NCBI GenBank assembly: GCA_030431475.1
Contig: JAUIJD010000002.1
Location: forward strand, 124,001-188,000
Length of the DNA stretch: 64,000 bases
DNA from: Verrucomicrobiia bacterium
Lineage (GTDB): Bacteria > Verrucomicrobiota > Verrucomicrobiia > Verrucomicrobiales > Akkermansiaceae
Direction: 5' to 3'
Shown here piece by piece: positions 1-64,000 of this stretch. Made by a program: the position numbers and the translations under genes. The notes under the pieces were generated by a model. It was not told the DNA's origin. It saw only the letters and a list, made by a program, of their open reading frames with translations, and made no database searches. Every line of letters begins with the position of its first letter. Positions within the stretch are counted from its first letter, which is position 1.

Positions 1-2
1 TC

Positions 3-1361
3 GCCGGTATCGCCGACGGCCAGATCGTCAACCAGTGGCTGGCCGGCCAGACCCAGTGGCTGATCGGCCTGGTGCTGCTCATCACCTCCTCGCTGCTCGG
101 TTCGGTCAACTTCATCACCACCATCATCAACCTCCGCGCCCGCGGCCTGACCTGGATGCGGATGCCCTTCTTCGTCTGGGCGATGCTGGTCACCGGCTTC
201 CTCCTGCTGCTCGCCTTCCCGCCGCTCGAGGCGGCCGGTATCATGCAGCTCATGGACCGGGTCGCCGGCTCCTCCTTCTTCATGCCCAGCGGCCTCTACA
301 CCTCGGCCGAGGGCCTGATGGAGATTTCGGGCGGTGGCTCGCCGCTGTTGTTCCAGCACCTGTTCTGGTTCCTCGGTCACCCGGAGGTCTACGTGCTGCT
401 CCTGCCGGCGATCGCCTGCGTCGCGGAAATCATCCCGGCCAACACCCGCAAGCCGCTGTGGGGCTACAAGGCGATGGTCTACGGGGTGCTGGTGCTCGGT
501 TTCCTCTCGTTCATCGTCTGGGCCCACCACATGTACATGACCGGCATGGGTCCGGTCGTGTCGACCTTCTTCCAGACGACCACGGTGCTGATCTCCATCC
601 CCTCGGTGATCCTCCTGACCTCGCTGATCATCTCGCTGTGGCAGGGATCCATCCGCTTCACCCCGGCGATGATCTGGGCCTGCGCCTTTCTTCCGATGTT
701 CGGCATCGGCGGCCTCACCGGCCTGCCGCTCGCCTTCAACCTCGTGGGCCTGCACCTTCACGACACCTACTACGTGATCGGCCACTTCCACTACGTGGTG
801 GCGCCGGGCATCCTCTTCGGCCTCTTCGCCGGGGTCTACCACTGGTATCCGAAGATCACCGGGCGCTTCATGAGCCGCTTTCTCAGCCACCTGCACTTCT
901 GGCCCAGCCTGATCTGCATGAACCTGATCTTCTTCCCCATGCTCACGCAGGGCATGGCCGGCTTCCACCGCCGCTGGTACAACGGGGGGGACTCCTACCT
1001 CGCCACCGACCCCGAGAGCGCGAACGTCTTCGGCCGGACCGTCGCCGAACACATCGACCTCAACATCGTGATGTCCTACGCGGCCTGGGCGATGGCGCTC
1101 GCGCAGGTCCCGTTCCTGATCAACCTCGTCTGGTCGAAGCTGGCCGGCCGCAAGGTCGAGAGCGACAACCCGTGGAATGCGACCACCCTCGAGTGGGCGA
1201 CCCCGACGCCTCCCGGCCACGGCAACTTCACCACCGAACCGGTCGTCTACCGCGGCCCCTACGAATACAGCCGCCCCGACCACGACGAGGATTTCCTGCC
1301 GCAGTGGACGGAGCCGAAGAAGCCGGCCGAGAAGCCGGAGGAGAGCCCCGCGGCGCACTGA
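3..1361 (+). CDS. ctaD: Cytochrome c oxidase subunit I, 3'-terminal part
   Basis: This is the catalytic subunit of an aa3-type heme-copper oxidase, which reduces O2 with electrons from cytochrome c and pumps protons at the inner membrane. The N-terminus lies outside the window; 452 residues remain. The CuB His and cross-linked Tyr of the GHPEVY motif are encoded at 378-392, the HH CuB pair at 525-530, and the HFHY heme ligand motif at 783-794. About eight hydrophobic helices are visible, followed by a Pro/Glu/Lys-rich soluble tail. It starts the visible part of an oxidase operon and is followed after 27 bp by subunit III. The gene order I-III-IV-small-small-II, with II last, differs from the common II-I-III order. 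Confidence 0.96.
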   Translation, partial: AGIADGQIVNQWLAGQTQWLIGLVLLITSSLLGSVNFITTIINLRARGLTWMRMPFFVWAMLVTGFLLLLAFPPLEAAGIMQLMDRVAGSSFFMPSGLYTSAEGLMEISGGGSPLLFQHLFWFLGHPEVYVLLLPAIACVAEIIPANTRKPLWGYKAMVYGVLVLGFLSFIVWAHHMYMTGMGPVVSTFFQTTTVLISIPSVILLTSLIISLWQGSIRFTPAMIWACAFLPMFGIGGLTGLPLAFNLVGLHLHDTYYVIGHFHYVVAPGILFGLFAGVYHWYPKITGRFMSRFLSHLHFWPSLICMNLIFFPMLTQGMAGFHRRWYNGGDSYLATDPESANVFGRTVAEHIDLNIVMSYAAWAMALAQVPFLINLVWSKLAGRKVESDNPWNATTLEWATPTPPGHGNFTTEPVVYRGPYEYSRPDHDEDFLPQWTEPKKPAEKPEESPAAH

Positions 1362-1388
1362 TCACCCTTCCAGCCTTTCATCCCAGAC

Positions 1389-3293
1389 ATGGAAATTCCC
1401 TACGTCGTCAATCCGCGCAAGGACACCGGCCTCTTCAACTCGAAGATCGCCATCTGGCTGTTCCTCGCCTCGGAAGTCATGCTCTTCGGCGGGCTGTTCT
1501 CCGGATACGTCTTCCTGCGCATCGGCGCCGACTACCCGTGGCCGGAGCGGACGCTTCCGGTGCTCCCCGGCCTGATCAACACCTTCATCCTGATCGCCTC
1601 GTCGGTGACCGTGGTGTTCGCCTGGGCCGCGCTGAAGATGCGCAAGTGGCGCCAGTTCCAGATCTTCATGGGGATCACCGTCGCCTGCGCGTTGATCTTC
1701 ATGGTCTTCAAGGGCGTCGAGTACGGGGTGAAGTTCAAGCACCAGGCGCTGCGGATGAACGACTTCACCATGGTCGAGGGACACATCGGCTACGTGAAGG
1801 CCAAGGGGGGTGACGACCATGCCGACGACCATGCCGACGACCACGGGGAGGAACACGGGGACGACCACGCCGCCGACTATGCCCGCGACGTTCACGGCGA
1901 GAAGATCGAGGCGAACCAGCACGTCTTCGCCGCCGAGTCGGTGGCCTTCAATCTCGCCCGCTACCACAAGCCCTGGGCCGAGGATCTCATCGCCGAGGCG
2001 GCCCGCGAGGGGGTCGAGGTGAAGCTCGCGGAGACGCTCGACTTCAATGCCGGAGAGGGCGGGGAGGAGCCCGTCTTCGAGGCGGGGACCGTCCTGAGCA
2101 TGGACTTGCTCGACGATCTCGCCGACGCCTACGCCGACAACCTGACCCGGAACGCGACGTGGCGGAAACGCTACCTCCGCAAGGCCTGGGACATCAAGTG
2201 GGAGGATGTCGAAGAAAACAACCTGCTCGGCGAGGCCTCGTTCGCCGCGGACTTTCCCAAGGCGCTCGAACTGGAGAGCGACGAGCGCAAGAAGGCCTAC
2301 ACCCGCTGGAAGGCCGGCATGCGCGCCCGGATGGCGCAGGACGTGACCATCGACGAGGTCAAGTTGAGCAGCGGCAGCAAGCCGGTGACCATCGATGACG
2401 AGAGCTACGCCAGCCGCGAATTGCCGGCTCCGGGATCGGCCAAGTTCACCTGCAGCAAGCCGTTGGTGCTTCGCCAGAAGAGCCACGACGTGATCACCGA
2501 CTACAAGGCCGACAACAGCACGATCAGCCTGCGCGACGGGACCAGCCTCGCCGGTGCCTACAAGCCGAGCCCGATGGACTTCCACGACGTCGACGGGATC
2601 GACTTCCAGCACCTCGCGATGGATGCCGAGAAGCGCAACCTCGACCCGGAGATCACCATCGAGAACTCGTGGCTGGTGAAGAACAACCCGGTCGTCGCCG
2701 ACCTCTGGACGATGCACAAGGACGCGATCGCCCAGCTCGAGCAGAATCTGATCGACCACTACGGCTACCGGAAGGGCAAGGACGGCAAGCCGCTCGAGGA
2801 TGCCGCCGGCAATCCGGTGGCGAAGCGGGTTCCCACCGAGAAGGACCGCTACCGCATGGGCTGGCAGGAGATCGCCTACTACATGGACCTCCTCGACAAG
2901 CACGAGGGGGAGGGGGTGCCGAAGATCGACCTGCCGAAGGACGCCAATGCGGCGCCCAAGGTGACGATGACGCCGAAGGAGCACTTCATGGGGCCGGACT
3001 ACGGCACCCGCAGCTTCCCGCACCTGACGATCCCGCGCAGCGAGGTGCTCCTCGATGCCAAGTTCACTCCGAAGTGGAACTCCTACTACGCGATCTACTT
3101 CACCATCACCGGCCTCCACGGTCTCCACGTGATCGGTGGCGCGATCGTGCTCGCCTACTACCTCTTCTTCGGCCGCTCGATGTATCTTTCCAATCCCGAG
3201 TGGCTCGCCAACCGGGTCGAGGTCGGAGGCCTGTTCTGGCACTTCGTCGACCTCGTGTGGATCTTTGCCTTCCCGATTTTCTACCTGATGTGA
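1389..3293 (+). CDS. ctaE: Cytochrome c oxidase subunit III with a very large internal insertion
   Basis: Subunit III of the aa3 oxidase, 634 residues, whereas bacterial five-helix forms are usually about 200. Residues 1-135 contain three typical helices (SEVMLFGGLFSGY near 28-41, then two more). Residues about 562-634 contain the last two helices with the signatures FTITGLHGLHV and WHFVDLVWIFAF. Between them lies a hydrophilic segment of about 420 residues. It begins with an Asp/His-rich stretch (DDHADDHADDHGEEHGDDH, residues about 141-160) that could bind metal and is otherwise charged with no domain I recognise. The frame is open throughout with normal codon use, so this is not a frameshift fusion. 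By helix count the insertion lies in the loop between helices 3 and 4. Confidence 0.92.
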   Translation: MEIPYVVNPRKDTGLFNSKIAIWLFLASEVMLFGGLFSGYVFLRIGADYPWPERTLPVLPGLINTFILIASSVTVVFAWAALKMRKWRQFQIFMGITVACALIFMVFKGVEYGVKFKHQALRMNDFTMVEGHIGYVKAKGGDDHADDHADDHGEEHGDDHAADYARDVHGEKIEANQHVFAAESVAFNLARYHKPWAEDLIAEAAREGVEVKLAETLDFNAGEGGEEPVFEAGTVLSMDLLDDLADAYADNLTRNATWRKRYLRKAWDIKWEDVEENNLLGEASFAADFPKALELESDERKKAYTRWKAGMRARMAQDVTIDEVKLSSGSKPVTIDDESYASRELPAPGSAKFTCSKPLVLRQKSHDVITDYKADNSTISLRDGTSLAGAYKPSPMDFHDVDGIDFQHLAMDAEKRNLDPEITIENSWLVKNNPVVADLWTMHKDAIAQLEQNLIDHYGYRKGKDGKPLEDAAGNPVAKRVPTEKDRYRMGWQEIAYYMDLLDKHEGEGVPKIDLPKDANAAPKVTMTPKEHFMGPDYGTRSFPHLTIPRSEVLLDAKFTPKWNSYYAIYFTITGLHGLHVIGGAIVLAYYLFFGRSMYLSNPEWLANRVEVGGLFWHFVDLVWIFAFPIFYLM

Positions 3294-3350
3294 GCGACCG
3301 GTGGTCGCACCGCCAAATCTTGAATTTCAAATTCCATCACCTCCGAGCCC

Positions 3351-3716
3351 ATGGCTGACAGCCCCGAAGAGATCAAGAAGTCCATCAAGACCTACCTGCT
3401 GGTGGGCGCCATCCTGTTTGCCGGCACCGTGGCGACCGTGCTGGTGGCGACGGTTCCCGCCCTCGACATCGGCGGGCACGGATTCGACCACTGGGACATG
3501 TGGCTCGGTCTTGCGATCGCGACGACCAAGGCCTCGTTCGTCGCGGCGGTCTTCATGCACCTCAACCACGAGAAGGCCTGGGTTTACTGGCTCTTCGGGA
3601 TGGGGCTGTTCTTCGGGGCGGCGATGGTTTTCCTGATCTTTCTCGCGAAGGGGGATCCCATCCACTACGACCGATTCGAGGATGGCGGAGTCTCCGCAGC
3701 CGTGATGTCCGAGTAG
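3351..3716 (+). CDS. ctaF: Cytochrome c oxidase subunit IV family protein
   Basis: A 121-residue membrane protein with three predicted hydrophobic segments (about 14-34, 45-65 and 80-100). The central KASFVAAVFMHLNHEKAW stretch is characteristic of the small prokaryotic subunit IV (CyoD/CtaF-like), which helps assemble the oxidase and stabilise CuB. It follows subunit III in the same operon, as expected. The start at 3351 gives a short cytoplasmic N-terminus (ADSPEEIKKSIKTYL). Confidence 0.88.
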   Translation: MADSPEEIKKSIKTYLLVGAILFAGTVATVLVATVPALDIGGHGFDHWDMWLGLAIATTKASFVAAVFMHLNHEKAWVYWLFGMGLFFGAAMVFLIFLAKGDPIHYDRFEDGGVSAAVMSE

Positions 3717-3761
3717 GCCGTCGTTTGTCATTCGTCATTTGCCGCTTACCCTTTCCCGAGC

Positions 3762-3962
3762 ATGTCCCTTCGAGCCTTCCACATCGTCTTCGTCACGGTC
3801 AGCACCCTGCTGTTCCTGTTTCTCGCGGTCTGGGCCTTCGGTCTGACGCGCGAGGAAAGCGTGACGGTCACCGGCCTCGGCGTGCTGGGGGTGATCGGCT
3901 CTCTCGGCATGCCCGCGTACGGCATCTACTTCTACCGCAAGGCCCGCAACATCCTGCTCTGA
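3762..3962 (+). CDS. Small two-helix membrane protein of the oxidase operon
   Basis: A 66-residue protein made almost entirely of two hydrophobic helices (about 6-26 and 33-56) ending in a basic tail (YFYRKARNILL). I do not recognise the family. Its position between subunits IV and II, on the same strand and with a 45-bp gap to subunit IV, suggests an accessory or assembly role in the aa3 oxidase. That role is inferred from context only. Confidence 0.7.
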   Translation: MSLRAFHIVFVTVSTLLFLFLAVWAFGLTREESVTVTGLGVLGVIGSLGMPAYGIYFYRKARNILL

Positions 3963-3970
3963 ATCCCGCC

Positions 3971-4186
3971 ATGAACGCCCTGATCGCCTGCACGACCTGC
4001 GCCAAGAACTTCGTCGACGCCGACGGCCCGAACGCCGCGAGCTGGTCGATCATGTTCCTGCTGGTGGTCATCCTCGGGATGCTCGGGTCGATCGGCTTCT
4101 TCATGGTGCGCATCGCGCGCCGCGAGCAGGAGGGGCTCGACCCCGAGCTGCGCGACGACGTTCCGGCGCCCGCTTCCAACTCCTAA
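3971..4186 (+). CDS. Small single-span membrane protein with N-terminal CxxC, oxidase operon
   Basis: A 71-residue protein starting MNALIACTTCAKNF, with one transmembrane helix (about 25-48) and an acidic C-terminal tail. The CTTC pair at residues 8-11 could be a redox or metal site facing the membrane surface. It starts 8 bp after the previous gene and is followed 15 bp later by subunit II, so the genes are almost certainly co-transcribed. A longer reading of the same frame begins inside subunit IV; the ATG at 3971 is preferred because it does not overlap known genes. The function is not known to me; a role in CuA delivery or oxidase assembly is a guess from position and the CxxC. Confidence 0.65.
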   Translation: MNALIACTTCAKNFVDADGPNAASWSIMFLLVVILGMLGSIGFFMVRIARREQEGLDPELRDDVPAPASNS

Positions 4187-4201
4187 GCCCACTTTTTCCG
4201 C

Positions 4202-4993
4202 ATGACCTCCCTGAGTCCTTCGAAATTCCTCGGTATCCCCGACTCGTTCTCCACCCACGGCGGGCGGGTCGATCACATGATCGATGTGGTCCACTGGCTG
4301 ATGATCGCCCTGTTCATCGGCTGGACCTTGTTCTTCCTGCTTTGCCTGGTCCGTTTCCGGCAGAGCGCCAATCCCAAGGCCTCCTACCACGGGGTGCGCA
4401 ACCACGTCTCGTCCCACCTCGAGATCGGGATTGTGATTCTCGAGGCGGTCCTTCTCCTCGGTTTCGCCTTCCCGCTGTGGAAGGAGCGGACCGATACCTG
4501 GCAGATCGTCCAGCAGCAGGACCCGGTGCGCGTGCGGGTGATCGGCTGGCAGTACGGCTGGACCTACCACTATCCGGGCGAGGACGGGAAGTTCGGGCGC
4601 ATCGACCACCGCCTCAAGAACGCCAACAGCGACCCGGGCATCGACCTGGATGATCCGAACGCCCACGACGATTTCATCGCCTCGGTGCTCAAGCTCCCGG
4701 TCGGGCGTCCGGCCATCCTCAACATCACCTCCAACGACGTGATCCACGGCTACGCCATCGTTCCGATGCGCATCCAGCAGGACGCGATTCCCGGACGCGA
4801 GATTCCGATGTGGTTCACGCCGAACAAGGAGATGGAGACCTACGTCGTCTGCGCGCAGCTCTGCGGCGACGGTCACGCCCGGATGGCCGGCAACATGGAG
4901 GTCATCTCCGCCTCGGCCTACAAGGAGTGGGCCAAGGGCCAGTCGGATTCGATGCTCAAGGCGAACACGCCGGAGAAGGTCGCCCTGCGCTGA
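4202..4993 (+). CDS. ctaC: Cytochrome c oxidase subunit II (CuA subunit)
   Basis: 263 residues, with two N-terminal transmembrane helices (about 25-50 and 75-95) and a periplasmic cupredoxin domain. The CuA site is complete: an upstream His in DVIHGYAI, then C-AQL-C-GDG-H-AR-M near residues 218-229. The usual Glu between the two Cys is Gln here; that position ligates copper through its backbone carbonyl, so copper binding should be kept. There is no fused cytochrome c domain, so this is not caa3-type. It is the last gene of the oxidase operon and faces plsX across a 133-bp gap in which I see no clear terminator. Confidence 0.93.
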   Translation: MTSLSPSKFLGIPDSFSTHGGRVDHMIDVVHWLMIALFIGWTLFFLLCLVRFRQSANPKASYHGVRNHVSSHLEIGIVILEAVLLLGFAFPLWKERTDTWQIVQQQDPVRVRVIGWQYGWTYHYPGEDGKFGRIDHRLKNANSDPGIDLDDPNAHDDFIASVLKLPVGRPAILNITSNDVIHGYAIVPMRIQQDAIPGREIPMWFTPNKEMETYVVCAQLCGDGHARMAGNMEVISASAYKEWAKGQSDSMLKANTPEKVALR

Positions 4994-5126
4994 GGCGGCG
5001 GCAGGCAACCCTCAGGAAAGAGCGCGACGCCGGCGCGCCCGCGCCTCGTCCCCGATGTCGGGCGAACCGCGCGAATCCGGTGTCCGGATGCTCCGGCGGG
5101 TTCTCCGGCCGCAGGCGTGCCCTCGA

Positions 5127-6173
5127 TCAGGACGCAGGAGCGGCGTCGGATCCCTGGATCAGCTCCAGCGCCTCGCGGATGTGCTGGTTGACCCGGTGAT
5201 CAACGCTCTCGACCGCGGTGCGGATCGCGTTGCGGATGGCCAGCGGGGTCGAGCCGCCGTGGGCGATGATCACGGTGCCGTTGACGCCGAGGAGCGGGCT
5301 TCCGCCGTAGGTTTCGGCGCTCATGCGCTCCTTGAGCTCGATGAACGCGCCCTTCGCCATGAGGGCGCCGAGCTTGCGCAGGGGAGTGGCGGTCAGGGAT
5401 GACTTGAGGTGGCTCGAGAGCGCCTTGGCGGTCGCCTCGCAGCTCTTGAGCACGATGTTGCCCACAAACCCGTCGCACAGGCAGACGTCGAGTTTGGTGT
5501 CGAAAAGGTGATGACCCTCGATGTTGCCGACGAACTCGAAGGGGGCGCGTCCGGTGCTGACGAACTCCTTCAGCATCGCGAAGGTCTGCTTCGTGAAGGC
5601 GGTGCCCTTCTCGTCCTCCTCGCCGTTGGACATGAGGCCGACGCGGGGCTTGTCGACGCCGTAGACTCCGGCGGAGAACGCGGCGCCCATGATGGCGTAG
5701 CCGAGGAGGTGGGAGGGCTTGGCCTCGGGGTTGGCTCCGGCGTCGAGCAGGTGGCAGGCCCCGTGGTCGTTGGGCAGGCCGGAGGCGATGCCGGCGCGCT
5801 CGATGCCGGGGATCAGGCGCAGCTTGAGCTGGGCGGCGGCCACGCAGGCGCCGGTGTTGCCGGCGGAAACGAAGGCGTCGGCCTCACCCGCCTTGACCAG
5901 GTCCATGGCGATCGAGATCGACGACTGCTTCTTGCGCCGGATGGTCTTGGCGCCGGGCTCCGACATCCCGATCACCTCGGGGGCGTGGACCAGCTCGACG
6001 CGCTTGTCGGCCAGGTCGAGTCCGTGTTTAGGGGCCTCGGCCCGGAGGCGTTCCTCGTCGCCGACGAGCAGCAGCTTTTCGAGGGTGGGGCAGCGCTTCA
6101 GGGCGTCGGCACCCCCCTCCAGGTTGACTTCGGGGGCGCGGTCGCCACCCATCGCATCGAGCGCAACTTTCAT
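5127..6173 (-). CDS. plsX: Phosphate acyltransferase PlsX
   Basis: 348 residues, full length for the family. PlsX makes acyl-phosphate from acyl-ACP for phosphatidic acid synthesis at the cytoplasmic membrane face. Family hallmarks are the start MKVALDAMGGD, the SAGNTGA motif near 103-109, and VCLCDGFVGNIVLKS near 230. It is the last gene of a minus-strand cluster gluQ-yceD-rpmF-plsX; the yceD-rpmF-plsX order is widely conserved in bacteria. It has moderate spacing (73 bp) from rpmF. Confidence 0.95.
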   Translation of the reverse strand: MKVALDAMGGDRAPEVNLEGGADALKRCPTLEKLLLVGDEERLRAEAPKHGLDLADKRVELVHAPEVIGMSEPGAKTIRRKKQSSISIAMDLVKAGEADAFVSAGNTGACVAAAQLKLRLIPGIERAGIASGLPNDHGACHLLDAGANPEAKPSHLLGYAIMGAAFSAGVYGVDKPRVGLMSNGEEDEKGTAFTKQTFAMLKEFVSTGRAPFEFVGNIEGHHLFDTKLDVCLCDGFVGNIVLKSCEATAKALSSHLKSSLTATPLRKLGALMAKGAFIELKERMSAETYGGSPLLGVNGTVIIAHGGSTPLAIRNAIRTAVESVDHRVNQHIREALELIQGSDAAPAS

Positions 6174-6246
6174 GGGGCCGGATACAGAAAATCACCGCGC
6201 CGGAGGTTCCGGAGCGGCGATGAAAGAAAAAGGAGTCCGGACGAGC

Positions 6247-6429
6247 TCAGAAAGCGTCGACCTCAAGCACCTTGCGCCCGCGGTAGTAGCCGCAGGACGG
6301 GCACGCGATGTGGGACGGCACGCGGCTGTCGCACTCCGGGCAGGTCTTGAAAATCGGCGCACGCCAACGGTTGGCGCCTCGGCGCTTCTTCTGGCGGCTT
6401 TTGGACTGACGACGCTTGGGTACGGCCAT
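6247..6429 (-). CDS. rpmF: 50S ribosomal protein L32
   Basis: 60 residues, starting MAVPKRRQSKSRQKKRR, the basic N-terminus typical of L32. It carries an intact zinc ribbon (CPEC near 30 and CPSC near 44), so it is the zinc-binding form. It starts 12 bp after the stop of the DUF177 gene and precedes plsX, the conserved arrangement. Confidence 0.96.
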   Translation of the reverse strand: MAVPKRRQSKSRQKKRRGANRWRAPIFKTCPECDSRVPSHIACPSCGYYRGRKVLEVDAF

Positions 6430-6441
6430 GACGGAAAGAGG

Positions 6442-6948
6442 TTAGCGTTCGGGATCGGTGTTCTTGAGAGCGTCGAGGGCCGACCAACGGTCGTCTCCCT
6501 CGTCGCGGGGCGGGGTCTCTACCGCATCCGCCCCCGGTTTGTCCACCGCCAAATATCGAGGATCGATTTCGCAGTGCTGCGGTTCGTCGGCGTCATCGCA
6601 GCGCGGATCGGTGGGAAAGTTGATCACGACCTCCTCGCGGACCGCCTCGGTGGCGTCGATCGGCCCTCCATCCTCGATTTCCAGGGAAACCGCGGCATTC
6701 TCGACGGTGATGGTCTGGACGAAGGGGTGGAGCGTGCGGACGCAGGTGAACTCGAAGGGGGCCGAGAGCAGCCCGGTGAGCAGGAGCTCGGAGCCGAATC
6801 GCTGGGCCCGGAGCTCGTAGTGCAGCGGGCCGGCGGGGACGGCGTCGCCCTTCGGGAGCTGGAAAATGTCGGGCGAGAGGTCGCCCTCGTGGTCCCTGCC
6901 TTCCTCCGGCAGGGTCTTGAGATCGATGAGAAGGCGCTTGGAGCTCAT
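6442..6948 (-). CDS. yceD: YceD/DUF177 family protein
   Basis: 168 residues from the ATG at 6948, which fits the family start (SSKRLLIDLKTLPEEG). An upstream in-frame TTG at 6984 is less likely. DUF177/YceD proteins are linked to 23S rRNA accumulation and ribosome assembly and are almost always encoded next to rpmF, as here. Conserved elements include the central GLLSAPFEFTCVRTLHPF and the acidic C-terminal half. The usual paired Cys motifs are not all present: one Cys appears in FTCVR and one in PRCDDAD. Confidence 0.85.
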   Translation of the reverse strand: MSSKRLLIDLKTLPEEGRDHEGDLSPDIFQLPKGDAVPAGPLHYELRAQRFGSELLLTGLLSAPFEFTCVRTLHPFVQTITVENAAVSLEIEDGGPIDATEAVREEVVINFPTDPRCDDADEPQHCEIDPRYLAVDKPGADAVETPPRDEGDDRWSALDALKNTDPER

Positions 6949-7008
6949 GCCGGGGATGATCGGTGATTGCCCGGGAATGTCCAATGCGGAGACGGTGGCG
7001 GCGGGGCC

Positions 7009-7839
7009 TCAATCGCCGGGAAGCATGGCCAGGACCTCGCCCGCCGAGCAGCCGGCGTCGCGGAAATGCCGGATCGACCGGGCGTCGTCGCGCTTGGCCA
7101 GGCGGCGGCCGTTTTCGTCGGTGACCAGCCGGTGGTGGAGGTATTCGGGCGCTGGAAGGCCCAGCAGGGCCTGCAGGAGGCGGTGGACGTGGGTGGCCGG
7201 GAGCAGGTCCTCGCCGCGGGTGACGAGCGTGATGCCGTCGTCGGCGTCGTCGGCGACTACCGAAAGGTGGTAGGAGGTGCCGATGTCCTTGCGGGCGAGC
7301 ACGAGGTCGCCGAGGAGTCCGGGATCCACCTGGACCCGCCCGTGGCGCCGATCGTCGAAGTCGAGGGGCCCGACGAGGGTCGCCGCCTTCGTGGCATTGA
7401 GGCGCCAGGCGGGAGCCCCCCCCGTTTCGAGGCGCCTGGCGCGCTCCTCGGGTTCCAGGGCCCGGCAGGTCCCCGGGTAGAGCGGGCCCTCCGGGCCATG
7501 GGGGGCGGAGGTCATGCGGGAGATCTCGGCTTCGACCTCCCGACGGGTGCAGAAGCAGGGATACACGGCCTCGAGCGAGCGGAGGCGGGCGAGGACCTCG
7601 CGGTGGCGCGCCGCGCGCTCGAGTTGCGGCGGGGTCTCGCGGTCGGGGGCAAGGCCCAGCCAGGCCAGGTCTTCGCGGGCTGCGGCGTAGTATTCCGGCC
7701 GCACGCGGGTGTGATCGATGTCCTCGAAGCGCAGCAGGTAGCCGCCGGGCGATGCCTGTTCCCGGGCCACCCGGGCCGCGAAGGCGTGGCCGAGGTGCAG
7801 CAGGCCGGTGGGGCTGGGAGCGAAGCGGGTTTGGCTCAC
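7009..7839 (-). CDS. gluQ: Glutamyl-Q tRNA(Asp) synthetase
   Basis: 276 residues, about the length of GluQ-RS and lacking the anticodon-binding half of GluRS. It attaches glutamate to queuosine in tRNA-Asp. The class I signature appears as SPTGLLHLGHA (residues 9-19, HIGH equivalent), and the KMSKS-like loop as RRLAKRD near 245. A Cys pair in YPCFC near 94-98, with further possible ligands in YPGTC, fits the zinc site of this family. It is the first gene of the minus-strand cluster and is divergent from the CrtI-like gene across 72 bp. Confidence 0.9.
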   Translation of the reverse strand: MSQTRFAPSPTGLLHLGHAFAARVAREQASPGGYLLRFEDIDHTRVRPEYYAAAREDLAWLGLAPDRETPPQLERAARHREVLARLRSLEAVYPCFCTRREVEAEISRMTSAPHGPEGPLYPGTCRALEPEERARRLETGGAPAWRLNATKAATLVGPLDFDDRRHGRVQVDPGLLGDLVLARKDIGTSYHLSVVADDADDGITLVTRGEDLLPATHVHRLLQALLGLPAPEYLHHRLVTDENGRRLAKRDDARSIRHFRDAGCSAGEVLAMLPGD

Positions 7840-7911
7840 GTCGGCATCAGGCTCGGCAGATTTTGTTAGCGCGACAAGAAATGAGGCCTAAGAATGCCCT
7901 GAAATTCGGCG

Positions 7912-9426
7912 ATGAAAGCAAAGAAGGTTGTGATCGTGGGGGCGGGCCCCGGTGGACTCACGGCGGGCATGATCCTCGCCCGCCGGGGATTCGACGTGAC
8001 CATCGTCGAGAAGCAGGACCGCGTGGGCGGCCGGAACGGGGAACTCAAGGTCGGCGACTACTCGTTCGACACCGGCCCGACCTTCCTTCACCAGAAGTTC
8101 ACCCTCGATGAGGTTTTCCGCGAGGCGGGACGCGACGCGGACGACTATCTGGACCTGGTGCTGCTCGACCCGATGACCCGTCTCACCTGGGGCGAGGTGT
8201 CGATGGAGACGACCTGCGACGAGCAGCGCATGCATGCCAACGTGGCGGCCGCGTTCCCCGGCAACGAGGACGGATATCGCCGCTTCATGGAGGACCATGC
8301 GGCCAAACTGAAGGCGATCTTCCCGTGTCTGCAGCGGCCCTACCACCAGCTCCGGTCCTATCTCAACACCTCGCTGGTGCCGGCATTGCCCTACGTCGCC
8401 ACGACGAAGTCGGTGGTCGACGTCCTCGACCACTACTTCCCCGACGACCGGCTCAAGCTCGCCTTCACCTTCCAGGCGAAGTACCTCGGCATGTCACCGT
8501 GGAAATGTCCGGCGCTGTTCAGCATCCTCTCATACATCGAATACAAATACGGCATCTACCACGTGCAGGGCGGGCTGTGCCGCATCTCCGAGGCGATGGC
8601 GAAGGTGTTCGAGGAGCACGGAGGCACGATCCGCCTCGGTGCCTCGGTCAAGGAGCTGAAGTTCTCCGGCGGACGCGTGACCGGGGTCGAACTCGACGGC
8701 GGCGAGCTGCTCGAGTGCGATGATGCGGTGGTCAACGCCGACTACGCGCACGCGATGACCTCGCTGATGAACGGTCGCTCCCGGTCTCCGGAACGGATGG
8801 GGCGCAAGAAGTTCTCGTGCTCGACCTTCATGCTCTACCTCGGACTGGACACCATCTACCGCGACGAGCCCCACCATCACATCCTGTTTGCCGACGACTA
8901 CGAGCGGAACGTCCGGGAGATCCAGGGCGAGCGCGAGCTTTCCGACGACATGTCGATCTATGTGCGGAACTCCAGCGTGACCGACCCCCTCGTCGCGCCG
9001 GAGGGGCACTCCGGTCTCTACGTGCTGGTGCCGACGATCAACACGCGCCACGTCACCGACTGGGATCCGCTGCGCCAGGAATATCGCGACAAGGTGCTGG
9101 AGCGGATCGAGCGGCGCACCGGCATGAAGGACCTCCGGGCGCACATCGTCGAGGAGCGCATCATCGACCCGGGCGGGTGGCGCGACGGACTCGACGTGTT
9201 CATGGGCGCGACCTTCAATCTCGCCCACACCCTCGACCAGATGCTCTACCTGCGTCCGCACAACCGCATGCAGGGCTTCGAGAACCTCTACCTCGTCGGC
9301 GGCGGCACCCATCCGGGCAGCGGACTTCCGACCATCTACGAAAGCGGCCGGATCTCCTCGAACCTGCTGTGCGAGCGGCATGGCGTTGACTACGAGCGGG
9401 TCGATCTCGCGCCGGCATTTCTGTGA
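7912..9426 (+). CDS. CrtI-family FAD-dependent phytoene desaturase/carotenoid oxidoreductase
   Basis: 504 residues. The N-terminal Rossmann FAD motif is VVIVGAGPGGLTAGMIL (residues 6-22), followed by VEKQDRVGGRNG. The C-terminal FAD motif LYLVGGGTHPGSGLPTIYES near 461-480 is the bacterial phytoene dehydrogenase signature. The reaction would be carotenoid desaturation or oxidation at the membrane. No phytoene synthase or other carotenoid gene is next to it, so the exact substrate (phytoene, diapophytoene or a later intermediate) cannot be decided. Start at 7912 follows a run ending GCGATG; the gene is divergent from gluQ. Confidence 0.85.
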   Translation: MKAKKVVIVGAGPGGLTAGMILARRGFDVTIVEKQDRVGGRNGELKVGDYSFDTGPTFLHQKFTLDEVFREAGRDADDYLDLVLLDPMTRLTWGEVSMETTCDEQRMHANVAAAFPGNEDGYRRFMEDHAAKLKAIFPCLQRPYHQLRSYLNTSLVPALPYVATTKSVVDVLDHYFPDDRLKLAFTFQAKYLGMSPWKCPALFSILSYIEYKYGIYHVQGGLCRISEAMAKVFEEHGGTIRLGASVKELKFSGGRVTGVELDGGELLECDDAVVNADYAHAMTSLMNGRSRSPERMGRKKFSCSTFMLYLGLDTIYRDEPHHHILFADDYERNVREIQGERELSDDMSIYVRNSSVTDPLVAPEGHSGLYVLVPTINTRHVTDWDPLRQEYRDKVLERIERRTGMKDLRAHIVEERIIDPGGWRDGLDVFMGATFNLAHTLDQMLYLRPHNRMQGFENLYLVGGGTHPGSGLPTIYESGRISSNLLCERHGVDYERVDLAPAFL

Positions 9427-9431
9427 GGGGA

Positions 9432-9580
9432 GGGACGCGCGACGCGGTCGCGCATCGCCTGGCCCCGGCGGCGTGAGCGATCTTCTGCGTCGTCTCCCCA
9501 TTCGCTCCCGGCCCGGGCATCCTGGTCGATCACCCCCTCCTCTCCTTCACTCCGCGGAGCGCGACAGCGTCGCGAGTCCC
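9432..9580. repeat. Intergenic inverted-repeat element, copy 1
   Basis: A left arm at 9432-9453 (beginning GGGACGCGCGACGC) is matched by a right arm at 9559-9580 whose reverse complement agrees at about 20 of 22 positions. The arms enclose about 105 bp with no gene. A second copy with the same arms lies at 29350-29485. Both copies begin just 3' of a gene stop. The whole gap 9427-9658 holds nothing else I can identify. Confidence 0.7.
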
Positions 9581-9658
9581 TGGACCGCTCCGGTTTGTCC
9601 TTGCCCCGGCGGGGCGGATCGGGAGAATCCGCGCCCCCGGTTTCCGGGACCCCGAGCC

Positions 9659-10639
9659 ATGAACGCGACTTTCCAAGAGATCGGTGCCTGTCTTGAAGAA
9701 GCGGAGTCTTTCGCGCTGCTGAGCCACGTCCGGCCCGACGGCGATGCCATCGGTTCCCAGATTGCCCTCGGGTTCGCGCTGGAAGCCATGGGCAAGAAGG
9801 TGCGCCTGATCAATGAGGACGGGCTTCCCGACAACCTGGCCTTCATGGCGGGGGGCGACCGCATCGAGACACCGCCGGAGGCACCGGTGGAGGTCGATGT
9901 GGTGATCGCGCTGGATACGGCGACCAAGCCGCGGCTCGGTGACAAGGCACTGGCCTGCGTGGAGGGCTGCAAGCGCTGGATCAACATCGATCATCACAAG
10001 TCCAATCCCGGCTACGGCGACCTCAACCACATCGACGACGGCAGCCCGGCGACCGGTCAGATCCTCTACGACCTGATCACCGAGCTCAGCCTGCCGATGC
10101 CGCCCGAGACGCGCGACGCGATCTACGTCGCCGTGTCCACCGACACCGGTTCGTTCCAGTATTCGGGCACCACGGTCGATACCTACGAAATGGCCGCCGA
10201 CCTGGTGCGCCGCGGTCTCGACGTCGGCGGAATCAACGCACTGACCTACGACAACCATCCAATGCGTCGGGTCGAGCTGATGCGCGCGCTGCTGAACACG
10301 CTGGAGGTCGAGTCGGAGGGCCGTGTGGCCCACTGGCAGCTGACGATGGACGCGGTGCGCGGTCTCGGCCTGAAGCCGGAGGACAGCGAAGGACTGATCG
10401 ACATCATCCGCGCCATCCAGGGGGTGATCGTCGCCCTGTTCTTCGAGGAGCTCGACACGGGGAAGATCCGGGTCTCGATGCGCTCGAAGGACAAGCGGGT
10501 GGACGCCTGCAAGGTGTGCCAGCAGTTCGGAGGCGGTGGCCACTCGCTGGCGGCCGGCATCCGGATGCCCGGGCCGATTGACGAGGCGCGACGCCAGGTG
10601 ATCGCCGCCGTGAATGAAGAACTTTCCCAACTCGACTGA
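9659..10639 (+). CDS. nrnA: NrnA-like DHH/DHHA1 phosphoesterase (nanoRNase/pAp phosphatase)
   Basis: 326 residues from the ATG at 9659. It degrades nanoRNAs of two to four nucleotides and/or dephosphorylates pAp in the cytosol. The DHH-type metal motifs are visible: SHVRPDGDAIGS near 21-32, the INIDHHKSN stretch near 104-112, and DTGSFQYSG near 161. The DHHA1 domain ends in the GGGGHSLAAGIRM substrate motif near 297-309. It overlaps truB by one base (TGATG), so translation is probably coupled; nrnA-truB-ribF is a common bacterial order. Confidence 0.9.
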   Translation: MNATFQEIGACLEEAESFALLSHVRPDGDAIGSQIALGFALEAMGKKVRLINEDGLPDNLAFMAGGDRIETPPEAPVEVDVVIALDTATKPRLGDKALACVEGCKRWINIDHHKSNPGYGDLNHIDDGSPATGQILYDLITELSLPMPPETRDAIYVAVSTDTGSFQYSGTTVDTYEMAADLVRRGLDVGGINALTYDNHPMRRVELMRALLNTLEVESEGRVAHWQLTMDAVRGLGLKPEDSEGLIDIIRAIQGVIVALFFEELDTGKIRVSMRSKDKRVDACKVCQQFGGGGHSLAAGIRMPGPIDEARRQVIAAVNEELSQLD

Positions 10640-11373
10640 TGAGCCGACCCAATCCTGTTTCGAATGTCCCCGCCGGGGTGCTGGTGATCGACAAGGCACC
10701 CGACATGACCTCGCACGACGTGGTCGCCATCGCGCGGCGCTCGCTCGGCACGAGGAAGATCGGGCACTGTGGCACGCTCGATCCGATGGCGACCGGTCTC
10801 CTGATGCTGGTGGTCGAGCGGGCGACGAAGATCCAGGACCTCCTCATGAGCGAGGACAAGGAATACGTGGGGACCCTCACGCTCGGAACCACCACCAACA
10901 CCCAGGACCGTCAGGGCGAGCCGGTGGAGGAGAAGGAGGTGCCAGCATTCTCCGCCGAGGAGATCGACGGAGCGTTTTCCGAGTTCACCGGGGAGTTTGA
11001 ACAGATCCCGCCGATGGTCTCGGCGATCAAGAAGGACGGGGTGCCGCTCTACAAACTCGCCCGCAAGGGCCAGGAGGTGAAGCGCGACCCGCGCCCGGTG
11101 CGCGTCGAACGCTACGAGGTGAGCCGTGTCGAGCTGCCGGAGGTGGACTTCACCGTCGAGTGCTCGAAGGGCTTCTACGTCCGCACCTACGCTCACGACA
11201 TCGGCCAGAAGCTCGGCTGCGGCGCCCACCTCAGCGCCCTGCGGCGGGTGCGTTCGGGGCGTTTCACCCTCGATCGTGCGATCGATATCGACACCCTCAA
11301 GACCGCGCCGCGCGAGGATCTCTACAAGCAGATCATCAGCCTGGCGGAGATCTCGCTGATGCGCGGGGCGTGA
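10639..11373 (+). CDS. truB: tRNA pseudouridine(55) synthase TruB
   Basis: 244 residues. It makes pseudouridine 55 in the T-loop of tRNAs. The N-terminal GVLVIDKAPDMTSHDVV and the catalytic motif KIGHCGTLDPMATGLL (catalytic Asp in TLDP, about residue 50) are canonical. The C-terminal region FTVECSKGFYVRTYAHDIG is also typical. The C-terminal PUA domain is absent or minimal, giving a short form. It overlaps nrnA by one base and is followed by a strong palindrome at 11379. Confidence 0.95.
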   Translation: MSRPNPVSNVPAGVLVIDKAPDMTSHDVVAIARRSLGTRKIGHCGTLDPMATGLLMLVVERATKIQDLLMSEDKEYVGTLTLGTTTNTQDRQGEPVEEKEVPAFSAEEIDGAFSEFTGEFEQIPPMVSAIKKDGVPLYKLARKGQEVKRDPRPVRVERYEVSRVELPEVDFTVECSKGFYVRTYAHDIGQKLGCGAHLSALRRVRSGRFTLDRAIDIDTLKTAPREDLYKQIISLAEISLMRGA

Positions 11374-11378
11374 CTTTT

Positions 11379-11439
11379 GGAGCATCGACATTTCTGTCGA
11401 TCTTCAAGCAATGGGGATCGACAGAAATGTCGATGCTCC
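11379..11439. repeat. Perfect 24-bp inverted repeat with nested hairpins
   Basis: Arms 11379-11402 (starting GGAGCATCGACATTTC) and 11416-11439 are exact reverse complements separated by a 13-base loop. Each arm itself contains a smaller hairpin (ATCGACA-TTTC-TGTCGAT). It lies 5 bp after the truB stop and may act as a terminator for nrnA-truB, but there is no T tract. The nested symmetry is more like a REP/MITE-type mobile palindrome. Confidence 0.75.
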
Positions 11440-11460
11440 GGAAAGTCCTGGCGGCAATCG

Positions 11461-12015
11461 ATGGAAGAGAACCCTTATCAGGCGCCCCGTGTCGCCGAGG
11501 TGGCGGCCGAGGAGGCGATCTCCGACCCGGAGCGCATCCGGCGGGAGCACCTGAAGCATGAGACCTCGCTGAAAGGGGCGGGTTCGTTGATTTTTCTGGG
11601 CGGGCTGCTTCTCGGAATCGTGGCGGCGACCTCCGTGGCGGGCTTTGCGACCCAGGCCGGATCGATCAGTGGATCGGAGATGGTGCTGCTCCTTGTCTTC
11701 GTGATCCTCTGCGCGTTTCAGATCACGGTCGGGATCGGGCTCCGCGGGCTCGCGCCATGGTCGTGGATTCCCGCCCTGATCGCCTCCGCTCTTTCGCTTT
11801 TCAGTTTTCCGGTGGGTACCCTGCTCGGGGGCTATTTTCTCTACCTGCTGATCGCTCCCAAGGGACGTCGCATTCTTTCCGCCGAGTATCGCGAGGTCCG
11901 GCGCCAGACCCCTCACATCAAGTACCGGACGCCGTGGTGGATGTGGGCGATCCTGCTGCTCGTCGTGCTGGTGGTCGTCGGGTCGATCGTGTGGTTGGTC
12001 ACGCCTCGTCCCTGA
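11461..12015 (+). CDS. Four-helix membrane protein with ENPYQAP N-terminus
   Basis: 184 residues from the ATG at 11461. The N-terminus MEENPYQAPRV is a short motif that I associate with many small membrane proteins of planctomycetes and verrucomicrobia. Hydrophobic segments are near 40-65, 72-92, 96-122 and 155-180. The function is unknown. An upstream in-frame start at 11377 would run through the palindrome and is unlikely. It lies between truB and ribF but has no evident functional link to either. Confidence 0.7.
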   Translation: MEENPYQAPRVAEVAAEEAISDPERIRREHLKHETSLKGAGSLIFLGGLLLGIVAATSVAGFATQAGSISGSEMVLLLVFVILCAFQITVGIGLRGLAPWSWIPALIASALSLFSFPVGTLLGGYFLYLLIAPKGRRILSAEYREVRRQTPHIKYRTPWWMWAILLLVVLVVVGSIVWLVTPRP

Positions 12016-12061
12016 CGGCTTTGCGGTGGCCAGATCGTCGAACGCCTTGCAGGATCGCTGC

Positions 12062-12994
12062 GTGAGGCGGCTCTCATCGATGGAGGAATTGCGCGGGCTT
12101 GAGGCGCCGGTGCATCTGGCGCTCGGGGTTTTCGACGGAGTCCATCTCGGCCATCAGGAGGTGATCGGGCGGGCGGTTGCGGCAGCCCGTCGCGAAGGCG
12201 GCTCCGCGGGGGTGCTGACCTTCGACCCCTACCCGTTGTGGGTCCTGGCTCCGGAGAAGGCGCCGAAGCGGCTGTTGGCGTCGCTCGATCACAAGGCCGG
12301 CATTCTCGGCGACCTGTCGGTGGATTTCCTGCTGGCGCTTCCCTTCGACCGCGAGCAGGCGAAGGTCGAGGCGGAGGACTTCGTGGCCGCGCTGGTGGAT
12401 GCCGGGGCCCGCACGATCTGTGCGGGGGAGGACTGGCGTTTCGGGCATCGGCGGGGCGGGGACCGCCTGCTGCTGAGATCGATGGCGGATCGGCTCGGCT
12501 TTCACTTCGAGGCCGTGCCTCCGGTGATGAAGGACGGCGACCGGATCAGCAGCACCCGCATCCGGCAGGCGGTCCGGGACGGCAATCTGGAGGCGGCCGC
12601 CCGGATGCTCGGCCGACCCTACACCGTGGCGGGGGAGGTGGTGAAAGGCCGCCAGCTCGGTCGGGAGCTGGGGTTTCCGACCGCGAACCTGGAGCGCGGT
12701 GAGGAGCAGTACCCGCCCGACGGGGTGTGGGCGGTCCGGGCCTCCTTCGACGGCAGGGTGGAGGACGGCGTGGCGAACCTCGGCCTGAGGCCCACCGTTG
12801 ATGGCGAATCGAGGCTGCTGGAGGTGCATCTTCTCGATCCACCGCCCGATCTCTACGGGAAGACGCTCGAGGTCGAGTTCGTCCGGCGCATCCGGGGTCA
12901 GGAGCGGTTCGAGGGGCTCGAGGCGCTCAAAGCGCAGATCGCCCGGGACCGCGAGCGGGCCTGTGGGATTTTGCGCTCCGGCGACGAGGCCTGA
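12062..12994 (+). CDS. ribF: Bifunctional riboflavin kinase/FAD synthetase RibF
   Basis: 310 residues. It converts riboflavin to FMN and then FAD. The adenylyltransferase domain is N-terminal (ALGVFDGVHLGHQEV, with the HxGH motif, and SSTRIRQAVRDG near 172-183). The flavokinase domain is C-terminal (GRQLGRELGFPTANLE, and the GVANLGLRPTV stretch). The GTG at 12062 is chosen because an AGGA sits 7 bp upstream (12051-12054) and the length before FDGVH matches family members. An ATG at 12080 or a GTG at 12026 are alternatives. Confidence 0.92.
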   Translation: MRRLSSMEELRGLEAPVHLALGVFDGVHLGHQEVIGRAVAAARREGGSAGVLTFDPYPLWVLAPEKAPKRLLASLDHKAGILGDLSVDFLLALPFDREQAKVEAEDFVAALVDAGARTICAGEDWRFGHRRGGDRLLLRSMADRLGFHFEAVPPVMKDGDRISSTRIRQAVRDGNLEAAARMLGRPYTVAGEVVKGRQLGRELGFPTANLERGEEQYPPDGVWAVRASFDGRVEDGVANLGLRPTVDGESRLLEVHLLDPPPDLYGKTLEVEFVRRIRGQERFEGLEALKAQIARDRERACGILRSGDEA

Positions 12995-13075
12995 AGAGGA
13001 GCTCCCGTGAACGTAATTTCCGGATTTTCGGCTTACGCTGAAGGGTTCGGCCCCCTATAAGCCCGCGGAAACCCG

Positions 13076-15484
13076 ATGCCTTTTCTTCGCTTTTCGAAAT
13101 CCTCATCCATCCGGCCGCTTCTGGGCCTGGTGGCGATCGCCTGCGCGGCCGGCGATGTGCGCGCCGGAGAGTCCGAGCTTTCCGATCTGGCGAGGGCCGA
13201 GGTGAATCGTCGCGCGAACGCGTCCGCCGAGGCCCAGCAGCTTCTGATCAAGGGAGACGAGGCCTACGAAGCCGGGCGCTACGCCGAGGCCACCGAGGCC
13301 TACCGTGGCGCGGTCGATCTGCTGCCGGACAATGCGCCGGTGGTGGCGGACCAGCGGGAGGCGGCCCTCCAGCGTTTTTCCCAGGCGTCGGTCGAGCGGG
13401 CACGGGAGCTGCGCCGCCTCGGCGATCTCGAGGGCGCCAACCGGGCACTCGATGCGGTGCTCGAGGATACGGTGGCGCCCGACGATGCCGCCGCGCTCTC
13501 GATGCGCGAGCAACTGGAGGACCCGATCCGGACCAACCCGGCCAGTTCGAAAGAGCACAGCTCCGACATTGAGGAGGTTCGCCTGCTGCTCTACAAGGCG
13601 CAGGGGGCTTTCGACCTCGGGAAGTATGATCAAGCCCACGCCGTCTACGAGGATGTGCTGAGGGTCGACCCCTACAACTCGGCGGCGCGCCGGGGCATGG
13701 AGCGGGTCGCGGCGGCCCGTTCGCTGTATCACAAGGCGGCCTACGACCAGACGCGCTCGGACATGCTGGCGATGGTCGACTCGCAGTGGGAGACCTCCGT
13801 GCCTCCGGAAGTGCCGCTCCGGGTCGGTGGGGATTTCTCCGGCGGTGGCGGAGTGGTCGACTACATCGACAAGCTCGAGTCGCTGACCGTCCCGATCGTC
13901 GCGCTGGAAGACGTCACGCTTCCCGAGGCGGTGGACTTTCTCCGCGCCCAGTCGATCCAGCTCGACAGCGGTGAGCCCGACCCCGCGCAACGCGGCATCA
14001 ACTTCGTGATCGATGTCGGCGGTCCGGACTCCGAGATCGGAAAGGAGATCCGCAGCCGGGCCTTCTCGCTCAGCCTCCGGGGAGCGACCCTTTCCCAGTT
14101 GGTCGACTACGTCGCCAAGTCCACCGGCACCGAGGCGGTGCGTCAGCCTTTTGCCATCGTGTTCCGTCCGGTGGGGGCCGACCTCGGCGATCTCGTCGCG
14201 CGGACCTACCGGGTTCCTCCGGATTTCCTCACCAGCAGCGTGTTTGATGAAGAGGGTGCCCAACAGGCGAATCTGGATCCTTTCGCACCCGAGCAGGAGA
14301 ACGAGGGACTGCTGGCCCGCCGGCTGACGGCGGAGGAGAAACTGAAGAAGCTCGGCGTGCCGTTTCCCGAAGGGGCCTCGGCCGCCTTCTACTCCAGCAG
14401 CAGCACCCTTCAGGTCCGCAACACCCCGGTGAACCACTCTCTCGTCGAGCAGATCGTCGAAACCATCGCCAACGAGGAGCCGACCTCGGTGGTGGTCGAG
14501 GTGAAACTCATCCGGACCCAGCAGGAGATCCTCGAGGAGCTGGGATTCGACTGGGTGCTCGCACCTTTCGGACTCTCCGCCAACAGCACCTTCCTGAGCG
14601 GTGGCACGCAGGGCAACGGGGGGGACCTGGGCGATGTGCCGATCTTCCCGCCGGTCGCCTTCGATGGTCGCCCGGTCACTGCCGGCAACCGAAGCGGCAA
14701 CTCGGCGATCAGCAGCAATGCGATCGATCAGGCCATCCTCGGGCGCAACGCGGTGTCCCCGGATCTCCGGGCGCCGGGAATCCTCGGCCTCAACGGGGTC
14801 TTCGGCGACGGGCAGGTGGCCGTGCTGATGCGGGGCCTCAACCAGAAGACCGGCACCGACCTGGCCGCCGTGCCGACCGTGACGACCCGCAGCGGTCAGC
14901 AGGCGTCGATCGAGATCATGCGCGAGTTCATCTACCCGACGGAGTATGAGCCGCCGGAACTGCCGAACTCGGTCGGCACCAACGCCGAGGGCATCTACCC
15001 GGTGACCCCGGCGACGCCGACCGCCTTCGAGATGCGCCGGGTCGGCGTGACGCTTGAAGTGCTCCCGACGGCGAGCCAGGACAAGAGCCACGTCGACATC
15101 AGCCTCAAGCCCGAGTTCACCGACTTCGACGGCTTTGTGAACTACGGTTCACCGATTCTCGGCGGTGGAGGGGCTCTCGGACTCGGAGGACTCCTCGGGG
15201 CGACCGAACCGCAGCTGATCACGGAGAATGCGATCCTCATGCCCGTCTTCTCGAAGTCGGGAACCGAGACGGCCCTGACCGTGGCCGACGGGGCGACCAT
15301 CGTGATCGGTGGCCTTCTCGAGGAGCGCAACGAGAACGTGGAGGACAAGGTTCCCGTTCTCGGAGACGTGCCCGTCGTCGGCCGCCTTTTCCAGACCAAG
15401 TCGACGGCGCCGGTGCGCCGCGCGATCATCTTCCTGGTCAAGGTGCGTGTCGTCGATGCCGCCGGCCGCCCCTTCAATCCCTGA
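13076..15484 (+). CDS. Secretin of the Amuc_1098 (type IV pilus-like) family
   Basis: 802 residues, outer-membrane channel. There is a signal peptide (residues 1-30, cleavage after DVRA). TPR-like helical repeats at about 40-220 contain two GDEAYEAGRYAEAT / GAFDLGKYDQAHAVYEDVL-type motifs. Small N-domains lie in the middle, and the secretin core in the last 350 residues (VVVEVKLIRTQQEILEELGFDW, then TVADGATIVIGGLLEERNE and VPVLGDVPVVGRLFQ near the end). Length and TPR-plus-secretin order fit the Akkermansia Amuc_1098 family. In Akkermansia the secretin is grouped with PilM/N/O-like genes; those are not adjacent here. A weak TATAAG (13056-13061) precedes the gene. Confidence 0.82.
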   Translation: MPFLRFSKSSSIRPLLGLVAIACAAGDVRAGESELSDLARAEVNRRANASAEAQQLLIKGDEAYEAGRYAEATEAYRGAVDLLPDNAPVVADQREAALQRFSQASVERARELRRLGDLEGANRALDAVLEDTVAPDDAAALSMREQLEDPIRTNPASSKEHSSDIEEVRLLLYKAQGAFDLGKYDQAHAVYEDVLRVDPYNSAARRGMERVAAARSLYHKAAYDQTRSDMLAMVDSQWETSVPPEVPLRVGGDFSGGGGVVDYIDKLESLTVPIVALEDVTLPEAVDFLRAQSIQLDSGEPDPAQRGINFVIDVGGPDSEIGKEIRSRAFSLSLRGATLSQLVDYVAKSTGTEAVRQPFAIVFRPVGADLGDLVARTYRVPPDFLTSSVFDEEGAQQANLDPFAPEQENEGLLARRLTAEEKLKKLGVPFPEGASAAFYSSSSTLQVRNTPVNHSLVEQIVETIANEEPTSVVVEVKLIRTQQEILEELGFDWVLAPFGLSANSTFLSGGTQGNGGDLGDVPIFPPVAFDGRPVTAGNRSGNSAISSNAIDQAILGRNAVSPDLRAPGILGLNGVFGDGQVAVLMRGLNQKTGTDLAAVPTVTTRSGQQASIEIMREFIYPTEYEPPELPNSVGTNAEGIYPVTPATPTAFEMRRVGVTLEVLPTASQDKSHVDISLKPEFTDFDGFVNYGSPILGGGGALGLGGLLGATEPQLITENAILMPVFSKSGTETALTVADGATIVIGGLLEERNENVEDKVPVLGDVPVVGRLFQTKSTAPVRRAIIFLVKVRVVDAAGRPFNP

Positions 15485-15535
15485 GGCGCTCGATCAGGCG
15501 CCCCACCGCTCGAACGGCCTTTCCGTCCGAATTCC

Positions 15536-17068
15536 ATGCCCGAGACCGAACCGGACAACTACTCGATCGACGAGATGATGCAGCGCCTGCAGGCGCGCGG
15601 TGAGCGCCCTGCCGAGGGTGAGCCACAGCTCGTGACGAGACCCGACGGGTCCCAGGTGGTCAAGGTGCGCAAGCGCAAGCGCCGCAGCCACCAGCCCCAC
15701 AAGGAGGCCGAGAAAAAGCGTCGGCGTCGAACCCTGCTGGTGACCTCCATCGTGATGGTGCTGCTGATGGCCGGGGTGCTCTCGTTCATCGGCTGGTTCT
15801 TCTATCTCAACAGCGGCGGATACCGGGACGAGGTCGCGGGCCGCATCGAGGCGTGGACGGGGGCCGATCTGGAGATGCGTGCCTTTCGGGCGACCCCGGT
15901 GAACGCCGCGGCGGATCTGGTGGAGCTGACCTGGCCGGAGGACATGCCGGCCGCTCGACTGAAGCTTCACCATCTGCGCGGCGACCTGCGCCTCTCCAGC
16001 CACCTCACGGGGAGCTGGGATGGCGAACAGCTCGGCGCGAGCAGCGGCGAACTGGTGCTGCGGGCGGTCCCGCAACCCGGGGCGATGTCCATGCCCGAGG
16101 AGCCTCTCCCGTTCCGCATGCCGATCCGGGTCAATCAGCTCAACGTCCGCTTCGGGGAGGGGGAGCGCGCGGCTTTCGCCGTCTACAAGGCGAATGCCAG
16201 CATGACGGTGCCCGACCCGGAGCAACCGGAGCCCAACGTCATCCTCCAGAACGGAACCTGCCGTGTCGGGAAGTGGGGGCGCTTCGTGGTCGATTTTGCC
16301 TCGCTCCGACTGGGCGGCGACGGCACCTACCTCGGTGCCCTGCGATTGTCGCCCGAAGGGATGGAGGACTCGGAGTTCGAGATTCTCGGCGAGGGATATC
16401 CGGCGATTCCGCTCGAGGGCGGGGAGGCGGAGTTTGAGTTGCGGGTCTCGGCAATGCCGTCGTTGGTGCTCTTCGGCAACGGACTCGGCACCGTGATCGA
16501 GGGGACCTTCGAAACCCTGCCGGAGGACTCGACGGGGCGGGCCCGGATCGATGTGACCCGTCTCGATGGTCTCGGCATCGACGCGCCGGTGCGAAGCACC
16601 GCCGGTTCCGACCTCAAGTTCTACCGCTTTCCCATGTTCGAGGTGCTCGGCGACGCGCTCGATACCGCCCGTTTCGTCCAACCGCACTTCGATCCGGAGT
16701 CCTCCCTGCGGGTGGTCCGGACGGCCGACAAGGTCGCCCTCGAGGATCTGGACCTGGTGGCCGAGGGGATGATGCGGGTTCGTGGTCGGATCGAGGAGGG
16801 GGCGGGCGGCCGGCTCTCCGGCACCATCGAGCTCGGGGTGGCCGATTCCTTCCTGGTGCTCGCCGAGACCCGGGCGGTGCCGCGGGTGTTCGACAAGACC
16901 GCGGGGGGCTATCACTGGGCCACCATCGAACTGTCGGGCACCACCAAGGCTCCGGCCGACGATCTGGCGAGCCAGCTGGCGGGCACCCTGGAGACCATTC
17001 CGCCGGCGGCGGATGGTGCCGGCGGACTGGAGGATGAGTTCTTCAATCTCACGACTCCCGAGGAGTAG
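15536..17068 (+). CDS. AsmA-like bitopic membrane protein
   Basis: 510 residues. A cytoplasmic N-terminus is very rich in Lys/Arg (KVRKRKRRSHQPHKEAEKKR, near 45-64). One transmembrane helix follows (about 68-92) and then a large periplasmic region. The segment just after the helix (RDEVAGRIEAWTGADLEMRAF) resembles the start of AsmA/DUF3971-type lipid-transfer proteins, and the rest is beta-rich, as in that fold. It starts 51 bp after the secretin stop on the same strand, so it may belong to the same envelope system. I cannot assign it to a named family with certainty. Confidence 0.6.
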   Translation: MPETEPDNYSIDEMMQRLQARGERPAEGEPQLVTRPDGSQVVKVRKRKRRSHQPHKEAEKKRRRRTLLVTSIVMVLLMAGVLSFIGWFFYLNSGGYRDEVAGRIEAWTGADLEMRAFRATPVNAAADLVELTWPEDMPAARLKLHHLRGDLRLSSHLTGSWDGEQLGASSGELVLRAVPQPGAMSMPEEPLPFRMPIRVNQLNVRFGEGERAAFAVYKANASMTVPDPEQPEPNVILQNGTCRVGKWGRFVVDFASLRLGGDGTYLGALRLSPEGMEDSEFEILGEGYPAIPLEGGEAEFELRVSAMPSLVLFGNGLGTVIEGTFETLPEDSTGRARIDVTRLDGLGIDAPVRSTAGSDLKFYRFPMFEVLGDALDTARFVQPHFDPESSLRVVRTADKVALEDLDLVAEGMMRVRGRIEEGAGGRLSGTIELGVADSFLVLAETRAVPRVFDKTAGGYHWATIELSGTTKAPADDLASQLAGTLETIPPAADGAGGLEDEFFNLTTPEE

Positions 17069-17132
17069 GCCGAGTTCTTTTGCTTGTGGAGCCGGAGTCC
17101 GGCTTCCAGTCTGAGACAGCTTTTCGGCGCGC

Positions 17133-18284
17133 ATGCAAGTCCCCTCGCTTCAACCGTATTTCGAAACATTCGGGCACGATGCTGCTCCTCACTCGGGCGC
17201 GGTCAACGCCGCCGCGGGAGCCACGATCGAACGCGCCTTGAAGAGCCCCGTGGAAGCTCCGGGACGCGGCATTCTGCTCATGGCTCCGCGTGCGGGATTC
17301 GGGAAGACCCACCTCCTCGAGCAGCTCCGCCGCGGGCTGGCGGGAAGCCACGAGTTTCTACCCCTGCGCCCGCTCGACGGCCGGCATGTCGATCCGGCTG
17401 CCGCGATCGAGGACGCCTTGCGCGGCCTGACGCGGCCGCTGCCTGCGTCGGGCGGCCTGACCCATCTCGACCTCCACGCCCGCCATTTGTTCGCCCGGGG
17501 TCTTGAGCCGCTGGTGGTCTCGGGGGAGGTGCCCTGCCAGGACCGGGAGGCCGCCGCCGAGGCCCTGCGCCGGCGTCCGGTGGAAACCTTCGACTTTCAT
17601 CATCCGCAGGCGGTCACGGCCCACTGGACCCGCGAGAACTTTGAAGTGCTCGGACCGCGTCTGTCGCTTGAGATCAGCCGGCTGACCGAGGGATCGCTCA
17701 ACCAGACCGCCTTCTGGGTGGCCGCGCTTTTCCACTACGCCGTCGCCTCACCGGAGAACCCGGGGCGTTCCGGGCGGCTTCTTCAGACGGCGGCGGACGG
17801 GGCCGATGCCGAACGTTTCGGCACGCTGCTGGCGCTGCTTTCCAGACTGCGTCGGGTGGTGGTGGTGGTGGACGACCTCGAGGGGGTGCATGGAGATCCC
17901 GACGGGGCCCGCCGGGTGGCCGGTTTCCTTGCGACGGTTCGGCAGGAGGCGCCGCGGGTGGATCTCATCGTTTCGGTGAACGACGACGTGTGGGAGAGTT
18001 CCTTCGTTCCCGCGCTGAGCGGGGGTCTCCGGGATCGCCTCTCGGAGTTGCCCGTGCGGCTGGGAACGCTCGACGACGAACGGCTGCTGTCACTCCTCGC
18101 CGGGCGTGGAATCGCGGACCCTCGGGCGCTGGTTCGTCGGCTCGGGTTGTCGCCCGAGGACCTCTACGCCCGTCGTGTCCTCCAACGGGCGGCCGAGCTC
18201 ATCCAGAGGGAGCCGGAACTTGCTTCCGGTGGAGAGTCGGCTTCCGGACCAGCCGACGACGGAAGCCGGCGGAACGGCGAGTAA
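17133..18284 (+). CDS. P-loop ATPase of unknown role
   Basis: 383 residues, cytoplasmic. The Walker A is visible in LMAPRAGFGKTHLLEQ (about residues 49-64) and the Walker B in VVVVVDDLEGVHGD (about 246-259). There is an arginine-rich C-terminal half that could be a lid or winged-helix region. The shape is that of an AAA/STAND-type or DnaA-like loader ATPase. It follows the AsmA-like protein by 64 bp and precedes tRNA-Asn. The function is not known to me. Confidence 0.7.
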   Translation: MQVPSLQPYFETFGHDAAPHSGAVNAAAGATIERALKSPVEAPGRGILLMAPRAGFGKTHLLEQLRRGLAGSHEFLPLRPLDGRHVDPAAAIEDALRGLTRPLPASGGLTHLDLHARHLFARGLEPLVVSGEVPCQDREAAAEALRRRPVETFDFHHPQAVTAHWTRENFEVLGPRLSLEISRLTEGSLNQTAFWVAALFHYAVASPENPGRSGRLLQTAADGADAERFGTLLALLSRLRRVVVVVDDLEGVHGDPDGARRVAGFLATVRQEAPRVDLIVSVNDDVWESSFVPALSGGLRDRLSELPVRLGTLDDERLLSLLAGRGIADPRALVRRLGLSPEDLYARRVLQRAAELIQREPELASGGESASGPADDGSRRNGE

Positions 18285-18363
18285 AGGGGCACATTTTTCC
18301 CTTGCCTCCGGTCCGCGCCTGACGGCATCTTCCCGCCCGCCCCGCAAGGGGTGATTCAAACAA

Positions 18364-18438
18364 TCCGGTGTAGCTCAGCGGTAGAGCGGGTGGCTGTTAA
18401 CCACTAGGTCCTTGGTTCGATCCCAAGCGCCGGAGCCA
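18364..18438 (+). tRNA. tRNA-Asn (GTT), CCA encoded
   Basis: It folds as a standard cloverleaf. The acceptor is TCCGGTG (18364-18370) paired with CGCCGGA (18428-18434), the D arm is GCTC...GAGC, and the anticodon loop is CTGTTAA with anticodon GTT. The T arm is CTTGG-TTCGATC-CCAAG, with discriminator G and encoded CCA (18436-18438). The gene is intact even though it is the integration target of the following element, because the element brought its own copy of the 3' part. A weak TTGCCT-N17-GCATCT promoter lies at 18302-18330. Confidence 0.97.
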
Positions 18439-18480
18439 ATGGAAAGCCCTGATCCTCAATGGATTGGGGCTTTCGCCTTT
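18405..18480. repeat. Attachment-site direct repeat, tRNA-proximal
   Basis: 76 bp identical to 22855-22930 except T18460 versus A22910, which lies in the loop of the terminator hairpin. It covers the tRNA from the anticodon 3' side through the T arm and acceptor, plus 42 bp downstream. Crossover by the integrase must have occurred somewhere within it. Confidence 0.9.
18442..18480 (+). terminator. Rho-independent terminator of tRNA-Asn (copied by the element)
   Basis: A 14-bp stem (18442-18455 with 18461-18474, including two G-T wobbles) has a 5-base loop and is followed by GCCTTT. The same hairpin recurs at 22892-22930 with a longer T run. Confidence 0.75.
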
Positions 18481-18495
18481 CTGGGTGTAGGGGTC

Positions 18496-18520
18496 GGTAT
18501 AGGCACCGATTCTAGGCACT
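18496..18520. promoter_or_regulatory. Putative integrase arm-type sites, left end
   Basis: GGTATAGGCAC (18496-18506) and TCTAGGCA (18511-18518) lie just inside the proximal repeat. The same two words occur at the other end of the element beside the integrase start. Placement at both element ends fits recombinase/excisionase arm-binding sites. Confidence 0.5.
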
Positions 18521-18546
18521 CCCGGAGTGTTTCCCGCATTTCGGGC

Positions 18547-19329
18547 TCACTTCGGCAGGAAATCCAGCAGGCTCCGGGCGTCGCTCGCCGGTGGTTCCCA
18601 CGCTTCCCGCCACCCGGCCGGGACGTTGGAGCAAATCCGGGGAGGGTAGGCGCGGCCGGCGGCTCGGGTGCTGCGGACGATCAGCCCGGCGGGGGGCTCC
18701 GGGATGGGGTCGGGCGGCGCGGTGAACATGTCCACCGCGTCCTGTGTCCATTCCCAGAATTCCCGCCGGCATGCCCCGACGATCTCGAGCGGGTCGCCGT
18801 CGAGTCGCCAGCGCGGGATTGTGAGATGGAGCGCGGGCGGCTGATAGAGCTCTGGGGCGATGTCCGGGCCGTCGAGGATCAGGGCGAGGATCTCGGCGGG
18901 GAGTCGGCGGGCCTCGCGCCTCAGGGCGTTCTCCGCGCTCTTGCGCACCCTCTTTGCTACCTGGTCACCGGCCACGAGGCGGAGCCACTGGAATTCCAAC
19001 TCGGTCACCCGCCAAGCCTCGCGACCGCGTGGCGGCTTCTGTGGCCAGTCGGCAACCTCGCTCGGGAGACGCCCGACGGTCTCGGAATCCCGGTGGCGGA
19101 GTAGGTCGCCCCAGAACGGCCAGCATTCGAAGGCGAGCCACTCGATCAACTCGCGTTCGTTCACGTTGCCATTGGGGCGGCATGCACCGCACCCTTGCGC
19201 CTTGGCCATGCTCAGGGCCTCCGATGGAAGGTTGAGGGCGGATGCGGCGGCGGCGAGGCTGGCAAAGGTTCGCTTTCGCGATGCGACGGGCGGGCAAGGG
19301 CGGGGTGTGTGTGGGTCTGGCATGGTCAT
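18547..19329 (-). CDS. Element protein with terminase-small-like N-terminal DNA-binding region
   Basis: 260 residues, last gene of the element's overlapping operon (its ATG overlaps the previous stop as ATGA). The N-terminal 70 residues (FASLAAAASALNLPSEALSMA, then GCGACRPNGNVNERELIEWL) resemble the DNA-binding region of some phage terminase small subunits or HTH proteins that read out a helix after a Pro/Gly turn. The remainder is Trp/Pro-rich with no recognised domain. If the N-terminal resemblance is real, it would support a phage-satellite lifestyle. I could not confirm it from sequence alone. Confidence 0.55.
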   Translation of the reverse strand: MTMPDPHTPRPCPPVASRKRTFASLAAAASALNLPSEALSMAKAQGCGACRPNGNVNERELIEWLAFECWPFWGDLLRHRDSETVGRLPSEVADWPQKPPRGREAWRVTELEFQWLRLVAGDQVAKRVRKSAENALRREARRLPAEILALILDGPDIAPELYQPPALHLTIPRWRLDGDPLEIVGACRREFWEWTQDAVDMFTAPPDPIPEPPAGLIVRSTRAAGRAYPPRICSNVPAGWREAWEPPASDARSLLDFLPK

Positions 19330-19637
19330 ATCTGGCGCTTTTTCGAGGTCTTGGCCGTCTCGGCTCGATCACTGGGGAAGGACCCGCGATCCGGTGGCGG
19401 GGAAGGGGAAGGCGTCCCCTTCCGGCGGCGGATGGCCTTTGCCTTCTCGAGAGCTACGGCAATCGCATCCTCGGCGGCTTTCTGGTCGATGCTCAGCAAG
19501 TGGAGCACGGCGCGGCCGGTGCTGTCGGGGTAGCTCCCCGGGGCGACAATCGCGAAGTTCACACCCTCGGCCCGGAGGTGCTCGGATTGTCCCTCGGTCA
19601 GCACGAGGCGCTCGGGCGGTTGTGGTTCCTGTTTCAT
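19326..19637 (-). CDS. Small element protein of unknown function
   Basis: 103 residues. It has a folded-looking N-terminal 70 residues (LVLTEGQSEHLRAEGVNFAI, then AVLHLLSIDQKAAEDAIAVA) and a Pro/Ser/Lys-rich tail. The helical stretch ending in KAKAIRRRKG may bind nucleic acid. Start and stop both overlap neighbours by four bases (ATGA), so translation is probably coupled. Confidence 0.55.
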   Translation of the reverse strand: MKQEPQPPERLVLTEGQSEHLRAEGVNFAIVAPGSYPDSTGRAVLHLLSIDQKAAEDAIAVALEKAKAIRRRKGTPSPSPPPDRGSFPSDRAETAKTSKKRQI

Positions 19638-20428
19638 CGGCTCGCGGGTGGGTCGAGGCTCAGGGTCTTCGGCTTCCGGCCTCCGATGTCCACAACGGGG
19701 CGCTCGGCTTGCGCTGGTTCATCCTGCCAGCCTCGATTCTTGATCCAGAGGTCGCAGGCGGGAACGAACTTCCCCGCGTCTTTGGTCCATTGCTCCTCTG
19801 TCTTCCAGAGTTGGAGCACGCGGAGCACTTCGGCAGGGTCGGGGCGCGGGGATAGCCGTTGCCATGCCCGGCGGGCTTTCTCGCGGGTGGAGCGGTTCCG
19901 CCCGGTGGCGGGGTAGGCTTCCCATATCGGCACGAGTTCCGCCGGCATCGCCCCCTTTTGGGGGCTCTGGGGGGTGGTCTGTTCCGGTTCTATCAGCTCG
20001 GATTGGGTACTGCTCGGGTCGGGTGCATCTGGACTGCTTCCGCCCGTCCCTTTGGGAGTCCTTGAAGGAGAGCTTTCGGCACTCTCATTCTTCCGCCACC
20101 TCTGGGCCGCTCGCGCCTTCCCTCCTTTCCTGCCCCCTTCGATCTTCTTGGACGTGATGCGTTCGCCCTCGATGTCGTAGGGTGAGAGTCGGAGGTCATC
20201 GCCTTCCCATTCCCACAAGGGGGAGGGCTGGCGGAGGATGTCGGGAGCTTCGATCCCGTGGCGCTGCCAGAACTTCGGCGGCATCCGCTTCGCTCCCTCG
20301 ATCCGTCCGCTGTTCATCTGCTTCGCGCAGAGAGCATGCAGGAAGAGCCACGTCGCCACCTGGTCGGCGCTGGCGATGGTGAAGGCTTCGCTTTCGAGGT
20401 CGGAGATATGGACGGCAAAGAACTTCAT
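19634..20428 (-). CDS. Phage/plasmid-type replication protein candidate
   Basis: 264 residues. The N-terminal 90 residues (DQVATWLFLHALCAKQMNSG, then PPKFWQRHGI and LWEWEGDDLRLSPYD) resemble the winged-helix N-domain of phage replication-initiation proteins. A Lys/Arg-rich GGRKGGKARAAQRWRK follows. The C-terminal part (IWEAYPATGRNRSTREKARR, then FVPACDLWIKNRGWQDE) has the pattern seen at the end of phage O/DnaD-like replication proteins. It is the central gene of the element operon and overlaps both neighbours by ATGA. The function is inferred from motif style; no catalytic site is expected in this class. Confidence 0.55.
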   Translation of the reverse strand: MKFFAVHISDLESEAFTIASADQVATWLFLHALCAKQMNSGRIEGAKRMPPKFWQRHGIEAPDILRQPSPLWEWEGDDLRLSPYDIEGERITSKKIEGGRKGGKARAAQRWRKNESAESSPSRTPKGTGGSSPDAPDPSSTQSELIEPEQTTPQSPQKGAMPAELVPIWEAYPATGRNRSTREKARRAWQRLSPRPDPAEVLRVLQLWKTEEQWTKDAGKFVPACDLWIKNRGWQDEPAQAERPVVDIGGRKPKTLSLDPPASR

Positions 20429-20712
20429 CCGCCGGCCCTCCCTTCCGTGTCGAGGTCGTCGAGGATGGAAAGCACGCGCTCGGCCTCGCGGCGGGACCGT
20501 CGCGGGGCTCGGCGCTCAACTCGCGGGTCGATGTCGAGGGGCCAGTCGTCATCCGGGAGGGGCCGGCCGGCTTCGATCCATGCGGCGTGTTCCGCTACCG
20601 TCACGCGGCGAGCTTGCCTTGGCCTCCCTTCGCCGGCATACTTCCCACGGGTCGCCACCCATTGCCCCGCGTCGCCTTTGCGGCCGGGGCGTTCTTGTGT
20701 CGGGTCGCTCAT
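20425..20712 (-). CDS. Small charged element protein of unknown function
   Basis: 95 residues, strongly charged, with Arg-rich stretches (RRAPRRSRREAERVL) and an acidic end. No domain is recognised. Its start overlaps the excisionase-like gene (ATGA at 20709-20712) and its stop overlaps the replication-like gene, placing it firmly in the same operon. Confidence 0.5.
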   Translation of the reverse strand: MSDPTQERPGRKGDAGQWVATRGKYAGEGRPRQARRVTVAEHAAWIEAGRPLPDDDWPLDIDPRVERRAPRRSRREAERVLSILDDLDTEGRAGG

Positions 20713-20999
20713 CCCTCGCCCCCTCCCCTGTTCGCGTTCATCGCCAGCGCGGAGGGGCTCCGCTCGATCCCGGCTTCAATCCACGAGTCGAGGGACTCCC
20801 GGAGGATCAGGCGCCGGCCTCGGCTGGTGCCTGGTCGGATCACGTTGGAAGAGGTCACGTGTCCATCCCGCACGAGAAGCTCGATCAGGGATTTCGAGAG
20901 TCCGCTGTAATGGGCGGCTTCCTTGATCCCGAACCACTTCGGCGGGATGGCTTCGGCAACGGCTTCGCGTGCCCCGGTCGGTTGGTATTTCTTCGCCAT
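20709..20999 (-). CDS. Excisionase/AlpA-like helix-turn-helix protein
   Basis: 96 residues. Residues about 20-75 form a MerR/excisionase-type winged helix: WFGIKEAAHYSGLSKSLIEL (a typical IKEAA..SG.S recognition helix), then an RRLILRESLDSWIEA wing and helix. It would act as a directionality factor or regulator of the element. It is the first gene of a five-gene minus-strand operon in which every junction is a 4-base ATGA overlap. Confidence 0.75.
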   Translation of the reverse strand: MAKKYQPTGAREAVAEAIPPKWFGIKEAAHYSGLSKSLIELLVRDGHVTSSNVIRPGTSRGRRLILRESLDSWIEAGIERSPSALAMNANRGGGEG

Positions 21000-21289
21000 G
21001 CCTACGCCTGACGGCGGCGCTCAGCGACTCGGCGGGCGGAGCAAAGCGGGCTTGGGCCGATCAGGTAGCCGCGCAAGGCTTAGAATCAGGCACCGGCCCG
21101 CTTAGCGGCGCTTTGTCGCTACTGCCCCCCCTTGTTTTCCCTTCGTTCCGTAGGCATGCAGCACCGTCCGGCGCTTTGTTTGGCGTTTTAACGCTCAGCG
21201 GCGCTTTGTAATGTTTCCCTGTAGTACCCGAGCCTTTGAGGCTCAGCGGCTTGAGGTGGGCTCGGCGCTTCGGTAGGGCTCTTCCTGCC
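21000..21289. promoter_or_regulatory. Element control region with repeated CGGCGCTTTGT words
   Basis: 290 bp without a gene, between the RHH-like gene and the excisionase-like operon. It holds three direct copies of CGGCGCTTTGT (21106-21116, 21169-21179, 21199-21209). CTCAGCG also appears three times (about 21020, 21194, 21242). Repeats of this kind can be iterons of a replication origin or operator sites. Its place just upstream of the operon that contains the replication-like gene fits either reading. Confidence 0.5.
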
Positions 21290-21496
21290 CTATTTCAGCC
21301 ACGGGCCGGAAAGGATCTCGCGTCGGTCGTCGTCGCCGGTTCCGTCGCTGGCCTTGAGAAGTTCCCTCCGGCTCCAATCCTCGATCGGCAGGCCGGCGCG
21401 GTTGGCGGCGCGGTTGATGCGCTCCATTTCCGCCGGGCTGAATCGAAAGGTGAGGACATGAACCGGAAACTCCGGGCGAGTCTGGCGCGGCTTCAT
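21290..21496 (-). CDS. Small RHH/CopG-like element protein
   Basis: 68 residues. A predicted beta strand followed by two helices (HVLTFRFSPAEMERINRAAN, then GLPIEDWSRRELLKAS) matches the layout of ribbon-helix-helix DNA-binding proteins. Its start overlaps the integrase stop by four bases (ATGA at 21493-21496), so both are co-translated. It may regulate the element or its integrase. Confidence 0.6.
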   Translation of the reverse strand: MKPRQTRPEFPVHVLTFRFSPAEMERINRAANRAGLPIEDWSRRELLKASDGTGDDDRREILSGPWLK

Positions 21497-22746
21497 GATC
21501 CGAGGGCTTCGAAGTTCGGGAGAGACTCAACGGCCCGGTCGAGGGCTTCATCGTGGTGGGTGTAGCGGGCATGCACTCCCGCGCTACTGTGGCCGGTGAG
21601 ACGCTGCCGCACGTCCGCGTGCACGTCGGCCTCGGCAAGCCACGAGGCGAAGCTGTGGCGCAGGCTGTGGAAGCTCCTGCGTTTCACCACGTCGCCGGCT
21701 TCGACAATCTCCCGCGCCACTCCGGCGCGTTCCATGATGCGGCGGAATTGGGTCGAGAGGGTGCCTGTCTTGCGCCCTGTCAGGCTGGGGAAGAGGTCGC
21801 CTTGCCGGTCCCCGATCCAGCGCAGGCACGGCGGCGTGAGCGGCACGGAAAGCGTCTTGCGGGTGCGCTTCGTCTTCTCCGGCCGGATCACGAGGCGGGA
21901 GCCTTGGAGGTGCTCGCGGCGAAGTCGGATCACGTCGCCCAAGCGCAGGCCGGTATGGGCGGCGATCAGGATGCACCCGCGCCACTCGTCGGGGGTGCTG
22001 GCGTGGTCGATCATGGCGCGGACTTCCTCAGCGGTGAAGGGGGCGCGTTCGGTGCTGTCGCTCGTCGGAAGTGCCCGGATTCCCTCGGCGGGGTTCACCT
22101 TGGCAAGATCCTGGGCAACCGCATCGCGGAGGGCGCGGCGGAGCGCGGCAAGGTCCATGTTCGCCGTTGCGGCCGTGATGGTCCGGGCGGGTTGGCGCTT
22201 CGCATTCTTCCGGCGTGGCGCGGAGCGCGGCCGGCGGGTCGCGGCAATCGGCATTTTCACGATCTTCCCAAGGGCTTTCTCGATGTCCGATTGCCGCAGG
22301 GCCCCCACGGGCGCCTTGGCAATCTTCGGCCCGAGAGCGGCGAGCATGCGGCGGCGCATGTCCTCATACACGAGGGCGGACTTGGCGGAGACGTGCGGGC
22401 GCTGGCGCTCGATCCATTCCCCAAGGTGCTCGGCAAGCGATACCTCGCGGAACGTCGGGTTGGCGGTCCGGTGCGCTTCGGTCAGCAGCTCCTCAAAGCG
22501 GGCGAGGGTGAGCTTGCCGGCGTCGGCCTCGCGCACTCCGATCTCGAGGATTGCGGCGAGCTTTCGGGGAAGGAATGCGTCGCCGCTCTGTCGCCGCTCG
22601 TGCTCCTTGGCTTCGAAGGTGGCGGCGATCTTCTCCGCCTCCCGCTTCTTCGTCGTGCCGGTCGTTTTCGAGACGCGCCGGCCCTCCGCGTTGAAATACT
22701 GGGCGTACCAGTTCGGGGACTTCGCTTGCTTGTAGAGGGTCGCCAT
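21493..22746 (-). CDS. int: Tyrosine site-specific integrase
   Basis: 417 residues. It catalyses site-specific recombination between the tRNA-Asn att sites. The N-terminal arm-binding segment (YAQYFNAEGRRVSKTTGTTK) is followed by a core-binding domain (about 105-210). The catalytic domain has Arg in AAHTGLRLGD near 266, HSLRHSFASWL near 355, and GHSSAGVHARYTH near 381 with the nucleophilic Tyr. All catalytic residues look intact, so the element may still be active. It starts 109 bp from the distal att repeat, with repeated words (22761-22817) covering its promoter region. Confidence 0.93.
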   Translation of the reverse strand: MATLYKQAKSPNWYAQYFNAEGRRVSKTTGTTKKREAEKIAATFEAKEHERRQSGDAFLPRKLAAILEIGVREADAGKLTLARFEELLTEAHRTANPTFREVSLAEHLGEWIERQRPHVSAKSALVYEDMRRRMLAALGPKIAKAPVGALRQSDIEKALGKIVKMPIAATRRPRSAPRRKNAKRQPARTITAATANMDLAALRRALRDAVAQDLAKVNPAEGIRALPTSDSTERAPFTAEEVRAMIDHASTPDEWRGCILIAAHTGLRLGDVIRLRREHLQGSRLVIRPEKTKRTRKTLSVPLTPPCLRWIGDRQGDLFPSLTGRKTGTLSTQFRRIMERAGVAREIVEAGDVVKRRSFHSLRHSFASWLAEADVHADVRQRLTGHSSAGVHARYTHHDEALDRAVESLPNFEALGS

Positions 22747-22760
22747 GGTTCCGGGGTGGG

Positions 22761-22817
22761 TCTAGGCATTGGTATAGGCACGAAAGACGCTCAACAAGGC
22801 TTTTCGGTGCCTATACC
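22761..22817. promoter_or_regulatory. Putative integrase arm-type sites, right end
   Basis: TCTAGGCAT (22761-22769) and GGTATAGGCAC (22771-22781) are followed by an inverted copy GTGCCTATACC (22807-22817). The words match those at 18496-18520. They lie immediately upstream of the integrase ATG, so binding there could also control integrase expression. Confidence 0.5.
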
Positions 22818-22854
22818 AGCCGCAAACCCTTGTAGAATAAGGGAAGCGGTCAAA

Positions 22855-22930
22855 TAGGTCCTTGGTTCGATCCCAAGCGCCGGAGCCAATGGAAAGCCCT
22901 GATCCTCAAAGGATTGGGGCTTTCGCCTTT
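22855..22930. repeat. Attachment-site direct repeat, tRNA-distal, with tRNA-Asn 3' remnant
   Basis: The second copy of the 76-bp repeat. Positions 22855-22888 are a displaced 3' fragment of the original tRNA-Asn (T arm, acceptor, CCA), which is not a functional tRNA by itself. The following hairpin ends in a better T tract (five T) than the proximal copy, consistent with this being the host's original terminator. Confidence 0.88.
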
Positions 22931-23024
22931 TTCGGGGGCGGGTGGTGCCGCCAGTTGTGAATGAGACCGCCTCTCGAAGGGGCCAACTCGTGGCGCTTGG
23001 GATGGGAAGGAGGCGCCTTCCGGT

Positions 23025-23483
23025 TCAGTCGAACAGGGGCTTGAGGTCGTCGTCCTCGGCGGCCATGCGGCGAAAGCCGGCGTCCCGCTCGATCGCCTGT
23101 TCCAGCAGGGCACCGGCGGCTTCAAGTTCGCCGGACACCGAGGCGTAGCAGGCGAGGTTGTAGAGGATCATGGGCTCTTCCGGATGCCGGTCACGGGCCT
23201 TGAGGAGAATCTCGCGTGCGGCATCGACGGACTCCGCCCGGCGAACGGCGTAGGCCCAGCTGATCCACCACTGGGCTTCATCCGGGGAGCGTGCCGCCCA
23301 TTTCCCTGCCAACTCACTCATCTCATCCCACTTCGACTGAAGGGAGAGAACGTGGCAGCAAAGGGTGGCGATGGCCTCGTGCTCGGGGTCCAGGTCCGAG
23401 AGCTCCTCCAGGGCCTCATCGTAGAGCTCGAGTTCCGTGAAGCCTTGGGCCGCCAGGATGCGTTTGCGGATGTCGTCGTCCAT
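23025..23483 (-). CDS. TPR-repeat protein
   Basis: 152 residues from the ATG at 23483 (MDDDIRKRILAAQGF). It consists of about four tetratricopeptide-like helical pairs, for example PMILYNLACYASVSGELEAA near 107-126. Probably soluble and cytoplasmic, acting in protein-protein contacts; the partner is unknown. It sits just outside the mobile element. A short hairpin (GGAAGG-AGGCG-CCTTCC, 23005-23021) follows the stop on the minus strand but lacks a T tract. Confidence 0.8.
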   Translation of the reverse strand: MDDDIRKRILAAQGFTELELYDEALEELSDLDPEHEAIATLCCHVLSLQSKWDEMSELAGKWAARSPDEAQWWISWAYAVRRAESVDAAREILLKARDRHPEEPMILYNLACYASVSGELEAAGALLEQAIERDAGFRRMAAEDDDLKPLFD

Positions 23484-23675
23484 CGTCGACGCGAGGGTTC
23501 GGATGGATGGGGAGCGGGTCAAGGACAGCTGCTCGTGCGAATCCGGCGGGCCCGGCCGCCTGCCGACTCGCGGAATCGGCTGGTAGAAGGGCAATTTCGC
23601 AAAGGAGGGGAACTCCGTCGTTTCGCGAAGGAATGGAACTCCGGCCATTCTCCCAGCCGATTCCGTTCATTGGGA

Positions 23676-26600
23676 TCAGTGGAAGTCGTGGGAGCGGGTG
23701 GCGTGGGAGGAGCGGGCCTCGGGGAGGGGGCGCAGGGCGGTGACGTAGACGGTGCGCTGGTCGCCCTCGGAAACCTGCACCCGGCCCTCGGCGAGAAGAA
23801 AGGCTTCGGCGACGATCACCAGCCGGAGTTCGGCGAAGGTGCGGCGCGGGACGAAGAGGTTGGCGATGCCGGTCTCGTCCTCGAGCGAGATGAAGCAGTG
23901 GCCCTTGGCGGTGCCGGGACGTTGGCGGCAGATGACGAGGCCGCCGACTTCAACGGGGGCACCGTGCGGCAGCGTCTGCAGGGTGGCGGCGTCGGTGAGT
24001 TCCAGGCCGCTGTGGCGGCGCCAGAGCTTCATCGGGTGCGGCCCGGAGGAAAGCCCCTGGGTTTCGAGGTCGGCGGAGAGCCGCTCGGGCAGGGTCATGG
24101 GTGGGAGGGGGCCGCCTGCGGCGGAGTGCCGGGTGCCGGGTGCCGGGTGAGAAGTGGAAGAAGGACCTTCTTCCCTGGACCTTTGGCATGGGGCTCTGGG
24201 GGTTTCCGAAAGGAGGTCGTCGTGGAGGGGGAGCTCGACCTGCCACATGGCCTCGCGGCGGTGGGGGCGTTCGGGGAGATCGTTGAGGGCACCGGCCTTG
24301 GCGAGCAGCCGGCGCTCGCGGAGGTTCGGGTCGACGCGGTGGAGGAGGTCGTCGAGACCGCTGAAGGGCTGCTGGATGCGTTGCTGGAGCAGTCGGTCGA
24401 GGGTGGCGGTGGACAGGCCCTTGATCCGGTGGAGGCCGAGCCGGAGGGTGCGGTCGTCGATGACTTCCGTTTCCCGGCTACTATGAACGCAGGAGACGGG
24501 AAGGATGTGCAGGCCGCGGCGTTTGGCATCGTGGATCAGCGAGTGGGCGGAGTAGAAGCCCATCGGCTGGTTGTTGAGCAGTCCGGTGTAGAAGGCGGCG
24601 GGGTGGTGGACCTTGAGCCAGCACGAGTGGTAGGCGATGAGGGCGAAGGCCAGCGCGTGGCTTTCGGGGAAGCCGTAGAGCGCGAAGTTGCCGATGGAGC
24701 GGACGACCTTCTCCTGCACCTCGCCGTCGATGCCTCGTTCGTCCAGGCGGTTTCGCAGCTTGGCGGTGACCTGCTTCATTCGCTCGTCGGAGCGGTGGAA
24801 GGACATGGCGCGGCGCAGTTCGTCGGCCTCGGCACCGGTGAAGCCGGCGAGGATCATGGCCATCTTGAGCACCTGTTCCTGGAACAGGGGTACGCCCAGG
24901 GTGCGCTCGAGGACGGGCCGGAGGTCGGGGTGGATGAAGTCGGGGGGCTCGGTGCCGTTGCGGCGGCGCAGGTAGGGGTGGAGCAGGTCGCCGACGATGG
25001 GACCGGGGCGGACGATGGCGACCTGGATGGCGAGTTCGTAGAAGTTGTCGGGCCGCAGGATGCGCAGGGTGGACATCTGGGCGCGCGACTCGACCTGGAA
25101 GGTGCCGACGGTGTCGGCGCGGTGGAGCAGGTCGTAGACGGCGGGGTCGTCGAGCGGGATGCGGGCGGGGTCGATGGGCGTGCCGCGTTCTCCGCAGAGG
25201 GTGAAGGCATCCTGCATGGCGGCGAGCATGCCGAGGCCGAGCAGGTCGATCTTGACGATGCCGAGGTCCTCGCAGTCGTCCTTGTCCCACTGGACGACGG
25301 TGCGCCCGGGCATGGCGGCGGGTTCGATGGGGACGATCTCGTCGAGCCCGCGGTCGCAGATGATCATGCCGCCGGAGTGCTGGCCGAGGTGGCGCGGCAT
25401 GCCGAGCACGCCGCGGTAGAGCTTGTCCAAAGCCGCGGCGCGCGGGTGCGACGGCGGGACGAGGCCGCCGAAGGGGTCATCGTCCTCGGGGGTCTCTGTG
25501 CTGCCGGTGGGGGTGCCGATTTCATAATCGGCGCTCCTTTGATGGTGGCCGGTCGAGGAGAAGCGGTCGGCCAGCGAGGGCGGAAAGCCGAGCACCTTGG
25601 ACATCTCGCGGAAGGCGGAGCGGGGGCGGTAGGTGATGACGTTGGCGGTCATGGCCGCACCGCGGGCGCCGTACTTTTCGAAGACGTACCGGATGACCGA
25701 CTCGCGGCGCTCGCCGGAGGGGAAGTCGATGTCGATGTCCGGCCACTTGCGCTGGTTCTCGGACAGGAAGCGCTCGAAGACGAGGCGCTGGCCGAAGGCG
25801 TCGACGTGGGTGATGCCGAGGACGAAGCAGACGACCGAGTTCGCGGCCGAGCCGCGGCCCTGGCAGAGGATGCCGCGGCGGCGGGCGAAGCGGACGATGT
25901 CGCGGACGATGAGGAAGTAGCCGGAGAAGCCGAGGCGGTCGATGAGCTCGATCTCGCGGTCGATCTGGGCGAGGGCTTTTCCACGAGGTTTGCCGTATCG
26001 ATCGCGGGCGCCCTCGAGGCAGAGCCGGCGGAGGAGGGCGGTCTGGTCGGGCATCGACATCGGCTTGCCCGAATCGTCGGGGAAATCCGGGAAGCGGTAG
26101 CCGAGATTCTCGAGGGTGAAGTCGAGGCGTTCGTCGAGGCGGCGGACGTTTGCGAGGGCTCCGGGGTGGTCGGCGAAGAGGCGGGCCATGTCCCGGGGCG
26201 GCTTGAGGTGGCGTTCGCCGTTGGGGGCGAGGAGGCGGCCGGCGCGGTCGAGCGGGACGTGGTGGCGCAGGCAGGTGAAGGCATCGGCCAGCAGCCGGTC
26301 GGCGCGGGTGGCGAAGAGCGGGGCGTTGGTGGCGAGCAGCGGGAGCTTGAGGTGGGCGGCGAGGTCGACGAGGTGGCGGACGAGTCGCTCGTCGTCGCGC
26401 AGGCCGTGGCGCATGATCTCGACGTAGACGTTTCCGGGGCCGAAGAGCTCGACGAGCGACTTCGCGGCGCGGAGGGCGGCCGGCCGGTCGTCGCGGACCA
26501 GATGACGCATCACCGGTCCCTCCCGGTCGCCGGTGAGGGCGACGAGGTGACCGCCGTCGAGGGGGGCGTGGGGGGCGATGGCGCCGAGGTGGTGGTTGGT

Positions 26601-26870
26601 GAGGTGGCGGGAGAGGATGCGGTAGCCGTCGCGGGTGGCGCACAGGACCGGGATCGGGGCGCCGTCGATCTCGAGCGTGGCACCGACGAGGGCCCGGAGG
26701 CCGCACTCGAGGGCGGCGTGGTGGGCTCGGGCGGAACCGTAGAAGCCCTCGTGGTCGGTGAAGGCGAGGGAGGTGTAGCCGAGTTCGGCGGCCCGCCGGA
26801 CCATCGCCTCCGGCTGGCTGGCGCCACGGAGAAAGGAGAAGGCGGAACGGGCGTGGAACTCGCTGAGCAT
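23676..26870 (-). CDS. dnaE2: Error-prone DNA polymerase DnaE2 (ImuC)
   Basis: 1064 residues. It is the alpha-subunit-type translesion polymerase of the ImuA-ImuB-DnaE2 mutasome. The PHP domain is N-terminal (residues 1-290), followed by the polymerase with the catalytic aspartates in WPDIDIDFPSG near 400 and CQGRGSAANSVVCF near 345. A C-terminal OB domain follows (APVEVGGLVICRQRPGTAKG). The start MLSEFHARSAFS at 26870, 11 bp after the imuB stop, is preferred over upstream starts that overlap imuB. A Ser/Pro-rich insert (about residues 911-937) precedes the OB domain. Confidence 0.94.
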   Translation of the reverse strand: MLSEFHARSAFSFLRGASQPEAMVRRAAELGYTSLAFTDHEGFYGSARAHHAALECGLRALVGATLEIDGAPIPVLCATRDGYRILSRHLTNHHLGAIAPHAPLDGGHLVALTGDREGPVMRHLVRDDRPAALRAAKSLVELFGPGNVYVEIMRHGLRDDERLVRHLVDLAAHLKLPLLATNAPLFATRADRLLADAFTCLRHHVPLDRAGRLLAPNGERHLKPPRDMARLFADHPGALANVRRLDERLDFTLENLGYRFPDFPDDSGKPMSMPDQTALLRRLCLEGARDRYGKPRGKALAQIDREIELIDRLGFSGYFLIVRDIVRFARRRGILCQGRGSAANSVVCFVLGITHVDAFGQRLVFERFLSENQRKWPDIDIDFPSGERRESVIRYVFEKYGARGAAMTANVITYRPRSAFREMSKVLGFPPSLADRFSSTGHHQRSADYEIGTPTGSTETPEDDDPFGGLVPPSHPRAAALDKLYRGVLGMPRHLGQHSGGMIICDRGLDEIVPIEPAAMPGRTVVQWDKDDCEDLGIVKIDLLGLGMLAAMQDAFTLCGERGTPIDPARIPLDDPAVYDLLHRADTVGTFQVESRAQMSTLRILRPDNFYELAIQVAIVRPGPIVGDLLHPYLRRRNGTEPPDFIHPDLRPVLERTLGVPLFQEQVLKMAMILAGFTGAEADELRRAMSFHRSDERMKQVTAKLRNRLDERGIDGEVQEKVVRSIGNFALYGFPESHALAFALIAYHSCWLKVHHPAAFYTGLLNNQPMGFYSAHSLIHDAKRRGLHILPVSCVHSSRETEVIDDRTLRLGLHRIKGLSTATLDRLLQQRIQQPFSGLDDLLHRVDPNLRERRLLAKAGALNDLPERPHRREAMWQVELPLHDDLLSETPRAPCQRSREEGPSSTSHPAPGTRHSAAGGPLPPMTLPERLSADLETQGLSSGPHPMKLWRRHSGLELTDAATLQTLPHGAPVEVGGLVICRQRPGTAKGHCFISLEDETGIANLFVPRRTFAELRLVIVAEAFLLAEGRVQVSEGDQRTVYVTALRPLPEARSSHATRSHDFH

Positions 26871-26881
26871 GGGATGGAAGC

Positions 26882-28342
26882 TCAGGTTCCGTAGTGGCCT
26901 TCGAGGCGCCATTGCTCGGGGGGGAGGTGGGCGAGGCGGAAGAAGCCGGTGGCAAGTTGGACGTCCCACTCGATGCGGCGCCAGCGGTCCTGCTCGTCCC
27001 ACCAGCAGCCGGAATGGAGGAAGGGGCCGCGGGAGCGGAGGATCTCACCACGGTGGGGGCCGGAAAGCAGGGCGAGCGGGGTCGGGCCGGGGGAGAAGGC
27101 GACGTGGATGGCGTAGGGGGGGCGGAAGCGCCGGAGCGGCACCGGACAGGCAGGCCAGGCATCGCTTTCCACGGCGGCGACGGAGGGCGGACGGATGTCC
27201 GACGCCGCTTCCCGGTGATCCGTGGGAAGCGTGGGGATGCCGACGCGTCGATCTCCGAGCAGGGCCTCGAGTCGGGCGAGGGTTTCCTGCCACTGCCGGG
27301 GCCGGGGGAGCTGGTGCTGGAAGGCGTCGCGCTGGGCGACCTCGGGATCGGCCGTTTCGGCGTCGAGGGAGAGGCGCTCGACGGCGGCGGGGAGCTTGAG
27401 GTTCTCAAGCAGGAGGCGCACGGGGTCGAGCAGGGCGTCGGTGCGTGGTTCGGGCAGGTGGAGGAGACGCTCGAGCTCCGAACCATCCTCGAGGTGGAAG
27501 CCGAGCCGCAGGGTGCGTGCGGCGACGTGGCGGGCATGGAGTCGCGCGGTGAGCGGACCGAGCAGGCGCTGGAAGGCAAAGGCGAGCGGCTCGCTGTCGT
27601 GGATCGGATGCTCGAGATTAAGGGTCTGGGCGAGGTTCTCCGGCGGACGATGGAGCCGGAGCGGGCGTCGTCGTCGTTCGTGGAGGAGGTCGTGCCATGT
27701 GCCGGCATCCGGGCCGAGGCGCTCGGTGAGGGCCTGGCGGGGGAGCTTCATGAAATCGCCGAGAGTGTGGAGCCCCCACGATTCGAGCAGCTTGAGCAGC
27801 GCCGCACCGCCGGGCAGCACACCGAGGAGGGAAAGCGGCAGCGGCATCACCGTGTCGGGCGTGACGAAGCTGCCGTGGCAGTTCTCCACGCGCACGGCGA
27901 GGCCGGCGAGGTCGGGCGTGGCGGCGCGGACGTGGCGCAGTTCTTCGCCGCCGTGCATTTCCAGCCAGTCGAGGCGGCCGGTCTGGCGGGTGGTGGCGCG
28001 GGAAAGATCGAGCAGGAGGGTGTCGGTCGTGGCGATCTCGAGGTCGGGCGTCAGGGTTTCGGCGTGGCCGATCATCTCCGCCAGCAGGCTCGCCTCGTGG
28101 TCGGGGCGGGGCGTCAGCACCTGCAGCCCGGGGCAGCGGACCAGCGCCCGGTTGAGCGGCCAGCCGGCGTCGATCCCGGTGCGGCGAGCGGCATCGTTCA
28201 CCGCGAGCAGCGGAAGCTTCACGCGCTCGACGATCGTGTCGTCCTCGAGCGCGAGCACCCCGCAGGGCAGGCGCCAGGCATCGGGCCGGGCGCGCAGAGC
28301 GGCGTGGACGGGCAGGTCGACCAGATGGAGGGCAGCGAACAT
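26882..28342 (-). CDS. imuB: ImuB, inactive Y-family polymerase-like protein
   Basis: 486 residues from the ATG at 28342 (MFAALHLVDLPVHAALRARP). ImuB resembles a Y-family polymerase but lacks most active-site acids; it links DnaE2 to the sliding clamp. The palm region shows TDTLLLDLS near 130 in place of the active SIDE motif, and the first-motif DxxxFFA is replaced by HLVDLPVHA. It lies second in the operon between imuA and dnaE2. In-frame upstream codons reach into a tandem repeat encoding IPIPIP and are not plausible as protein. Confidence 0.88.
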   Translation of the reverse strand: MFAALHLVDLPVHAALRARPDAWRLPCGVLALEDDTIVERVKLPLLAVNDAARRTGIDAGWPLNRALVRCPGLQVLTPRPDHEASLLAEMIGHAETLTPDLEIATTDTLLLDLSRATTRQTGRLDWLEMHGGEELRHVRAATPDLAGLAVRVENCHGSFVTPDTVMPLPLSLLGVLPGGAALLKLLESWGLHTLGDFMKLPRQALTERLGPDAGTWHDLLHERRRRPLRLHRPPENLAQTLNLEHPIHDSEPLAFAFQRLLGPLTARLHARHVAARTLRLGFHLEDGSELERLLHLPEPRTDALLDPVRLLLENLKLPAAVERLSLDAETADPEVAQRDAFQHQLPRPRQWQETLARLEALLGDRRVGIPTLPTDHREAASDIRPPSVAAVESDAWPACPVPLRRFRPPYAIHVAFSPGPTPLALLSGPHRGEILRSRGPFLHSGCWWDEQDRWRRIEWDVQLATGFFRLAHLPPEQWRLEGHYGT

Positions 28343-28364
28343 GCGGGAGATGGCGGACGGGGTT

Positions 28365-28395
28365 GGGATGGGGATGGGGATGGGGATGGGGATGG
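28365..28395. repeat. Hexanucleotide tandem repeat (GGGATG)5
   Basis: Five perfect GGGATG units plus one base fill most of the 53-bp gap between the imuA stop (28396-28398) and the imuB start (28342). Changes in repeat number would alter the imuA-imuB spacing but no reading frame. Confidence 0.75.
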
Positions 28396-29025
28396 TCAGC
28401 CGGACTTTCTTTCGCGTTCGCGGGTGAGTTCGAGGCGCTCGAGAAGTTCGCAGCGGGGGCGGTCGAAGTCTTCGAGCCCGAGGCGGGCGTTGAGGGCAAG
28501 ACGCAGGCTGGCGCAGGGGACCTGCGGGCGTGCGGACATCACGACGAGCCGGCAGCTGCGGGCCTCGGCGGAGAGCTTGAGGCGCCACCAGACCGAAGCG
28601 GGCAGGCGGGTGAGTTCGCGGCGGTCGATGCCGCAGGTATCGAGCAGGACAAAGGGAACGTTGCCGTCGCGGACGAGCAGGTCGGCGGCCTTGAGCATCT
28701 CTCCGGTTTCGCGGCAGCGGACCCAGAGCAGGCGCGAGCAGGCGGCGGCGGTGAAGGAAGCGGGATCGAACTGATCGCGGCCGTCGATGAGGATGAAATC
28801 AGGGAGTGCGGCCGTGGTTTCGGTGTCGTCGATCAGGGCGGCCAGAAGGAGGGGGAGGCCGGAGCCGATGACTTCGGAGATGGCGCCGGCGGGGAAGAGC
28901 CCGGGGTGAAAACGTTCGGCAGGAGGCGCGGAAGGGAGCCCCTGATCTGGTGGAAGATCAGACGCGTGGGCCTGCGGGAACTTTTCCCGCAGCTGCCGTC
29001 TCAACTCCTCGACCCCGGGCGCCAT
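28396..29025 (-). CDS. imuA: ImuA (RecA/SulA-like) translesion-synthesis accessory protein
   Basis: 209 residues. It resembles the RecA-fold ImuA/ImuA2 proteins that accompany ImuB and DnaE2. The segment PAGAISEVIGSGLPLLLAAL near 46-65 corresponds to a degenerate Walker A region. VPFVLLDTCGIDRREL and CRLVVMSARPQ are beta strands of the core. It is the first gene of the operon and is preceded by a LexA-type operator and sigma70-like promoter. Confidence 0.82.
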   Translation of the reverse strand: MAPGVEELRRQLREKFPQAHASDLPPDQGLPSAPPAERFHPGLFPAGAISEVIGSGLPLLLAALIDDTETTAALPDFILIDGRDQFDPASFTAAACSRLLWVRCRETGEMLKAADLLVRDGNVPFVLLDTCGIDRRELTRLPASVWWRLKLSAEARSCRLVVMSARPQVPCASLRLALNARLGLEDFDRPRCELLERLELTRERERKSG

Positions 29026-29053
29026 GAGGGCACTTCAGCACGGCGGGTAAAAG

Positions 29054-29094
29054 TGTTCAAGTGAACATTATCAGGAGTGGGCCAGGGTGATCAA
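29054..29094 (-). promoter_or_regulatory. SOS promoter with LexA-type operator for imuA-imuB-dnaE2
   Basis: On the minus strand, TTGATC (29094-29089), an 18-bp spacer and TAATGT (29070-29065) form a sigma70-like promoter. Overlapping the -10 is TGTTC-AAGT-GAACA (29054-29067), with a wider perfect palindrome TGTTCA-AG-TGAACA. This equals the TGTTC-N4-GAACA LexA motif known for Verrucomicrobia. The ATG of imuA follows 28 bp downstream. Confidence 0.85.
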
Positions 29095-29349
29095 GCCGGG
29101 GAGAGATCGGTTGCTTGATGGAGAAGATTCCAAGGATGACCCTGATGAGATTTCAATTTTGTCGGTCCGACGGTGCGCGGAACGTCCTGCGAGATGCCGG
29201 AAACCGGAAAAAGGATCCCATTGATCCTGTCCATCAGGTCCATCATGCTCCCCGATTCCCGGCGTTCCGCCTGATCCCTTCCCCCGCTTGATCGCCCTGG
29301 GGAATGAGCGAGCTCGGGCAAGGGGAGCGGGGTGGGGTTCTATTCGGAA

Positions 29350-29485
29350 GGGACGCGCGACGCTGTCGCGCTTCGCCTGAGCTTGTCGGCAGAAGCTTCC
29401 CGTTGCGGCCGTCCTGTTGGTGGAGTGCGCCTGGCGCGTTGGCGTTCTCTCTGACTCCGCTTGGCGCAACAGCGTCGCGCGTCCC
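29350..29485. repeat. Intergenic inverted-repeat element, copy 2
   Basis: Arms 29350-29371 and 29464-29485 match as inverted repeats at about 21 of 22 positions, and have the same sequence as the arms at 9432-9580. The inner part differs apart from short shared words next to the arms (TCGCCTG, ACTCCGC). The gap 29098-29540 (443 bp) holds only this element and the SOS promoter's upstream flank; I see no gene in it. Confidence 0.7.
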
Positions 29486-29540
29486 GGGGGGGCGCTTGGC
29501 CGTGCCGGGTGGAGTGGGATGCCGACGCGTCCCGGTCTTC

Positions 29541-30707
29541 TCAGGATTCGGCTTCGGCGGCCAGGCGGTGGCACAGCCAGAGGGCGCGGGGATGGTGGAA
29601 GAAGGACTTCCACAGGTTGCCCTTGAGGGTGGAGGAGGGTTTGCCGTCCTGATGCAGGTAGCCGAACCAGTCGCCGTGCTCCGGATCGGAGAAATGGTCG
29701 AAGGCCCAGGTGCGGCATTGCTCGTGCCTGTCGAGGTAGCGTTGCTCGCCGCTCAACCGGTGGGCCAGGAGGGTGGCGATGAGCGCCTCGTCGTGGGGCC
29801 ACCAGAATTTCATGGCGTGCCAGTACTCCTGCACCGGCTTGTCGAAGACATCGCGGAAGTAGAACAGGCCGCCGTGGTCGCGGTCCCAGCCGCGGTCCCA
29901 CATCCAGTCGAGCATGTCGCAGCCGAGCTTTGCCAGGCGCGAGTCGTTGCGGCGGCGGGCCTCCTCCATGATGAACCAGGCGCCTTCGATGGCGTGGCCG
30001 GGGTTGAGGGTGCGGCCGTCGAAGTGGTCGGAGATCGAGCCGTCGGGGGCGACGGTTTCCATGACGACCCGGAGGTCGGGTTTGACGAAAAGGCTCTCGA
30101 TTTCCTCAAGACAGCGATCGATCCAGGTGGTGGTGTCGTCGTTCTTGCCGAGGCGCCGTTCGAGTTCCTGGGCGGTGACCAGCGTGATCATGCGCGGGCC
30201 GAGACCGGTGAGCGGGCGGGCGGCGGTGAACTTCGGCGCGATGCGGCCCGGGGTGAAATTCCAGTCGGTGAAGCGGTCGAAAAGCTCTCGGGCCTTCGTT
30301 GCGGACCGATCCGAGCCGGTCGCCGCGGCGTGGGCGGCGAAGGCGATGGAAGCGAAGCTTTCCGAGTAGGCGTAGCGGCGCTTGCGGATCGGGGTGCCGT
30401 CGCGCGCGACGTGGAAGAACAGGCGTCCGTCGGCCGAGTCGGTGCATTTCTCCTCGAGAAAGCGCAGCCCGCTCTCGGCCCACTCGAGCCACTCGGGGCG
30501 GCGCTCCAGTTCCAGATGCAGCACGAGCAGCATCCAGCTCATGCGGCCCTGGGCCCAGACCGACTTGTCGCTGTCGACCAGCGTGCCGTCGCGGTCGAAG
30601 CAGTGGAGGAAGCCGCCGTGTTCCTCGTCGACGGCGCGCGGAAACCAGAACGGCAGGCAGTCGTCGCGGAGCTGTCGAAGGTAGAAGTCGGCGAGGTCTT
30701 CGGTCAC
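29541..30707 (-). CDS. AGE-family N-acylglucosamine 2-epimerase
   Basis: 388 residues, the usual length for the (alpha/alpha)6-barrel AGE family. It probably converts ManNAc, released by the lyase next door, to GlcNAc without phosphorylation. Family features include the HGGFLHCFDRDG start region, RKRRYAYSESFASIAFAA, the LNPGHAIEGAWFIMEEA catalytic-His motif near 235-250, and KFWWPHDEALIATLLA with a second conserved His. The start is a GTG overlapping the nanA stop (GTGA, 30704-30707). It is the last gene of a three-gene sialic acid operon. Confidence 0.87.
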   Translation of the reverse strand: MTEDLADFYLRQLRDDCLPFWFPRAVDEEHGGFLHCFDRDGTLVDSDKSVWAQGRMSWMLLVLHLELERRPEWLEWAESGLRFLEEKCTDSADGRLFFHVARDGTPIRKRRYAYSESFASIAFAAHAAATGSDRSATKARELFDRFTDWNFTPGRIAPKFTAARPLTGLGPRMITLVTAQELERRLGKNDDTTTWIDRCLEEIESLFVKPDLRVVMETVAPDGSISDHFDGRTLNPGHAIEGAWFIMEEARRRNDSRLAKLGCDMLDWMWDRGWDRDHGGLFYFRDVFDKPVQEYWHAMKFWWPHDEALIATLLAHRLSGEQRYLDRHEQCRTWAFDHFSDPEHGDWFGYLHQDGKPSSTLKGNLWKSFFHHPRALWLCHRLAAEAES

Positions 30708-31594
30708 GGCTGGAGGACAGGGGAATCGAGCTTTTCCCGGAGGGCGTCGAGTTGGGCCGGGGTCGGGTTGCCGACCGGAAGTCGGGCCGGGCCGAGCGGG
30801 ACGCCCTGCCAGCCCATCAGCGCCTTGGCGGCGCCGAGGTAGCCGACGGCGGCGAGGGTGTCGATGAGCTCGATGGACTCCTGCTGGAGTCGTTCGGCTG
30901 TTTCCAAGTCACCGGCCTCGAAGGCGGCGATGAGCTTCTGATAGAGCGGGGCGGCGAAGTTGTAGGAGGAGCCGACCGCGCCCTTGGCGCCGGCCTGGAG
31001 GGCGGGGAGGAGCTTCTCGTCGATGCCCCAGGGGATGTCGAAGCCGCCGATCGCGAGGCACTCGGCGTAGTTGTCGAGGTCGTCGTTGGTGAACTTGATC
31101 CCGGCGAGGTTGGGAATGCGCTTCGACGCCGCGGTGAGGAAATCCTGCATCGGGAAACGGACGCCGGTGAGGACCGGGATGTCGTAGTAGTAGAACGGGA
31201 GGTCGGGGGCGGCGCCGGCGACCTCCGCGCAGCAATCGACGAGGGAGTCGATGCTACCAGGCTTGTAGTAGCTTGGGGCGAGGGCGGCGACGGCAGCGAG
31301 GTCGAGGTCGGCGGCGGCGGCGGCGAAGACCTTGGCGTCCTCAAGGCAGTTGGTGCCGGCGTGGGCGACCACGGTGAGGTCGTGGGCAGGACCCGCCTCG
31401 GCCCAGGCGCGGAAGATGGCGAGCCGTTCGTCGCGGGTCAGCGAGTGGCCTTCGCCGGTGGAGCCGGTGATGAAGACCGATCGGATGCCCTGCCCGGCGA
31501 GGTGGGCGGCCTGGATCGGCACGACCTCCGGCGCGAGTGAGCCGTCGGGGTGGAAGGGGGTGTGGGTGGCGGCGACGAGTCCGTGGAGTTTCAT
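30704..31594 (-). CDS. nanA: N-acetylneuraminate lyase (DapA/NanA superfamily)
   Basis: 296 residues. A class I aldolase of the DHDPS/NAL superfamily, expected to split sialic acid into pyruvate and ManNAc. The NAL-type GSTGEGHSLT motif near 46-55 binds the carboxylate, YYYDIPVLTGV near 136 holds the catalytic Tyr, and GIKFTNDD near 165 contains the Schiff-base Lys. The NAL identity rather than dihydrodipicolinate synthase is supported by STGE, KFTNDD and the operon with an epimerase and a symporter. Its ATG overlaps the symporter stop (ATGA). Confidence 0.9.
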   Translation of the reverse strand: MKLHGLVAATHTPFHPDGSLAPEVVPIQAAHLAGQGIRSVFITGSTGEGHSLTRDERLAIFRAWAEAGPAHDLTVVAHAGTNCLEDAKVFAAAAADLDLAAVAALAPSYYKPGSIDSLVDCCAEVAGAAPDLPFYYYDIPVLTGVRFPMQDFLTAASKRIPNLAGIKFTNDDLDNYAECLAIGGFDIPWGIDEKLLPALQAGAKGAVGSSYNFAAPLYQKLIAAFEAGDLETAERLQQESIELIDTLAAVGYLGAAKALMGWQGVPLGPARLPVGNPTPAQLDALREKLDSPVLQP

Positions 31595-34113
31595 GACTTG
31601 TGAAGGGAAAGCGAGGGGTTGGAACGTCCCGGAAGGACGAGGCTGAGGATCCAGCCGGTGAGGAAGCAGGTGGCGAAGCCGATGAAGGCGTAGAGCAGTC
31701 CGCTGACCGGGGCCTTCGAGAGGTGCAGCGAGAGCACGGTGGCGAGGCCGGCGAGCGCGCCGAGCAGGGCACCGGTGCCGTGGGCGCGACGGGTGAAGAC
31801 GCCGAGCGCGAACAGGCCGCCGAGCGAGCCGGCGGTGAGGCCGATCATGGCATTGAAGGTCTTGAAGGCGGATTCGATGTTGGATTTCGCCATGGTCACG
31901 GCGATGCCGATCCCGATGAGGCCGGCGAGCACGACCACGGTCTGGGCCGAGCGCAGGTAGGTGCGGTCGTCGCGCCCGGGGCGCAGCAGGCGGCTGTCGA
32001 GGTCCTTGACGAAGGCGGTGGCGACGCTGTTGAGCGAGGACGAGACGGTCGATTGCGAGGCGGCGAAGATGGCGGCGATGACCAGACCCGAGATCCCTAC
32101 CGGGAGCTCGTGGACGATGTAGAAGGGCAGGATGGAGTCGGCGGCCGGCAGGGTGGCGTCGAGCCGTTCCGGGTGCGTCTTGTAGAAGGCGTAGATGGCG
32201 GTCCCGAGGAGGAAGAAGACCATCGAGCCGAAGATCGACATCCACATCGTGACCTTCAGGGACTTTCGCGCGGCGGCGAGGTCACGAGTGGTGACGTAGC
32301 GTTGCACGACGTCCTGGCTGGAGGTGTAGGGAACCAGCGAGTTGAAGAAGAAGGCGACGAAGAGGACCACGGCCGAGGTGGTGCCGTCGGCGATGCTGAA
32401 GGAATCCCAGCGGAGGTTCTCGATGAGCTTGTGGTCGGCCTGCGCGATCTCGAGCATGCCGCCGAGTCCGCCATCGACGCGGAACGCCGCGATGGCGAAG
32501 CACAGCAGCGCGCCGGCCATCAGGACGATGGCCTGGATCGCGTCGGTCCATACCACGGCCTCGATGCCGCCGATGACGGTGTAGATCACGCACAGCACGC
32601 CGATGACGACGACGGCGGTGACCACGTCGATGTCGGACACCGCGGCGAGGGCCAGCGCGGGCAGATAGAGGACGATGGCGATGCGCCCGAGGTGGAAGGC
32701 GGTGAAGGAAAGCGAGGCGAAGAGGCGGCTGGGCAGCGAGAAGCGTTTTTCCAGATACTCGTAGGCCGAGGTCAGGTTGAGCCGGCGGAAAAAGGGGAGG
32801 TAGCAGGCGGCGACCAGCGGGACGATGAGGAGGATGGGGATCTGGCCGATGTACCAGGAGATGTCGGTCTGGTAGGCGCGCGCCGGGATGCCCATGAAAG
32901 TCAGGGCGCTGAGCATGGTGGCGAAGATCGACAGGCCCGCGACCCACGCGGGGACCCGTTGGCCGCCGCGGAAGTAGGCCTCGGTGGACGACGCGGCCTC
33001 ACGTCTCATGAAGAACACGCCGACGCCGATCATGCCGGCGAGGTAGAGGACGACGACGCTCCAGTTGAGCGCCCCGAAGGCGGTCTTCGAGGCGGTGGGG
33101 GTGGCGATCGCGATCTGGGGTGAGCGCACGGCGGGTCGCACCTCTCCGGTCGGAACGACGTAGGTGCCGTCCCATTCGACCACCGGCGTGGTCACCGGCG
33201 AGAGCAGCGTTTCCGGCAGCGGGGCGGCGTCGGTCCAGGTGTCGGTGACGGTGTCGTAGGCGAGGATCCCGCGGGGGAAACCGGGGTGCTCGGACTTCGG
33301 CTGGAAATCGACCAGGGTGCCGTCGTCGCCGCCGATCACCAGCAGGTGGGAGGCGCCGACCGGCGGGGCGGGCGAAGGCGCGGCGACGGCGGCCCGCGGC
33401 AGGTCGGCGAGTCGGGTCCAGGAGCCGTCGTATTTCCAGGCGTCGCGCAGGTAGGTGCGGACCGGTTTGCCCTCGGCATCGGGCGCGAGTGAAGCTCCCG
33501 AGAAAACGTAGAACGAGCCTCCGCGCGCCGCCGCCACGGGCAGGATACGGCCCTCGCCGGGAAGGGGCTCGAGTTCGTTCCAGGTGCTGCCGTCGAAGGT
33601 GAAGTGGCGGCTGGAGGCGGTGGTGGCGTCCGGGGAAGTCGAGCCGCCGATGAGGTGGATGGTGTCCCCGATCAAGGCGCCGGCGGCGTAGGCGAGGGGC
33701 GTGGGAAGGGCGGGGAGTTCATCGACGCTCACCCCTTCACCGGTCCAACGCAGCCGGAAAACGTCGGCGTGATGCTCCTGGGAGTCACAGCCGCCGATGC
33801 AGACGATGCCGTCATCGGTGGTCAGCGCCACGCCGTAGCCGAGCGGTCGGGGCAGCGGGCTGGACGCCTGCCAGGTGTCGTCGGGGCTCGCGAGGGTGAA
33901 GACGCGGTCGTGCCAGATCTTGCTTCCCCCGTCCCACGGCGCGCCGTCGGGGAAATTGGCGCCGCCGCCGACGATCAGGGTGCCTCCCGAGGTGCCGGCG
34001 AAGGCGCCGGCGAAGCCGTGTTCGTCGGGCAGGGCGGGGAGTTCGGACCACGCCACCTCCGCTCTCACCAGAGAGGTGAGAAGCATCAGGAATGACCCGA
34101 GGAAGCGAAGCAT
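31591..34113 (-). CDS. Fusion of a Kelch/NanM-like propeller and an SSS-family sodium symporter
   Basis: 840 residues from the ATG at 34113. A signal peptide (1-18) precedes a six-bladed Kelch-type propeller, about residues 20-335, with repeats such as GALIGDTIHLIGGSTSPD and YVFSGASL. This resembles N-acetylneuraminate epimerase NanM or cyclically permuted mutarotases. A short linker leads to a complete sodium:solute symporter, about 350-835, with some 13 transmembrane helices, SALTFMGIPARAYQTDISWY near the substrate site, and ASQSTVSSSLNS. It probably converts alpha-Neu5Ac to beta-Neu5Ac and imports it. It is the first gene of the operon with nanA and the epimerase. Confidence 0.85.
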   Translation of the reverse strand: MLRFLGSFLMLLTSLVRAEVAWSELPALPDEHGFAGAFAGTSGGTLIVGGGANFPDGAPWDGGSKIWHDRVFTLASPDDTWQASSPLPRPLGYGVALTTDDGIVCIGGCDSQEHHADVFRLRWTGEGVSVDELPALPTPLAYAAGALIGDTIHLIGGSTSPDATTASSRHFTFDGSTWNELEPLPGEGRILPVAAARGGSFYVFSGASLAPDAEGKPVRTYLRDAWKYDGSWTRLADLPRAAVAAPSPAPPVGASHLLVIGGDDGTLVDFQPKSEHPGFPRGILAYDTVTDTWTDAAPLPETLLSPVTTPVVEWDGTYVVPTGEVRPAVRSPQIAIATPTASKTAFGALNWSVVVLYLAGMIGVGVFFMRREAASSTEAYFRGGQRVPAWVAGLSIFATMLSALTFMGIPARAYQTDISWYIGQIPILLIVPLVAACYLPFFRRLNLTSAYEYLEKRFSLPSRLFASLSFTAFHLGRIAIVLYLPALALAAVSDIDVVTAVVVIGVLCVIYTVIGGIEAVVWTDAIQAIVLMAGALLCFAIAAFRVDGGLGGMLEIAQADHKLIENLRWDSFSIADGTTSAVVLFVAFFFNSLVPYTSSQDVVQRYVTTRDLAAARKSLKVTMWMSIFGSMVFFLLGTAIYAFYKTHPERLDATLPAADSILPFYIVHELPVGISGLVIAAIFAASQSTVSSSLNSVATAFVKDLDSRLLRPGRDDRTYLRSAQTVVVLAGLIGIGIAVTMAKSNIESAFKTFNAMIGLTAGSLGGLFALGVFTRRAHGTGALLGALAGLATVLSLHLSKAPVSGLLYAFIGFATCFLTGWILSLVLPGRSNPSLSLHKS

Positions 34114-34322
34114 GATAAAAAAGCTGAAGAGTTTTCCGCGGCGCGGCAAGGGAGGGAATGGGCGCTGTCTGGTTGGTTGAGGATACCGGAAGCCGCCGCC
34201 GGACGAGCGGGACGCCGGTGGGTGGGGATTCAACAGGATGCTCCTGCCGATGGGAGGCTGGATCGTCTGGTGGGTTTCACAAACCAGTTGTCTTTGGGGG
34301 GCGATTGCTTCATAGCAGGGAC
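34114..34322. promoter_or_regulatory. Divergent control region of the sialic acid operon and its regulator
   Basis: 209 bp between the symporter and regulator starts. An inverted repeat GGTTT-CAC-AAACC lies at 34273-34285 near the regulator start. TCTGGTTGGTTGA (34168-34180) lies about 55 bp upstream of the symporter ATG and recurs exactly at 44726-44738, upstream of a surface-protein gene. Both are candidate operators; neither is proven. Confidence 0.4.
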
Positions 34323-35408
34323 ATGAGCGACGGATGGATGCCGCAGCGCGGGAGTTTGGTGGCGGAGTGCCTGCGGGTGATGTGCCTGCGCATCGAGGCC
34401 GGGGAGTGGTCGGAGTATCTCCCGGGTGAGCGGCGGTTGGCCGAGTTGCTGCAGGTGGGGCGCGACACGGTCCGGCTGACCCTTTCGGAACTCGAGCATG
34501 AGGGATGGCTGGAGCCGGCGGAGGCGGGAAAGCGACGCCGGATTTCATCGGAGCGACAGCGCTCCGACCACGCGGTGTTGAAGAGCCTGCGGATCGGCAT
34601 GCTTTCGCCGCAGCGTCTGGAACGGTTGAGCCAGCCGATGTTGCTGGAGGTCGATCACGTGCGCCGGGCGCTGGCGGACAAAGGGGGAAGCTTCGAGATC
34701 TTCGCGCCGGGTTGGTACGAGTCGAAGCAGCCCGGACCGCGACTGGCCGACTTCATCGAGGGGGAGCGCCGCGTGGCGTGGATCCTCCACCGCTCGAGCC
34801 GCCCGGTGCAGCGTTGGTTCGCCGAGAACCGGGTGCCGTGTCTGGTACGAGGAACGCCGTATGAAGGGATCCCGCTTCCGTTTCTCGATATCGACTGGCG
34901 GGCGACGGCTCGTCATGCGGCCGGCATCTTGTGGCGGCTGGGTCACCGCAAGGTCGGGGTGTTGACGCCCCCGGACCGACTGCGCGGGGTCGAATCCGCG
35001 GTGAAGGGGGCTGGTGAGATCCACGAAGAGGGCTTCGAGGTGATCGAGCTGGCGGAGAACGGAACCGTGGGTGGTCTCCAGAGGGTGTTCGATCGGGCGA
35101 TGGCGCTGAAGCACCCGCCGACGGCCCTCATCGCAACCCGGGCACGTCAGGTGGCGACCTTGTTCGGTTGCGCGACGCGTGCGGGGCTGAGGGTGCCCGA
35201 GGATCTGAGTTTCATCTCCCTGGCCCGCGAGCCGTTCCTTGAGTATCTGCTGCCGGAGGTGACCGGCTATCGTTCGGACCCGGCGGTGGTGGCGAAGCAG
35301 GTGGTGCGGCGGCTCGAGCAGCTGGTGGCCGGCAACATCGCCCCCGGAGGAAACCCGTGGCTGGTGCCCGATGGGGTGAAGGGTGGATCGGTGGCCAAGC
35401 CCCGGTAG
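34323..35408 (+). CDS. GntR-type HTH / LacI-type sensor transcription regulator
   Basis: 361 residues from the ATG at 34323. The N-terminal GntR winged helix covers about residues 8-75 (YLPGERRLAELLQVGRDTVR; the ERRLAELLQVGR.TV pattern is typical). A LacI/periplasmic-binding-like effector domain follows, about 90-350 (FLDIDWRATARHAAGILWRL, then GHRKVGVLTPP). This GntR-LacI hybrid is common in verrucomicrobia and planctomycetes. Divergent from the sialic acid operon, it probably senses a sugar such as sialic acid or ManNAc and controls that operon. A start further upstream in the same frame lacks the family N-terminus. Confidence 0.85.
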   Translation: MSDGWMPQRGSLVAECLRVMCLRIEAGEWSEYLPGERRLAELLQVGRDTVRLTLSELEHEGWLEPAEAGKRRRISSERQRSDHAVLKSLRIGMLSPQRLERLSQPMLLEVDHVRRALADKGGSFEIFAPGWYESKQPGPRLADFIEGERRVAWILHRSSRPVQRWFAENRVPCLVRGTPYEGIPLPFLDIDWRATARHAAGILWRLGHRKVGVLTPPDRLRGVESAVKGAGEIHEEGFEVIELAENGTVGGLQRVFDRAMALKHPPTALIATRARQVATLFGCATRAGLRVPEDLSFISLAREPFLEYLLPEVTGYRSDPAVVAKQVVRRLEQLVAGNIAPGGNPWLVPDGVKGGSVAKPR

Positions 35409-35439
35409 GGTTAGAATCGACCTCGCCCAACGGCAAAAA

Positions 35440-35466
35440 CGCCCGACGGAGAAGCTCCGCCGGGCG
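35440..35466 (-). terminator. Hairpin terminator between convergent genes
   Basis: A 12-bp stem with one mismatch (35440-35451 with 35455-35466) and an AAG loop. On the minus strand it is followed by GTTTTTGCCG, a good T tract, so it terminates the large beta-strand-repeat gene. It may also serve the converging regulator gene. Confidence 0.75.
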
Positions 35467-35510
35467 CCTTTGTGGTTCCCTTTCGGGAACCGTCCTCACA
35501 AAAAGTGGAT

Positions 35511-38500
35511 TCAGGGGGTCTGGGTGGCGGTGGCCCGCAGGAACAGGCGCTCGCTCGGACCCGAGTCGATCGTGGCCGTGACCTCCACGGTGTCGAGAGC
35601 CGGTGCCACCTGGTCGTCGGTGACCACGGCGTTGATCGTCACCTCCACGCCGTTGCCGTCGGTGGCACCCGAGGCGTTCCAGCTCGCCAGGTCGCTCGAC
35701 CACTCGTAGCCGCCGGTCACGTCGCTGGCCGGGTCGTTGGTCTGCGTGTGGGTGGCGGTCACGCTGGTGCCGGTCGAGCCGGTGATCGTCAGCCCGGCGT
35801 TGAAGACGTCCGGGGCGGTGCCGAGGAAGTTCTCGACACCGTTTTCGATGCCGTCGCCGTCCGGGTCGTCGTTGAAGCCGGTCATCGCGCCGACCCCGGG
35901 GAAGCCCGCGATCCACGCCGCGTAGTCGTCGGCCGGGGCGCCGGCGGTATAGACCAGCTCCAGCGACAGGTCGCCGGCGCCGAGCTGCACGTCCCAGGAG
36001 CCGGTGCTGCCGGTCGCCGTGGCGAAAGCGCTGTCGTCGATCTCGATGGCGTCGAGGTCGATCACCGTGATCGCCGCGGCCGAGGTGGCCAGGGTGAAGG
36101 TGGTGGTCGTTTCCGAGAAGTTCGCCACCGAATCCGGGGTGACGACGATCGTGACCGGATTGGCGGCGGTGATCGGATCGGACAGGCTGAGTGGTTCGAC
36201 GAACTCGATCGAGCTGGCGGCGAGGGTGTCGTAGCCACTGCCGGCCGAACCGGTGAAGTCGCTGATCTCCCAGGTGTAGGAGGCGTCGCCGACGACAATC
36301 AGCTCGTCGCCGAAGGTCAGCGTGCCGACCGAGGCGCCGGGGGCGAGGGTGCCGAAGGCGAGGGTGGATGAGCCGACGGTGCCGGTGCCGCCGAGGGTGC
36401 CTTCGGGGTTCACGTCGACCAGGGAGTTCGGCAGCGTGCCGTTGACCAGCAGGGTGCCGCTCTCGACCGCGGTGGTGCCTTCGTAGGTCTTGGTCGCGTC
36501 GGCGATGGTGACGACCTGAGTCGAGGTGTCGCCCCGGCCGGCGGCGGAGGGCATGCCGATGCGGACATCGCCGAAGCCGCTGATCGCGGAGCCGATCGTG
36601 TGAGCGTCGGTGCGCGAGAAGGTCAGCGTGCCGTCGTTGACCACCGTGGTGGTGCCGAGCGAGCCGGAGCTGTCGGCATCGAGGCCGGTGCCGCTGACGT
36701 CGACCTCGCCGGGAACACCGCCGACGCGGACCGGCACGCCGGTGTCGATCGTGATCGTCCCGGTCATCGTTACGTCGTTGGTGATGACGAAGCCGCGATT
36801 GACATCGGTCATGCCTGAAACCGCATCCAGGAAGGTCAGGTTGCCGGCACCGGAGATCGGTCCCTGAAGTTTGAGGGAGCGCGGACCAACGGCCGAGCGG
36901 TTGAGGATGAGGTTGTCGGAACCCACCGCTTCGATCGGGTTGGTCCAGGTCCAGTTGCCCTCGATCTGGGAGAGCACGCCGCTGCTGGCGCCATCACCGA
37001 GGACGATGTTGCCGGTGCCCATGGCGGTGGCACCGTTGCGGATGGTTTGGAATTCGGAACCGCCCTTGACGGTGAGGGTGCCGGAGAAGTCGTCCCACGA
37101 ATTGGCTTCACCACTGAAAGTTAGTCCGGTGCCCGGGTAATTCCAGAGCGTCCCACCGCCGGTGAGGACGATGTCACCCGCGCCGCCGACCTCACGCAGC
37201 TTGGCGGTGGCCTTGAAGTCGAGGAAGTCGGAGGTGTTGATCTCAAGCGTCGCTCCGGATGCCACGCTGGTGTCGCCGAAGCCCGGTTCACCGTCCGTTC
37301 CTCCGTTGCCGAATGCGAGTGTGCCGGCGTTGACCGTGGTGCCGCCGGTGTAGCCACAGTCGGCCAAGATCGTTGCCGTGGCGGTGCCGTTCTTGACGAT
37401 GCCGGTGCTGCCGTTGATGGCGGCTCCTTTGAGGGTATAGTCCAGCGTGGAGTTGTTGAACTCGACGGTCTCGGGTGAGAAGGCGGCTCCGAGGGTCACC
37501 GTGGTCGGCCCGGTGGCGGTGTCGTCGAAGAGCACCTTGTCCATTGCGTAGAATGGAACCGAGGAGGAGTCGGAGAGGAGCTTCCAGTTGGAGTCGCCAT
37601 TGATGGTCCAGTTTCCATCGACGTTGCCGACCCAGATGAGGGTGTCGGCCGGGTCGCCGGTGACGGTCAGTTCGATCGCGCTGCCGGTGTCATTCAGCGA
37701 AGTGGGTCCGTGCTGCTGCACCGCCAGGCCGGCGAAACCGGCGGCGCCCTGGATGCTGCCGGCGTATTCGATGATCGGCACGGTGAAGGGGGCGACCACG
37801 CCCGGATCGACATCCACCTCCACCACGGAGGGTGCGTCGATCGAGAAACCGTTGGAGTCGCCGACGACGAGCTTGTCGGAAGTCGGATCGGCGATGCGGA
37901 AGGTGGCCGTTCCGCCATTCAGCGAGAGCGTGTCGAGGACCCCGGTGCCGATGGAGCTGTCGTTGCCGGAGCTGACGGCTCCGCCGCTTTCGACGGTCAC
38001 CGGACTCGCCATCGCCGTCGTGTTCATGAAGAGGGTGCCGCCGGTGACCGTGGTGGCACCGGTGTAGGTCTTGGTCTCACCGAGGGTGAGTTGTCCTCCT
38101 TCGAGGGACAGGGCGACGGTTCCGGCGCCATCCGTGATGGCACCCTTGTAGGCCGTCGTCGCTCCGGCTGATCCCACCGTCAGGGTGCTGGTGGTGGCAG
38201 CGGCATTGTTGGTGATGGTGCCGGTATTCACGCCGTTGTCGGCGAGGGCGCCGGTCGAGGGCGAGAAGCCGTTGAGATCGACCACGCCGGTGCCGTCAAC
38301 GGTCAGCCGCGAAGTCGAACCACCACTCGCCGTGCGGTCGGAACCGAGGGCATCGGTGTCGTTCACGAGAAGCGTGCCCTCGCTGACCTGCAGTCGGGGA
38401 AAGTTGTTGGCGTTGGAGATCTGCATGGTGCCGGGCCCGGTCTTGAGAACCGTGATGTTCCGTCCATCCCACGCGGCAAGATCGCCGAGGCCCCCGGCGA

Positions 38501-39959
38501 AATCGACTTCCACCGAAGTCGCGGAACTGTCTCCGACTTCCACCTCACGGCTTCCTCCCGGGTTGCTTGAACCGACCTGCGCCCACAATGCGCTCACCGT
38601 AGCGGTTCCCGGATCGTTCGTCGCGTCGTAAACGAGCGCCTTGCCGCTGGCGAAGGCGATGCCGGCAGGGGTTCCGCCGTTGTCGGCAATCTCCGGAGTG
38701 GCCCCGGCGGAGCCCCCGAGCGTGACGGTGGCCGTGGTGAGCCAGGTCGATGGTGAGCCTCCTTGGTTCACATTCGAGTAGTTCGTCTGACCGTTGACAT
38801 CAAAGACGCCGTCGACGATGGAGATTTGGCCGCCAAAGGCCCCGCTTCGGCCGATGCCGTCGGGGTCGCCAAGGATGGTGGTTCCGTCGAGGATGGTGGT
38901 TCCCCCGGTGAAGCTGCTGTCGCCGGACAGTGTGACGGTGCCCGGGCCGCTGACGGTCAGGTCTCCCGCACCACCAATGGCATTGGAAATGGTGGGAGTG
39001 CCGTCGCGATCGACGACGAGAGAGCCTGAATTCGTGACCGCCCCGGTTCCGAGGGATCCACTGGTTCCACCGGTGCCGATGGTGAGCGTGCCCGCGGTGA
39101 TGATGGTGGTGCCCGTGTAGGAGTTGTCGTTTCCGAGGGTGACGTTGCCCTGGCTGACCGTGAGCCCGCCGGTTCCGGCGATCGGGTCGCCCGTCAAGGT
39201 GTAGCTCGTGGTGGTTGCGTCGAAGAGAACGCTGCCTGGTTCAATCGACCCGGACAGGACGACCGTGCCGGTCGGGTCGGTATCGTCGAAAATCGCATCG
39301 TTGCCATTGGCGAACGTGACCGCCGTCGGCCCCGGAACCTGCCAGTTGGCGGTCGTCGCAACATCCCAGACAGTATCCGTAGCCGCAGTCCAGGTGACGA
39401 AGTTACCGGGATCGATCGTGCTGATGATGCACGAGACATCGAACGCACCTCCGAACGGTTGGGCTCCTCCGCTGAAAAGAGCGCCGTCGGCAATGGCCAC
39501 CCCGCCCGCATTGGTCAAGCCGGCACGGAAACCCGCATGATCAATCGTCCCGTCATTGAAGCTGAAGGCATAGACCGTATTGTCCTGAAGTTCTTCCGCG
39601 GAGAAATTGAAGACGATGGCCGTGTTGCCGAAAGGGGTGAGCGAGGCGGTATTGGTGGAGGCGGCGATCTCCGTGCCCGGATCCCAGGTCTGGAAGTCCT
39701 GATCGACGTCGTTGAAGATCTTGAGGGTGAAAGGCCCGGTCCCCGCACCCGATCCGGCGGCCGTGATGATCGTGATGTTGCTCAACTTGTCCTCCGCACC
39801 GAGAACGCCGGTGGTGAAGGTCTGGCCGGCTTGGGAACTCATTCCCGCTTGGTTGTTCGGCGGAGTGGTGTCCACAACATCGCCGGCGGACGCGCCCAGT
39901 GAGGAGAGCAGCAGGAAACCGAGTGACCCTGACAAGTTGCGGGGGAATAGCGTATTCAT
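35511..39959 (-). CDS. Large secreted autotransporter-associated beta-strand repeat protein
   Basis: 1482 residues from the ATG at 39959. A signal peptide (about 1-25, ending SSLGASA) leads to an N-terminal beta-sandwich of the choice-of-anchor type (QAGQTFTTGVLGAEDKLSNI). Many right-handed beta-helix repeats follow, of the PATR type (SYTGTTIITAGTLTIGTGGT, ALFDDTATGPTTVTLG-like units), to about residue 1300. The last 180 residues are a soluble domain (YEWSSDLASWNASGATDGNG) and there is no beta-barrel or PEP-CTERM tail. It is expected to be surface-exposed or secreted and may bind polysaccharide. A TGA stop is followed by the terminator at 35440-35466. Confidence 0.85.
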   Translation of the reverse strand: MNTLFPRNLSGSLGFLLLSSLGASAGDVVDTTPPNNQAGMSSQAGQTFTTGVLGAEDKLSNITIITAAGSGAGTGPFTLKIFNDVDQDFQTWDPGTEIAASTNTASLTPFGNTAIVFNFSAEELQDNTVYAFSFNDGTIDHAGFRAGLTNAGGVAIADGALFSGGAQPFGGAFDVSCIISTIDPGNFVTWTAATDTVWDVATTANWQVPGPTAVTFANGNDAIFDDTDPTGTVVLSGSIEPGSVLFDATTTSYTLTGDPIAGTGGLTVSQGNVTLGNDNSYTGTTIITAGTLTIGTGGTSGSLGTGAVTNSGSLVVDRDGTPTISNAIGGAGDLTVSGPGTVTLSGDSSFTGGTTILDGTTILGDPDGIGRSGAFGGQISIVDGVFDVNGQTNYSNVNQGGSPSTWLTTATVTLGGSAGATPEIADNGGTPAGIAFASGKALVYDATNDPGTATVSALWAQVGSSNPGGSREVEVGDSSATSVEVDFAGGLGDLAAWDGRNITVLKTGPGTMQISNANNFPRLQVSEGTLLVNDTDALGSDRTASGGSTSRLTVDGTGVVDLNGFSPSTGALADNGVNTGTITNNAAATTSTLTVGSAGATTAYKGAITDGAGTVALSLEGGQLTLGETKTYTGATTVTGGTLFMNTTAMASPVTVESGGAVSSGNDSSIGTGVLDTLSLNGGTATFRIADPTSDKLVVGDSNGFSIDAPSVVEVDVDPGVVAPFTVPIIEYAGSIQGAAGFAGLAVQQHGPTSLNDTGSAIELTVTGDPADTLIWVGNVDGNWTINGDSNWKLLSDSSSVPFYAMDKVLFDDTATGPTTVTLGAAFSPETVEFNNSTLDYTLKGAAINGSTGIVKNGTATATILADCGYTGGTTVNAGTLAFGNGGTDGEPGFGDTSVASGATLEINTSDFLDFKATAKLREVGGAGDIVLTGGGTLWNYPGTGLTFSGEANSWDDFSGTLTVKGGSEFQTIRNGATAMGTGNIVLGDGASSGVLSQIEGNWTWTNPIEAVGSDNLILNRSAVGPRSLKLQGPISGAGNLTFLDAVSGMTDVNRGFVITNDVTMTGTITIDTGVPVRVGGVPGEVDVSGTGLDADSSGSLGTTTVVNDGTLTFSRTDAHTIGSAISGFGDVRIGMPSAAGRGDTSTQVVTIADATKTYEGTTAVESGTLLVNGTLPNSLVDVNPEGTLGGTGTVGSSTLAFGTLAPGASVGTLTFGDELIVVGDASYTWEISDFTGSAGSGYDTLAASSIEFVEPLSLSDPITAANPVTIVVTPDSVANFSETTTTFTLATSAAAITVIDLDAIEIDDSAFATATGSTGSWDVQLGAGDLSLELVYTAGAPADDYAAWIAGFPGVGAMTGFNDDPDGDGIENGVENFLGTAPDVFNAGLTITGSTGTSVTATHTQTNDPASDVTGGYEWSSDLASWNASGATDGNGVEVTINAVVTDDQVAPALDTVEVTATIDSGPSERLFLRATATQTP

Positions 39960-40025
39960 GTGAGTGGTGGAGTTGGGTTTTCGAATTGGTGATCGCGCAT
40001 GCCGATTGGCCGGACGGGTTGCGCG

Positions 40026-40054
40026 TTGCGAACTTACACCCGACAATTTACACT
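40026..40054 (+). promoter_or_regulatory. Sigma70-like promoter for the sialate O-acetylesterase gene
   Basis: TTGCGA (40026-40031), a 17-bp spacer and TACACT (40049-40054) lie about 66 bp upstream of the chosen ATG. The surrounding 160 bp also contain the start region of the divergent repeat-protein gene. Confidence 0.5.
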
Positions 40055-40119
40055 AGGTAACGATCAGGCAAATGTCGTGGAGTGGTCTTGTTCGGAAACC
40101 AGTTTTTCCGGTTCGCTGT

Positions 40120-41319
40120 ATGGGGGTCATGGGGCATTCTCGGAACGTGTCTGTCCGGTTGATCTTCGCCCTGTTTGTCTGGACCCCGATGGCACATGGC
40201 CTGGAATTGGGCCGGGCGTTCGGCGACCGCATGGTCCTGCCAATGCAAGCTGCTGTGGCGGTTTTCGGGGTGGCAAAACCGGGTGAACGTGTCAGTGTCG
40301 AGCTTGGGGAGGTGGAGCGGTTCGCCTATGCGAGTCCCGATGGCGAGTGGCGGGTAATGCTCCCGCCGATGCCGCCCTCGACCGAGGGCATGGCACTGCG
40401 CGTCGAGTCGGGAGCCGAGACTCGGGTTCTCCAGGACGTGCTGGTTGGTGAGGTCTGGCTGTGTGCCGGCCAGTCGAACATGGACTTCCCGCTGTCGAGG
40501 GCGGTCGGGGGGCGCGAGGAGGCGAAGGGAGCGGGGGATTTCCCGGCGATCCGGCTGCGGAACCAGAGTGGCGTCCACACCTCGGGCCGCGGCTACTCGG
40601 CGGCGGAGCGGGAGCGGCTGGAGCCCGAACGTTTCTTCCAGGGTGAGTGGCGGGTGGCCTCGGAGGAGTCCGCGGCGGCCTTTTCCGCGGTCGGCTGGTG
40701 GGCCGGAAAGGAGATCCATCGGAAGAAGCGGGTGCCGGTGGGCTTGATCGACGTGTCGGTCGGCGGCAGTGGCACCGAGGCGTGGCTGCCGCGGGAGGTG
40801 CTGGAGGCGCGCGAGGACTACGCGGAGTTGCTCGGCGGGGATTGGGTGGAGTCGGAGAAGATGTCCGCCTGGGCCCGGGGGCGGGCGAAGTCGAACCTCG
40901 GGGGTTCGGAGGGTCGTCATCCCTTCCAGCCGGGCTTTCTGTTCGATGCCGGGGTGCGGGCGTGGCGAGGGTTTCCGCTGAGCGGGGTGCTGTGGTACCA
41001 GGGCGAGACCAATGCCGAGATTCACGACGATGCGTGGAACGAGCGGCTGATCACCGATCTGGTGCTTGGCTGGCGCCGGGTGCTGGAGCAGCCGGAGTTG
41101 CCGTTCTTCATGGTCCAGCTTCCGCGGATCGGCGGCGACGATCCCCTGAGGAAATGGTGGCCGCAGTATCGAGAAGTCCAGGCGCGGGCGGCGGCGAAGC
41201 TCGAGGGGGTGGAGGTGATCGTGACGAAGGATCTAGGCTGGGACAGCCCGGACGTGCATCCGCCGGACAAGCGTCCGGTGGGGGAGCGGCTGGGACGCGC
41301 GGTGGTCGAGGCAAGGTAG
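40120..41319 (+). CDS. Secreted sialate O-acetylesterase (SASA/SGNH family)
   Basis: 399 residues. It is predicted to remove O-acetyl groups from sialic acids so that sialidase and lyase can act. A signal peptide is visible (NVSVRLIFALFVWTPMAHG). Catalytic blocks of the SGNH fold are LCAGQSNMDFPL (Ser in GQSN, about residue 113), GVLWYQGETNAE (about 290-301) and DVHPPDK (Asp/His near 386). Start choices are ATG 40072, 40120 and 40129; 40120 gives the most normal signal peptide. The thioredoxin-fold gene follows after 5 bp. Confidence 0.87.
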   Translation: MGVMGHSRNVSVRLIFALFVWTPMAHGLELGRAFGDRMVLPMQAAVAVFGVAKPGERVSVELGEVERFAYASPDGEWRVMLPPMPPSTEGMALRVESGAETRVLQDVLVGEVWLCAGQSNMDFPLSRAVGGREEAKGAGDFPAIRLRNQSGVHTSGRGYSAAERERLEPERFFQGEWRVASEESAAAFSAVGWWAGKEIHRKKRVPVGLIDVSVGGSGTEAWLPREVLEAREDYAELLGGDWVESEKMSAWARGRAKSNLGGSEGRHPFQPGFLFDAGVRAWRGFPLSGVLWYQGETNAEIHDDAWNERLITDLVLGWRRVLEQPELPFFMVQLPRIGGDDPLRKWWPQYREVQARAAAKLEGVEVIVTKDLGWDSPDVHPPDKRPVGERLGRAVVEAR

Positions 41320-41324
41320 GACTC

Positions 41325-42302
41325 ATGAAGAAGGCGATCGGATACGGAATGCTGGCTCTGGGCGTGGCGCTCGGGCCGCTGGTGGCGGAAGTGGAATGGC
41401 GGACCGACTTCGGGGCCGCCAAGGAAAGCGCCGCGCGGGAGAACAAGGACCTGCTGCTGGATTTCACCGGCACCGACTGGTGCGCATGGTGCATCCGGCT
41501 GAAGCGGGAGGTGTTCGAGCAACCGGAATTCGAGGCCTATGCCGCAAAGCACCTGGTGCTGGTCGAACTCGATTTCCCGCGGAAGCGGAAGCTGGCTCCG
41601 GAGCTGACCGAGCAGAACCGGCGATTGGCCGAGGAGATGGCGGTCAATGGTTACCCGACCGTGATGCTGTGCGACGCGGAGGGGCGGGCCTACGCCCGGA
41701 CCGGCTATCGGCCCGGGGGGGCGGAGCCCTACCTGGAGCATCTCAAGGAGCTGCGGACCATCCGCGAGCGACGGGACGAGGCCTTCGCGCGGGCGGCGGA
41801 GCTCGACGGCGTGGAGAAGGCGGGCGAGCTGATGAAGGCGCTGGCCTGCATGGATGCCGATCTGGCGGACCTGGCCTATCCGGAGGTGGTGGCGGAGATC
41901 CTGCGGCTGGATCCCGAGGACGTGCTCGGTTTGGCGGCGGCGCGGCGTGTGAAACGGGAACAGGAAGAGGCGGTGGCTGCGCGGGCCGAAGTCCTGAAGG
42001 CGTTCTTCACCGGGACGATCCGGCCGATGATCGAACGCGGGGCCTTCGCCGATCTGGACGGTGCGCTGTCGGAGTTCCTTGAGAAGCATCCGGATCTGCC
42101 CGAGGCCAACCGTCAGGTGCTGATCTACAACGTCGGTCTCGCGCGCTACCGGGCTGATGGGGATCACGAGGCCATGGGCGCGGTGATCGACCGCCTGGCG
42201 CGGGAGTTTCCCGAGAGCAGCTACGCGAAGCGTGGGGACGAGATGAAGCGACAACTGCGCAAGCACCTGGAGCGAACCCGCCCCGGGAACGCCGGGGAAT
42301 GA
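41325..42302 (+). CDS. Periplasmic thioredoxin-fold protein
   Basis: 325 residues. An N-terminal signal peptide (1-21) precedes a thioredoxin domain with the active site TDWCAWCIRLKREVF (Cys 51 and 54, WCAWC). The cis-Pro loop NGYPTVML follows near 111. The C-terminal 190 residues are helical, probably TPR-like. It starts 5 bp after the esterase stop, so the two are co-transcribed; its client proteins are unknown. It resembles the thiol-disulfide oxidoreductases often found with surface proteins in this phylum. Confidence 0.82.
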   Translation: MKKAIGYGMLALGVALGPLVAEVEWRTDFGAAKESAARENKDLLLDFTGTDWCAWCIRLKREVFEQPEFEAYAAKHLVLVELDFPRKRKLAPELTEQNRRLAEEMAVNGYPTVMLCDAEGRAYARTGYRPGGAEPYLEHLKELRTIRERRDEAFARAAELDGVEKAGELMKALACMDADLADLAYPEVVAEILRLDPEDVLGLAAARRVKREQEEAVAARAEVLKAFFTGTIRPMIERGAFADLDGALSEFLEKHPDLPEANRQVLIYNVGLARYRADGDHEAMGAVIDRLAREFPESSYAKRGDEMKRQLRKHLERTRPGNAGE

Positions 42303-42309
42303 AGCGGCC

Positions 42310-44637
42310 TCAGCGCCGCCGGCGCCGGAGGATGCCGAGCACCCCGATCAGGCCGAGAAGCGAGATCCTGGGCTCGGGGATGACGGAGACCGTGCCGGTG
42401 GAGAGAAAGCTGGAGGTGTCCCAGCTCAGACCCGGGTCGAGCGGGGCGAGCGAGTCGTCGAGAAGGAAGCTGCCGGTCGGGGTCCCCGCGGACCAATCGA
42501 CGAGGTCGAAGGTGTCCCCGTTGATGGGGTTGTAGCTGTTGAGCTGGAGGGCGAGCGTGCCGTTCATCGAGAAGCCGGTGAGGTCGGTGATCCGGTCAAA
42601 GGAGGCGAGGCTCTCGATCTCGAACGCCAGAACCCCGCCGGAATCGACGGTGAGCGTGTTGTTGATTCCGAGGGTGCCGACCGAGGTTCCCGGGGCGAGG
42701 CTGGCGCCGCTTTGGATGAGGGTCGAGCCGCCGATGGTGCCCGAACCGCCGAGCGTGGCGCCGGAGGCGACGGTGATCGCGCCGGTGGCGGCGCTCTGAT
42801 CGCCGTTGATGATGAGGGTGCCGGTATCGACCAGGGTCTGCCCGGTATAGGTGTTGTCGGCGGCCAGGATCAGTGTGGAACCGCTTTGCTTGCGAAAGTC
42901 TCCGGCGCCGCTGATCACACCCGTGCCGGTGTAGCTCGCGCCCGTCGAGCCGTTCCAGGCGAGCTCCGCACCGGAGCCGATCTCCATCGTGACGTCCGTG
43001 GTTTGCGACGAGTAGAAGAAGAAGCTGCCGGTGCCACCATCTTGAACGGTGATCTTGGAGCCGGTCGCTCCGACGGAACTCGCATTGGTGAAGCCGATGT
43101 CGCCATTCCCGGAGCCCGAGAAGTTCCAGGTGCGGACGGCTCCGGAGTTGTCGGCCTGGATGTTCATCCTGCCGCCGCCAGCCTTGGTGATGGTGCCGGT
43201 GCCCGCGAAGACGTTGGCCACGCTGAACTCGTTGGAGCGGTTGAACCTGAGTTCGGCGCCGGAATCGACGGTCACCGTGCCCGAGCCGAGGTTGCCCGTG
43301 GTGCCACCGTTGCCGACCTCGAGGGTCCCGCCCCCCACGAAGGTGTCCTGATAGCTGTGGGCCCCCGTCAGCGTCAGGGTGCCGGATCCGAGTTTCTCCA
43401 GGTCGATGCTCCGGGACGAGGTGTTGTTCTGGAGAATCCGCCCGTGATATTCGGTGTCGATGTCCTGATCGACGGAGATCGTCCGGTTGCCGCTGCCGCC
43501 ACCCCAGTCACTGCGGAAGTAGCCGTAGCCGCTGAGCGATGCGATGGTGAACTTGGGTTGGTTGCCGGCTCCGCCGTCGCCCCAGATATCCGAGAAGACG
43601 ATGTCGCCGCGATCGTTGAGCGAGGCACCCATGTCGAGGTGGAAACCGCCGGACTCGTTGTTGCCAAGGCGCAGCCAGTTTCCGGTGAACTGGTTGACGG
43701 CGCCGGAACCACCGCGCAGGCGGAGGACGCCGTCACCGGTGACCTTGGGAAACGGATTGTAGGTGGTGCTGCGGTCGATGATCAGTTCGGCACCACTGGC
43801 GATGGTGACAGCGCCGCTGCCGACGGTTCCCGTGGTTCCGCCCGCGCCGACCCGGAGGATGCCCGACTGGACGTTCGTGGCACCCGAGTAGGTGTTGTTC
43901 GACGTCAGGGTGACTTCGCCGGTTCCCTGCTGGATGAGCGCGCCGGTGCCGGTGACGACCGAATTCACCTCGATGTCGGCGCTTCCGCTGAATGCGACGC
44001 TGTCGTTGACCGTGATCGCGTTGTTGACCTTGAGGTAGTCGTAGCCGGCGTCCGCGGCATAGTTGAAGACGAGGTTGTTGCCGGAGACGGAACCGGTTCC
44101 GCTGACGTTGTCGATGTATCCGTTGCCGGCATCGGGCGTCACGGTGCCGAGTGCGACCGTTCCGCCGGCGGTCGTGCCGCCGAACTGAACGATCTGCGAG
44201 CCGGTATTGCCGAGGGTGAGGTTGAGGGACCCGAAATCGGCGATGCTGATGTCGCCGAGGTAGGACTGCATGTTGCCGGCGAAGATGAAGTCCTGCCCGA
44301 GGCCGGCGGTGGTCAGGGTGATGTCTCCCGAACCGGAGAAGGTGGTGGCGTCGGAAAAGGTGGTGACCGCCTCTCCCCAGCCGTTGTTCATCGTCATCTG
44401 CGTGACCACGATGTTCTCGTTCGTGTAGGTCTGGCTGCGGGCCCCGCTCGTCCCGAAATATCCGCCGGTGATGTTGAAATCGATGGTGTCGTAGGTCCCC
44501 GCGGGGGCCTGCGCCTGATTCATGGCGTTCTGGTTGCCCGAATAGGTGTAGGTCTGGGCGGGGAGGAGCGCCACTTGGACCAGGGCGGCCGCGCCGGCGA
44601 GCCAGGTCGGATGGTGGAGTCGTTCGAGATGGGCCAT
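42310..44637 (-). CDS. Autotransporter-associated beta-strand repeat protein with PEP-CTERM sorting signal
   Basis: 775 residues from the ATG at 44637. A signal peptide precedes beta-helix repeats (NTYSGATNVQSGILRVGAGG, AHSYQDTFVGGGTLEVGNGG, NTYTGQTLVDTGTLIINGDQ). The C-terminus VIPEPRISLLGLIGVLGILR-RRRR is a PEP-CTERM signal: a PEP motif, a hydrophobic helix and a basic tail. That signal is expected to be cleaved and anchored by an exosortase system. It converges with the thioredoxin gene, with only 7 bp between the stops. Confidence 0.87.
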   Translation of the reverse strand: MAHLERLHHPTWLAGAAALVQVALLPAQTYTYSGNQNAMNQAQAPAGTYDTIDFNITGGYFGTSGARSQTYTNENIVVTQMTMNNGWGEAVTTFSDATTFSGSGDITLTTAGLGQDFIFAGNMQSYLGDISIADFGSLNLTLGNTGSQIVQFGGTTAGGTVALGTVTPDAGNGYIDNVSGTGSVSGNNLVFNYAADAGYDYLKVNNAITVNDSVAFSGSADIEVNSVVTGTGALIQQGTGEVTLTSNNTYSGATNVQSGILRVGAGGTTGTVGSGAVTIASGAELIIDRSTTYNPFPKVTGDGVLRLRGGSGAVNQFTGNWLRLGNNESGGFHLDMGASLNDRGDIVFSDIWGDGGAGNQPKFTIASLSGYGYFRSDWGGGSGNRTISVDQDIDTEYHGRILQNNTSSRSIDLEKLGSGTLTLTGAHSYQDTFVGGGTLEVGNGGTTGNLGSGTVTVDSGAELRFNRSNEFSVANVFAGTGTITKAGGGRMNIQADNSGAVRTWNFSGSGNGDIGFTNASSVGATGSKITVQDGGTGSFFFYSSQTTDVTMEIGSGAELAWNGSTGASYTGTGVISGAGDFRKQSGSTLILAADNTYTGQTLVDTGTLIINGDQSAATGAITVASGATLGGSGTIGGSTLIQSGASLAPGTSVGTLGINNTLTVDSGGVLAFEIESLASFDRITDLTGFSMNGTLALQLNSYNPINGDTFDLVDWSAGTPTGSFLLDDSLAPLDPGLSWDTSSFLSTGTVSVIPEPRISLLGLIGVLGILRRRRR

Positions 44638-44725
44638 GATGAGGGAGATGGGGACGGGGACAGTTGAAACCCGACCCCGAAAGAACTCAAAAACCGCAGG
44701 GTGGATTTCTTTCCAATACCATCTT

Positions 44726-44747
44726 TCTGGTTGGTTGATCCGACCAG
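44726..44747. promoter_or_regulatory. Putative operator upstream of the beta-strand-repeat/PEP-CTERM gene
   Basis: A near-palindrome CTGGTTGG-N5-CCGACCAG (44728-44747) lies 91 bp upstream of the gene start. Its left part TCTGGTTGGTTGA is identical to 34168-34180 in front of the sialic acid operon. A related GGTTGG-N5-CCAACC is at 54130-54146 before the double esterase gene. Confidence 0.35.
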
Positions 44748-44855
44748 GTGAGTTTGGGAGCGGTGTCTCGGTTGTGGTGCCGACGGTGCACGCGCCCTCG
44801 AACGGACCATGATGGGGAAGCCCCGCGTGGGGAGAGTGGTGCGCGCGGTATTCAG

Positions 44856-47800
44856 CTACGGCAGGACCCGCAGCCGGAGGAAGGTCGGGGACGGGGTGCT
44901 GCCGAGGGTGTAGGTGTCGCGGGCGAGACCGTTGCCGAGATCGAGGGTGTCGAGGTCGGCGATGGGGGCGTCGAACCAGGCGAGCAGGTCGTGGGACGCC
45001 CGCAGGGTGGCGGCGAGGTCGGGAACCGGGTGCCGGCGGGTGACGCTGACCACGGGGGGCGATCCCGCGCTGAGCACCAGCGGCGGGTCGGCCGGGGTTT
45101 CGCCGGGCGAGAGACGGAAGTAGTAGTCGAGCAGCAGCGGCCGGCCGTCGCCGTCGGGGTCGGACTCGGGCGAGGTCGTCTGGTGACCCGACTCGCGCCG
45201 GAACTCGTCGAAACCGCCGGGCAGCACGCTGATTTCGGCGGCGCTGGCGTGATCGTCGCCGTTGACTTCCGAAAGCGAGGTGAAGCGGAAATAGCGGGCT
45301 TCCACCGCGGCGGCGAACTCGACCTCCTGCAGCACCGGGCTGTTGCGGATGTTGTCGAACTCGCCGCTGGCGACCTCGGTCCACGCGGTGCCGTCGGCGC
45401 TGACCTCGAAGCGGTAGGTGAGCACGACTCCGGCGAGGTTGTCGTTGCGGGGAAGGTAGGTGAAGCCGCGCAGCCAGCGGCTTTCCCCCATGTCGATGGC
45501 GAGGGGGTGCGGATGCGGGGTGGTGCCGCCGGAGTAGGCCGTGTGCCAGAGGGTGTCCGGGTTGTCGTCGATGGCGAGGGCGGCGGCTTCGCCGGGGGCT
45601 TCCTCGCTATCGACCGAGTGGACCTGCCAGCCGATCGGGGCGACGCCGGCGAAGAGCCGGCTGACGGTGAAGCTCGCCGAGGCACCGTCGTGGCTGATGG
45701 CGCGCACGGTGCCACCGAGCGGGAGGTCGATGGGGCCGGTGTAGAGCGGCGAGTCGGGGGTCGGATCGCTGCCGTCGGTGGTGAAGTGGACGGCGTTGCC
45801 ATTGGGGTCGGTGATGACGACCCGGCCGGCGGCGTCGCGGTCGGCGATGGTCGGCGAGGCGACCACATCGACCTGCTTGTGCAGGCTGATCTGGGCGAGG
45901 CTCGGTTCCAGGCGCGACTGGGTGATGCGGATGCGCAGCTGGTCGGTGGTGGTCTCGGGGACCTGGAGGATGCGCTTGTGGCCGACGGTGGTGGCGTTGC
46001 CGATCGGGCTCCAGCCGCTGCCCGTCCAGGCATCGACCGCGAAGGCCTCGATACGCTGGCTGCGGGTGGCGATGGCTTCCTGCAGCACCACGCGGTCGAA
46101 GGTGACCGGGGCGGGCAGGGCGAGGGTGAGGGTCGGGGTCGAGTTGCCGGCCTCGGGTTCCCACCAGCTGTCGAGGTCGCCGTCGAGGATGTTCGAGGCG
46201 GGCTGGCCGGCGAGGGACGAGTCGGTGGTCATCGTGCCGCCCGCCGCGAGGTCGGTGGCGTAGGTCTGCTCGATCACCGAAAACGCCTCCAGCAGCGGGG
46301 CGATCTGGTTGTCGGGAATGAGGCCGCGGGTGTCGGGCGAGAGGTTGAGCAGGAGGTTGGCGTTGCGGCCGACCGAGGCGTGGTAGATGTCGAGCAGCTG
46401 GCCGGTGGTCTTGACCGCGTGGGAGGCCTTCCAGAACCAGCCGGAGAGCACCTTGGTGTCGGCCTCGGCCGGGAACCAGGTGAGGGTCTTGCCGGCGGTG
46501 AGCTGCGAGCGGCTGCCGAGGTCGGTGGCGGTGGAACTCGAGAGCGGGGCGGGGATGACGCTCCACTCGGTTTCGCGGGCGTAGCCGGCTTCGTTTCCAA
46601 CCCAGCGGACGTCGGGGCCGCCGATCGCGATGCAGGCGTCGGGCTGGAGCGCGTAGATCATTTCATACCACTCCGGCTCGTTGTAGGTCTGGCCGGTGCC
46701 GGGCTTGGGGTTGGCACCGTCGAACCAGACCTCGGCGATGTCGCCGTATTCGGTGAGCAGTTCGTAGAGCTGGTTGAGGAAGTAGCGGTTGTAGTCGTCG
46801 ACGTCGTACTGGAAGGACCCGAAGCCCGGGGCCGGGGTGCGCCCCTGCGCCGGATTGCTGCCGAAGGTCGCCGGGTCGGTGGGGATGGTGGAGGTCTGCG
46901 TGGAACTACCATTTCCATAGTAGCCGGAGCCGTTGGCGTAGCTGAAGGGGGACTCGATCTGGTAGAGGTCGGCGGGCGAGAGATAGACGCCGAACTGGAT
47001 CCCCTCGGCCGCGCAGGCATCCGCGACGGCACGGACCACGTCGCCGGTGCCGCCGAGCCACGGGCTGGAGGCGACGTCGTGGGTGGTGTAGCGGCTCGGG
47101 TAGAGGCAGAAGCCCTCGTGGTGCTTGACGACCAGCATCAGCAGCTTGCCGCCGGCCTGCTTGATGACGTCGATCCACTGCGTGGCGTCGAAGGCGGTCG
47201 GGTTGAAGTCGGAGGGCGATTCGAAGCCGTTGCCCCACTCCGAACCGTTGAAAGTGTTGGGGCCGAAGTGGATGAAGAAAGTGTTCTCCAGCCGCTGCCA
47301 GTCGACCTGCTTGGGCTCGGGCAGCAGCTTGGCGGCCTTCTCGACCTTGGTCGCCTCGGAGTCGGAAGCTTCGAGGTAATGGGTGGTGGCATACTCGATG
47401 GGGGGCGTCGTGGCCGGCCCGGGGTCGCTGAAGAGCGCCTCGACCGTCAGGTCGTCGAGGCCGGTTTCGTCACTGCCCGCTTCGGCGTCGAAGGCGATCC
47501 ACAGCAGCTTGCCGGTGGTGGCGTCGCCGAGCGAGAGGTCGATGCTGAAAGCTTGGAGCTCGGGTCCGGTGGGGGAGGCGGAGAAGCCGAGCCCGGCGCC
47601 GGTGAAGTCCTTGTAGTCGAGCCGCTCGGCGCCGGGGAGGGTCGAGGGGTGCGTGCCGTCGGCGCCGGTGACGCCGGCGTCGGTCTGATAGACACTCACG
47701 CGGAACGGCCGGAACCCGCGCGGGGTGCCGGGGTGGCGGAGGATGGCGTTGCCGGAGACGCGCAGTCCGCCGTCGTTGTCGGTCCGCGGCCCGAGGAGCT

Positions 47801-48683
47801 GATAGATGAAGCCGCTTTCGGTCGAGAAGTTCAGGGTGTTTCCCTGACCGGAGGGATACTGCGCGGCGTTGTTCGGGGCGACGTTGACCCAGTCGTGGAA
47901 GTCGCTGTCGGACGACTCGAACCAGCCGTCCACCTCCTGTTCCTCGCCGGTGCCGGACTGGGCTTCGAAGTCACCGTTGACCAGGGCGAAGGCCGAGGGC
48001 TCGGGGAGGAGCAGGAAATCCTCCACCTGGACCGGGTCGGTGGAGGTGGCGAAGGACACGGCGGCGAGCTGGCCGTCGATGCCGCGGTTGTCGAAGCCGT
48101 TGCGGCCGAAGTAGCCGAAGCTGATGTTGGCGGCGTCGGGGACCGCATAGGCGTTGTTGTCCACGGTCCCGAAGGAGATGCCGTCGATGTAGGCGCTGAG
48201 GGCGCTGGCGGCGGCGTCCCAGACGAGCGCAAGGTGGACCGGGGTGCCGGCGGCGGGCAGGGCGGTGCTGACGCCGTCCCAGCTCGAGCCGTCCCAGTAG
48301 CCGGCCTCGAGGGCGGTACCGGCGTTGTTGATGCGGATGTCGGTGTCGCCCTGGATGTCGATGATGGTGAGCTGACCGCCGCCGAAAGTGTCGAAGGAAA
48401 CGATCGTCTCGGCCACCCAGTTGAGTCCGGTCAGGGTGCCGATCGAAGTCGGGTCGAAATGGAAGCCCTCGTGGTTTCCTCCGCCCGTGAGGTCGGCCTC
48501 GCCGGAGCCGACGGCCGGGTTTCCGAAGCCGGCGAAGCTGCCGGTGGCGTCGGATTCCCCGGCGCCGAGCGTGTAGGTCGTCCCACTGAGCGAACCGTCG
48601 AAGGCGACCTCGAGGTGGGGCGTGATGGAGGCGTGGACGGCGGTGAGGGCGGCAAGGAGCGGGAAGAGGGATCTGGAGATCAT
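44856..48683 (-). CDS. Secreted multidomain GH29 alpha-L-fucosidase
   Basis: 1275 residues from the ATG at 48683. A signal peptide precedes a LamG-like lectin module (about 18-225), a galactose-binding-like beta-sandwich (about 230-415), and a GH29 catalytic domain (about 420-790). The GH29 domain has VVKHHEGFCLYPSRYTTHD and the nucleophile Asp in AEVWFDGANPKP, also WYEMIYALQPDACI. Two F5/8 type C domains (about 815-945 and 1030-1150) flank a chitobiase-C-like segment (FTTDGSDPTPDSPLYTGPI). It removes alpha-L-fucose from glycans outside the cell. A terminator hairpin of the neighbouring gene lies upstream. Confidence 0.87.
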   Translation of the reverse strand: MISRSLFPLLAALTAVHASITPHLEVAFDGSLSGTTYTLGAGESDATGSFAGFGNPAVGSGEADLTGGGNHEGFHFDPTSIGTLTGLNWVAETIVSFDTFGGGQLTIIDIQGDTDIRINNAGTALEAGYWDGSSWDGVSTALPAAGTPVHLALVWDAAASALSAYIDGISFGTVDNNAYAVPDAANISFGYFGRNGFDNRGIDGQLAAVSFATSTDPVQVEDFLLLPEPSAFALVNGDFEAQSGTGEEQEVDGWFESSDSDFHDWVNVAPNNAAQYPSGQGNTLNFSTESGFIYQLLGPRTDNDGGLRVSGNAILRHPGTPRGFRPFRVSVYQTDAGVTGADGTHPSTLPGAERLDYKDFTGAGLGFSASPTGPELQAFSIDLSLGDATTGKLLWIAFDAEAGSDETGLDDLTVEALFSDPGPATTPPIEYATTHYLEASDSEATKVEKAAKLLPEPKQVDWQRLENTFFIHFGPNTFNGSEWGNGFESPSDFNPTAFDATQWIDVIKQAGGKLLMLVVKHHEGFCLYPSRYTTHDVASSPWLGGTGDVVRAVADACAAEGIQFGVYLSPADLYQIESPFSYANGSGYYGNGSSTQTSTIPTDPATFGSNPAQGRTPAPGFGSFQYDVDDYNRYFLNQLYELLTEYGDIAEVWFDGANPKPGTGQTYNEPEWYEMIYALQPDACIAIGGPDVRWVGNEAGYARETEWSVIPAPLSSSTATDLGSRSQLTAGKTLTWFPAEADTKVLSGWFWKASHAVKTTGQLLDIYHASVGRNANLLLNLSPDTRGLIPDNQIAPLLEAFSVIEQTYATDLAAGGTMTTDSSLAGQPASNILDGDLDSWWEPEAGNSTPTLTLALPAPVTFDRVVLQEAIATRSQRIEAFAVDAWTGSGWSPIGNATTVGHKRILQVPETTTDQLRIRITQSRLEPSLAQISLHKQVDVVASPTIADRDAAGRVVITDPNGNAVHFTTDGSDPTPDSPLYTGPIDLPLGGTVRAISHDGASASFTVSRLFAGVAPIGWQVHSVDSEEAPGEAAALAIDDNPDTLWHTAYSGGTTPHPHPLAIDMGESRWLRGFTYLPRNDNLAGVVLTYRFEVSADGTAWTEVASGEFDNIRNSPVLQEVEFAAAVEARYFRFTSLSEVNGDDHASAAEISVLPGGFDEFRRESGHQTTSPESDPDGDGRPLLLDYYFRLSPGETPADPPLVLSAGSPPVVSVTRRHPVPDLAATLRASHDLLAWFDAPIADLDTLDLGNGLARDTYTLGSTPSPTFLRLRVLP

Positions 48684-48746
48684 GGAGATGGACGGATGGA
48701 GCAGGGATCGCCCGCCGTGTCGAAAGGGGGCGGGCCTGGGGAAAGG

Positions 48747-48775
48747 GACCAGCCCGCCGCGCGGGCGGGCTGGTC
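48747..48775 (-). terminator. Strong hairpin after the LamG/PEP-CTERM gene
   Basis: A perfect 12-bp stem GACCAGCCCGCC (48747-48758) pairs with GGCGGGCTGGTC (48764-48775) around a 5-base loop. It lies 27 bp past the stop of the LamG/PEP-CTERM gene on the minus strand and is followed by CCCTTTCCCC. It separates that gene from the fucosidase gene. Confidence 0.65.
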
Positions 48776-48801
48776 GATAGGGCATTCATTCGGAGCGGAT
48801 C

Positions 48802-49557
48802 CTACCTCCTGCGGCGCAGGAAGAGGCCCATCCCTCCGAGCCCGAGCAGGGCGATCGCGGAGGGTTCCGGGACCTGGAAGTCCGTGGCGGCGTCGAAGCT
48901 TCCCGTAAAGGTCGAGAAGGCGACGGCGTCGAGCTGGCCGTCGATGCCGCGGTCGTCGAAGGTGGAACGACCGAAGTAGCCGAAGCTGACGTTGTTGGCA
49001 TCGGGCACCGCGAAGGCGTTGTTGTCCACGGTGGCGAACGAAACGCCGTCGAGATAGCCGGTGAGGCTGCTCGCGGCGGCATCCCACACGATGGCCAGAT
49101 GGACCGTCGTGCCGGTGGCCGACAGGGAGGTGGTCTGACTGCCATAGGTGCTGCCATCCCAGTATCCAGCTTCGAACGCCGTTCCGGCGTTGTTGATGCG
49201 GATGTCGGTGTCGCCCTGGACGTCGATCACGGTCAACTGACCGCCGCCGAAGGCGTCGAAGTTAACCAGGGCTTCCGCCACCCAGTTCAGGGTGGTGAGC
49301 GTGCCGATCGACGTCGGGTCGAAATCGAATCCCTGATGGGTTCCGCCTCCGGCGAGGTCAGCTTCTCCCGAGGCGACCGTCGGGCTGCCGAAGCCGCCGA
49401 AGGTGCCGGTGGTGTCGATTTCGCCGGCGCCCAAGGTGTAGGCGTTGCCGGCGATGCTGCCGTCGAAGTTGACCAGCAGTTGCGGGGTCACGGTGGCCGC
49501 CTGGCCGAGGCCCGTCAGGGCCACCAGGGCGAACAACGTGCTGTAGTTCGTCTTCAT
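48802..49557 (-). CDS. LamG-like lectin protein with PEP-CTERM signal
   Basis: 251 residues. Signal peptide (1-20), then one LamG/concanavalin A-like module (about 25-225, FDFDPTSIGTLTTLNWVAEA, GQLTVIDVQGDTDIRINNAG). The C-terminus VPEPSAIALLGLGGMGLFLRRRR is a PEP-CTERM signal. The LamG module closely resembles the N-terminal module of the fucosidase and part of the next gene, indicating recent duplication. Possibly it binds glycan at the cell surface; no enzyme site is seen. Confidence 0.82.
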   Translation of the reverse strand: MKTNYSTLFALVALTGLGQAATVTPQLLVNFDGSIAGNAYTLGAGEIDTTGTFGGFGSPTVASGEADLAGGGTHQGFDFDPTSIGTLTTLNWVAEALVNFDAFGGGQLTVIDVQGDTDIRINNAGTAFEAGYWDGSTYGSQTTSLSATGTTVHLAIVWDAAASSLTGYLDGVSFATVDNNAFAVPDANNVSFGYFGRSTFDDRGIDGQLDAVAFSTFTGSFDAATDFQVPEPSAIALLGLGGMGLFLRRRR

Positions 49558-49650
49558 GTGTAGGATTCGGTGATGTCGTTGGGGTTGGGGTTGTGTGTTT
49601 CCGGACGCCCGGGAAACGGTCCACCCGGACCGCGGGAGGCCGGGGGAGAT

Positions 49651-51936
49651 CTACTGGGTGACCACGGCGCGGAGGTAGAGCTGCGGCAGGGGCTCGCTGG
49701 CGGTGGCGGTGACGGTGGCGGTTCCCTCGACCGGGACGACGGTGGGGATGTCGACGGTCGGGCCGTCGAGGGGGCCGTCGATGCCATCGCCGGCGTACCA
49801 GTTTTCGAGGTCGAGCGACCACTCGTAGGAGGCGTTGATGTCGATGAGCGCCGGATCGGCCTGCGGGTGGGCGAAGGTGGTCGTGGTGCCGTCCGTCGCG
49901 ACCTGGGTGATCCCGGCGTTCGCCGCATCCGGGGCGGTGCCGAAGAAAGCCTCGACGCCGTTGTCCAGCTTGTCGCCGTCGGGGTCGTCGTCGAAACCGG
50001 TCAGGGGGCCCACACCCGGGTAGCCGCCGATCCAGGTGGCGTAGCTGGTGCCTTCGGGCAGGATCAGGAAACCGGTGCCGGGATCGAAGGGGGTGGTCCC
50101 GCTCTGGAAGGCCACCGCGTCGAGCACACCGTCGATGCCGCGGTCGTCGAAGCCGGAGCGTCCGAAGTAGCCGAAGCTCACGTTCGAGAGGTCGGGCGTG
50201 GCGAAGGCACCCTGGCTGATGGTGCCGATCGGGCTGCCGTTGAGGTATCCGGTCAGGGTTCCGCTGCCGGCGTCCCAGGCCAGTGCCAGGTGGACGGTCG
50301 AGCCGAGCGGGGGCAGGGTGGTCGACTGAACCCCGTTGTTGCTGCCGTTCCAATAGACGGCCTCGATGCCGGTGCCGAGATTGTCGATCCGCAGGCTGGT
50401 GTCGCCCTGGACGTCGATGACGGTCAGTTGGCCGCCGCCGAAGGCCTCGAAGGTGATGAGGGTTTCGGCGACCCAGTTCTGCGTGGTGAGATCGCCGAGA
50501 AGGAAGGGGTCGAAGTCGAAGCCGTCGGAGCCTCCCGCGGCGCCGGGGTTGATGGTGGCGAGTCCGCCCGCCACGACCGGGGCGCCGCTTGCGCCGAAGG
50601 TGCCGGTGGTATCGGTTTCTCCGGCATCGGGCGTGTAAACGGCACCCGCCAGGGACCCGTCGAAGTGGATCAGGAGCTGGGTTTCCAGGGGAGTGGTGGC
50701 GGGGGCGGTCGCGGTGACGATGTTCGATGGGTCGGAGTCTCCCTGCGCGTTGCTGGCGAGCACCCGGTAGTCGTAGGTGGTTCCCGGAACGATCTCGCTA
50801 TAAACATCGGTGTGGAACTCGGTGTCTGCCGGAACGGTGGCGACGGTGGTCCAGGTGTCGGCGCCGGTCGGGGAACGCTGGATGAGGTAGTCGTCCTCGC
50901 TGTTGAAGACGTCGGTCCATTCCAGGTCGATCTCGTAGGGAGAATAGGGCGTGGCGGTGAGGTCGGTGACCGCCTTGCCGGTCAGGGGGGTGGCGAAGCT
51001 GACCGCCCCGCTCCAGGCCTCGAGGTCGGGGTCCGGGGTGGTGTTGACCGCGTGGAAGCGGCAGACGTACTGGGTGTCGGCGACGAGCCCGGAAAGGGTG
51101 CCGCCGACCGGGCCGGCCACTTCGGCGTTGGGGCCGTCGGCCGAGCCGTTCGTTTGCCAGTCACCGAGGTTGGTCCCGTAGTCGGTCTCGGCCCAGAAGA
51201 GGGTCACGTCGGCGTCGCTGCCGTCGAGGGTGGCGGTGGCGTTGGCGCCGGTGGTGGTGATGCTGTCCACTGCGGCGTCCGTGAGCACCGGCTGGCCGGG
51301 GGGAAGGACGCGCAGGATGACGGCGGCGGCACCGGGGTCGGCGGCCCCGAGGCCGTCGATGCTCATCGAGGTTTCCGCCGGGCCGGTGGTGAAGGTGCCG
51401 ATCACGGAGCCACCGGTGCCGCGGGTCAGCGTCGGACTGGCCGAACCGCCGTCCTGGTCCTGATGGGTGGTGGTTCGGTTGTTGATGCCGGCGGCGGTCC
51501 GCAGGTCGTGGATGCCGATGATCTGGATCTTGTAGTCGGTGCTCGGCGCGAGTCCGTCGAGGGTCAGCACCCACGGGTCGCCGGAGTTGCCGAACGCGCC
51601 GTGGGTGCCGATGATGCCGTCCAGGGTGGCGTCGCCGGTGCTGGTGGCACCCTCGGCGGTCCAGTAGTCGGCGCTGCCGCCGGCGCCGGTGAAGGTCACG
51701 CCGTTGACGGTGCCGCCGGGGCCGAGATCGAGGGCGCCATCGGCGGCGAGACTGGAGGAGGTGCCGCTCGGCCAGACGTCCCAGGTGTAGGTGATGTTGG
51801 CAGCGGCGGTGCCGTCGTTGATGACGTCGGCCGGTGCGGTGATCGGAGTGGAAGCCGCTTCCCAGGTGATGGGAGCGGCGTGGGTGGCGACCGTGAGGGC
51901 CAGCAGGCCGAAGGTGGAGCGAAGCGTGGGTTTCAT
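49651..51936 (-). CDS. Secreted FN3/LamG-domain protein
   Basis: 761 residues from the ATG at 51936. A signal peptide (about 1-20) precedes an N-terminal beta-sandwich (about 22-210, ITYTWDVWPSGTSSSL). Two fibronectin type III-like modules follow (about 215-330 and 330-430, YSPYEIDLEWTDVFNSEDDY), then a LamG module (about 435-635) of the same family as the flanking genes. An ending beta domain follows (ASYEWSLDLENWYAGDGIDG) like that in the large repeat protein at 35.5 kb. Its ATG overlaps the FecR-like stop (ATGA at 51933-51936), tying it to the sigma factor operon. Confidence 0.8.
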   Translation of the reverse strand: MKPTLRSTFGLLALTVATHAAPITWEAASTPITAPADVINDGTAAANITYTWDVWPSGTSSSLAADGALDLGPGGTVNGVTFTGAGGSADYWTAEGATSTGDATLDGIIGTHGAFGNSGDPWVLTLDGLAPSTDYKIQIIGIHDLRTAAGINNRTTTHQDQDGGSASPTLTRGTGGSVIGTFTTGPAETSMSIDGLGAADPGAAAVILRVLPPGQPVLTDAAVDSITTTGANATATLDGSDADVTLFWAETDYGTNLGDWQTNGSADGPNAEVAGPVGGTLSGLVADTQYVCRFHAVNTTPDPDLEAWSGAVSFATPLTGKAVTDLTATPYSPYEIDLEWTDVFNSEDDYLIQRSPTGADTWTTVATVPADTEFHTDVYSEIVPGTTYDYRVLASNAQGDSDPSNIVTATAPATTPLETQLLIHFDGSLAGAVYTPDAGETDTTGTFGASGAPVVAGGLATINPGAAGGSDGFDFDPFLLGDLTTQNWVAETLITFEAFGGGQLTVIDVQGDTSLRIDNLGTGIEAVYWNGSNNGVQSTTLPPLGSTVHLALAWDAGSGTLTGYLNGSPIGTISQGAFATPDLSNVSFGYFGRSGFDDRGIDGVLDAVAFQSGTTPFDPGTGFLILPEGTSYATWIGGYPGVGPLTGFDDDPDGDKLDNGVEAFFGTAPDAANAGITQVATDGTTTTFAHPQADPALIDINASYEWSLDLENWYAGDGIDGPLDGPTVDIPTVVPVEGTATVTATASEPLPQLYLRAVVTQ

Positions 51937-53525
51937 GGGGTTTCCTGGTTCGGGTATCGGTTCGAGTCGCGGAGAGAGAGGATCTGCCCGGGTTCGAGGG
52001 CCCCCTCGATGAGGAACACCTCGTCGAGGGAAAGGCGCGCGTCGTGCGGGGTGGCCTGCCCCTGCCACTTGCCGGATGCGAAGAAGGTGACGGGCGCGGC
52101 GTCCGGGCCGGTGGTGTCGAGAACCACCGGGATGTTGCCCTGGGCGTCCCGGTGGGTGGCCGGCTCGTCGTCGCGCAGGATCGGCTCGCGCCGCCCGTCG
52201 ATATAGCAAATAACCTCGGGGTCGCCGTCCGTGGTGTGGCGTCCGTTATAGACCACGGCGTGGTGGTGCCACTGCCCGTCGTCGATCGGCGTGCTGCCCC
52301 GCCACCAGACCTCGCCGAGGGTGGCGCCGACGGCATTTCCTCCCGCCACGGGGTTGAGATGGGTGAGGAAGGCTTTATCTCCGCCGGGGGCCACCTCGCG
52401 GGCGCCCCAGCCGAGGACGACCAGGTTCAAGGGGGCATTCGACCGCGGTTCGACCTTCAACCAGTAGGCGAGCGTGAAAGGGCCCCGGCCGTCGGGGCCG
52501 ATCCGATCGCTGCTGACGAAGCTGTCGAAATCCGGTGTGACCAGGGCCCGGCCGAAGCGACCGGGACCGGATTCGATTTCCGGGGTTCCCTGGTGGGTGC
52601 CCGGCTCCATCCCGGTGCCGTTTTCCGGGGCCAGGTTGCCCCCGGTACGCCATTTCCCGGGGTCCGTTTCGTCGAAGGACCAGTGAAGATAGGGCAGGGA
52701 TTCCGGCAGTTTGCTCAGAAACCGGTCGGCGTCTGCGTCGATGGCCGTCAGGGTGCCCACCACGGTGGTTTTCCGGGCGCGGCCGACGGAGAGGATCTGC
52801 CGGACCTTCGATCCGGTGCGGGCGGCCACCTCCACCCGTCCGTCGAAAACGTGGACCTGGTCGGCATCGTCTGGCTTCGAGATGACACCGAACTCGGTGC
52901 CGAGGTCGGTCGCCTCAAGTTCGGAGGTTGTCACCTGGAAGCCCACCGCCTTTTCGGGCACCCGGAACCAAGCGACCCCCTCGTCGAGCCGAAGCCGGTT
53001 GTCGGACGTCAGCGTGAAGTCGGCCGGGCCGCGGACGATGGAGCGCACGCCGGATTCGAAACTGAGGTCCAGTGCTCCCTGCTCCAGGACGAGTCGCGAC
53101 CCGACGCCCAGCTCCTGTCCTTCCAGGGTGCTCTCGCCACCGGGGTGGGTCAGCGTGAAACGGCTGCCGCTGGTGGCTTCGAAGGCGATCGGCGGCGGGG
53201 CGGGAGCGAGCAGTATCGTCCACATCAGCGACGCGGCGATGGCCAGCGCGGCGGCGGCGGCCAACGCGGCGCGGTGAAGTGTCTTCCGGTGGCGGGTCTT
53301 CTCGAGCTGCTCGACGGGTACCAGCGATTCGTGGGCCAGGACGGCCTTAATGCCCTTGACCCGCCGTTCCAGGACCGAGTGCATCCGCACGTGGGCGGCG
53401 TAGAGTTCGCGGGCTTCCTGCGAGTGCATGAGTTCGGCCCGGAGTTCCGGCCAGTGTGCCTCATCAAGGACTCCCTCGACGAACTCCTGGATCCGGGTTT
53501 CGAGCTGGACCGGGGAAAGGCTCAT
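51933..53525 (-). CDS. FecR-like anti-sigma/sensor protein with periplasmic LamG domain
   Basis: 530 residues. The cytoplasmic anti-sigma-like N-terminus covers about residues 1-85 (LETRIQEFVEGVLDEAHWPE). One transmembrane helix is at about 88-108 (HRAALAAAAALAIAASLMWT), followed by a FecR domain (about 120-235: GVAWFRVPEKAVGFQVTTSE, then ATDLGTEFGV). The C-terminal half is a LamG domain (about 300-520: GPFTLAYWLKVEPRS, then DGQWHHHAVVYN). It overlaps the sigma gene (ATGA at 53522-53525) and the LamG gene after it. It probably transmits an envelope or glycan signal to the sigma factor. The layout is typical for verrucomicrobia and planctomycetes. Confidence 0.85.
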   Translation of the reverse strand: MSLSPVQLETRIQEFVEGVLDEAHWPELRAELMHSQEARELYAAHVRMHSVLERRVKGIKAVLAHESLVPVEQLEKTRHRKTLHRAALAAAAALAIAASLMWTILLAPAPPPIAFEATSGSRFTLTHPGGESTLEGQELGVGSRLVLEQGALDLSFESGVRSIVRGPADFTLTSDNRLRLDEGVAWFRVPEKAVGFQVTTSELEATDLGTEFGVISKPDDADQVHVFDGRVEVAARTGSKVRQILSVGRARKTTVVGTLTAIDADADRFLSKLPESLPYLHWSFDETDPGKWRTGGNLAPENGTGMEPGTHQGTPEIESGPGRFGRALVTPDFDSFVSSDRIGPDGRGPFTLAYWLKVEPRSNAPLNLVVLGWGAREVAPGGDKAFLTHLNPVAGGNAVGATLGEVWWRGSTPIDDGQWHHHAVVYNGRHTTDGDPEVICYIDGRREPILRDDEPATHRDAQGNIPVVLDTTGPDAAPVTFFASGKWQGQATPHDARLSLDEVFLIEGALEPGQILSLRDSNRYPNQETP

Positions 53526-54070
53526 CCGAAGGAGGAGGGAGGGGTGGAGAGGCTGGACTCGATGCAGCGTTTGAGGCCGGCCCGGATCCGGAACAGGGAA
53601 ATCTTGAGCGAGCCGACCGTGCGGTTCTGGGAGCGAGCGTAATCGTCGAGAGTCTGGTCGGAGTAGTAGCGGTGGTTGATCAGGTCCTTTTCGGCGGGCC
53701 GGAGCTTCCGCATGCAGGCTTCCAGGGCCAGACGCAGGTCGTCCATCGGCTGGGCGTCGGCGGCCTGCATCATCGTTTCGGTGATGCGTTCTGCGAGGTC
53801 CTCATCGACGATCAGCCACGACTTCCGCTTGCAGTCCTTGTGGTGGGCACGGACCTCCAGCCGTGCAATGGCGAAGATCCAGGCCCGGAAGTTCGTGCCT
53901 TGCTGGAACTTCGAGCGTTTCTTCCAGGCCACGATATTGGTCCGCTGCACGACATCCTTCACCGAGGGGTCACCCGGCATCAGGGAGTGGACGTAGGCCA
54001 GCAACTCCGCCTGATGCGACGTCAGATGGGCCACGACTTCGTCGTCGGCTTTGGAAGAAAACAACCTCAC
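53522..54070 (-). CDS. ECF-type RNA polymerase sigma factor
   Basis: 182 residues. Region 2 is at about 10-75 (VVQRTNIVAWKKRSKFQQGT, then NFRAWIFAIARLEVRAHHKD) and region 4 at about 115-170 (LRPAEKDLINHRYYSDQTLD, then YARSQNRTVGSLKISLFRIR). This matches the planctomycete/verrucomicrobial sigma factors that are paired with FecR-like proteins. First gene of the sigma-FecR-LamG operon; start and the following gene overlap by ATGA. A candidate self-regulated promoter lies just upstream. Confidence 0.88.
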   Translation of the reverse strand: MRLFSSKADDEVVAHLTSHQAELLAYVHSLMPGDPSVKDVVQRTNIVAWKKRSKFQQGTNFRAWIFAIARLEVRAHHKDCKRKSWLIVDEDLAERITETMMQAADAQPMDDLRLALEACMRKLRPAEKDLINHRYYSDQTLDDYARSQNRTVGSLKISLFRIRAGLKRCIESSLSTPPSSFG

Positions 54071-54079
54071 CTAATCCTG

Positions 54080-54107
54080 AACGGGCACGGGAAATGTTCA
54101 GGTTACA
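54080..54107 (-). promoter_or_regulatory. Candidate ECF-type promoter of the sigma factor operon
   Basis: On the minus strand TGTAAC (54107-54102) and CGTT (54083-54080) are separated by 18 bp, like the AAC...CGT layout of ECF promoters. The same region holds an inverted repeat CCTGAAC-N13-GTTCAGG (54076-54102). The ATG is 10-37 bp away, so the leader would be very short. Confidence 0.4.
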
Positions 54108-54195
54108 GAAAAATCTTCGGCTGAGGAGTGGTTGGTGATCCCAACCGGTGCGCTCTGCTGGCGAGCGGTTGGCAGCGGTGCGATTTTCGCCGGAG

Positions 54196-57100
54196 ATGAT
54201 GAAGCTCACGATTCCGGCCGTGGTCGGCCTCCTCGCGGCATGGGTGACGCCGGCCTCCGCCGCTCATTTCAAGCTCTTCGTCCTCACCGGGCAGTCGAAC
54301 TCGCTCGGGGTGACGAATGGCGGGGAGGCGGATCCGTCCATCGGCTCGGACCCGGCGGATGCGGAGGTGAAGTTCTGGTGGGACAACGTGGTCGATGCGA
54401 CGACATCGCTGGGGGATTCGGGTGGGGCCTTTGTTTCGCTCCAGGAGCAGCAGGGCGGCTACTATGCGGGGAGTGCCACGCATTGGGGACCGGAGATCGA
54501 GTTCGCGCGGTCCTTGTATCGGGCCGGGGTGCGGGATTTCGGGGTGATCAAGGCGAGCCGCGGCGGTGGCGGGAACACCTTCTGGCACAAGGCATCCGGC
54601 GGGCACATGTACCAGCACGTGGTCGATACGGTGAACGCCGCGACGGCCACGCTGACGGCCAATGGCGACACCTTCGAGGTGGTGGGTTTGCTCTATCTCC
54701 AAGGCGAGAGCGACGACGCCGGCGAGGCGGCGGTGGCGGGGAGCCGCTTCAAGGAATTGGTCGATCACCTGCGGACCGACCTGAACGGCGCGGCGAGCCT
54801 GCACGCGGTCGTCGGCGGGATCGCCTCGCCGACGGCGAACGACGACACGGTGCGCGCGAACCAGTCGGCGATCGCCGATTCGACGGCCTACATCGACGAC
54901 TTCGACAATCTCGACCAGCAGCCGCGGCTCCACGACGGCCTGCATTTCAACAAGGCCGCGAAGATCACGGTCGGCGGTCGCTACGCGCAGGCCTTCCTCG
55001 ATGCCGAAATCGTCTCGCGGCATTATGGCAAGCTGGTCTTCATCGGCGACTCGATCACGCAGGGAGGAAACGGCTATCCGAGCTACCGCTACCGGGTGTT
55101 CGAGCACCTGGCCAACGCGGGCGTGCCGAACACCGCCGCCACCGGCTACGAGTTCGTCGGCAGCGTCTCCGGAGCCTACCAGAACAACGCGGGCAGCACG
55201 CCGGACGTCAACGGCCAGACCTTTGCCAACCAGCACGACGGGCACTGGGGCTGGCGGGCCTTCTGGGTCAATGGACGCGTTGCCTTGCCGGCCGGCCGCT
55301 ACGACGTGAACAACCTGGGCCGGGGGACGCTGGAGAACTGGACCGGGCAGACGACAACCTTCGAGACGGGGGATCAGGGCACGCTGACCTACTCCGGAAC
55401 CACCTACACGCCGGATACCGTGGTGATGAAGATCGGCATCAACGACACCGGTACTTCGTCGGCCACCCAGATCCGGGATGATATCGACACCCTCATCGAT
55501 CAGCTTCGCGCGGGCAACGCCAAGGTCCGGATCCACCTTTGCCAGATCCTCTACTCGAACAACGTGGCCTTTTCCACGGTGGACGCCGTGAACGCGCTGC
55601 TGCCGGACCTGGTGGCGACCAAGAACGCGGCTTCATCGACCTCGCCGGTGTGGTTGATCGACGTCAACGAGGGCTTCAATCCCGGCACCATGACCTACGA
55701 CAACACGCATCCGAACGCGGCGGGCGAGGACTTCGTCGGAGACCGGGTGGCAGGGGGGCTCGGCATCATCGAAATGCCGGACCCGGTGACCGTGCCCCTG
55801 CCGCTCGAGGAGAAGGCGGGCGAGGATCTCGGGATTTCCCGGATCGAGGGAGATGATATCTGGAACACCGGGAGTTATGCCAACGGATGGACCGCGGGGG
55901 GCGGGATCACGCCCTCGGCGGTGGGTGACAGCGACCTGCGCTTGAATCATCCGGGAGGCACTCCGGACGTGCTCGATGGCACGGCGGCCGGGTGGACCGA
56001 TTTCCACGCCGGGCCGTGGGTGTTCGAGGCGCGGTTGAAGTTTGATGCCAACCCGAACGGCTTCATGCTGTGGCTGGGCACCGGCACGCACCGGATCCTG
56101 ATCGAGATCCACGGCGACCGCACGCAGGACTACGGGGCGAACTCGTTCAACGTCGCGCACGACAACCTCGACGGCGAGTTTCACACCTGGCGGGTCGAAC
56201 ACGATCCGGCGGCGAGCGTCTATCACCTGTGGCGCGACGGGGTCCTGCTGACGCCCGATGGGGGCGCGCCCTACGATCAGGTCGGTGCGGACGATCGCCT
56301 GTTGCTGGGCGACTACACCAGCGGGAGCTTCGGCAACGGTTTCGACGTGACTGTCGATCGTCTGAACATGGGGCCCTTGTTCGGCAGCGAGCGGATGCAC
56401 GACGGCAGCGGGTGGATCAACGGCTGGGGCCAGATCGGCGGCATCTCGGCGTCGATCGTGGCCGGTGGCGACCTTCGGGTGCTCAACACCAGCGCCGGCG
56501 GTAGCTGGGTCGAGGGGACGAACACGGGTTGGTCGGAGGGCAACGACGGGGTGTGGACCTTCGAAGCGCGGATGCGCTTCGATGCAAATCCGAACGGCTT
56601 CATGATCTGGCTCGGCACCGGCAGCCAGCGGGTGTGGGTCGAGATCTACGGCGACCGCACCCAGGACAGCGGCGGGCAGGCTTTCAACGTCGCCCATGAC
56701 AACCTCGACGGCGAGTTTCACAGCTGGCGGATCGGGCACGATCCGGAGTCGGGGGTGTATCACGTGTGGCGCGACGGCGAGCGGCTGACGCCGGTCGCGG
56801 GTGCGCCCTACGACAGCTCGGGAGCGGACGAGCGAATGATCCTCGGCGACTACACCGGGGGGACCTTCGGCAACTCCTTCGACGTGATCATCGACGCGGT
56901 GCGCTTCGATTTCGGGAACGCCTACCTGCCTCCCGGGGCCGATGCCGATGGCGACGGGATGAGCGACCTGTGGGAGGACGAGCGGTTCGGCGACATCGTG
57001 GGCGGCGATGCGGGGGTGGACGACGATGGGGATGGAAGTTTGAACGGTGAGGAGTACGAAGCGGACACCGATCCTCTCGACGCGACCTCGCGGTTCTCCG

Positions 57101-57315
57101 CGACGATCGATGCGGCGGGGATCGTCTCGGTGCCCGGGAGTTCGGTGCGGAGGGTGTACACCCTGTGGCATTCGATCGACCTCGGCGTGGCGGATCCGTG
57201 GGAGGAGGTGGTCGATGCGATCGCGCTGGCGGGGAACGGTGGCGAGCTGGAGCTGGGCGGGGGATTGCAGGCGGAATCCGCGGGCTTCTATCGGGTGGAG
57301 GTGGGTTTGCCGTGA
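54196..57315 (+). CDS. Secreted protein with two SGNH hydrolase domains and duplicated C-terminal modules
   Basis: 1039 residues. Signal peptide (about 1-23). Domain 1 (about 25-280) is of the sialate O-acetylesterase type (LFVLTGQSNSLGVTNGGE; GLLYLQGESDD; DGLHFN). Domain 2 (about 285-535) is a second SGNH hydrolase (KLVFIGDSITQGGNGYPSYR; MKIGINDTG; DNTHPNAAGEDFV). Two similar beta modules follow (about 555-720 and 735-900: FEARLKFDANPNGFMLWLGT and FEARMRFDANPNGFMIWLGT), then a thrombospondin type 3-like DADGDGMSDLWEDERFGD. It probably de-O-acetylates complex glycans. ATGs at 54196 and 54199 are both possible. Confidence 0.82.
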   Translation: MMKLTIPAVVGLLAAWVTPASAAHFKLFVLTGQSNSLGVTNGGEADPSIGSDPADAEVKFWWDNVVDATTSLGDSGGAFVSLQEQQGGYYAGSATHWGPEIEFARSLYRAGVRDFGVIKASRGGGGNTFWHKASGGHMYQHVVDTVNAATATLTANGDTFEVVGLLYLQGESDDAGEAAVAGSRFKELVDHLRTDLNGAASLHAVVGGIASPTANDDTVRANQSAIADSTAYIDDFDNLDQQPRLHDGLHFNKAAKITVGGRYAQAFLDAEIVSRHYGKLVFIGDSITQGGNGYPSYRYRVFEHLANAGVPNTAATGYEFVGSVSGAYQNNAGSTPDVNGQTFANQHDGHWGWRAFWVNGRVALPAGRYDVNNLGRGTLENWTGQTTTFETGDQGTLTYSGTTYTPDTVVMKIGINDTGTSSATQIRDDIDTLIDQLRAGNAKVRIHLCQILYSNNVAFSTVDAVNALLPDLVATKNAASSTSPVWLIDVNEGFNPGTMTYDNTHPNAAGEDFVGDRVAGGLGIIEMPDPVTVPLPLEEKAGEDLGISRIEGDDIWNTGSYANGWTAGGGITPSAVGDSDLRLNHPGGTPDVLDGTAAGWTDFHAGPWVFEARLKFDANPNGFMLWLGTGTHRILIEIHGDRTQDYGANSFNVAHDNLDGEFHTWRVEHDPAASVYHLWRDGVLLTPDGGAPYDQVGADDRLLLGDYTSGSFGNGFDVTVDRLNMGPLFGSERMHDGSGWINGWGQIGGISASIVAGGDLRVLNTSAGGSWVEGTNTGWSEGNDGVWTFEARMRFDANPNGFMIWLGTGSQRVWVEIYGDRTQDSGGQAFNVAHDNLDGEFHSWRIGHDPESGVYHVWRDGERLTPVAGAPYDSSGADERMILGDYTGGTFGNSFDVIIDAVRFDFGNAYLPPGADADGDGMSDLWEDERFGDIVGGDAGVDDDGDGSLNGEEYEADTDPLDATSRFSATIDAAGIVSVPGSSVRRVYTLWHSIDLGVADPWEEVVDAIALAGNGGELELGGGLQAESAGFYRVEVGLP

Positions 57316-57436
57316 GCGGACGCGCGCGAGCTGCCGGCCCATCCCGGGGCGTTTCCGTTGATGAGTCATCTGGTCGGCTTGGCAAACCGGTGGGTTCGGG
57401 GATGGAAACGGGAGGCTGGGTGCGTTTAGTGCCCCC

Positions 57437-60400
57437 ATGATTCTCAAACACTGGATCGGGTGCGCGCTGATCGGCGTGGCGTGCGGAGCGGACTCCTTCG
57501 AGGACTATCCCGCTGGCGGTTTTGAAAGCTTGAAGACACCGCTGGGGACGTGGTCGGCGGAGGCCGGGCAGGCGGAGATGCACCGCGGGCATGCGAAGGC
57601 GGGCAATCAGTCGCTGCGGCTGGTTGGCGGTGGCGAGCAGGCGCTCGAGCTGGAACTCGCGCGGCGCTTGACCAAGGCGGGACGGCTTTCGTTCTGGGCC
57701 GAGCGCTGGACGGCGAAGAAGCCGTTCTCTTTCCGCATCGATGCGGCGGGATCGACGGGTGACTACGAGGAGGTGTGGAACGGAGACGGGGCGATCCGGG
57801 TCGGGGGCTTCGTGACCAAGGTCGAGGCCTCGCTGCCGGCGGGAACGGCGCGAGTCAGGATCCGCTCCACGGCACCGGAGAAGTCCGGGGTGATGATGGA
57901 CCTGCTTTCGGTCGAGGAAGAGAAACCGATGCGGCTGGTGGAGGTGAATGTCGCGCAGCCGGTCGTGCCGGTGCTCAAGCGCAAGGCGATCAATCCGGTG
58001 CTCGGGCTGCGGATCGCCACCGAAGGGAACCTGAACCCGCTCGTGCTGGAGGCCGTGGAGGTGGAACTCGAAGGAACGAGCCGGCCGCAGGACGTGGAGT
58101 CGGTGAGCCTGGTGCCCGGCGAGGCGGATCCGAGCGGTGGCTTCGGCGAGCCCTTTGCCGAGGCTGATCGCGGGGAAACGACGGTCTTTTCCGGCGAGGC
58201 GGAGCTTTCCGGCGGCGACAACTGGTGGTGGGTGTCGGTGACGCTGAAGGATGAGGCCGATGTCGACGGCCTGGTGGATGCGAAGGTCACGCGGGTGAAG
58301 GTTTCGGGGAAGGTGATCGATGTGGTGGCCGGTTCGGCGCCGGGGTCGCAACGGATCGGCGTGGCGCTGCGCCAGCAGGGCGACGACGGCTCGAAGGCCT
58401 ACCGGATCCCCGGGATGGTGCGGACCAACGAAGGCACGCTGATCGCGGTCTATGACATCCGCTACACCGGGGGACACGATCTTCCTGGCGACATCGACGT
58501 GGGTGCCTCGCGCTCGACCGACGGCGGCCGGACCTGGGAGCCGATGCAGGTGGCGATGGACATGGGCAAGGGTAGGGGCGATGGCGTGGGCGATCCGTGC
58601 GTGTTTGTCGATCGCGTGACGGGGCGGATCTGGATCGCGGCCTTGTGGAGTCATGGCAACCGGGCGTGGAATGGATCGGGTCCCGGACTCGAGCCGGACG
58701 AAACCGGGCAGCTGGTGCTGGTGCACAGCGACGACGACGGGAGGAGCTGGTCGGAGCCGGTCAACATCACCGAGCAGGTGAAGGATCCGGCATGGCGCCT
58801 GCTGCTCGACGGCCCGGGTGCGGGCATCACGATGAAGGACGGCACGCTGGTCTTCCCGGCGCAGTACCGGGCGGCGGACGGCATTCCGTGGTCCACCCTG
58901 ATCTGGTCGAAGGACCGCGGCGAGACCTGGCACATCGGCACCGGCGTGAAGAGCAACACGACCGAGGCCCAACTGGTCGAACTGGAACCGGGCACGATCA
59001 TGATCAACTGCCGCGACAACCGGGGTGGCTCGCGAACGGTGGCGACGACCAAGGATCTCGGGAAGACCTGGGAGCTTCACCCGACGGACCGCAAGGCGCT
59101 GCCGGAAAGCGTGTGCATGGCGAGCCTGTTGAAGTGGGACGTGCCGGGTGTCGGCGAGCGGCTGTTCTTCTCCAATCCGGCGACGACCCGCGGGCGGCAC
59201 ACGATGACCATCAAGGTGTCGGAAGACATGGGCATGAGCTGGCCGGAGTCGATGCACACGCTCTACGACATGCGCAACGGGGCCGGCTATTCGTGTCTGG
59301 CGCCGGCCGACGACGGGCACCTGGGCATCCTCTACGAGGGGCCGGTGGAGATCTACTACCTGCGGATCCCGGTGAAGGAACTGCTGGAGAAGGATGGGGC
59401 GGGCGCCTTCGATCCCGGCAGCGGAGAGCGGCGTGGGGCGCCGGTGCCGCTGGTGCCCTTTCCCCGGGAGCTGGAATGGGGTGAAGGGGTGATCGAGGGC
59501 GGCGGCTGGTCGGTGCGGGACCGGACCGGCCTTCGCCGGGTCGGGGAACTGTTAGATCGACTGCCGGAGGGGAATCTCGACCTCGAGGTGTCGGTCGGTC
59601 CGGTGGCGGGTGGTCCGGAGGCCTATGAACTGGTGGTCGATGGCGGCGGCGTCCGCCTGTGCGGGGCGGGGGAGCTGGGCGTGATGCGGGGTCTGGCGAC
59701 GCTGGCGCAGCTTTCGGCGGAGGGCAGCGTGCCGCTGGTGACGATCCACGACTGGCCGGCCTTTCCGGTGCGGGGTTTCATGCACGATGTCGGGCGGAAC
59801 TTTCAGGAGATCGAAACGGTGGAGCGCTTCATCGAGGCGATGGCCTCGCTGAAGATGAATGTCTTCCACTGGCACCTGACCGATTACCCCGGCTACCGGA
59901 TCGAGTCGAAGCTGCATCCGGTGCTCAACGAGGGGTCGTCGTATCGTCCGACGCGGCAGCCGGGGAAGTATTACACCTTCGAGGAAATCCGGAGCTTGTT
60001 CCGCAAGGCGCACGCGCTGGGCGTGGAGGTGCTGCCGGAAATCGACATGCCGGGGCACAGCGAGTACTTCGACAAGGCCTTCGGCTTCGGAATGCAGGAT
60101 GCCCGGGGGCTGGAGATCTGTGCCGACCTGCTGGACGAGTTCTGCGTCGAGGTGATCGTGCCGCTGCGGAAGGAAGGAGTCGCCATTCCCAGGTTCCACC
60201 TCGGGTCCGACGAGGTGCGGGTCACCAACCGGGACTTCCTGCCGAGGATGATTGAGGTGCTTCGCGGTCATGGCCTCGAGGTGGTGGTGTGGCGTCCGGG
60301 CGCCTTGCCGGACTCGGGGTGCATCACCCAGCTCTGGGCGGCCGGGAAGCCGGCCAAGGGAGTGCGCTTCATCGATTCGGCGGTGAACTATGTGAACCAC

Positions 60401-61309
60401 ATGGACTTCCTCGACGGCCCGCCGCACGCCTTCTACTGGCAGCCGTGCTGGCGACCGGCGGGCGACGATCAGGCGCTGGGGTCGGTGCTTTGCCACTGGC
60501 CGGACATCAACACCGGCGGCGAGGAGAACATCTACACGCAGAGCCCGGTGCTGCCGGCGATGGTGGCGGCGGCGGAGCGGTTCTGGCGCGGTCTGCCCGA
60601 GACCCACGAGGACCTCTGGGCCCGGCTGCCGGCGCCGGACGATTCGCGCCTGGACGCGTATCGCCTTTTCGAGCCCGACCTGATGGCGATCGGGCGTCGT
60701 CTCGGAAAGGAGTGGCCTTTTCCCTACCATCCGCAGATGGCGATGCGGTGGCGGGTGATCGGGCCGTTCCCGCATGGGGGGGACCCGACGAAGAGCTTCC
60801 CGCCCGAGACAATGGAGCGCGTGGAGGCGGTTCAGGTGGACGGAATGAGCTACGATCCCATCGAGGTGGTAGGAGGCACGGTGCACTTCCGGCATTTCTT
60901 CGGAAAAGGCGGGGTGCTTCCGGGGAATCCGACCGAGGGGACGGCCTACGCCGAGACGCGGATCTGGTCGGAGGAGGCGCGGGAGGTGCCGTGCTGGATT
61001 GGCTTCAACACGCCCTCGACCTCCGACCGGAGGATGGGACCGATGGTGGAAGGGAAATGGAGTCATGAGGACGGCCGGGTGTGGGTGAACGGGGAGGAGG
61101 TCGAGCCTCCCGAGTGGACCCAGGCCGGGGCGGTGCCCGGAAAGGAGGAGCCCTTCACCGATGAAGGCTACGCCTACCGCGATCCGACGATGGTGAAGTT
61201 CGAGAAGGGCTGGAACCGGGTGCTGGTGAAGGCGCCGCGCGAGAAGGACGGGTGGAAGTGGATGTTTACCTTCCTGCCGCTGGTCGATGAGCTGAAGGTG
61301 GAGCCATGA
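57437..61309 (+). CDS. GH33 sialidase fused to a GH20 beta-N-acetylhexosaminidase
   Basis: 1290 residues. Signal peptide (1-18). The N-terminal beta domains include a sialidase-associated segment (about 170-300). The GH33 sialidase propeller (about 305-650) has KAYRIPGM (Arg-triad RIP motif) and Asp boxes STDGGRTW, SDDDGRSW, SKDRGETW, TKDLGKTW and SEDMGMSW. A GH20 domain follows (about 670-1080), with VRGFMHDVGRNFQEIETVER, FHWHLTDYPGYRIESK and the catalytic Asp-Glu pair in RFHLGSDEVRVT. The C-terminal 200 residues are a beta domain (MAMRWRVIGPFPHGGDPTK). One chain could remove terminal sialic acid and then exposed beta-HexNAc. It overlaps the PIG-L gene by ATGA. Confidence 0.87.
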   Translation: MILKHWIGCALIGVACGADSFEDYPAGGFESLKTPLGTWSAEAGQAEMHRGHAKAGNQSLRLVGGGEQALELELARRLTKAGRLSFWAERWTAKKPFSFRIDAAGSTGDYEEVWNGDGAIRVGGFVTKVEASLPAGTARVRIRSTAPEKSGVMMDLLSVEEEKPMRLVEVNVAQPVVPVLKRKAINPVLGLRIATEGNLNPLVLEAVEVELEGTSRPQDVESVSLVPGEADPSGGFGEPFAEADRGETTVFSGEAELSGGDNWWWVSVTLKDEADVDGLVDAKVTRVKVSGKVIDVVAGSAPGSQRIGVALRQQGDDGSKAYRIPGMVRTNEGTLIAVYDIRYTGGHDLPGDIDVGASRSTDGGRTWEPMQVAMDMGKGRGDGVGDPCVFVDRVTGRIWIAALWSHGNRAWNGSGPGLEPDETGQLVLVHSDDDGRSWSEPVNITEQVKDPAWRLLLDGPGAGITMKDGTLVFPAQYRAADGIPWSTLIWSKDRGETWHIGTGVKSNTTEAQLVELEPGTIMINCRDNRGGSRTVATTKDLGKTWELHPTDRKALPESVCMASLLKWDVPGVGERLFFSNPATTRGRHTMTIKVSEDMGMSWPESMHTLYDMRNGAGYSCLAPADDGHLGILYEGPVEIYYLRIPVKELLEKDGAGAFDPGSGERRGAPVPLVPFPRELEWGEGVIEGGGWSVRDRTGLRRVGELLDRLPEGNLDLEVSVGPVAGGPEAYELVVDGGGVRLCGAGELGVMRGLATLAQLSAEGSVPLVTIHDWPAFPVRGFMHDVGRNFQEIETVERFIEAMASLKMNVFHWHLTDYPGYRIESKLHPVLNEGSSYRPTRQPGKYYTFEEIRSLFRKAHALGVEVLPEIDMPGHSEYFDKAFGFGMQDARGLEICADLLDEFCVEVIVPLRKEGVAIPRFHLGSDEVRVTNRDFLPRMIEVLRGHGLEVVVWRPGALPDSGCITQLWAAGKPAKGVRFIDSAVNYVNHMDFLDGPPHAFYWQPCWRPAGDDQALGSVLCHWPDINTGGEENIYTQSPVLPAMVAAAERFWRGLPETHEDLWARLPAPDDSRLDAYRLFEPDLMAIGRRLGKEWPFPYHPQMAMRWRVIGPFPHGGDPTKSFPPETMERVEAVQVDGMSYDPIEVVGGTVHFRHFFGKGGVLPGNPTEGTAYAETRIWSEEAREVPCWIGFNTPSTSDRRMGPMVEGKWSHEDGRVWVNGEEVEPPEWTQAGAVPGKEEPFTDEGYAYRDPTMVKFEKGWNRVLVKAPREKDGWKWMFTFLPLVDELKVEP

Positions 61310-62019
61310 AGATTGCGCGATTTGGCATCGACGAGGGTCCGTGGGACGCGCCGCGACGATGGCTGGTGCTGGCGCCGCATCCGGATGATTTCGAGGTGGT
61401 GGCGGTGACGATGCGCCGGCTGAACGAGCGCGGCGGCGAGCTGTGGGTCGAGGTGCTGACCGGGGGGGCGAGCGGGGTGGAGGATGCGTTTGCCGAAGGC
61501 TGGGAGGCGAAGACCGGGGCGCGTGAGGAGGAGCAGCGGGAGAGTTGTCGGCTTTTCGGTCTGCCGGATGAGCGGCTGCGCTTTCATCGGCTCAAGGAGG
61601 ACGAAACGGGGCACCTGCGCGACGACGGGGAGAACGAGGACCGGGTCCGCGCGATCCTCGACCGGGTGGCGCCCGACGCGGTGGTGCTGCCGCACGGGAA
61701 GGACAGCAACGCGGATCATCGCCGGACCTTTCGCTACTTCGAGAGGTGGTCCCGGGAGCGCGAGCAGGCTCCGCTGGCGCTGCTGGTGAAGGATCCCAAG
61801 ACCCTGGAGATGCGCCTGGATCTGGTGACGGTCTTCGAGAGCGAGGAGGCGGCGTGGAAAGGCGAGCTGCTGAGGTGCCACCGTTCGCAACACGAGCGGA
61901 ACCTGCGGAGCCGGGGCATCGGCTTCGACGAGCGCATCCTCGCGGTGAACCGCGAGATCGGGAGCGGGGTGGGGGCGCGGTATGCGGAGGGGTTCGAGGT
62001 GCTCGCGGGCCCGGCTTGA
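61306..62019 (+). CDS. PIG-L/LmbE-family deacetylase
   Basis: 237 residues, no clear signal peptide, so probably cytoplasmic. The zinc-binding motif is LAPHPDDFEV (residues 23-32) and the second His is in GKDSNADHRRTF near 130-141, both typical of this N-acetyl sugar deacetylase family. Its ATG overlaps the stop of the sialidase-hexosaminidase gene, so expression is coupled. By context it may deacetylate GlcNAc or a related sugar, but family members also act on other substrates. Confidence 0.85.
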   Translation: MKIARFGIDEGPWDAPRRWLVLAPHPDDFEVVAVTMRRLNERGGELWVEVLTGGASGVEDAFAEGWEAKTGAREEEQRESCRLFGLPDERLRFHRLKEDETGHLRDDGENEDRVRAILDRVAPDAVVLPHGKDSNADHRRTFRYFERWSREREQAPLALLVKDPKTLEMRLDLVTVFESEEAAWKGELLRCHRSQHERNLRSRGIGFDERILAVNREIGSGVGARYAEGFEVLAGPA

Positions 62020-62189
62020 GGGAAGGAGCATGGCGTCGGGTTCGGGGGGAGGTTTTTCCTTCAACAGGTGACAGGATTGTGATGTATCGAGAGTCATAAA
62101 ATGCGCGATGAAATCCGAAGGATGCGTGGTCGCGCGCGAGCCGTGATGCTGGTATCGCGGCGATGTCAGAACACGAATCGAATCCTGTC

Positions 62190-64000
62190 ATGTCCCTGCC
62201 CTTTCAAGTCCCCGAAGAGGTCGCTGCTCTGGTGGCCCGTGCCCCGTCGTTCACGATCCCAGCTTCGCTCAAGGATCTCGAGGATCTGGCCGTGCGCGAT
62301 GCGGACGAGGCCGGCTGGCATCGGGTCGCCTACGAGGTTCCCGGGAAGGGAGTGGTGCCGGAGGTGGACGTCTGCCGGGTGAAGAACGGGATCTCGGCGA
62401 ACTACGTCGAGGCCTACATGCGGCGGCGCGATCCCGATTGCATGGTGATCGGCGACGAGCGTCCGACTGACAAGCCGACCTACCAGTCGCGTTTCGGGAC
62501 CTCGTTCGATCCGCTGCGCGAAGAGACCCTGGAGTGGCTGGCGGGGCAACCGCTCGCGCTGTTTCCGTTCTCCGCGGGGATCGCGGGCAAGGGGGTGGAT
62601 GCGGTGGTGGTGGCGCCGGACAACGCCGGATTTTTCGCGCTCGGACTGGCTCTGCTGCAGGGAATGCTCACGCCCGAAGAAGTCCCGGAGGGATTCTCCC
62701 CGCAGGCGGTCATCTATGTGGCGCCGCCGTTCCGGCACACGCACTTCGAAGGGCGCCAGGTGGTCGTGCACAACCGTCGTGAGGGCATCCACGAGCTTTT
62801 CAGCTACAACCTGTATCCCGGGCCGAGTGCGAAGAAGGGGATCTACGGGGTGCTGATCAACCAGGGGGAGGCGGAGAACTGGGTGACCATGCACTGCTCG
62901 ACGGTGAAGGTGATCACGCCCTACGAGCACCAGCTGATCATTTCCCACGAAGGGGCCAGCGGCGGCGGTAAGAGTGAGCTGCTGGAGCAGGTGCACCGCC
63001 AGCCGGATGGCTCGCTGCTGCTCGGGGAGAACACCGTGACCGGTGAGCGCCGGACCCTGAGTCTGCCGCAGGCCTGCGACCTGCGGCCGGTGACCGACGA
63101 CATGGCGCTGTGTCATCCCTCGCTCGACAAGGGCAAGGGCAAGCTGAGCCTGATGGATGCCGAGGACGCTTGGTTCGTGCGGGTGAACCACCTCACGCGC
63201 TACGGCACCGATCCCCACCTCGAGGCGCTGACCCTGCAGCCGCCGGAGGGGCTTCTGTTTCTGAACATCGACGCCAAGCCCGGCAGCACGGCGATCGTCT
63301 GGGAGCACACGGAGGACGAACCCGGGATGCCCTGTCCGAATCCTCGCGTGGTGATTCCACGCCGGGCGGTGCCGGGGATCGTCGAGGGCTCGGTCGACGT
63401 GGACATCCGGAGTTTCGGCGTGCGCTGTCCCCCATGCACCCGCGAGAACCCGAGCTACGGCATCATCGGCATGTTCCACCTGCTGCCGCCGGCGCTGGCC
63501 TGGCTGTGGCGGTTGGTCGCGCCGCGCGGGCACGCCAACCCGAGCATCGTCGACAGCGAGGGCATGTCATCGGAAGGGGTCGGATCCTACTGGCCCTTCG
63601 CCACGGGACGCCGGGTCGATCAGGCGAACCTCCTGCTGGGCCAGATTCGCGACACGCCGGAAGTCCGCTACATCCTGATGCCCAACCAGCACGTCGGTTG
63701 CTGGGCGGTGAGCTTCATGCCGCAGTGGATCACCCGCGAGTATCTCGCGCGGCGGGGTCAGGCGCATTTCAACTCGAGCCAGGTGCAGCCTTCGCGCTGC
63801 CCGCTGCTGGGGTGGAATCCGAACTCGATCGTCGTCGAGGGCCGGCCCATCGGGACCTCCTTTTTCCAGGTCAATACGCAACCGGAGGTCGGGGACGAGG
63901 CCTACGATGCCGGCGCGACCATCCTCACGGACTTCTTCCGGCGCGAGCTGGAGCAGTTCCTCACCGACGATCTGGATCCGCTCGGCCGCAGGATCATCGA
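62190..64000 (+). CDS. DUF4914-like P-loop (PEPCK-type) protein, truncated by the window end
   Basis: 603 residues are visible and the frame stays open to the last base, so the C-terminus is missing. The P-loop is HEGASGGGKSELLEQV (about residues 252-267), resembling the phosphoenolpyruvate carboxykinase/HprK-type nucleotide motif. Further conserved-looking blocks are GLLFLNIDAKPGSTAIVWEH and SYGIIGMFHLLPPALAWLWR. I assign it to DUF4914 by overall pattern, a family of unknown function seen in Bacteroidetes and Verrucomicrobia. An in-frame ATG at 62163 would add nine residues. The 62020-62189 gap shows nothing definite. No link with the glycan genes is proven. Confidence 0.65.
   Translation, partial: MSLPFQVPEEVAALVARAPSFTIPASLKDLEDLAVRDADEAGWHRVAYEVPGKGVVPEVDVCRVKNGISANYVEAYMRRRDPDCMVIGDERPTDKPTYQSRFGTSFDPLREETLEWLAGQPLALFPFSAGIAGKGVDAVVVAPDNAGFFALGLALLQGMLTPEEVPEGFSPQAVIYVAPPFRHTHFEGRQVVVHNRREGIHELFSYNLYPGPSAKKGIYGVLINQGEAENWVTMHCSTVKVITPYEHQLIISHEGASGGGKSELLEQVHRQPDGSLLLGENTVTGERRTLSLPQACDLRPVTDDMALCHPSLDKGKGKLSLMDAEDAWFVRVNHLTRYGTDPHLEALTLQPPEGLLFLNIDAKPGSTAIVWEHTEDEPGMPCPNPRVVIPRRAVPGIVEGSVDVDIRSFGVRCPPCTRENPSYGIIGMFHLLPPALAWLWRLVAPRGHANPSIVDSEGMSSEGVGSYWPFATGRRVDQANLLLGQIRDTPEVRYILMPNQHVGCWAVSFMPQWITREYLARRGQAHFNSSQVQPSRCPLLGWNPNSIVVEGRPIGTSFFQVNTQPEVGDEAYDAGATILTDFFRRELEQFLTDDLDPLGRRII

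Follow-up and report, generated by a model that had tools for sequence, protein, structure and literature searches.

What kind of element occupies the asparagine tRNA gene at this locus, and how might it move between cells? In the window (the whole stretch of 64,000 nucleotides that was analyzed), a tRNA-Asn (GTT) gene found with ARAGORN (18364..18438, plus strand) is the integration target and has been kept whole. Two direct repeats, a 76-bp attL core (18405..18480) and an attR core (22855..22930), are spaced 4,450 bp apart around seven minus-strand genes. The preliminary description had reported this arrangement, and it was confirmed here, with one mismatch (75/76 bases match). Since the tRNA gene spans 18364-18438, the attL copy includes its last 34 bases and the hairpin that follows; the flanking repeat duplicates the tRNA 3′ end plus terminator. 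The element is a bounded unit at tRNA-Asn: it is integrated, has an integrase, and does not hold a complete virion gene set, as is the general pattern for satellites. It looks like the resident of a tRNA gene in a Luteolibacter-like bacterium, and like one of a family of small elements at many tRNA genes of related bacteria. Over the ~2.8 to 9 kb inspected at six further tRNA-Asn loci in the genus, no integrase of this type was found. In our view, the element is probably an intact, very small, replicating phage satellite that uses the capsids of a helper phage.

Beside both att cores lies a 12-base repeat that may represent arm-type integrase sites: GGTATAGGCACC at 18496..18507 (plus strand), a copy with one mismatch at 22771..22782 (plus strand), and an inverted copy at 22806..22817 (minus strand). 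A repeat search also revealed three copies of CGGCGCTTTGT (at 21106, 21169, and 21199; 21106..21209, plus strand), which are candidate iterons or an operator. Both sets of repeats had been missed in the preliminary description. GGCGCTTTGT was found nowhere in the window outside the iteron-like cluster, and when 21000-21290 was shuffled by mononucleotides 2000 times, no shuffle contained an 11-mer three times.

All seven genes are open and score as coding with a gene caller, which chose a later start for the 260-aa gene, giving 220 aa. Six of them had been described as joined by 4-base ATGA overlaps in two groups; the two groups stand, while the overlaps number five and take in all seven genes. 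One group consists of the integrase gene and a 68-aa gene, the other of the xis, 95-aa, 264-aa, 103-aa, and 260-aa genes. The tyrosine integrase (417 aa; 21493..22746, minus strand; PF00589, 7e-19) has readable R, HxxR, H, and Y residues in its translation, which we take to be the catalytic motif, in agreement with the earlier view that its catalytic residues are intact. It shares 68% identity with the integrase of an element in genome G013 and matched 96 phage records, none with more than 80% coverage or more than 60% identity. The 68-aa ribbon-helix-helix protein (21290..21496, minus strand), which was absent from the earlier account, has an ATGA overlap with the integrase gene and matches the NikA-like family PF21983 (4.5e-6). 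The second group begins with an excisionase/AlpA-like winged helix-turn-helix (HTH) protein of 96 aa (20709..20999, minus strand), described as excisionase-like from the outset and matching phrog_66 (3.4e-5) as well as PF12728 (HTH_17; 5.9e-6) at 26.9 bits, just below the cut-off of 27; its similarity to the G013 element is 59% over 73 aa. The 95-aa protein (20425..20712, minus strand) is related to the product of a 64-aa gene adjoining xis in a G007 locus. The suggestion of a replication-like protein is supported by the 264-aa product (19634..20428, minus strand), a phage-type initiator that matches phage replication-initiation families (phrog_9474, 2e-9). By homology, the element would carry its own excision and replication genes. 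Next comes g103 (19326..19637, minus strand), the marker protein of the element family, for which AlphaFold predicts a helix-strand-strand-helix arrangement (mean pLDDT 79) with no significant Foldseek match. In line with the earlier claim that capsid, tail, and conjugation genes are absent, none of the seven proteins gave a capsid, tail, or relaxase match in Pfam or PHROG.

For the last gene, g260 (18547..19329, minus strand), profile and structure comparison point to a winged HTH domain like that of small terminases and Rpp at residues ~17-84, followed by a C-terminal part, two thirds of the protein, without known relatives. The N-terminus aligned (hhalign 96%, 1e-9, 46 columns) with proteins that other elements have in or adjoining the terminase position. 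When 145 chains were re-aligned to it, the best two Z-scores, 6.9 and 6.2, came from phage packaging entries and a MerR regulator reached 4.7, although a Z below 8 may reflect a common arrangement. The domain resembles those through which phage packaging proteins, among them Rpp of PICIs, bind DNA, and the terminase-small-like N-terminus proposed earlier gains support, limited to approximately the first 85 residues. No family match to g260 was found in Pfam or PHROG. A direct link between the g260 set and the small-terminase (TerS) set was tried and failed (no alignment; hhalign 0.1%), and the working link runs via the N-terminal domain only. The 157-165-aa linking proteins were themselves weak against TerS profiles (phrog_57 at 0.16 in one of four; hhalign 16%), and neither they nor g260 matched anything credible among the sequences of solved structures. 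The structure model of g260 is poor (mean pLDDT 49), and Foldseek returned nothing significant for it, with 6hn7 second at E 5.4. From its N-terminal domain, we infer a packaging role for g260.

Among the 386 genomes of the order, g260 turned up in 5, of which one has a weak N-terminal match. Relatives are full-length in two other species of the genus (G010 and G013) and cut by a contig end in a third (G006), and an LLDFLP block is invariant. In G010 and G013, g260 lies within integrase-bearing loci; in G006, tRNA-Asn and g260 share one contig and the integrase is on another. One relative sits within an 11.2-kb element in the same tRNA-Asn, and the G013 sister element has, alongside its g260 homologue, a terminase small subunit as a separate gene. 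Single-protein g260 scans of genome contigs and viral contigs revealed no relatives, nor did the alignment of g260, the G013 TerS, or the G013 tape measure when run against viral contigs, and phage records contained no g260 relative. Matches in Thermomicrobiales (34% over 67 residues) were set aside as unproven.

The g103 protein picks out a wider set of elements and is present in 20 of 260 genomes of the bacterial family at a limit of 1e-5 (weak matches in G330, 6e-4, and G351, 9e-4, were left out). Nine g103 elements of 3,451 to 11,232 bp have bounding repeats and occupy tRNA genes for Asn (2), Arg (3), Thr, Leu, Val, and Pro; the repeats are exact in the eight besides the window element, and a tenth element has an 84% repeat. 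One of the nine, the second in G271, had no match to the integrase profile, and none matched a large terminase or portal of the G012 type. No repeats at the tRNA turned up for loci in G010, G007, and G303 or for a prophage-like region in G003, and a 15-bp repeat in G012 contig 2 (8,397 bp, without g103) was excluded from the count. That G003 region carries g103 together with TerS, TerL, and portal genes, so g103 is not exclusive to satellites and was dropped as a satellite-only marker. At several tRNA genes, relatives have the same gene order: int, xis, replication gene, g103, and then g260 or another gene in the terminase position. In fifteen satellite-type loci, at least one gene near g103 was run against PHROGs. 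Six contained small terminases (G193, 4e-16; G360, 6e-12; G008, 1.6e-13; G745, 4.8e-7; G746, 3.9e-22; G013, 6e-7), and in the other nine, the window included, PHROGs identified no recognizable one. A tape measure gene occurs in the G013 sister element, a tail-completion gene in the G010 element, and a phage capsid gene in two g103-bearing loci (G353 and G745).

An alternative is that the element excises and replicates itself as a small plasmid that spreads by natural uptake or occasional generalized transduction, being neither packaged nor conjugated. The only recognizable genes in the window element serve integration and replication, no helper came to light in the genome that carries it, and the G009 element of 3.45 kb is just as sparse. 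However, its kin include loci with a small terminase, a capsid gene, a tape measure gene, or a tail-completion gene, and its last gene occupies the position that in several of them belongs to a terminase gene and has a terminase/Rpp-like DNA-binding domain, which makes this explanation unlikely.

In genome G012, the same tRNA-Asn is occupied by a prophage of 41.5 kb that has portal, capsid, protease, and TerL genes. Its integrase is the sister of the window integrase (support 97/96), and its initiator is related to that of the window (30% over 270 aa); g103 and g260 had no match in that genome. G012-type portals occur in four g103-positive genomes. In the element's own genome (109 contigs, 95% completeness), neither a terminase large subunit (phrog_2) nor a G012-type portal was found, so a resident helper was not seen. 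This absence is weak evidence because of the contig number and completeness, and because phrog_2 also missed G007 and G009, though both have a G012-type portal. No clear cos/pac-like segment common to the element and four prophage stretches emerged: 11 of 12 comparisons stayed within the maximum of 20 shuffles, and the other gave a 14-base match against a shuffle maximum of 12.

The shared tRNA, the grouping of the integrases, and the phage-related initiator could also be read as signs that a prophage used to occupy tRNA-Asn and has since decayed to what is seen now. We consider this quite improbable, as every one of the seven genes is open and they have five 4-base overlaps, 75/76 bases of the repeats match, elements of this compact plan are present at other tRNA genes as well, and g260 was seen in those few genomes of the order and not in phage records. 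The preliminary description had named decay as its alternative; instead, relatives with the same order exist, the replication and terminase-like assignments are supported, and the unit is bounded. Finally, the NikA-like match of the 68-aa protein, just above the cut-off (27.1 against 27.0), would favor a mobilizable element (IME/CIME) moved by a conjugative helper, with this protein marking an oriT. We regard this as very improbable: besides this NikA-like accessory protein, no relaxase matched among the seven genes, ribbon-helix-helix proteins are also ordinary regulators, and the part of the sister-element proteins that was scanned matched families for packaging, tail, and replication but none for mobilization.

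The satellite reading appears well supported by comparison. It draws on the bounded, intact operons with overlapping genes; on the retention of g260 in relatives' integrase-bearing loci and the nine g103 elements at tRNA genes; on the packaging and tail genes of kin; on the tRNA-Asn prophage of G012 with its sister integrase and related initiator; and on the likeness of the g260 N-terminus to terminase-position and phage packaging proteins. Read from the sequence, a tyrosine integrase placed a 4.45-kb circle into tRNA-Asn and left the tRNA whole. Infection by, or induction of, a helper phage like that of the sister species would lead to expression of the five-gene operon. Int and Xis would then excise the element, and its replication by the initiator would start at the repeats around 21.1 kb. 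The N-terminal winged helix of g260 may bind element DNA and recruit or re-aim the helper terminase, and copies of the element would fill helper capsids, probably as a concatemer, given that the 41.5-kb prophage is roughly ten times as long as the 4.45-kb element.

More tentatively, with slightly less than even confidence, we propose a satellite family peculiar to this Verrucomicrobiota family and built on a phage-shared cassette of a helicase or initiator, g103, and a terminase-position gene. Its members would exchange replication modules and tRNA targets and acquire individual virion genes (tape measure with its neighbor, tail completion, capsid) from helpers. The window element would be among the smallest, its TerS replaced by a new protein that joins a DNA-binding domain of the TerS/Rpp type to a new domain and converts the helper terminase. 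To our knowledge, and partly according to one review (PMC11389934), the satellite families described so far belong to Proteobacteria, Firmicutes, Cyanobacteria, and Actinobacteria. A full-text literature search, judged by title and start of abstract and mostly outside subscription journals, found no description of a satellite in Verrucomicrobiota. A satellite family with 3.45- and 4.45-kb members would push the minimum size of satellites further down, and the step from a small terminase to g260 would allow a direct test of the least that packaging takeover requires of a satellite. A tRNA-Asn common to satellites and a full prophage, with sister integrases, would be a natural system for the exchange of parts.

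Among known systems, P4-like satellites integrate at tRNA genes and depend on helper virions. The window element shares the tRNA-gene integration, and no P4-type gene was among the Pfam and PHROG matches of its seven proteins. The G012 prophage has the same attachment site, a sister integrase, and a related initiator, but is a full phage without g103 or g260. PICIs carry int, an AlpA-type regulator, rep, and then TerS or Rpp; in the window, int, xis, and rep follow in this order, and the last item would be g260, by its N-terminal similarity. PICIs also have a cos or pac site in common with the helper, for which the comparison with the four prophage stretches gave no clear counterpart. The cf-PICIs have their own capsid, portal, and terminase genes, none of which the window element matches (Pfam, PHROG), whereas the g103-bearing loci G353 and G745 resemble them in having a phage capsid gene, there near a contig end with the content partly visible. 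In the EcCICFT073 PICI, according to the sections consulted of PMC6739421, Rpp has a TerS-like winged HTH, as the g260 N-terminus probably does, and binds the helper TerS to switch it to the PICI genome. In contrast to Rpp, g260 has a large C-terminal part and comes from a different phylum; sequences of solved structures were unmatched, and the likeness comes from the N-terminus alone. The excerpt consulted of PMC10803314 describes phage-inducible chromosomal minimalist islands (PICMIs) of Vibrionaceae, which adjoin fis and carry a DUF3987/DUF5906-type primase. The window element instead lies in tRNA-Asn and has a phage-type initiator, g103, and g260, and no such primase matched among its seven proteins (Pfam). 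Like the window element, PICMIs in that excerpt are very small, hold an integrase, an AlpA regulator (the search model allowed HTH_17), a replication gene, and a short gene with an ATGA overlap to int, and lack capsid-remodelling genes. PICMI115 is termed there the smallest satellite with characterized activity; by division (8 copies in ~49 kbp, PMC10803314), it measures ~6 kb, against 4.45 kb for the window element.

The 4.45-kb element at tRNA-Asn is bounded as the preliminary description had proposed. A direct-repeat comparison found its flanking copies (attL, 18405-18480; attR, 22855-22930) to be identical at 75 of 76 bases with a spacing of 4,450 bp, and the seven genes between them are all open and on the minus strand. 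Six of these genes had been described as joined by ATGA overlaps in two groups; the two groups stand, but five overlaps join all seven genes. The insertion target is tRNA-Asn(GTT) (18364-18438). Because the left repeat copy comprises the final 34 bases of this tRNA and a hairpin beyond, the tRNA stays whole after insertion. At 66.5% GC, the element does not differ from its left flank (66.5%) and differs little from the right one (68.4%); base composition therefore does not point to a foreign origin.

Several of the encoded proteins could be assigned: the integrase (PF00589, 7e-19), a 68-aa NikA-like ribbon-helix-helix protein (27.1 bits, cut-off 27.0), a 96-aa protein matching HTH_17 (26.9 bits, cut-off 27.0) and the phrog_66 excisionase (3.4e-5), and a 264-aa protein matching replication initiation (phrog_9474, 2e-9) and primosomal (phrog_9327, 1e-8) families. 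The 95-, 103- and 260-aa proteins had no Pfam match and no PHROG match below 0.1. CGGCGCTTTGT occurs three times within the 290-bp gap upstream of xis, the word GGCGCTTTGT is absent from the remainder of the window, and GGTATAGGCACC-type repeats lie next to both att cores. The GGTATAGGCACC word was not found, at up to one mismatch, in the elements of three compared genomes (G013, G006 and G012); read by eye, the G013 and G006 element ends carry different repeated words at equivalent places. In another stretch (L147 7383-7640), 10-base words are repeated five times in steps of about 60 bases near the tRNA end of an element.

The 103-aa protein, g103, marks a wider family. At 1e-3 its profile matched 19 of the 386 genomes searched in the order; with added members, it matched 20 of 260 genomes of the family at 1e-5, across three of 16 genera; phylum-wide, the four matching genomes (of 387) all belong to the window's genus. 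Nine g103-bearing elements of 3,451-11,232 bp have repeats at a tRNA: the window element (4,450 bp, one repeat mismatch) and those of G009 (3,451 bp, tRNA-Arg), G008 (8,311 bp), G013 (11,232 bp), G055 (7,922 bp), G745 (7,882 bp), G746 (9,001 bp) and G271 (first element 6,384 bp, second 6,695 bp). Exact repeats of 31-53 bp bound eight of the nine; the integrase profile matches all but the second G271 element. On contig 346 of G745, the repeat at 8,434 bp is an 84% match; at the remaining g103 loci, no repeat was found or the contig runs out. The still smaller G009 element (L089, contig C1, 8607-12131) carries int, g103 and four genes without a family, and no replication gene was recognised in it. 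In another genus, a g103-bearing integrase locus (G388, L091 2483-7073) adjoins a polymerase gene, and one likewise almost adjoins the window element (22855-27002); we take both to be dnaE2-type.

The last gene, encoding the 260-aa g260, is present in four of 97 relatives, own genome counted, and a profile search reached five of 386 genomes of the order, the fifth through a weak N-terminal match. The G013 element occupies the same tRNA-Asn between perfect 37-bp repeats, and its integrase is 68% identical to the window's. Alongside integrase and xis it holds a DnaG/Toprim-type primase, an AAA protein, g103, g260, a small terminase (phrog_141, 6e-7) and, on the opposite strand, a tape measure (phrog_9483, 6e-40). 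This 732-aa protein and the 115-aa one next to it (L006, contig C179, 13429-16035, minus strand) have relatives side by side on a contig of G005 (L052 1857-4573). It looks as though the two were taken from the tail operon of a phage, and a satellite owning a tape measure might alter helper tails. In G010, a tail-completion gene (PF06763, 1.4e-8; phrog_27, 9e-10) lies between g260 and g103 at a locus that lies near tRNA-Met, also holds an O-like initiator and a DnaC-like loader, and whose borders were not found. Within the O-like initiator gene, a 29-base repeat occurs four times (L005 11512-11689), a possible lambda-style origin. One G006 contig bears tRNA-Asn and a g260 interrupted by the contig end; the G006 integrase, on a separate contig, is 58% identical over 282 residues.

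In 15 satellite-type loci, one or more of the genes around g103 were compared to PHROGs; small terminases were recognised in six of these loci (G193, G360, G008, G745 contig 78, G746 and G013) and not in the other nine, the window included. Capsid genes occur in G353 (PF05065, 5e-13) and G745 contig 78 (phrog_617, 1.4e-8) and are 62% identical to each other. In both capsid-bearing g103 loci (L090 1807-2790; L145 9103-10086), a contig end lies about 2 kb away or nearer. In the bounded elements, of whose genes a part was scanned against families, those above about 400 aa are integrases, helicase-position genes and the G013 tape measure.

A phage of the kind that might serve as helper is the 41.5-kb G012 prophage, which occupies the same tRNA-Asn with a 36-bp repeat and carries portal, protease, major head protein and large terminase (TerL) genes. 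Its initiator and that of the window element are related (30% over 270 aa, 5e-17), and its integrase is sister to the three tRNA-Asn satellite integrases (support 97/96) in a tree of 22 integrases where three long-branch rows are unsure. Its TerL and portal matched none of the called genes of the bounded elements. Prophage-like stretches of G003 and G007 gave further matches to the window initiator. Among 18 genus genomes, a G012-type portal was found in seven and TerL (phrog_2) in ten. Neither was found in the window's own genome, the phrog_2 silence being weak evidence because it missed G007 and G009, both portal-bearing. Eight genus genomes are g103-positive: G007, G009, G010 and G013 have the portal, and G000 (the window's own), G005 and G008 do not. 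In the eighth, G003, g103 sits within a prophage-like region and is therefore common to phages and satellites; there (L095 with L144, contig C4) it lies upstream of TerS (small terminase), TerL and portal. The tRNA-Asn adjoins the same neighbour gene in 16 of the 17 genus genomes owning that gene; four of these loci are occupied, and no integrase of this kind was found in six inspected over about 2.8-9 kb.

The AlphaFold model of g260, built from four sequences, was poor (mean pLDDT 49), the winged helix at its N-terminus being of fair quality; Foldseek gave no significant match. Re-aligned with VIA-align to 145 chains, it ranked 6hn7 best (Z 6.9, 66 residues), then 7lw0 (Z 6.2, rmsd 1.8 over 50) and a MerR regulator (Z 4.7), where Z below 8 may reflect a common arrangement. 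The first entry comes from the E. coli PICI Rpp paper and the second concerns viral DNA-packaging motors. According to the Rpp paper, the winged-helix domain of Rpp resembles that of lambda TerS, and Rpp redirects TerS to the PICI genome (PMC6739421). By profile comparison, the N-terminal region of g260 matches 157-165-aa proteins over 46 columns (96%, 1e-9). These proteins (two in G745, one each in G284 and G303) are encoded one or two genes downstream from g103, the small-terminase position in other elements, and match terminase profiles weakly; compared directly with small terminases, the g260 set gave no alignment. A DNA-binding domain in g260 is thus supported, and we infer a role in packaging.

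Across the family, the order int, xis, replication gene, g103 and terminase-position gene recurs at many tRNA genes, and some members have gained single packaging, capsid or tail genes. Satellites show such a recurrent plan with single-gene gains, which independent decay would not readily explain. PICMI is nearest to the window element in size and economy; PMC10803314 describes a gene overlapping int via ATGA, as here, but a different insertion site and primase. The window element is therefore not placed in a named family, and is a putative novel satellite variant standing close to, and outside, PICMI.
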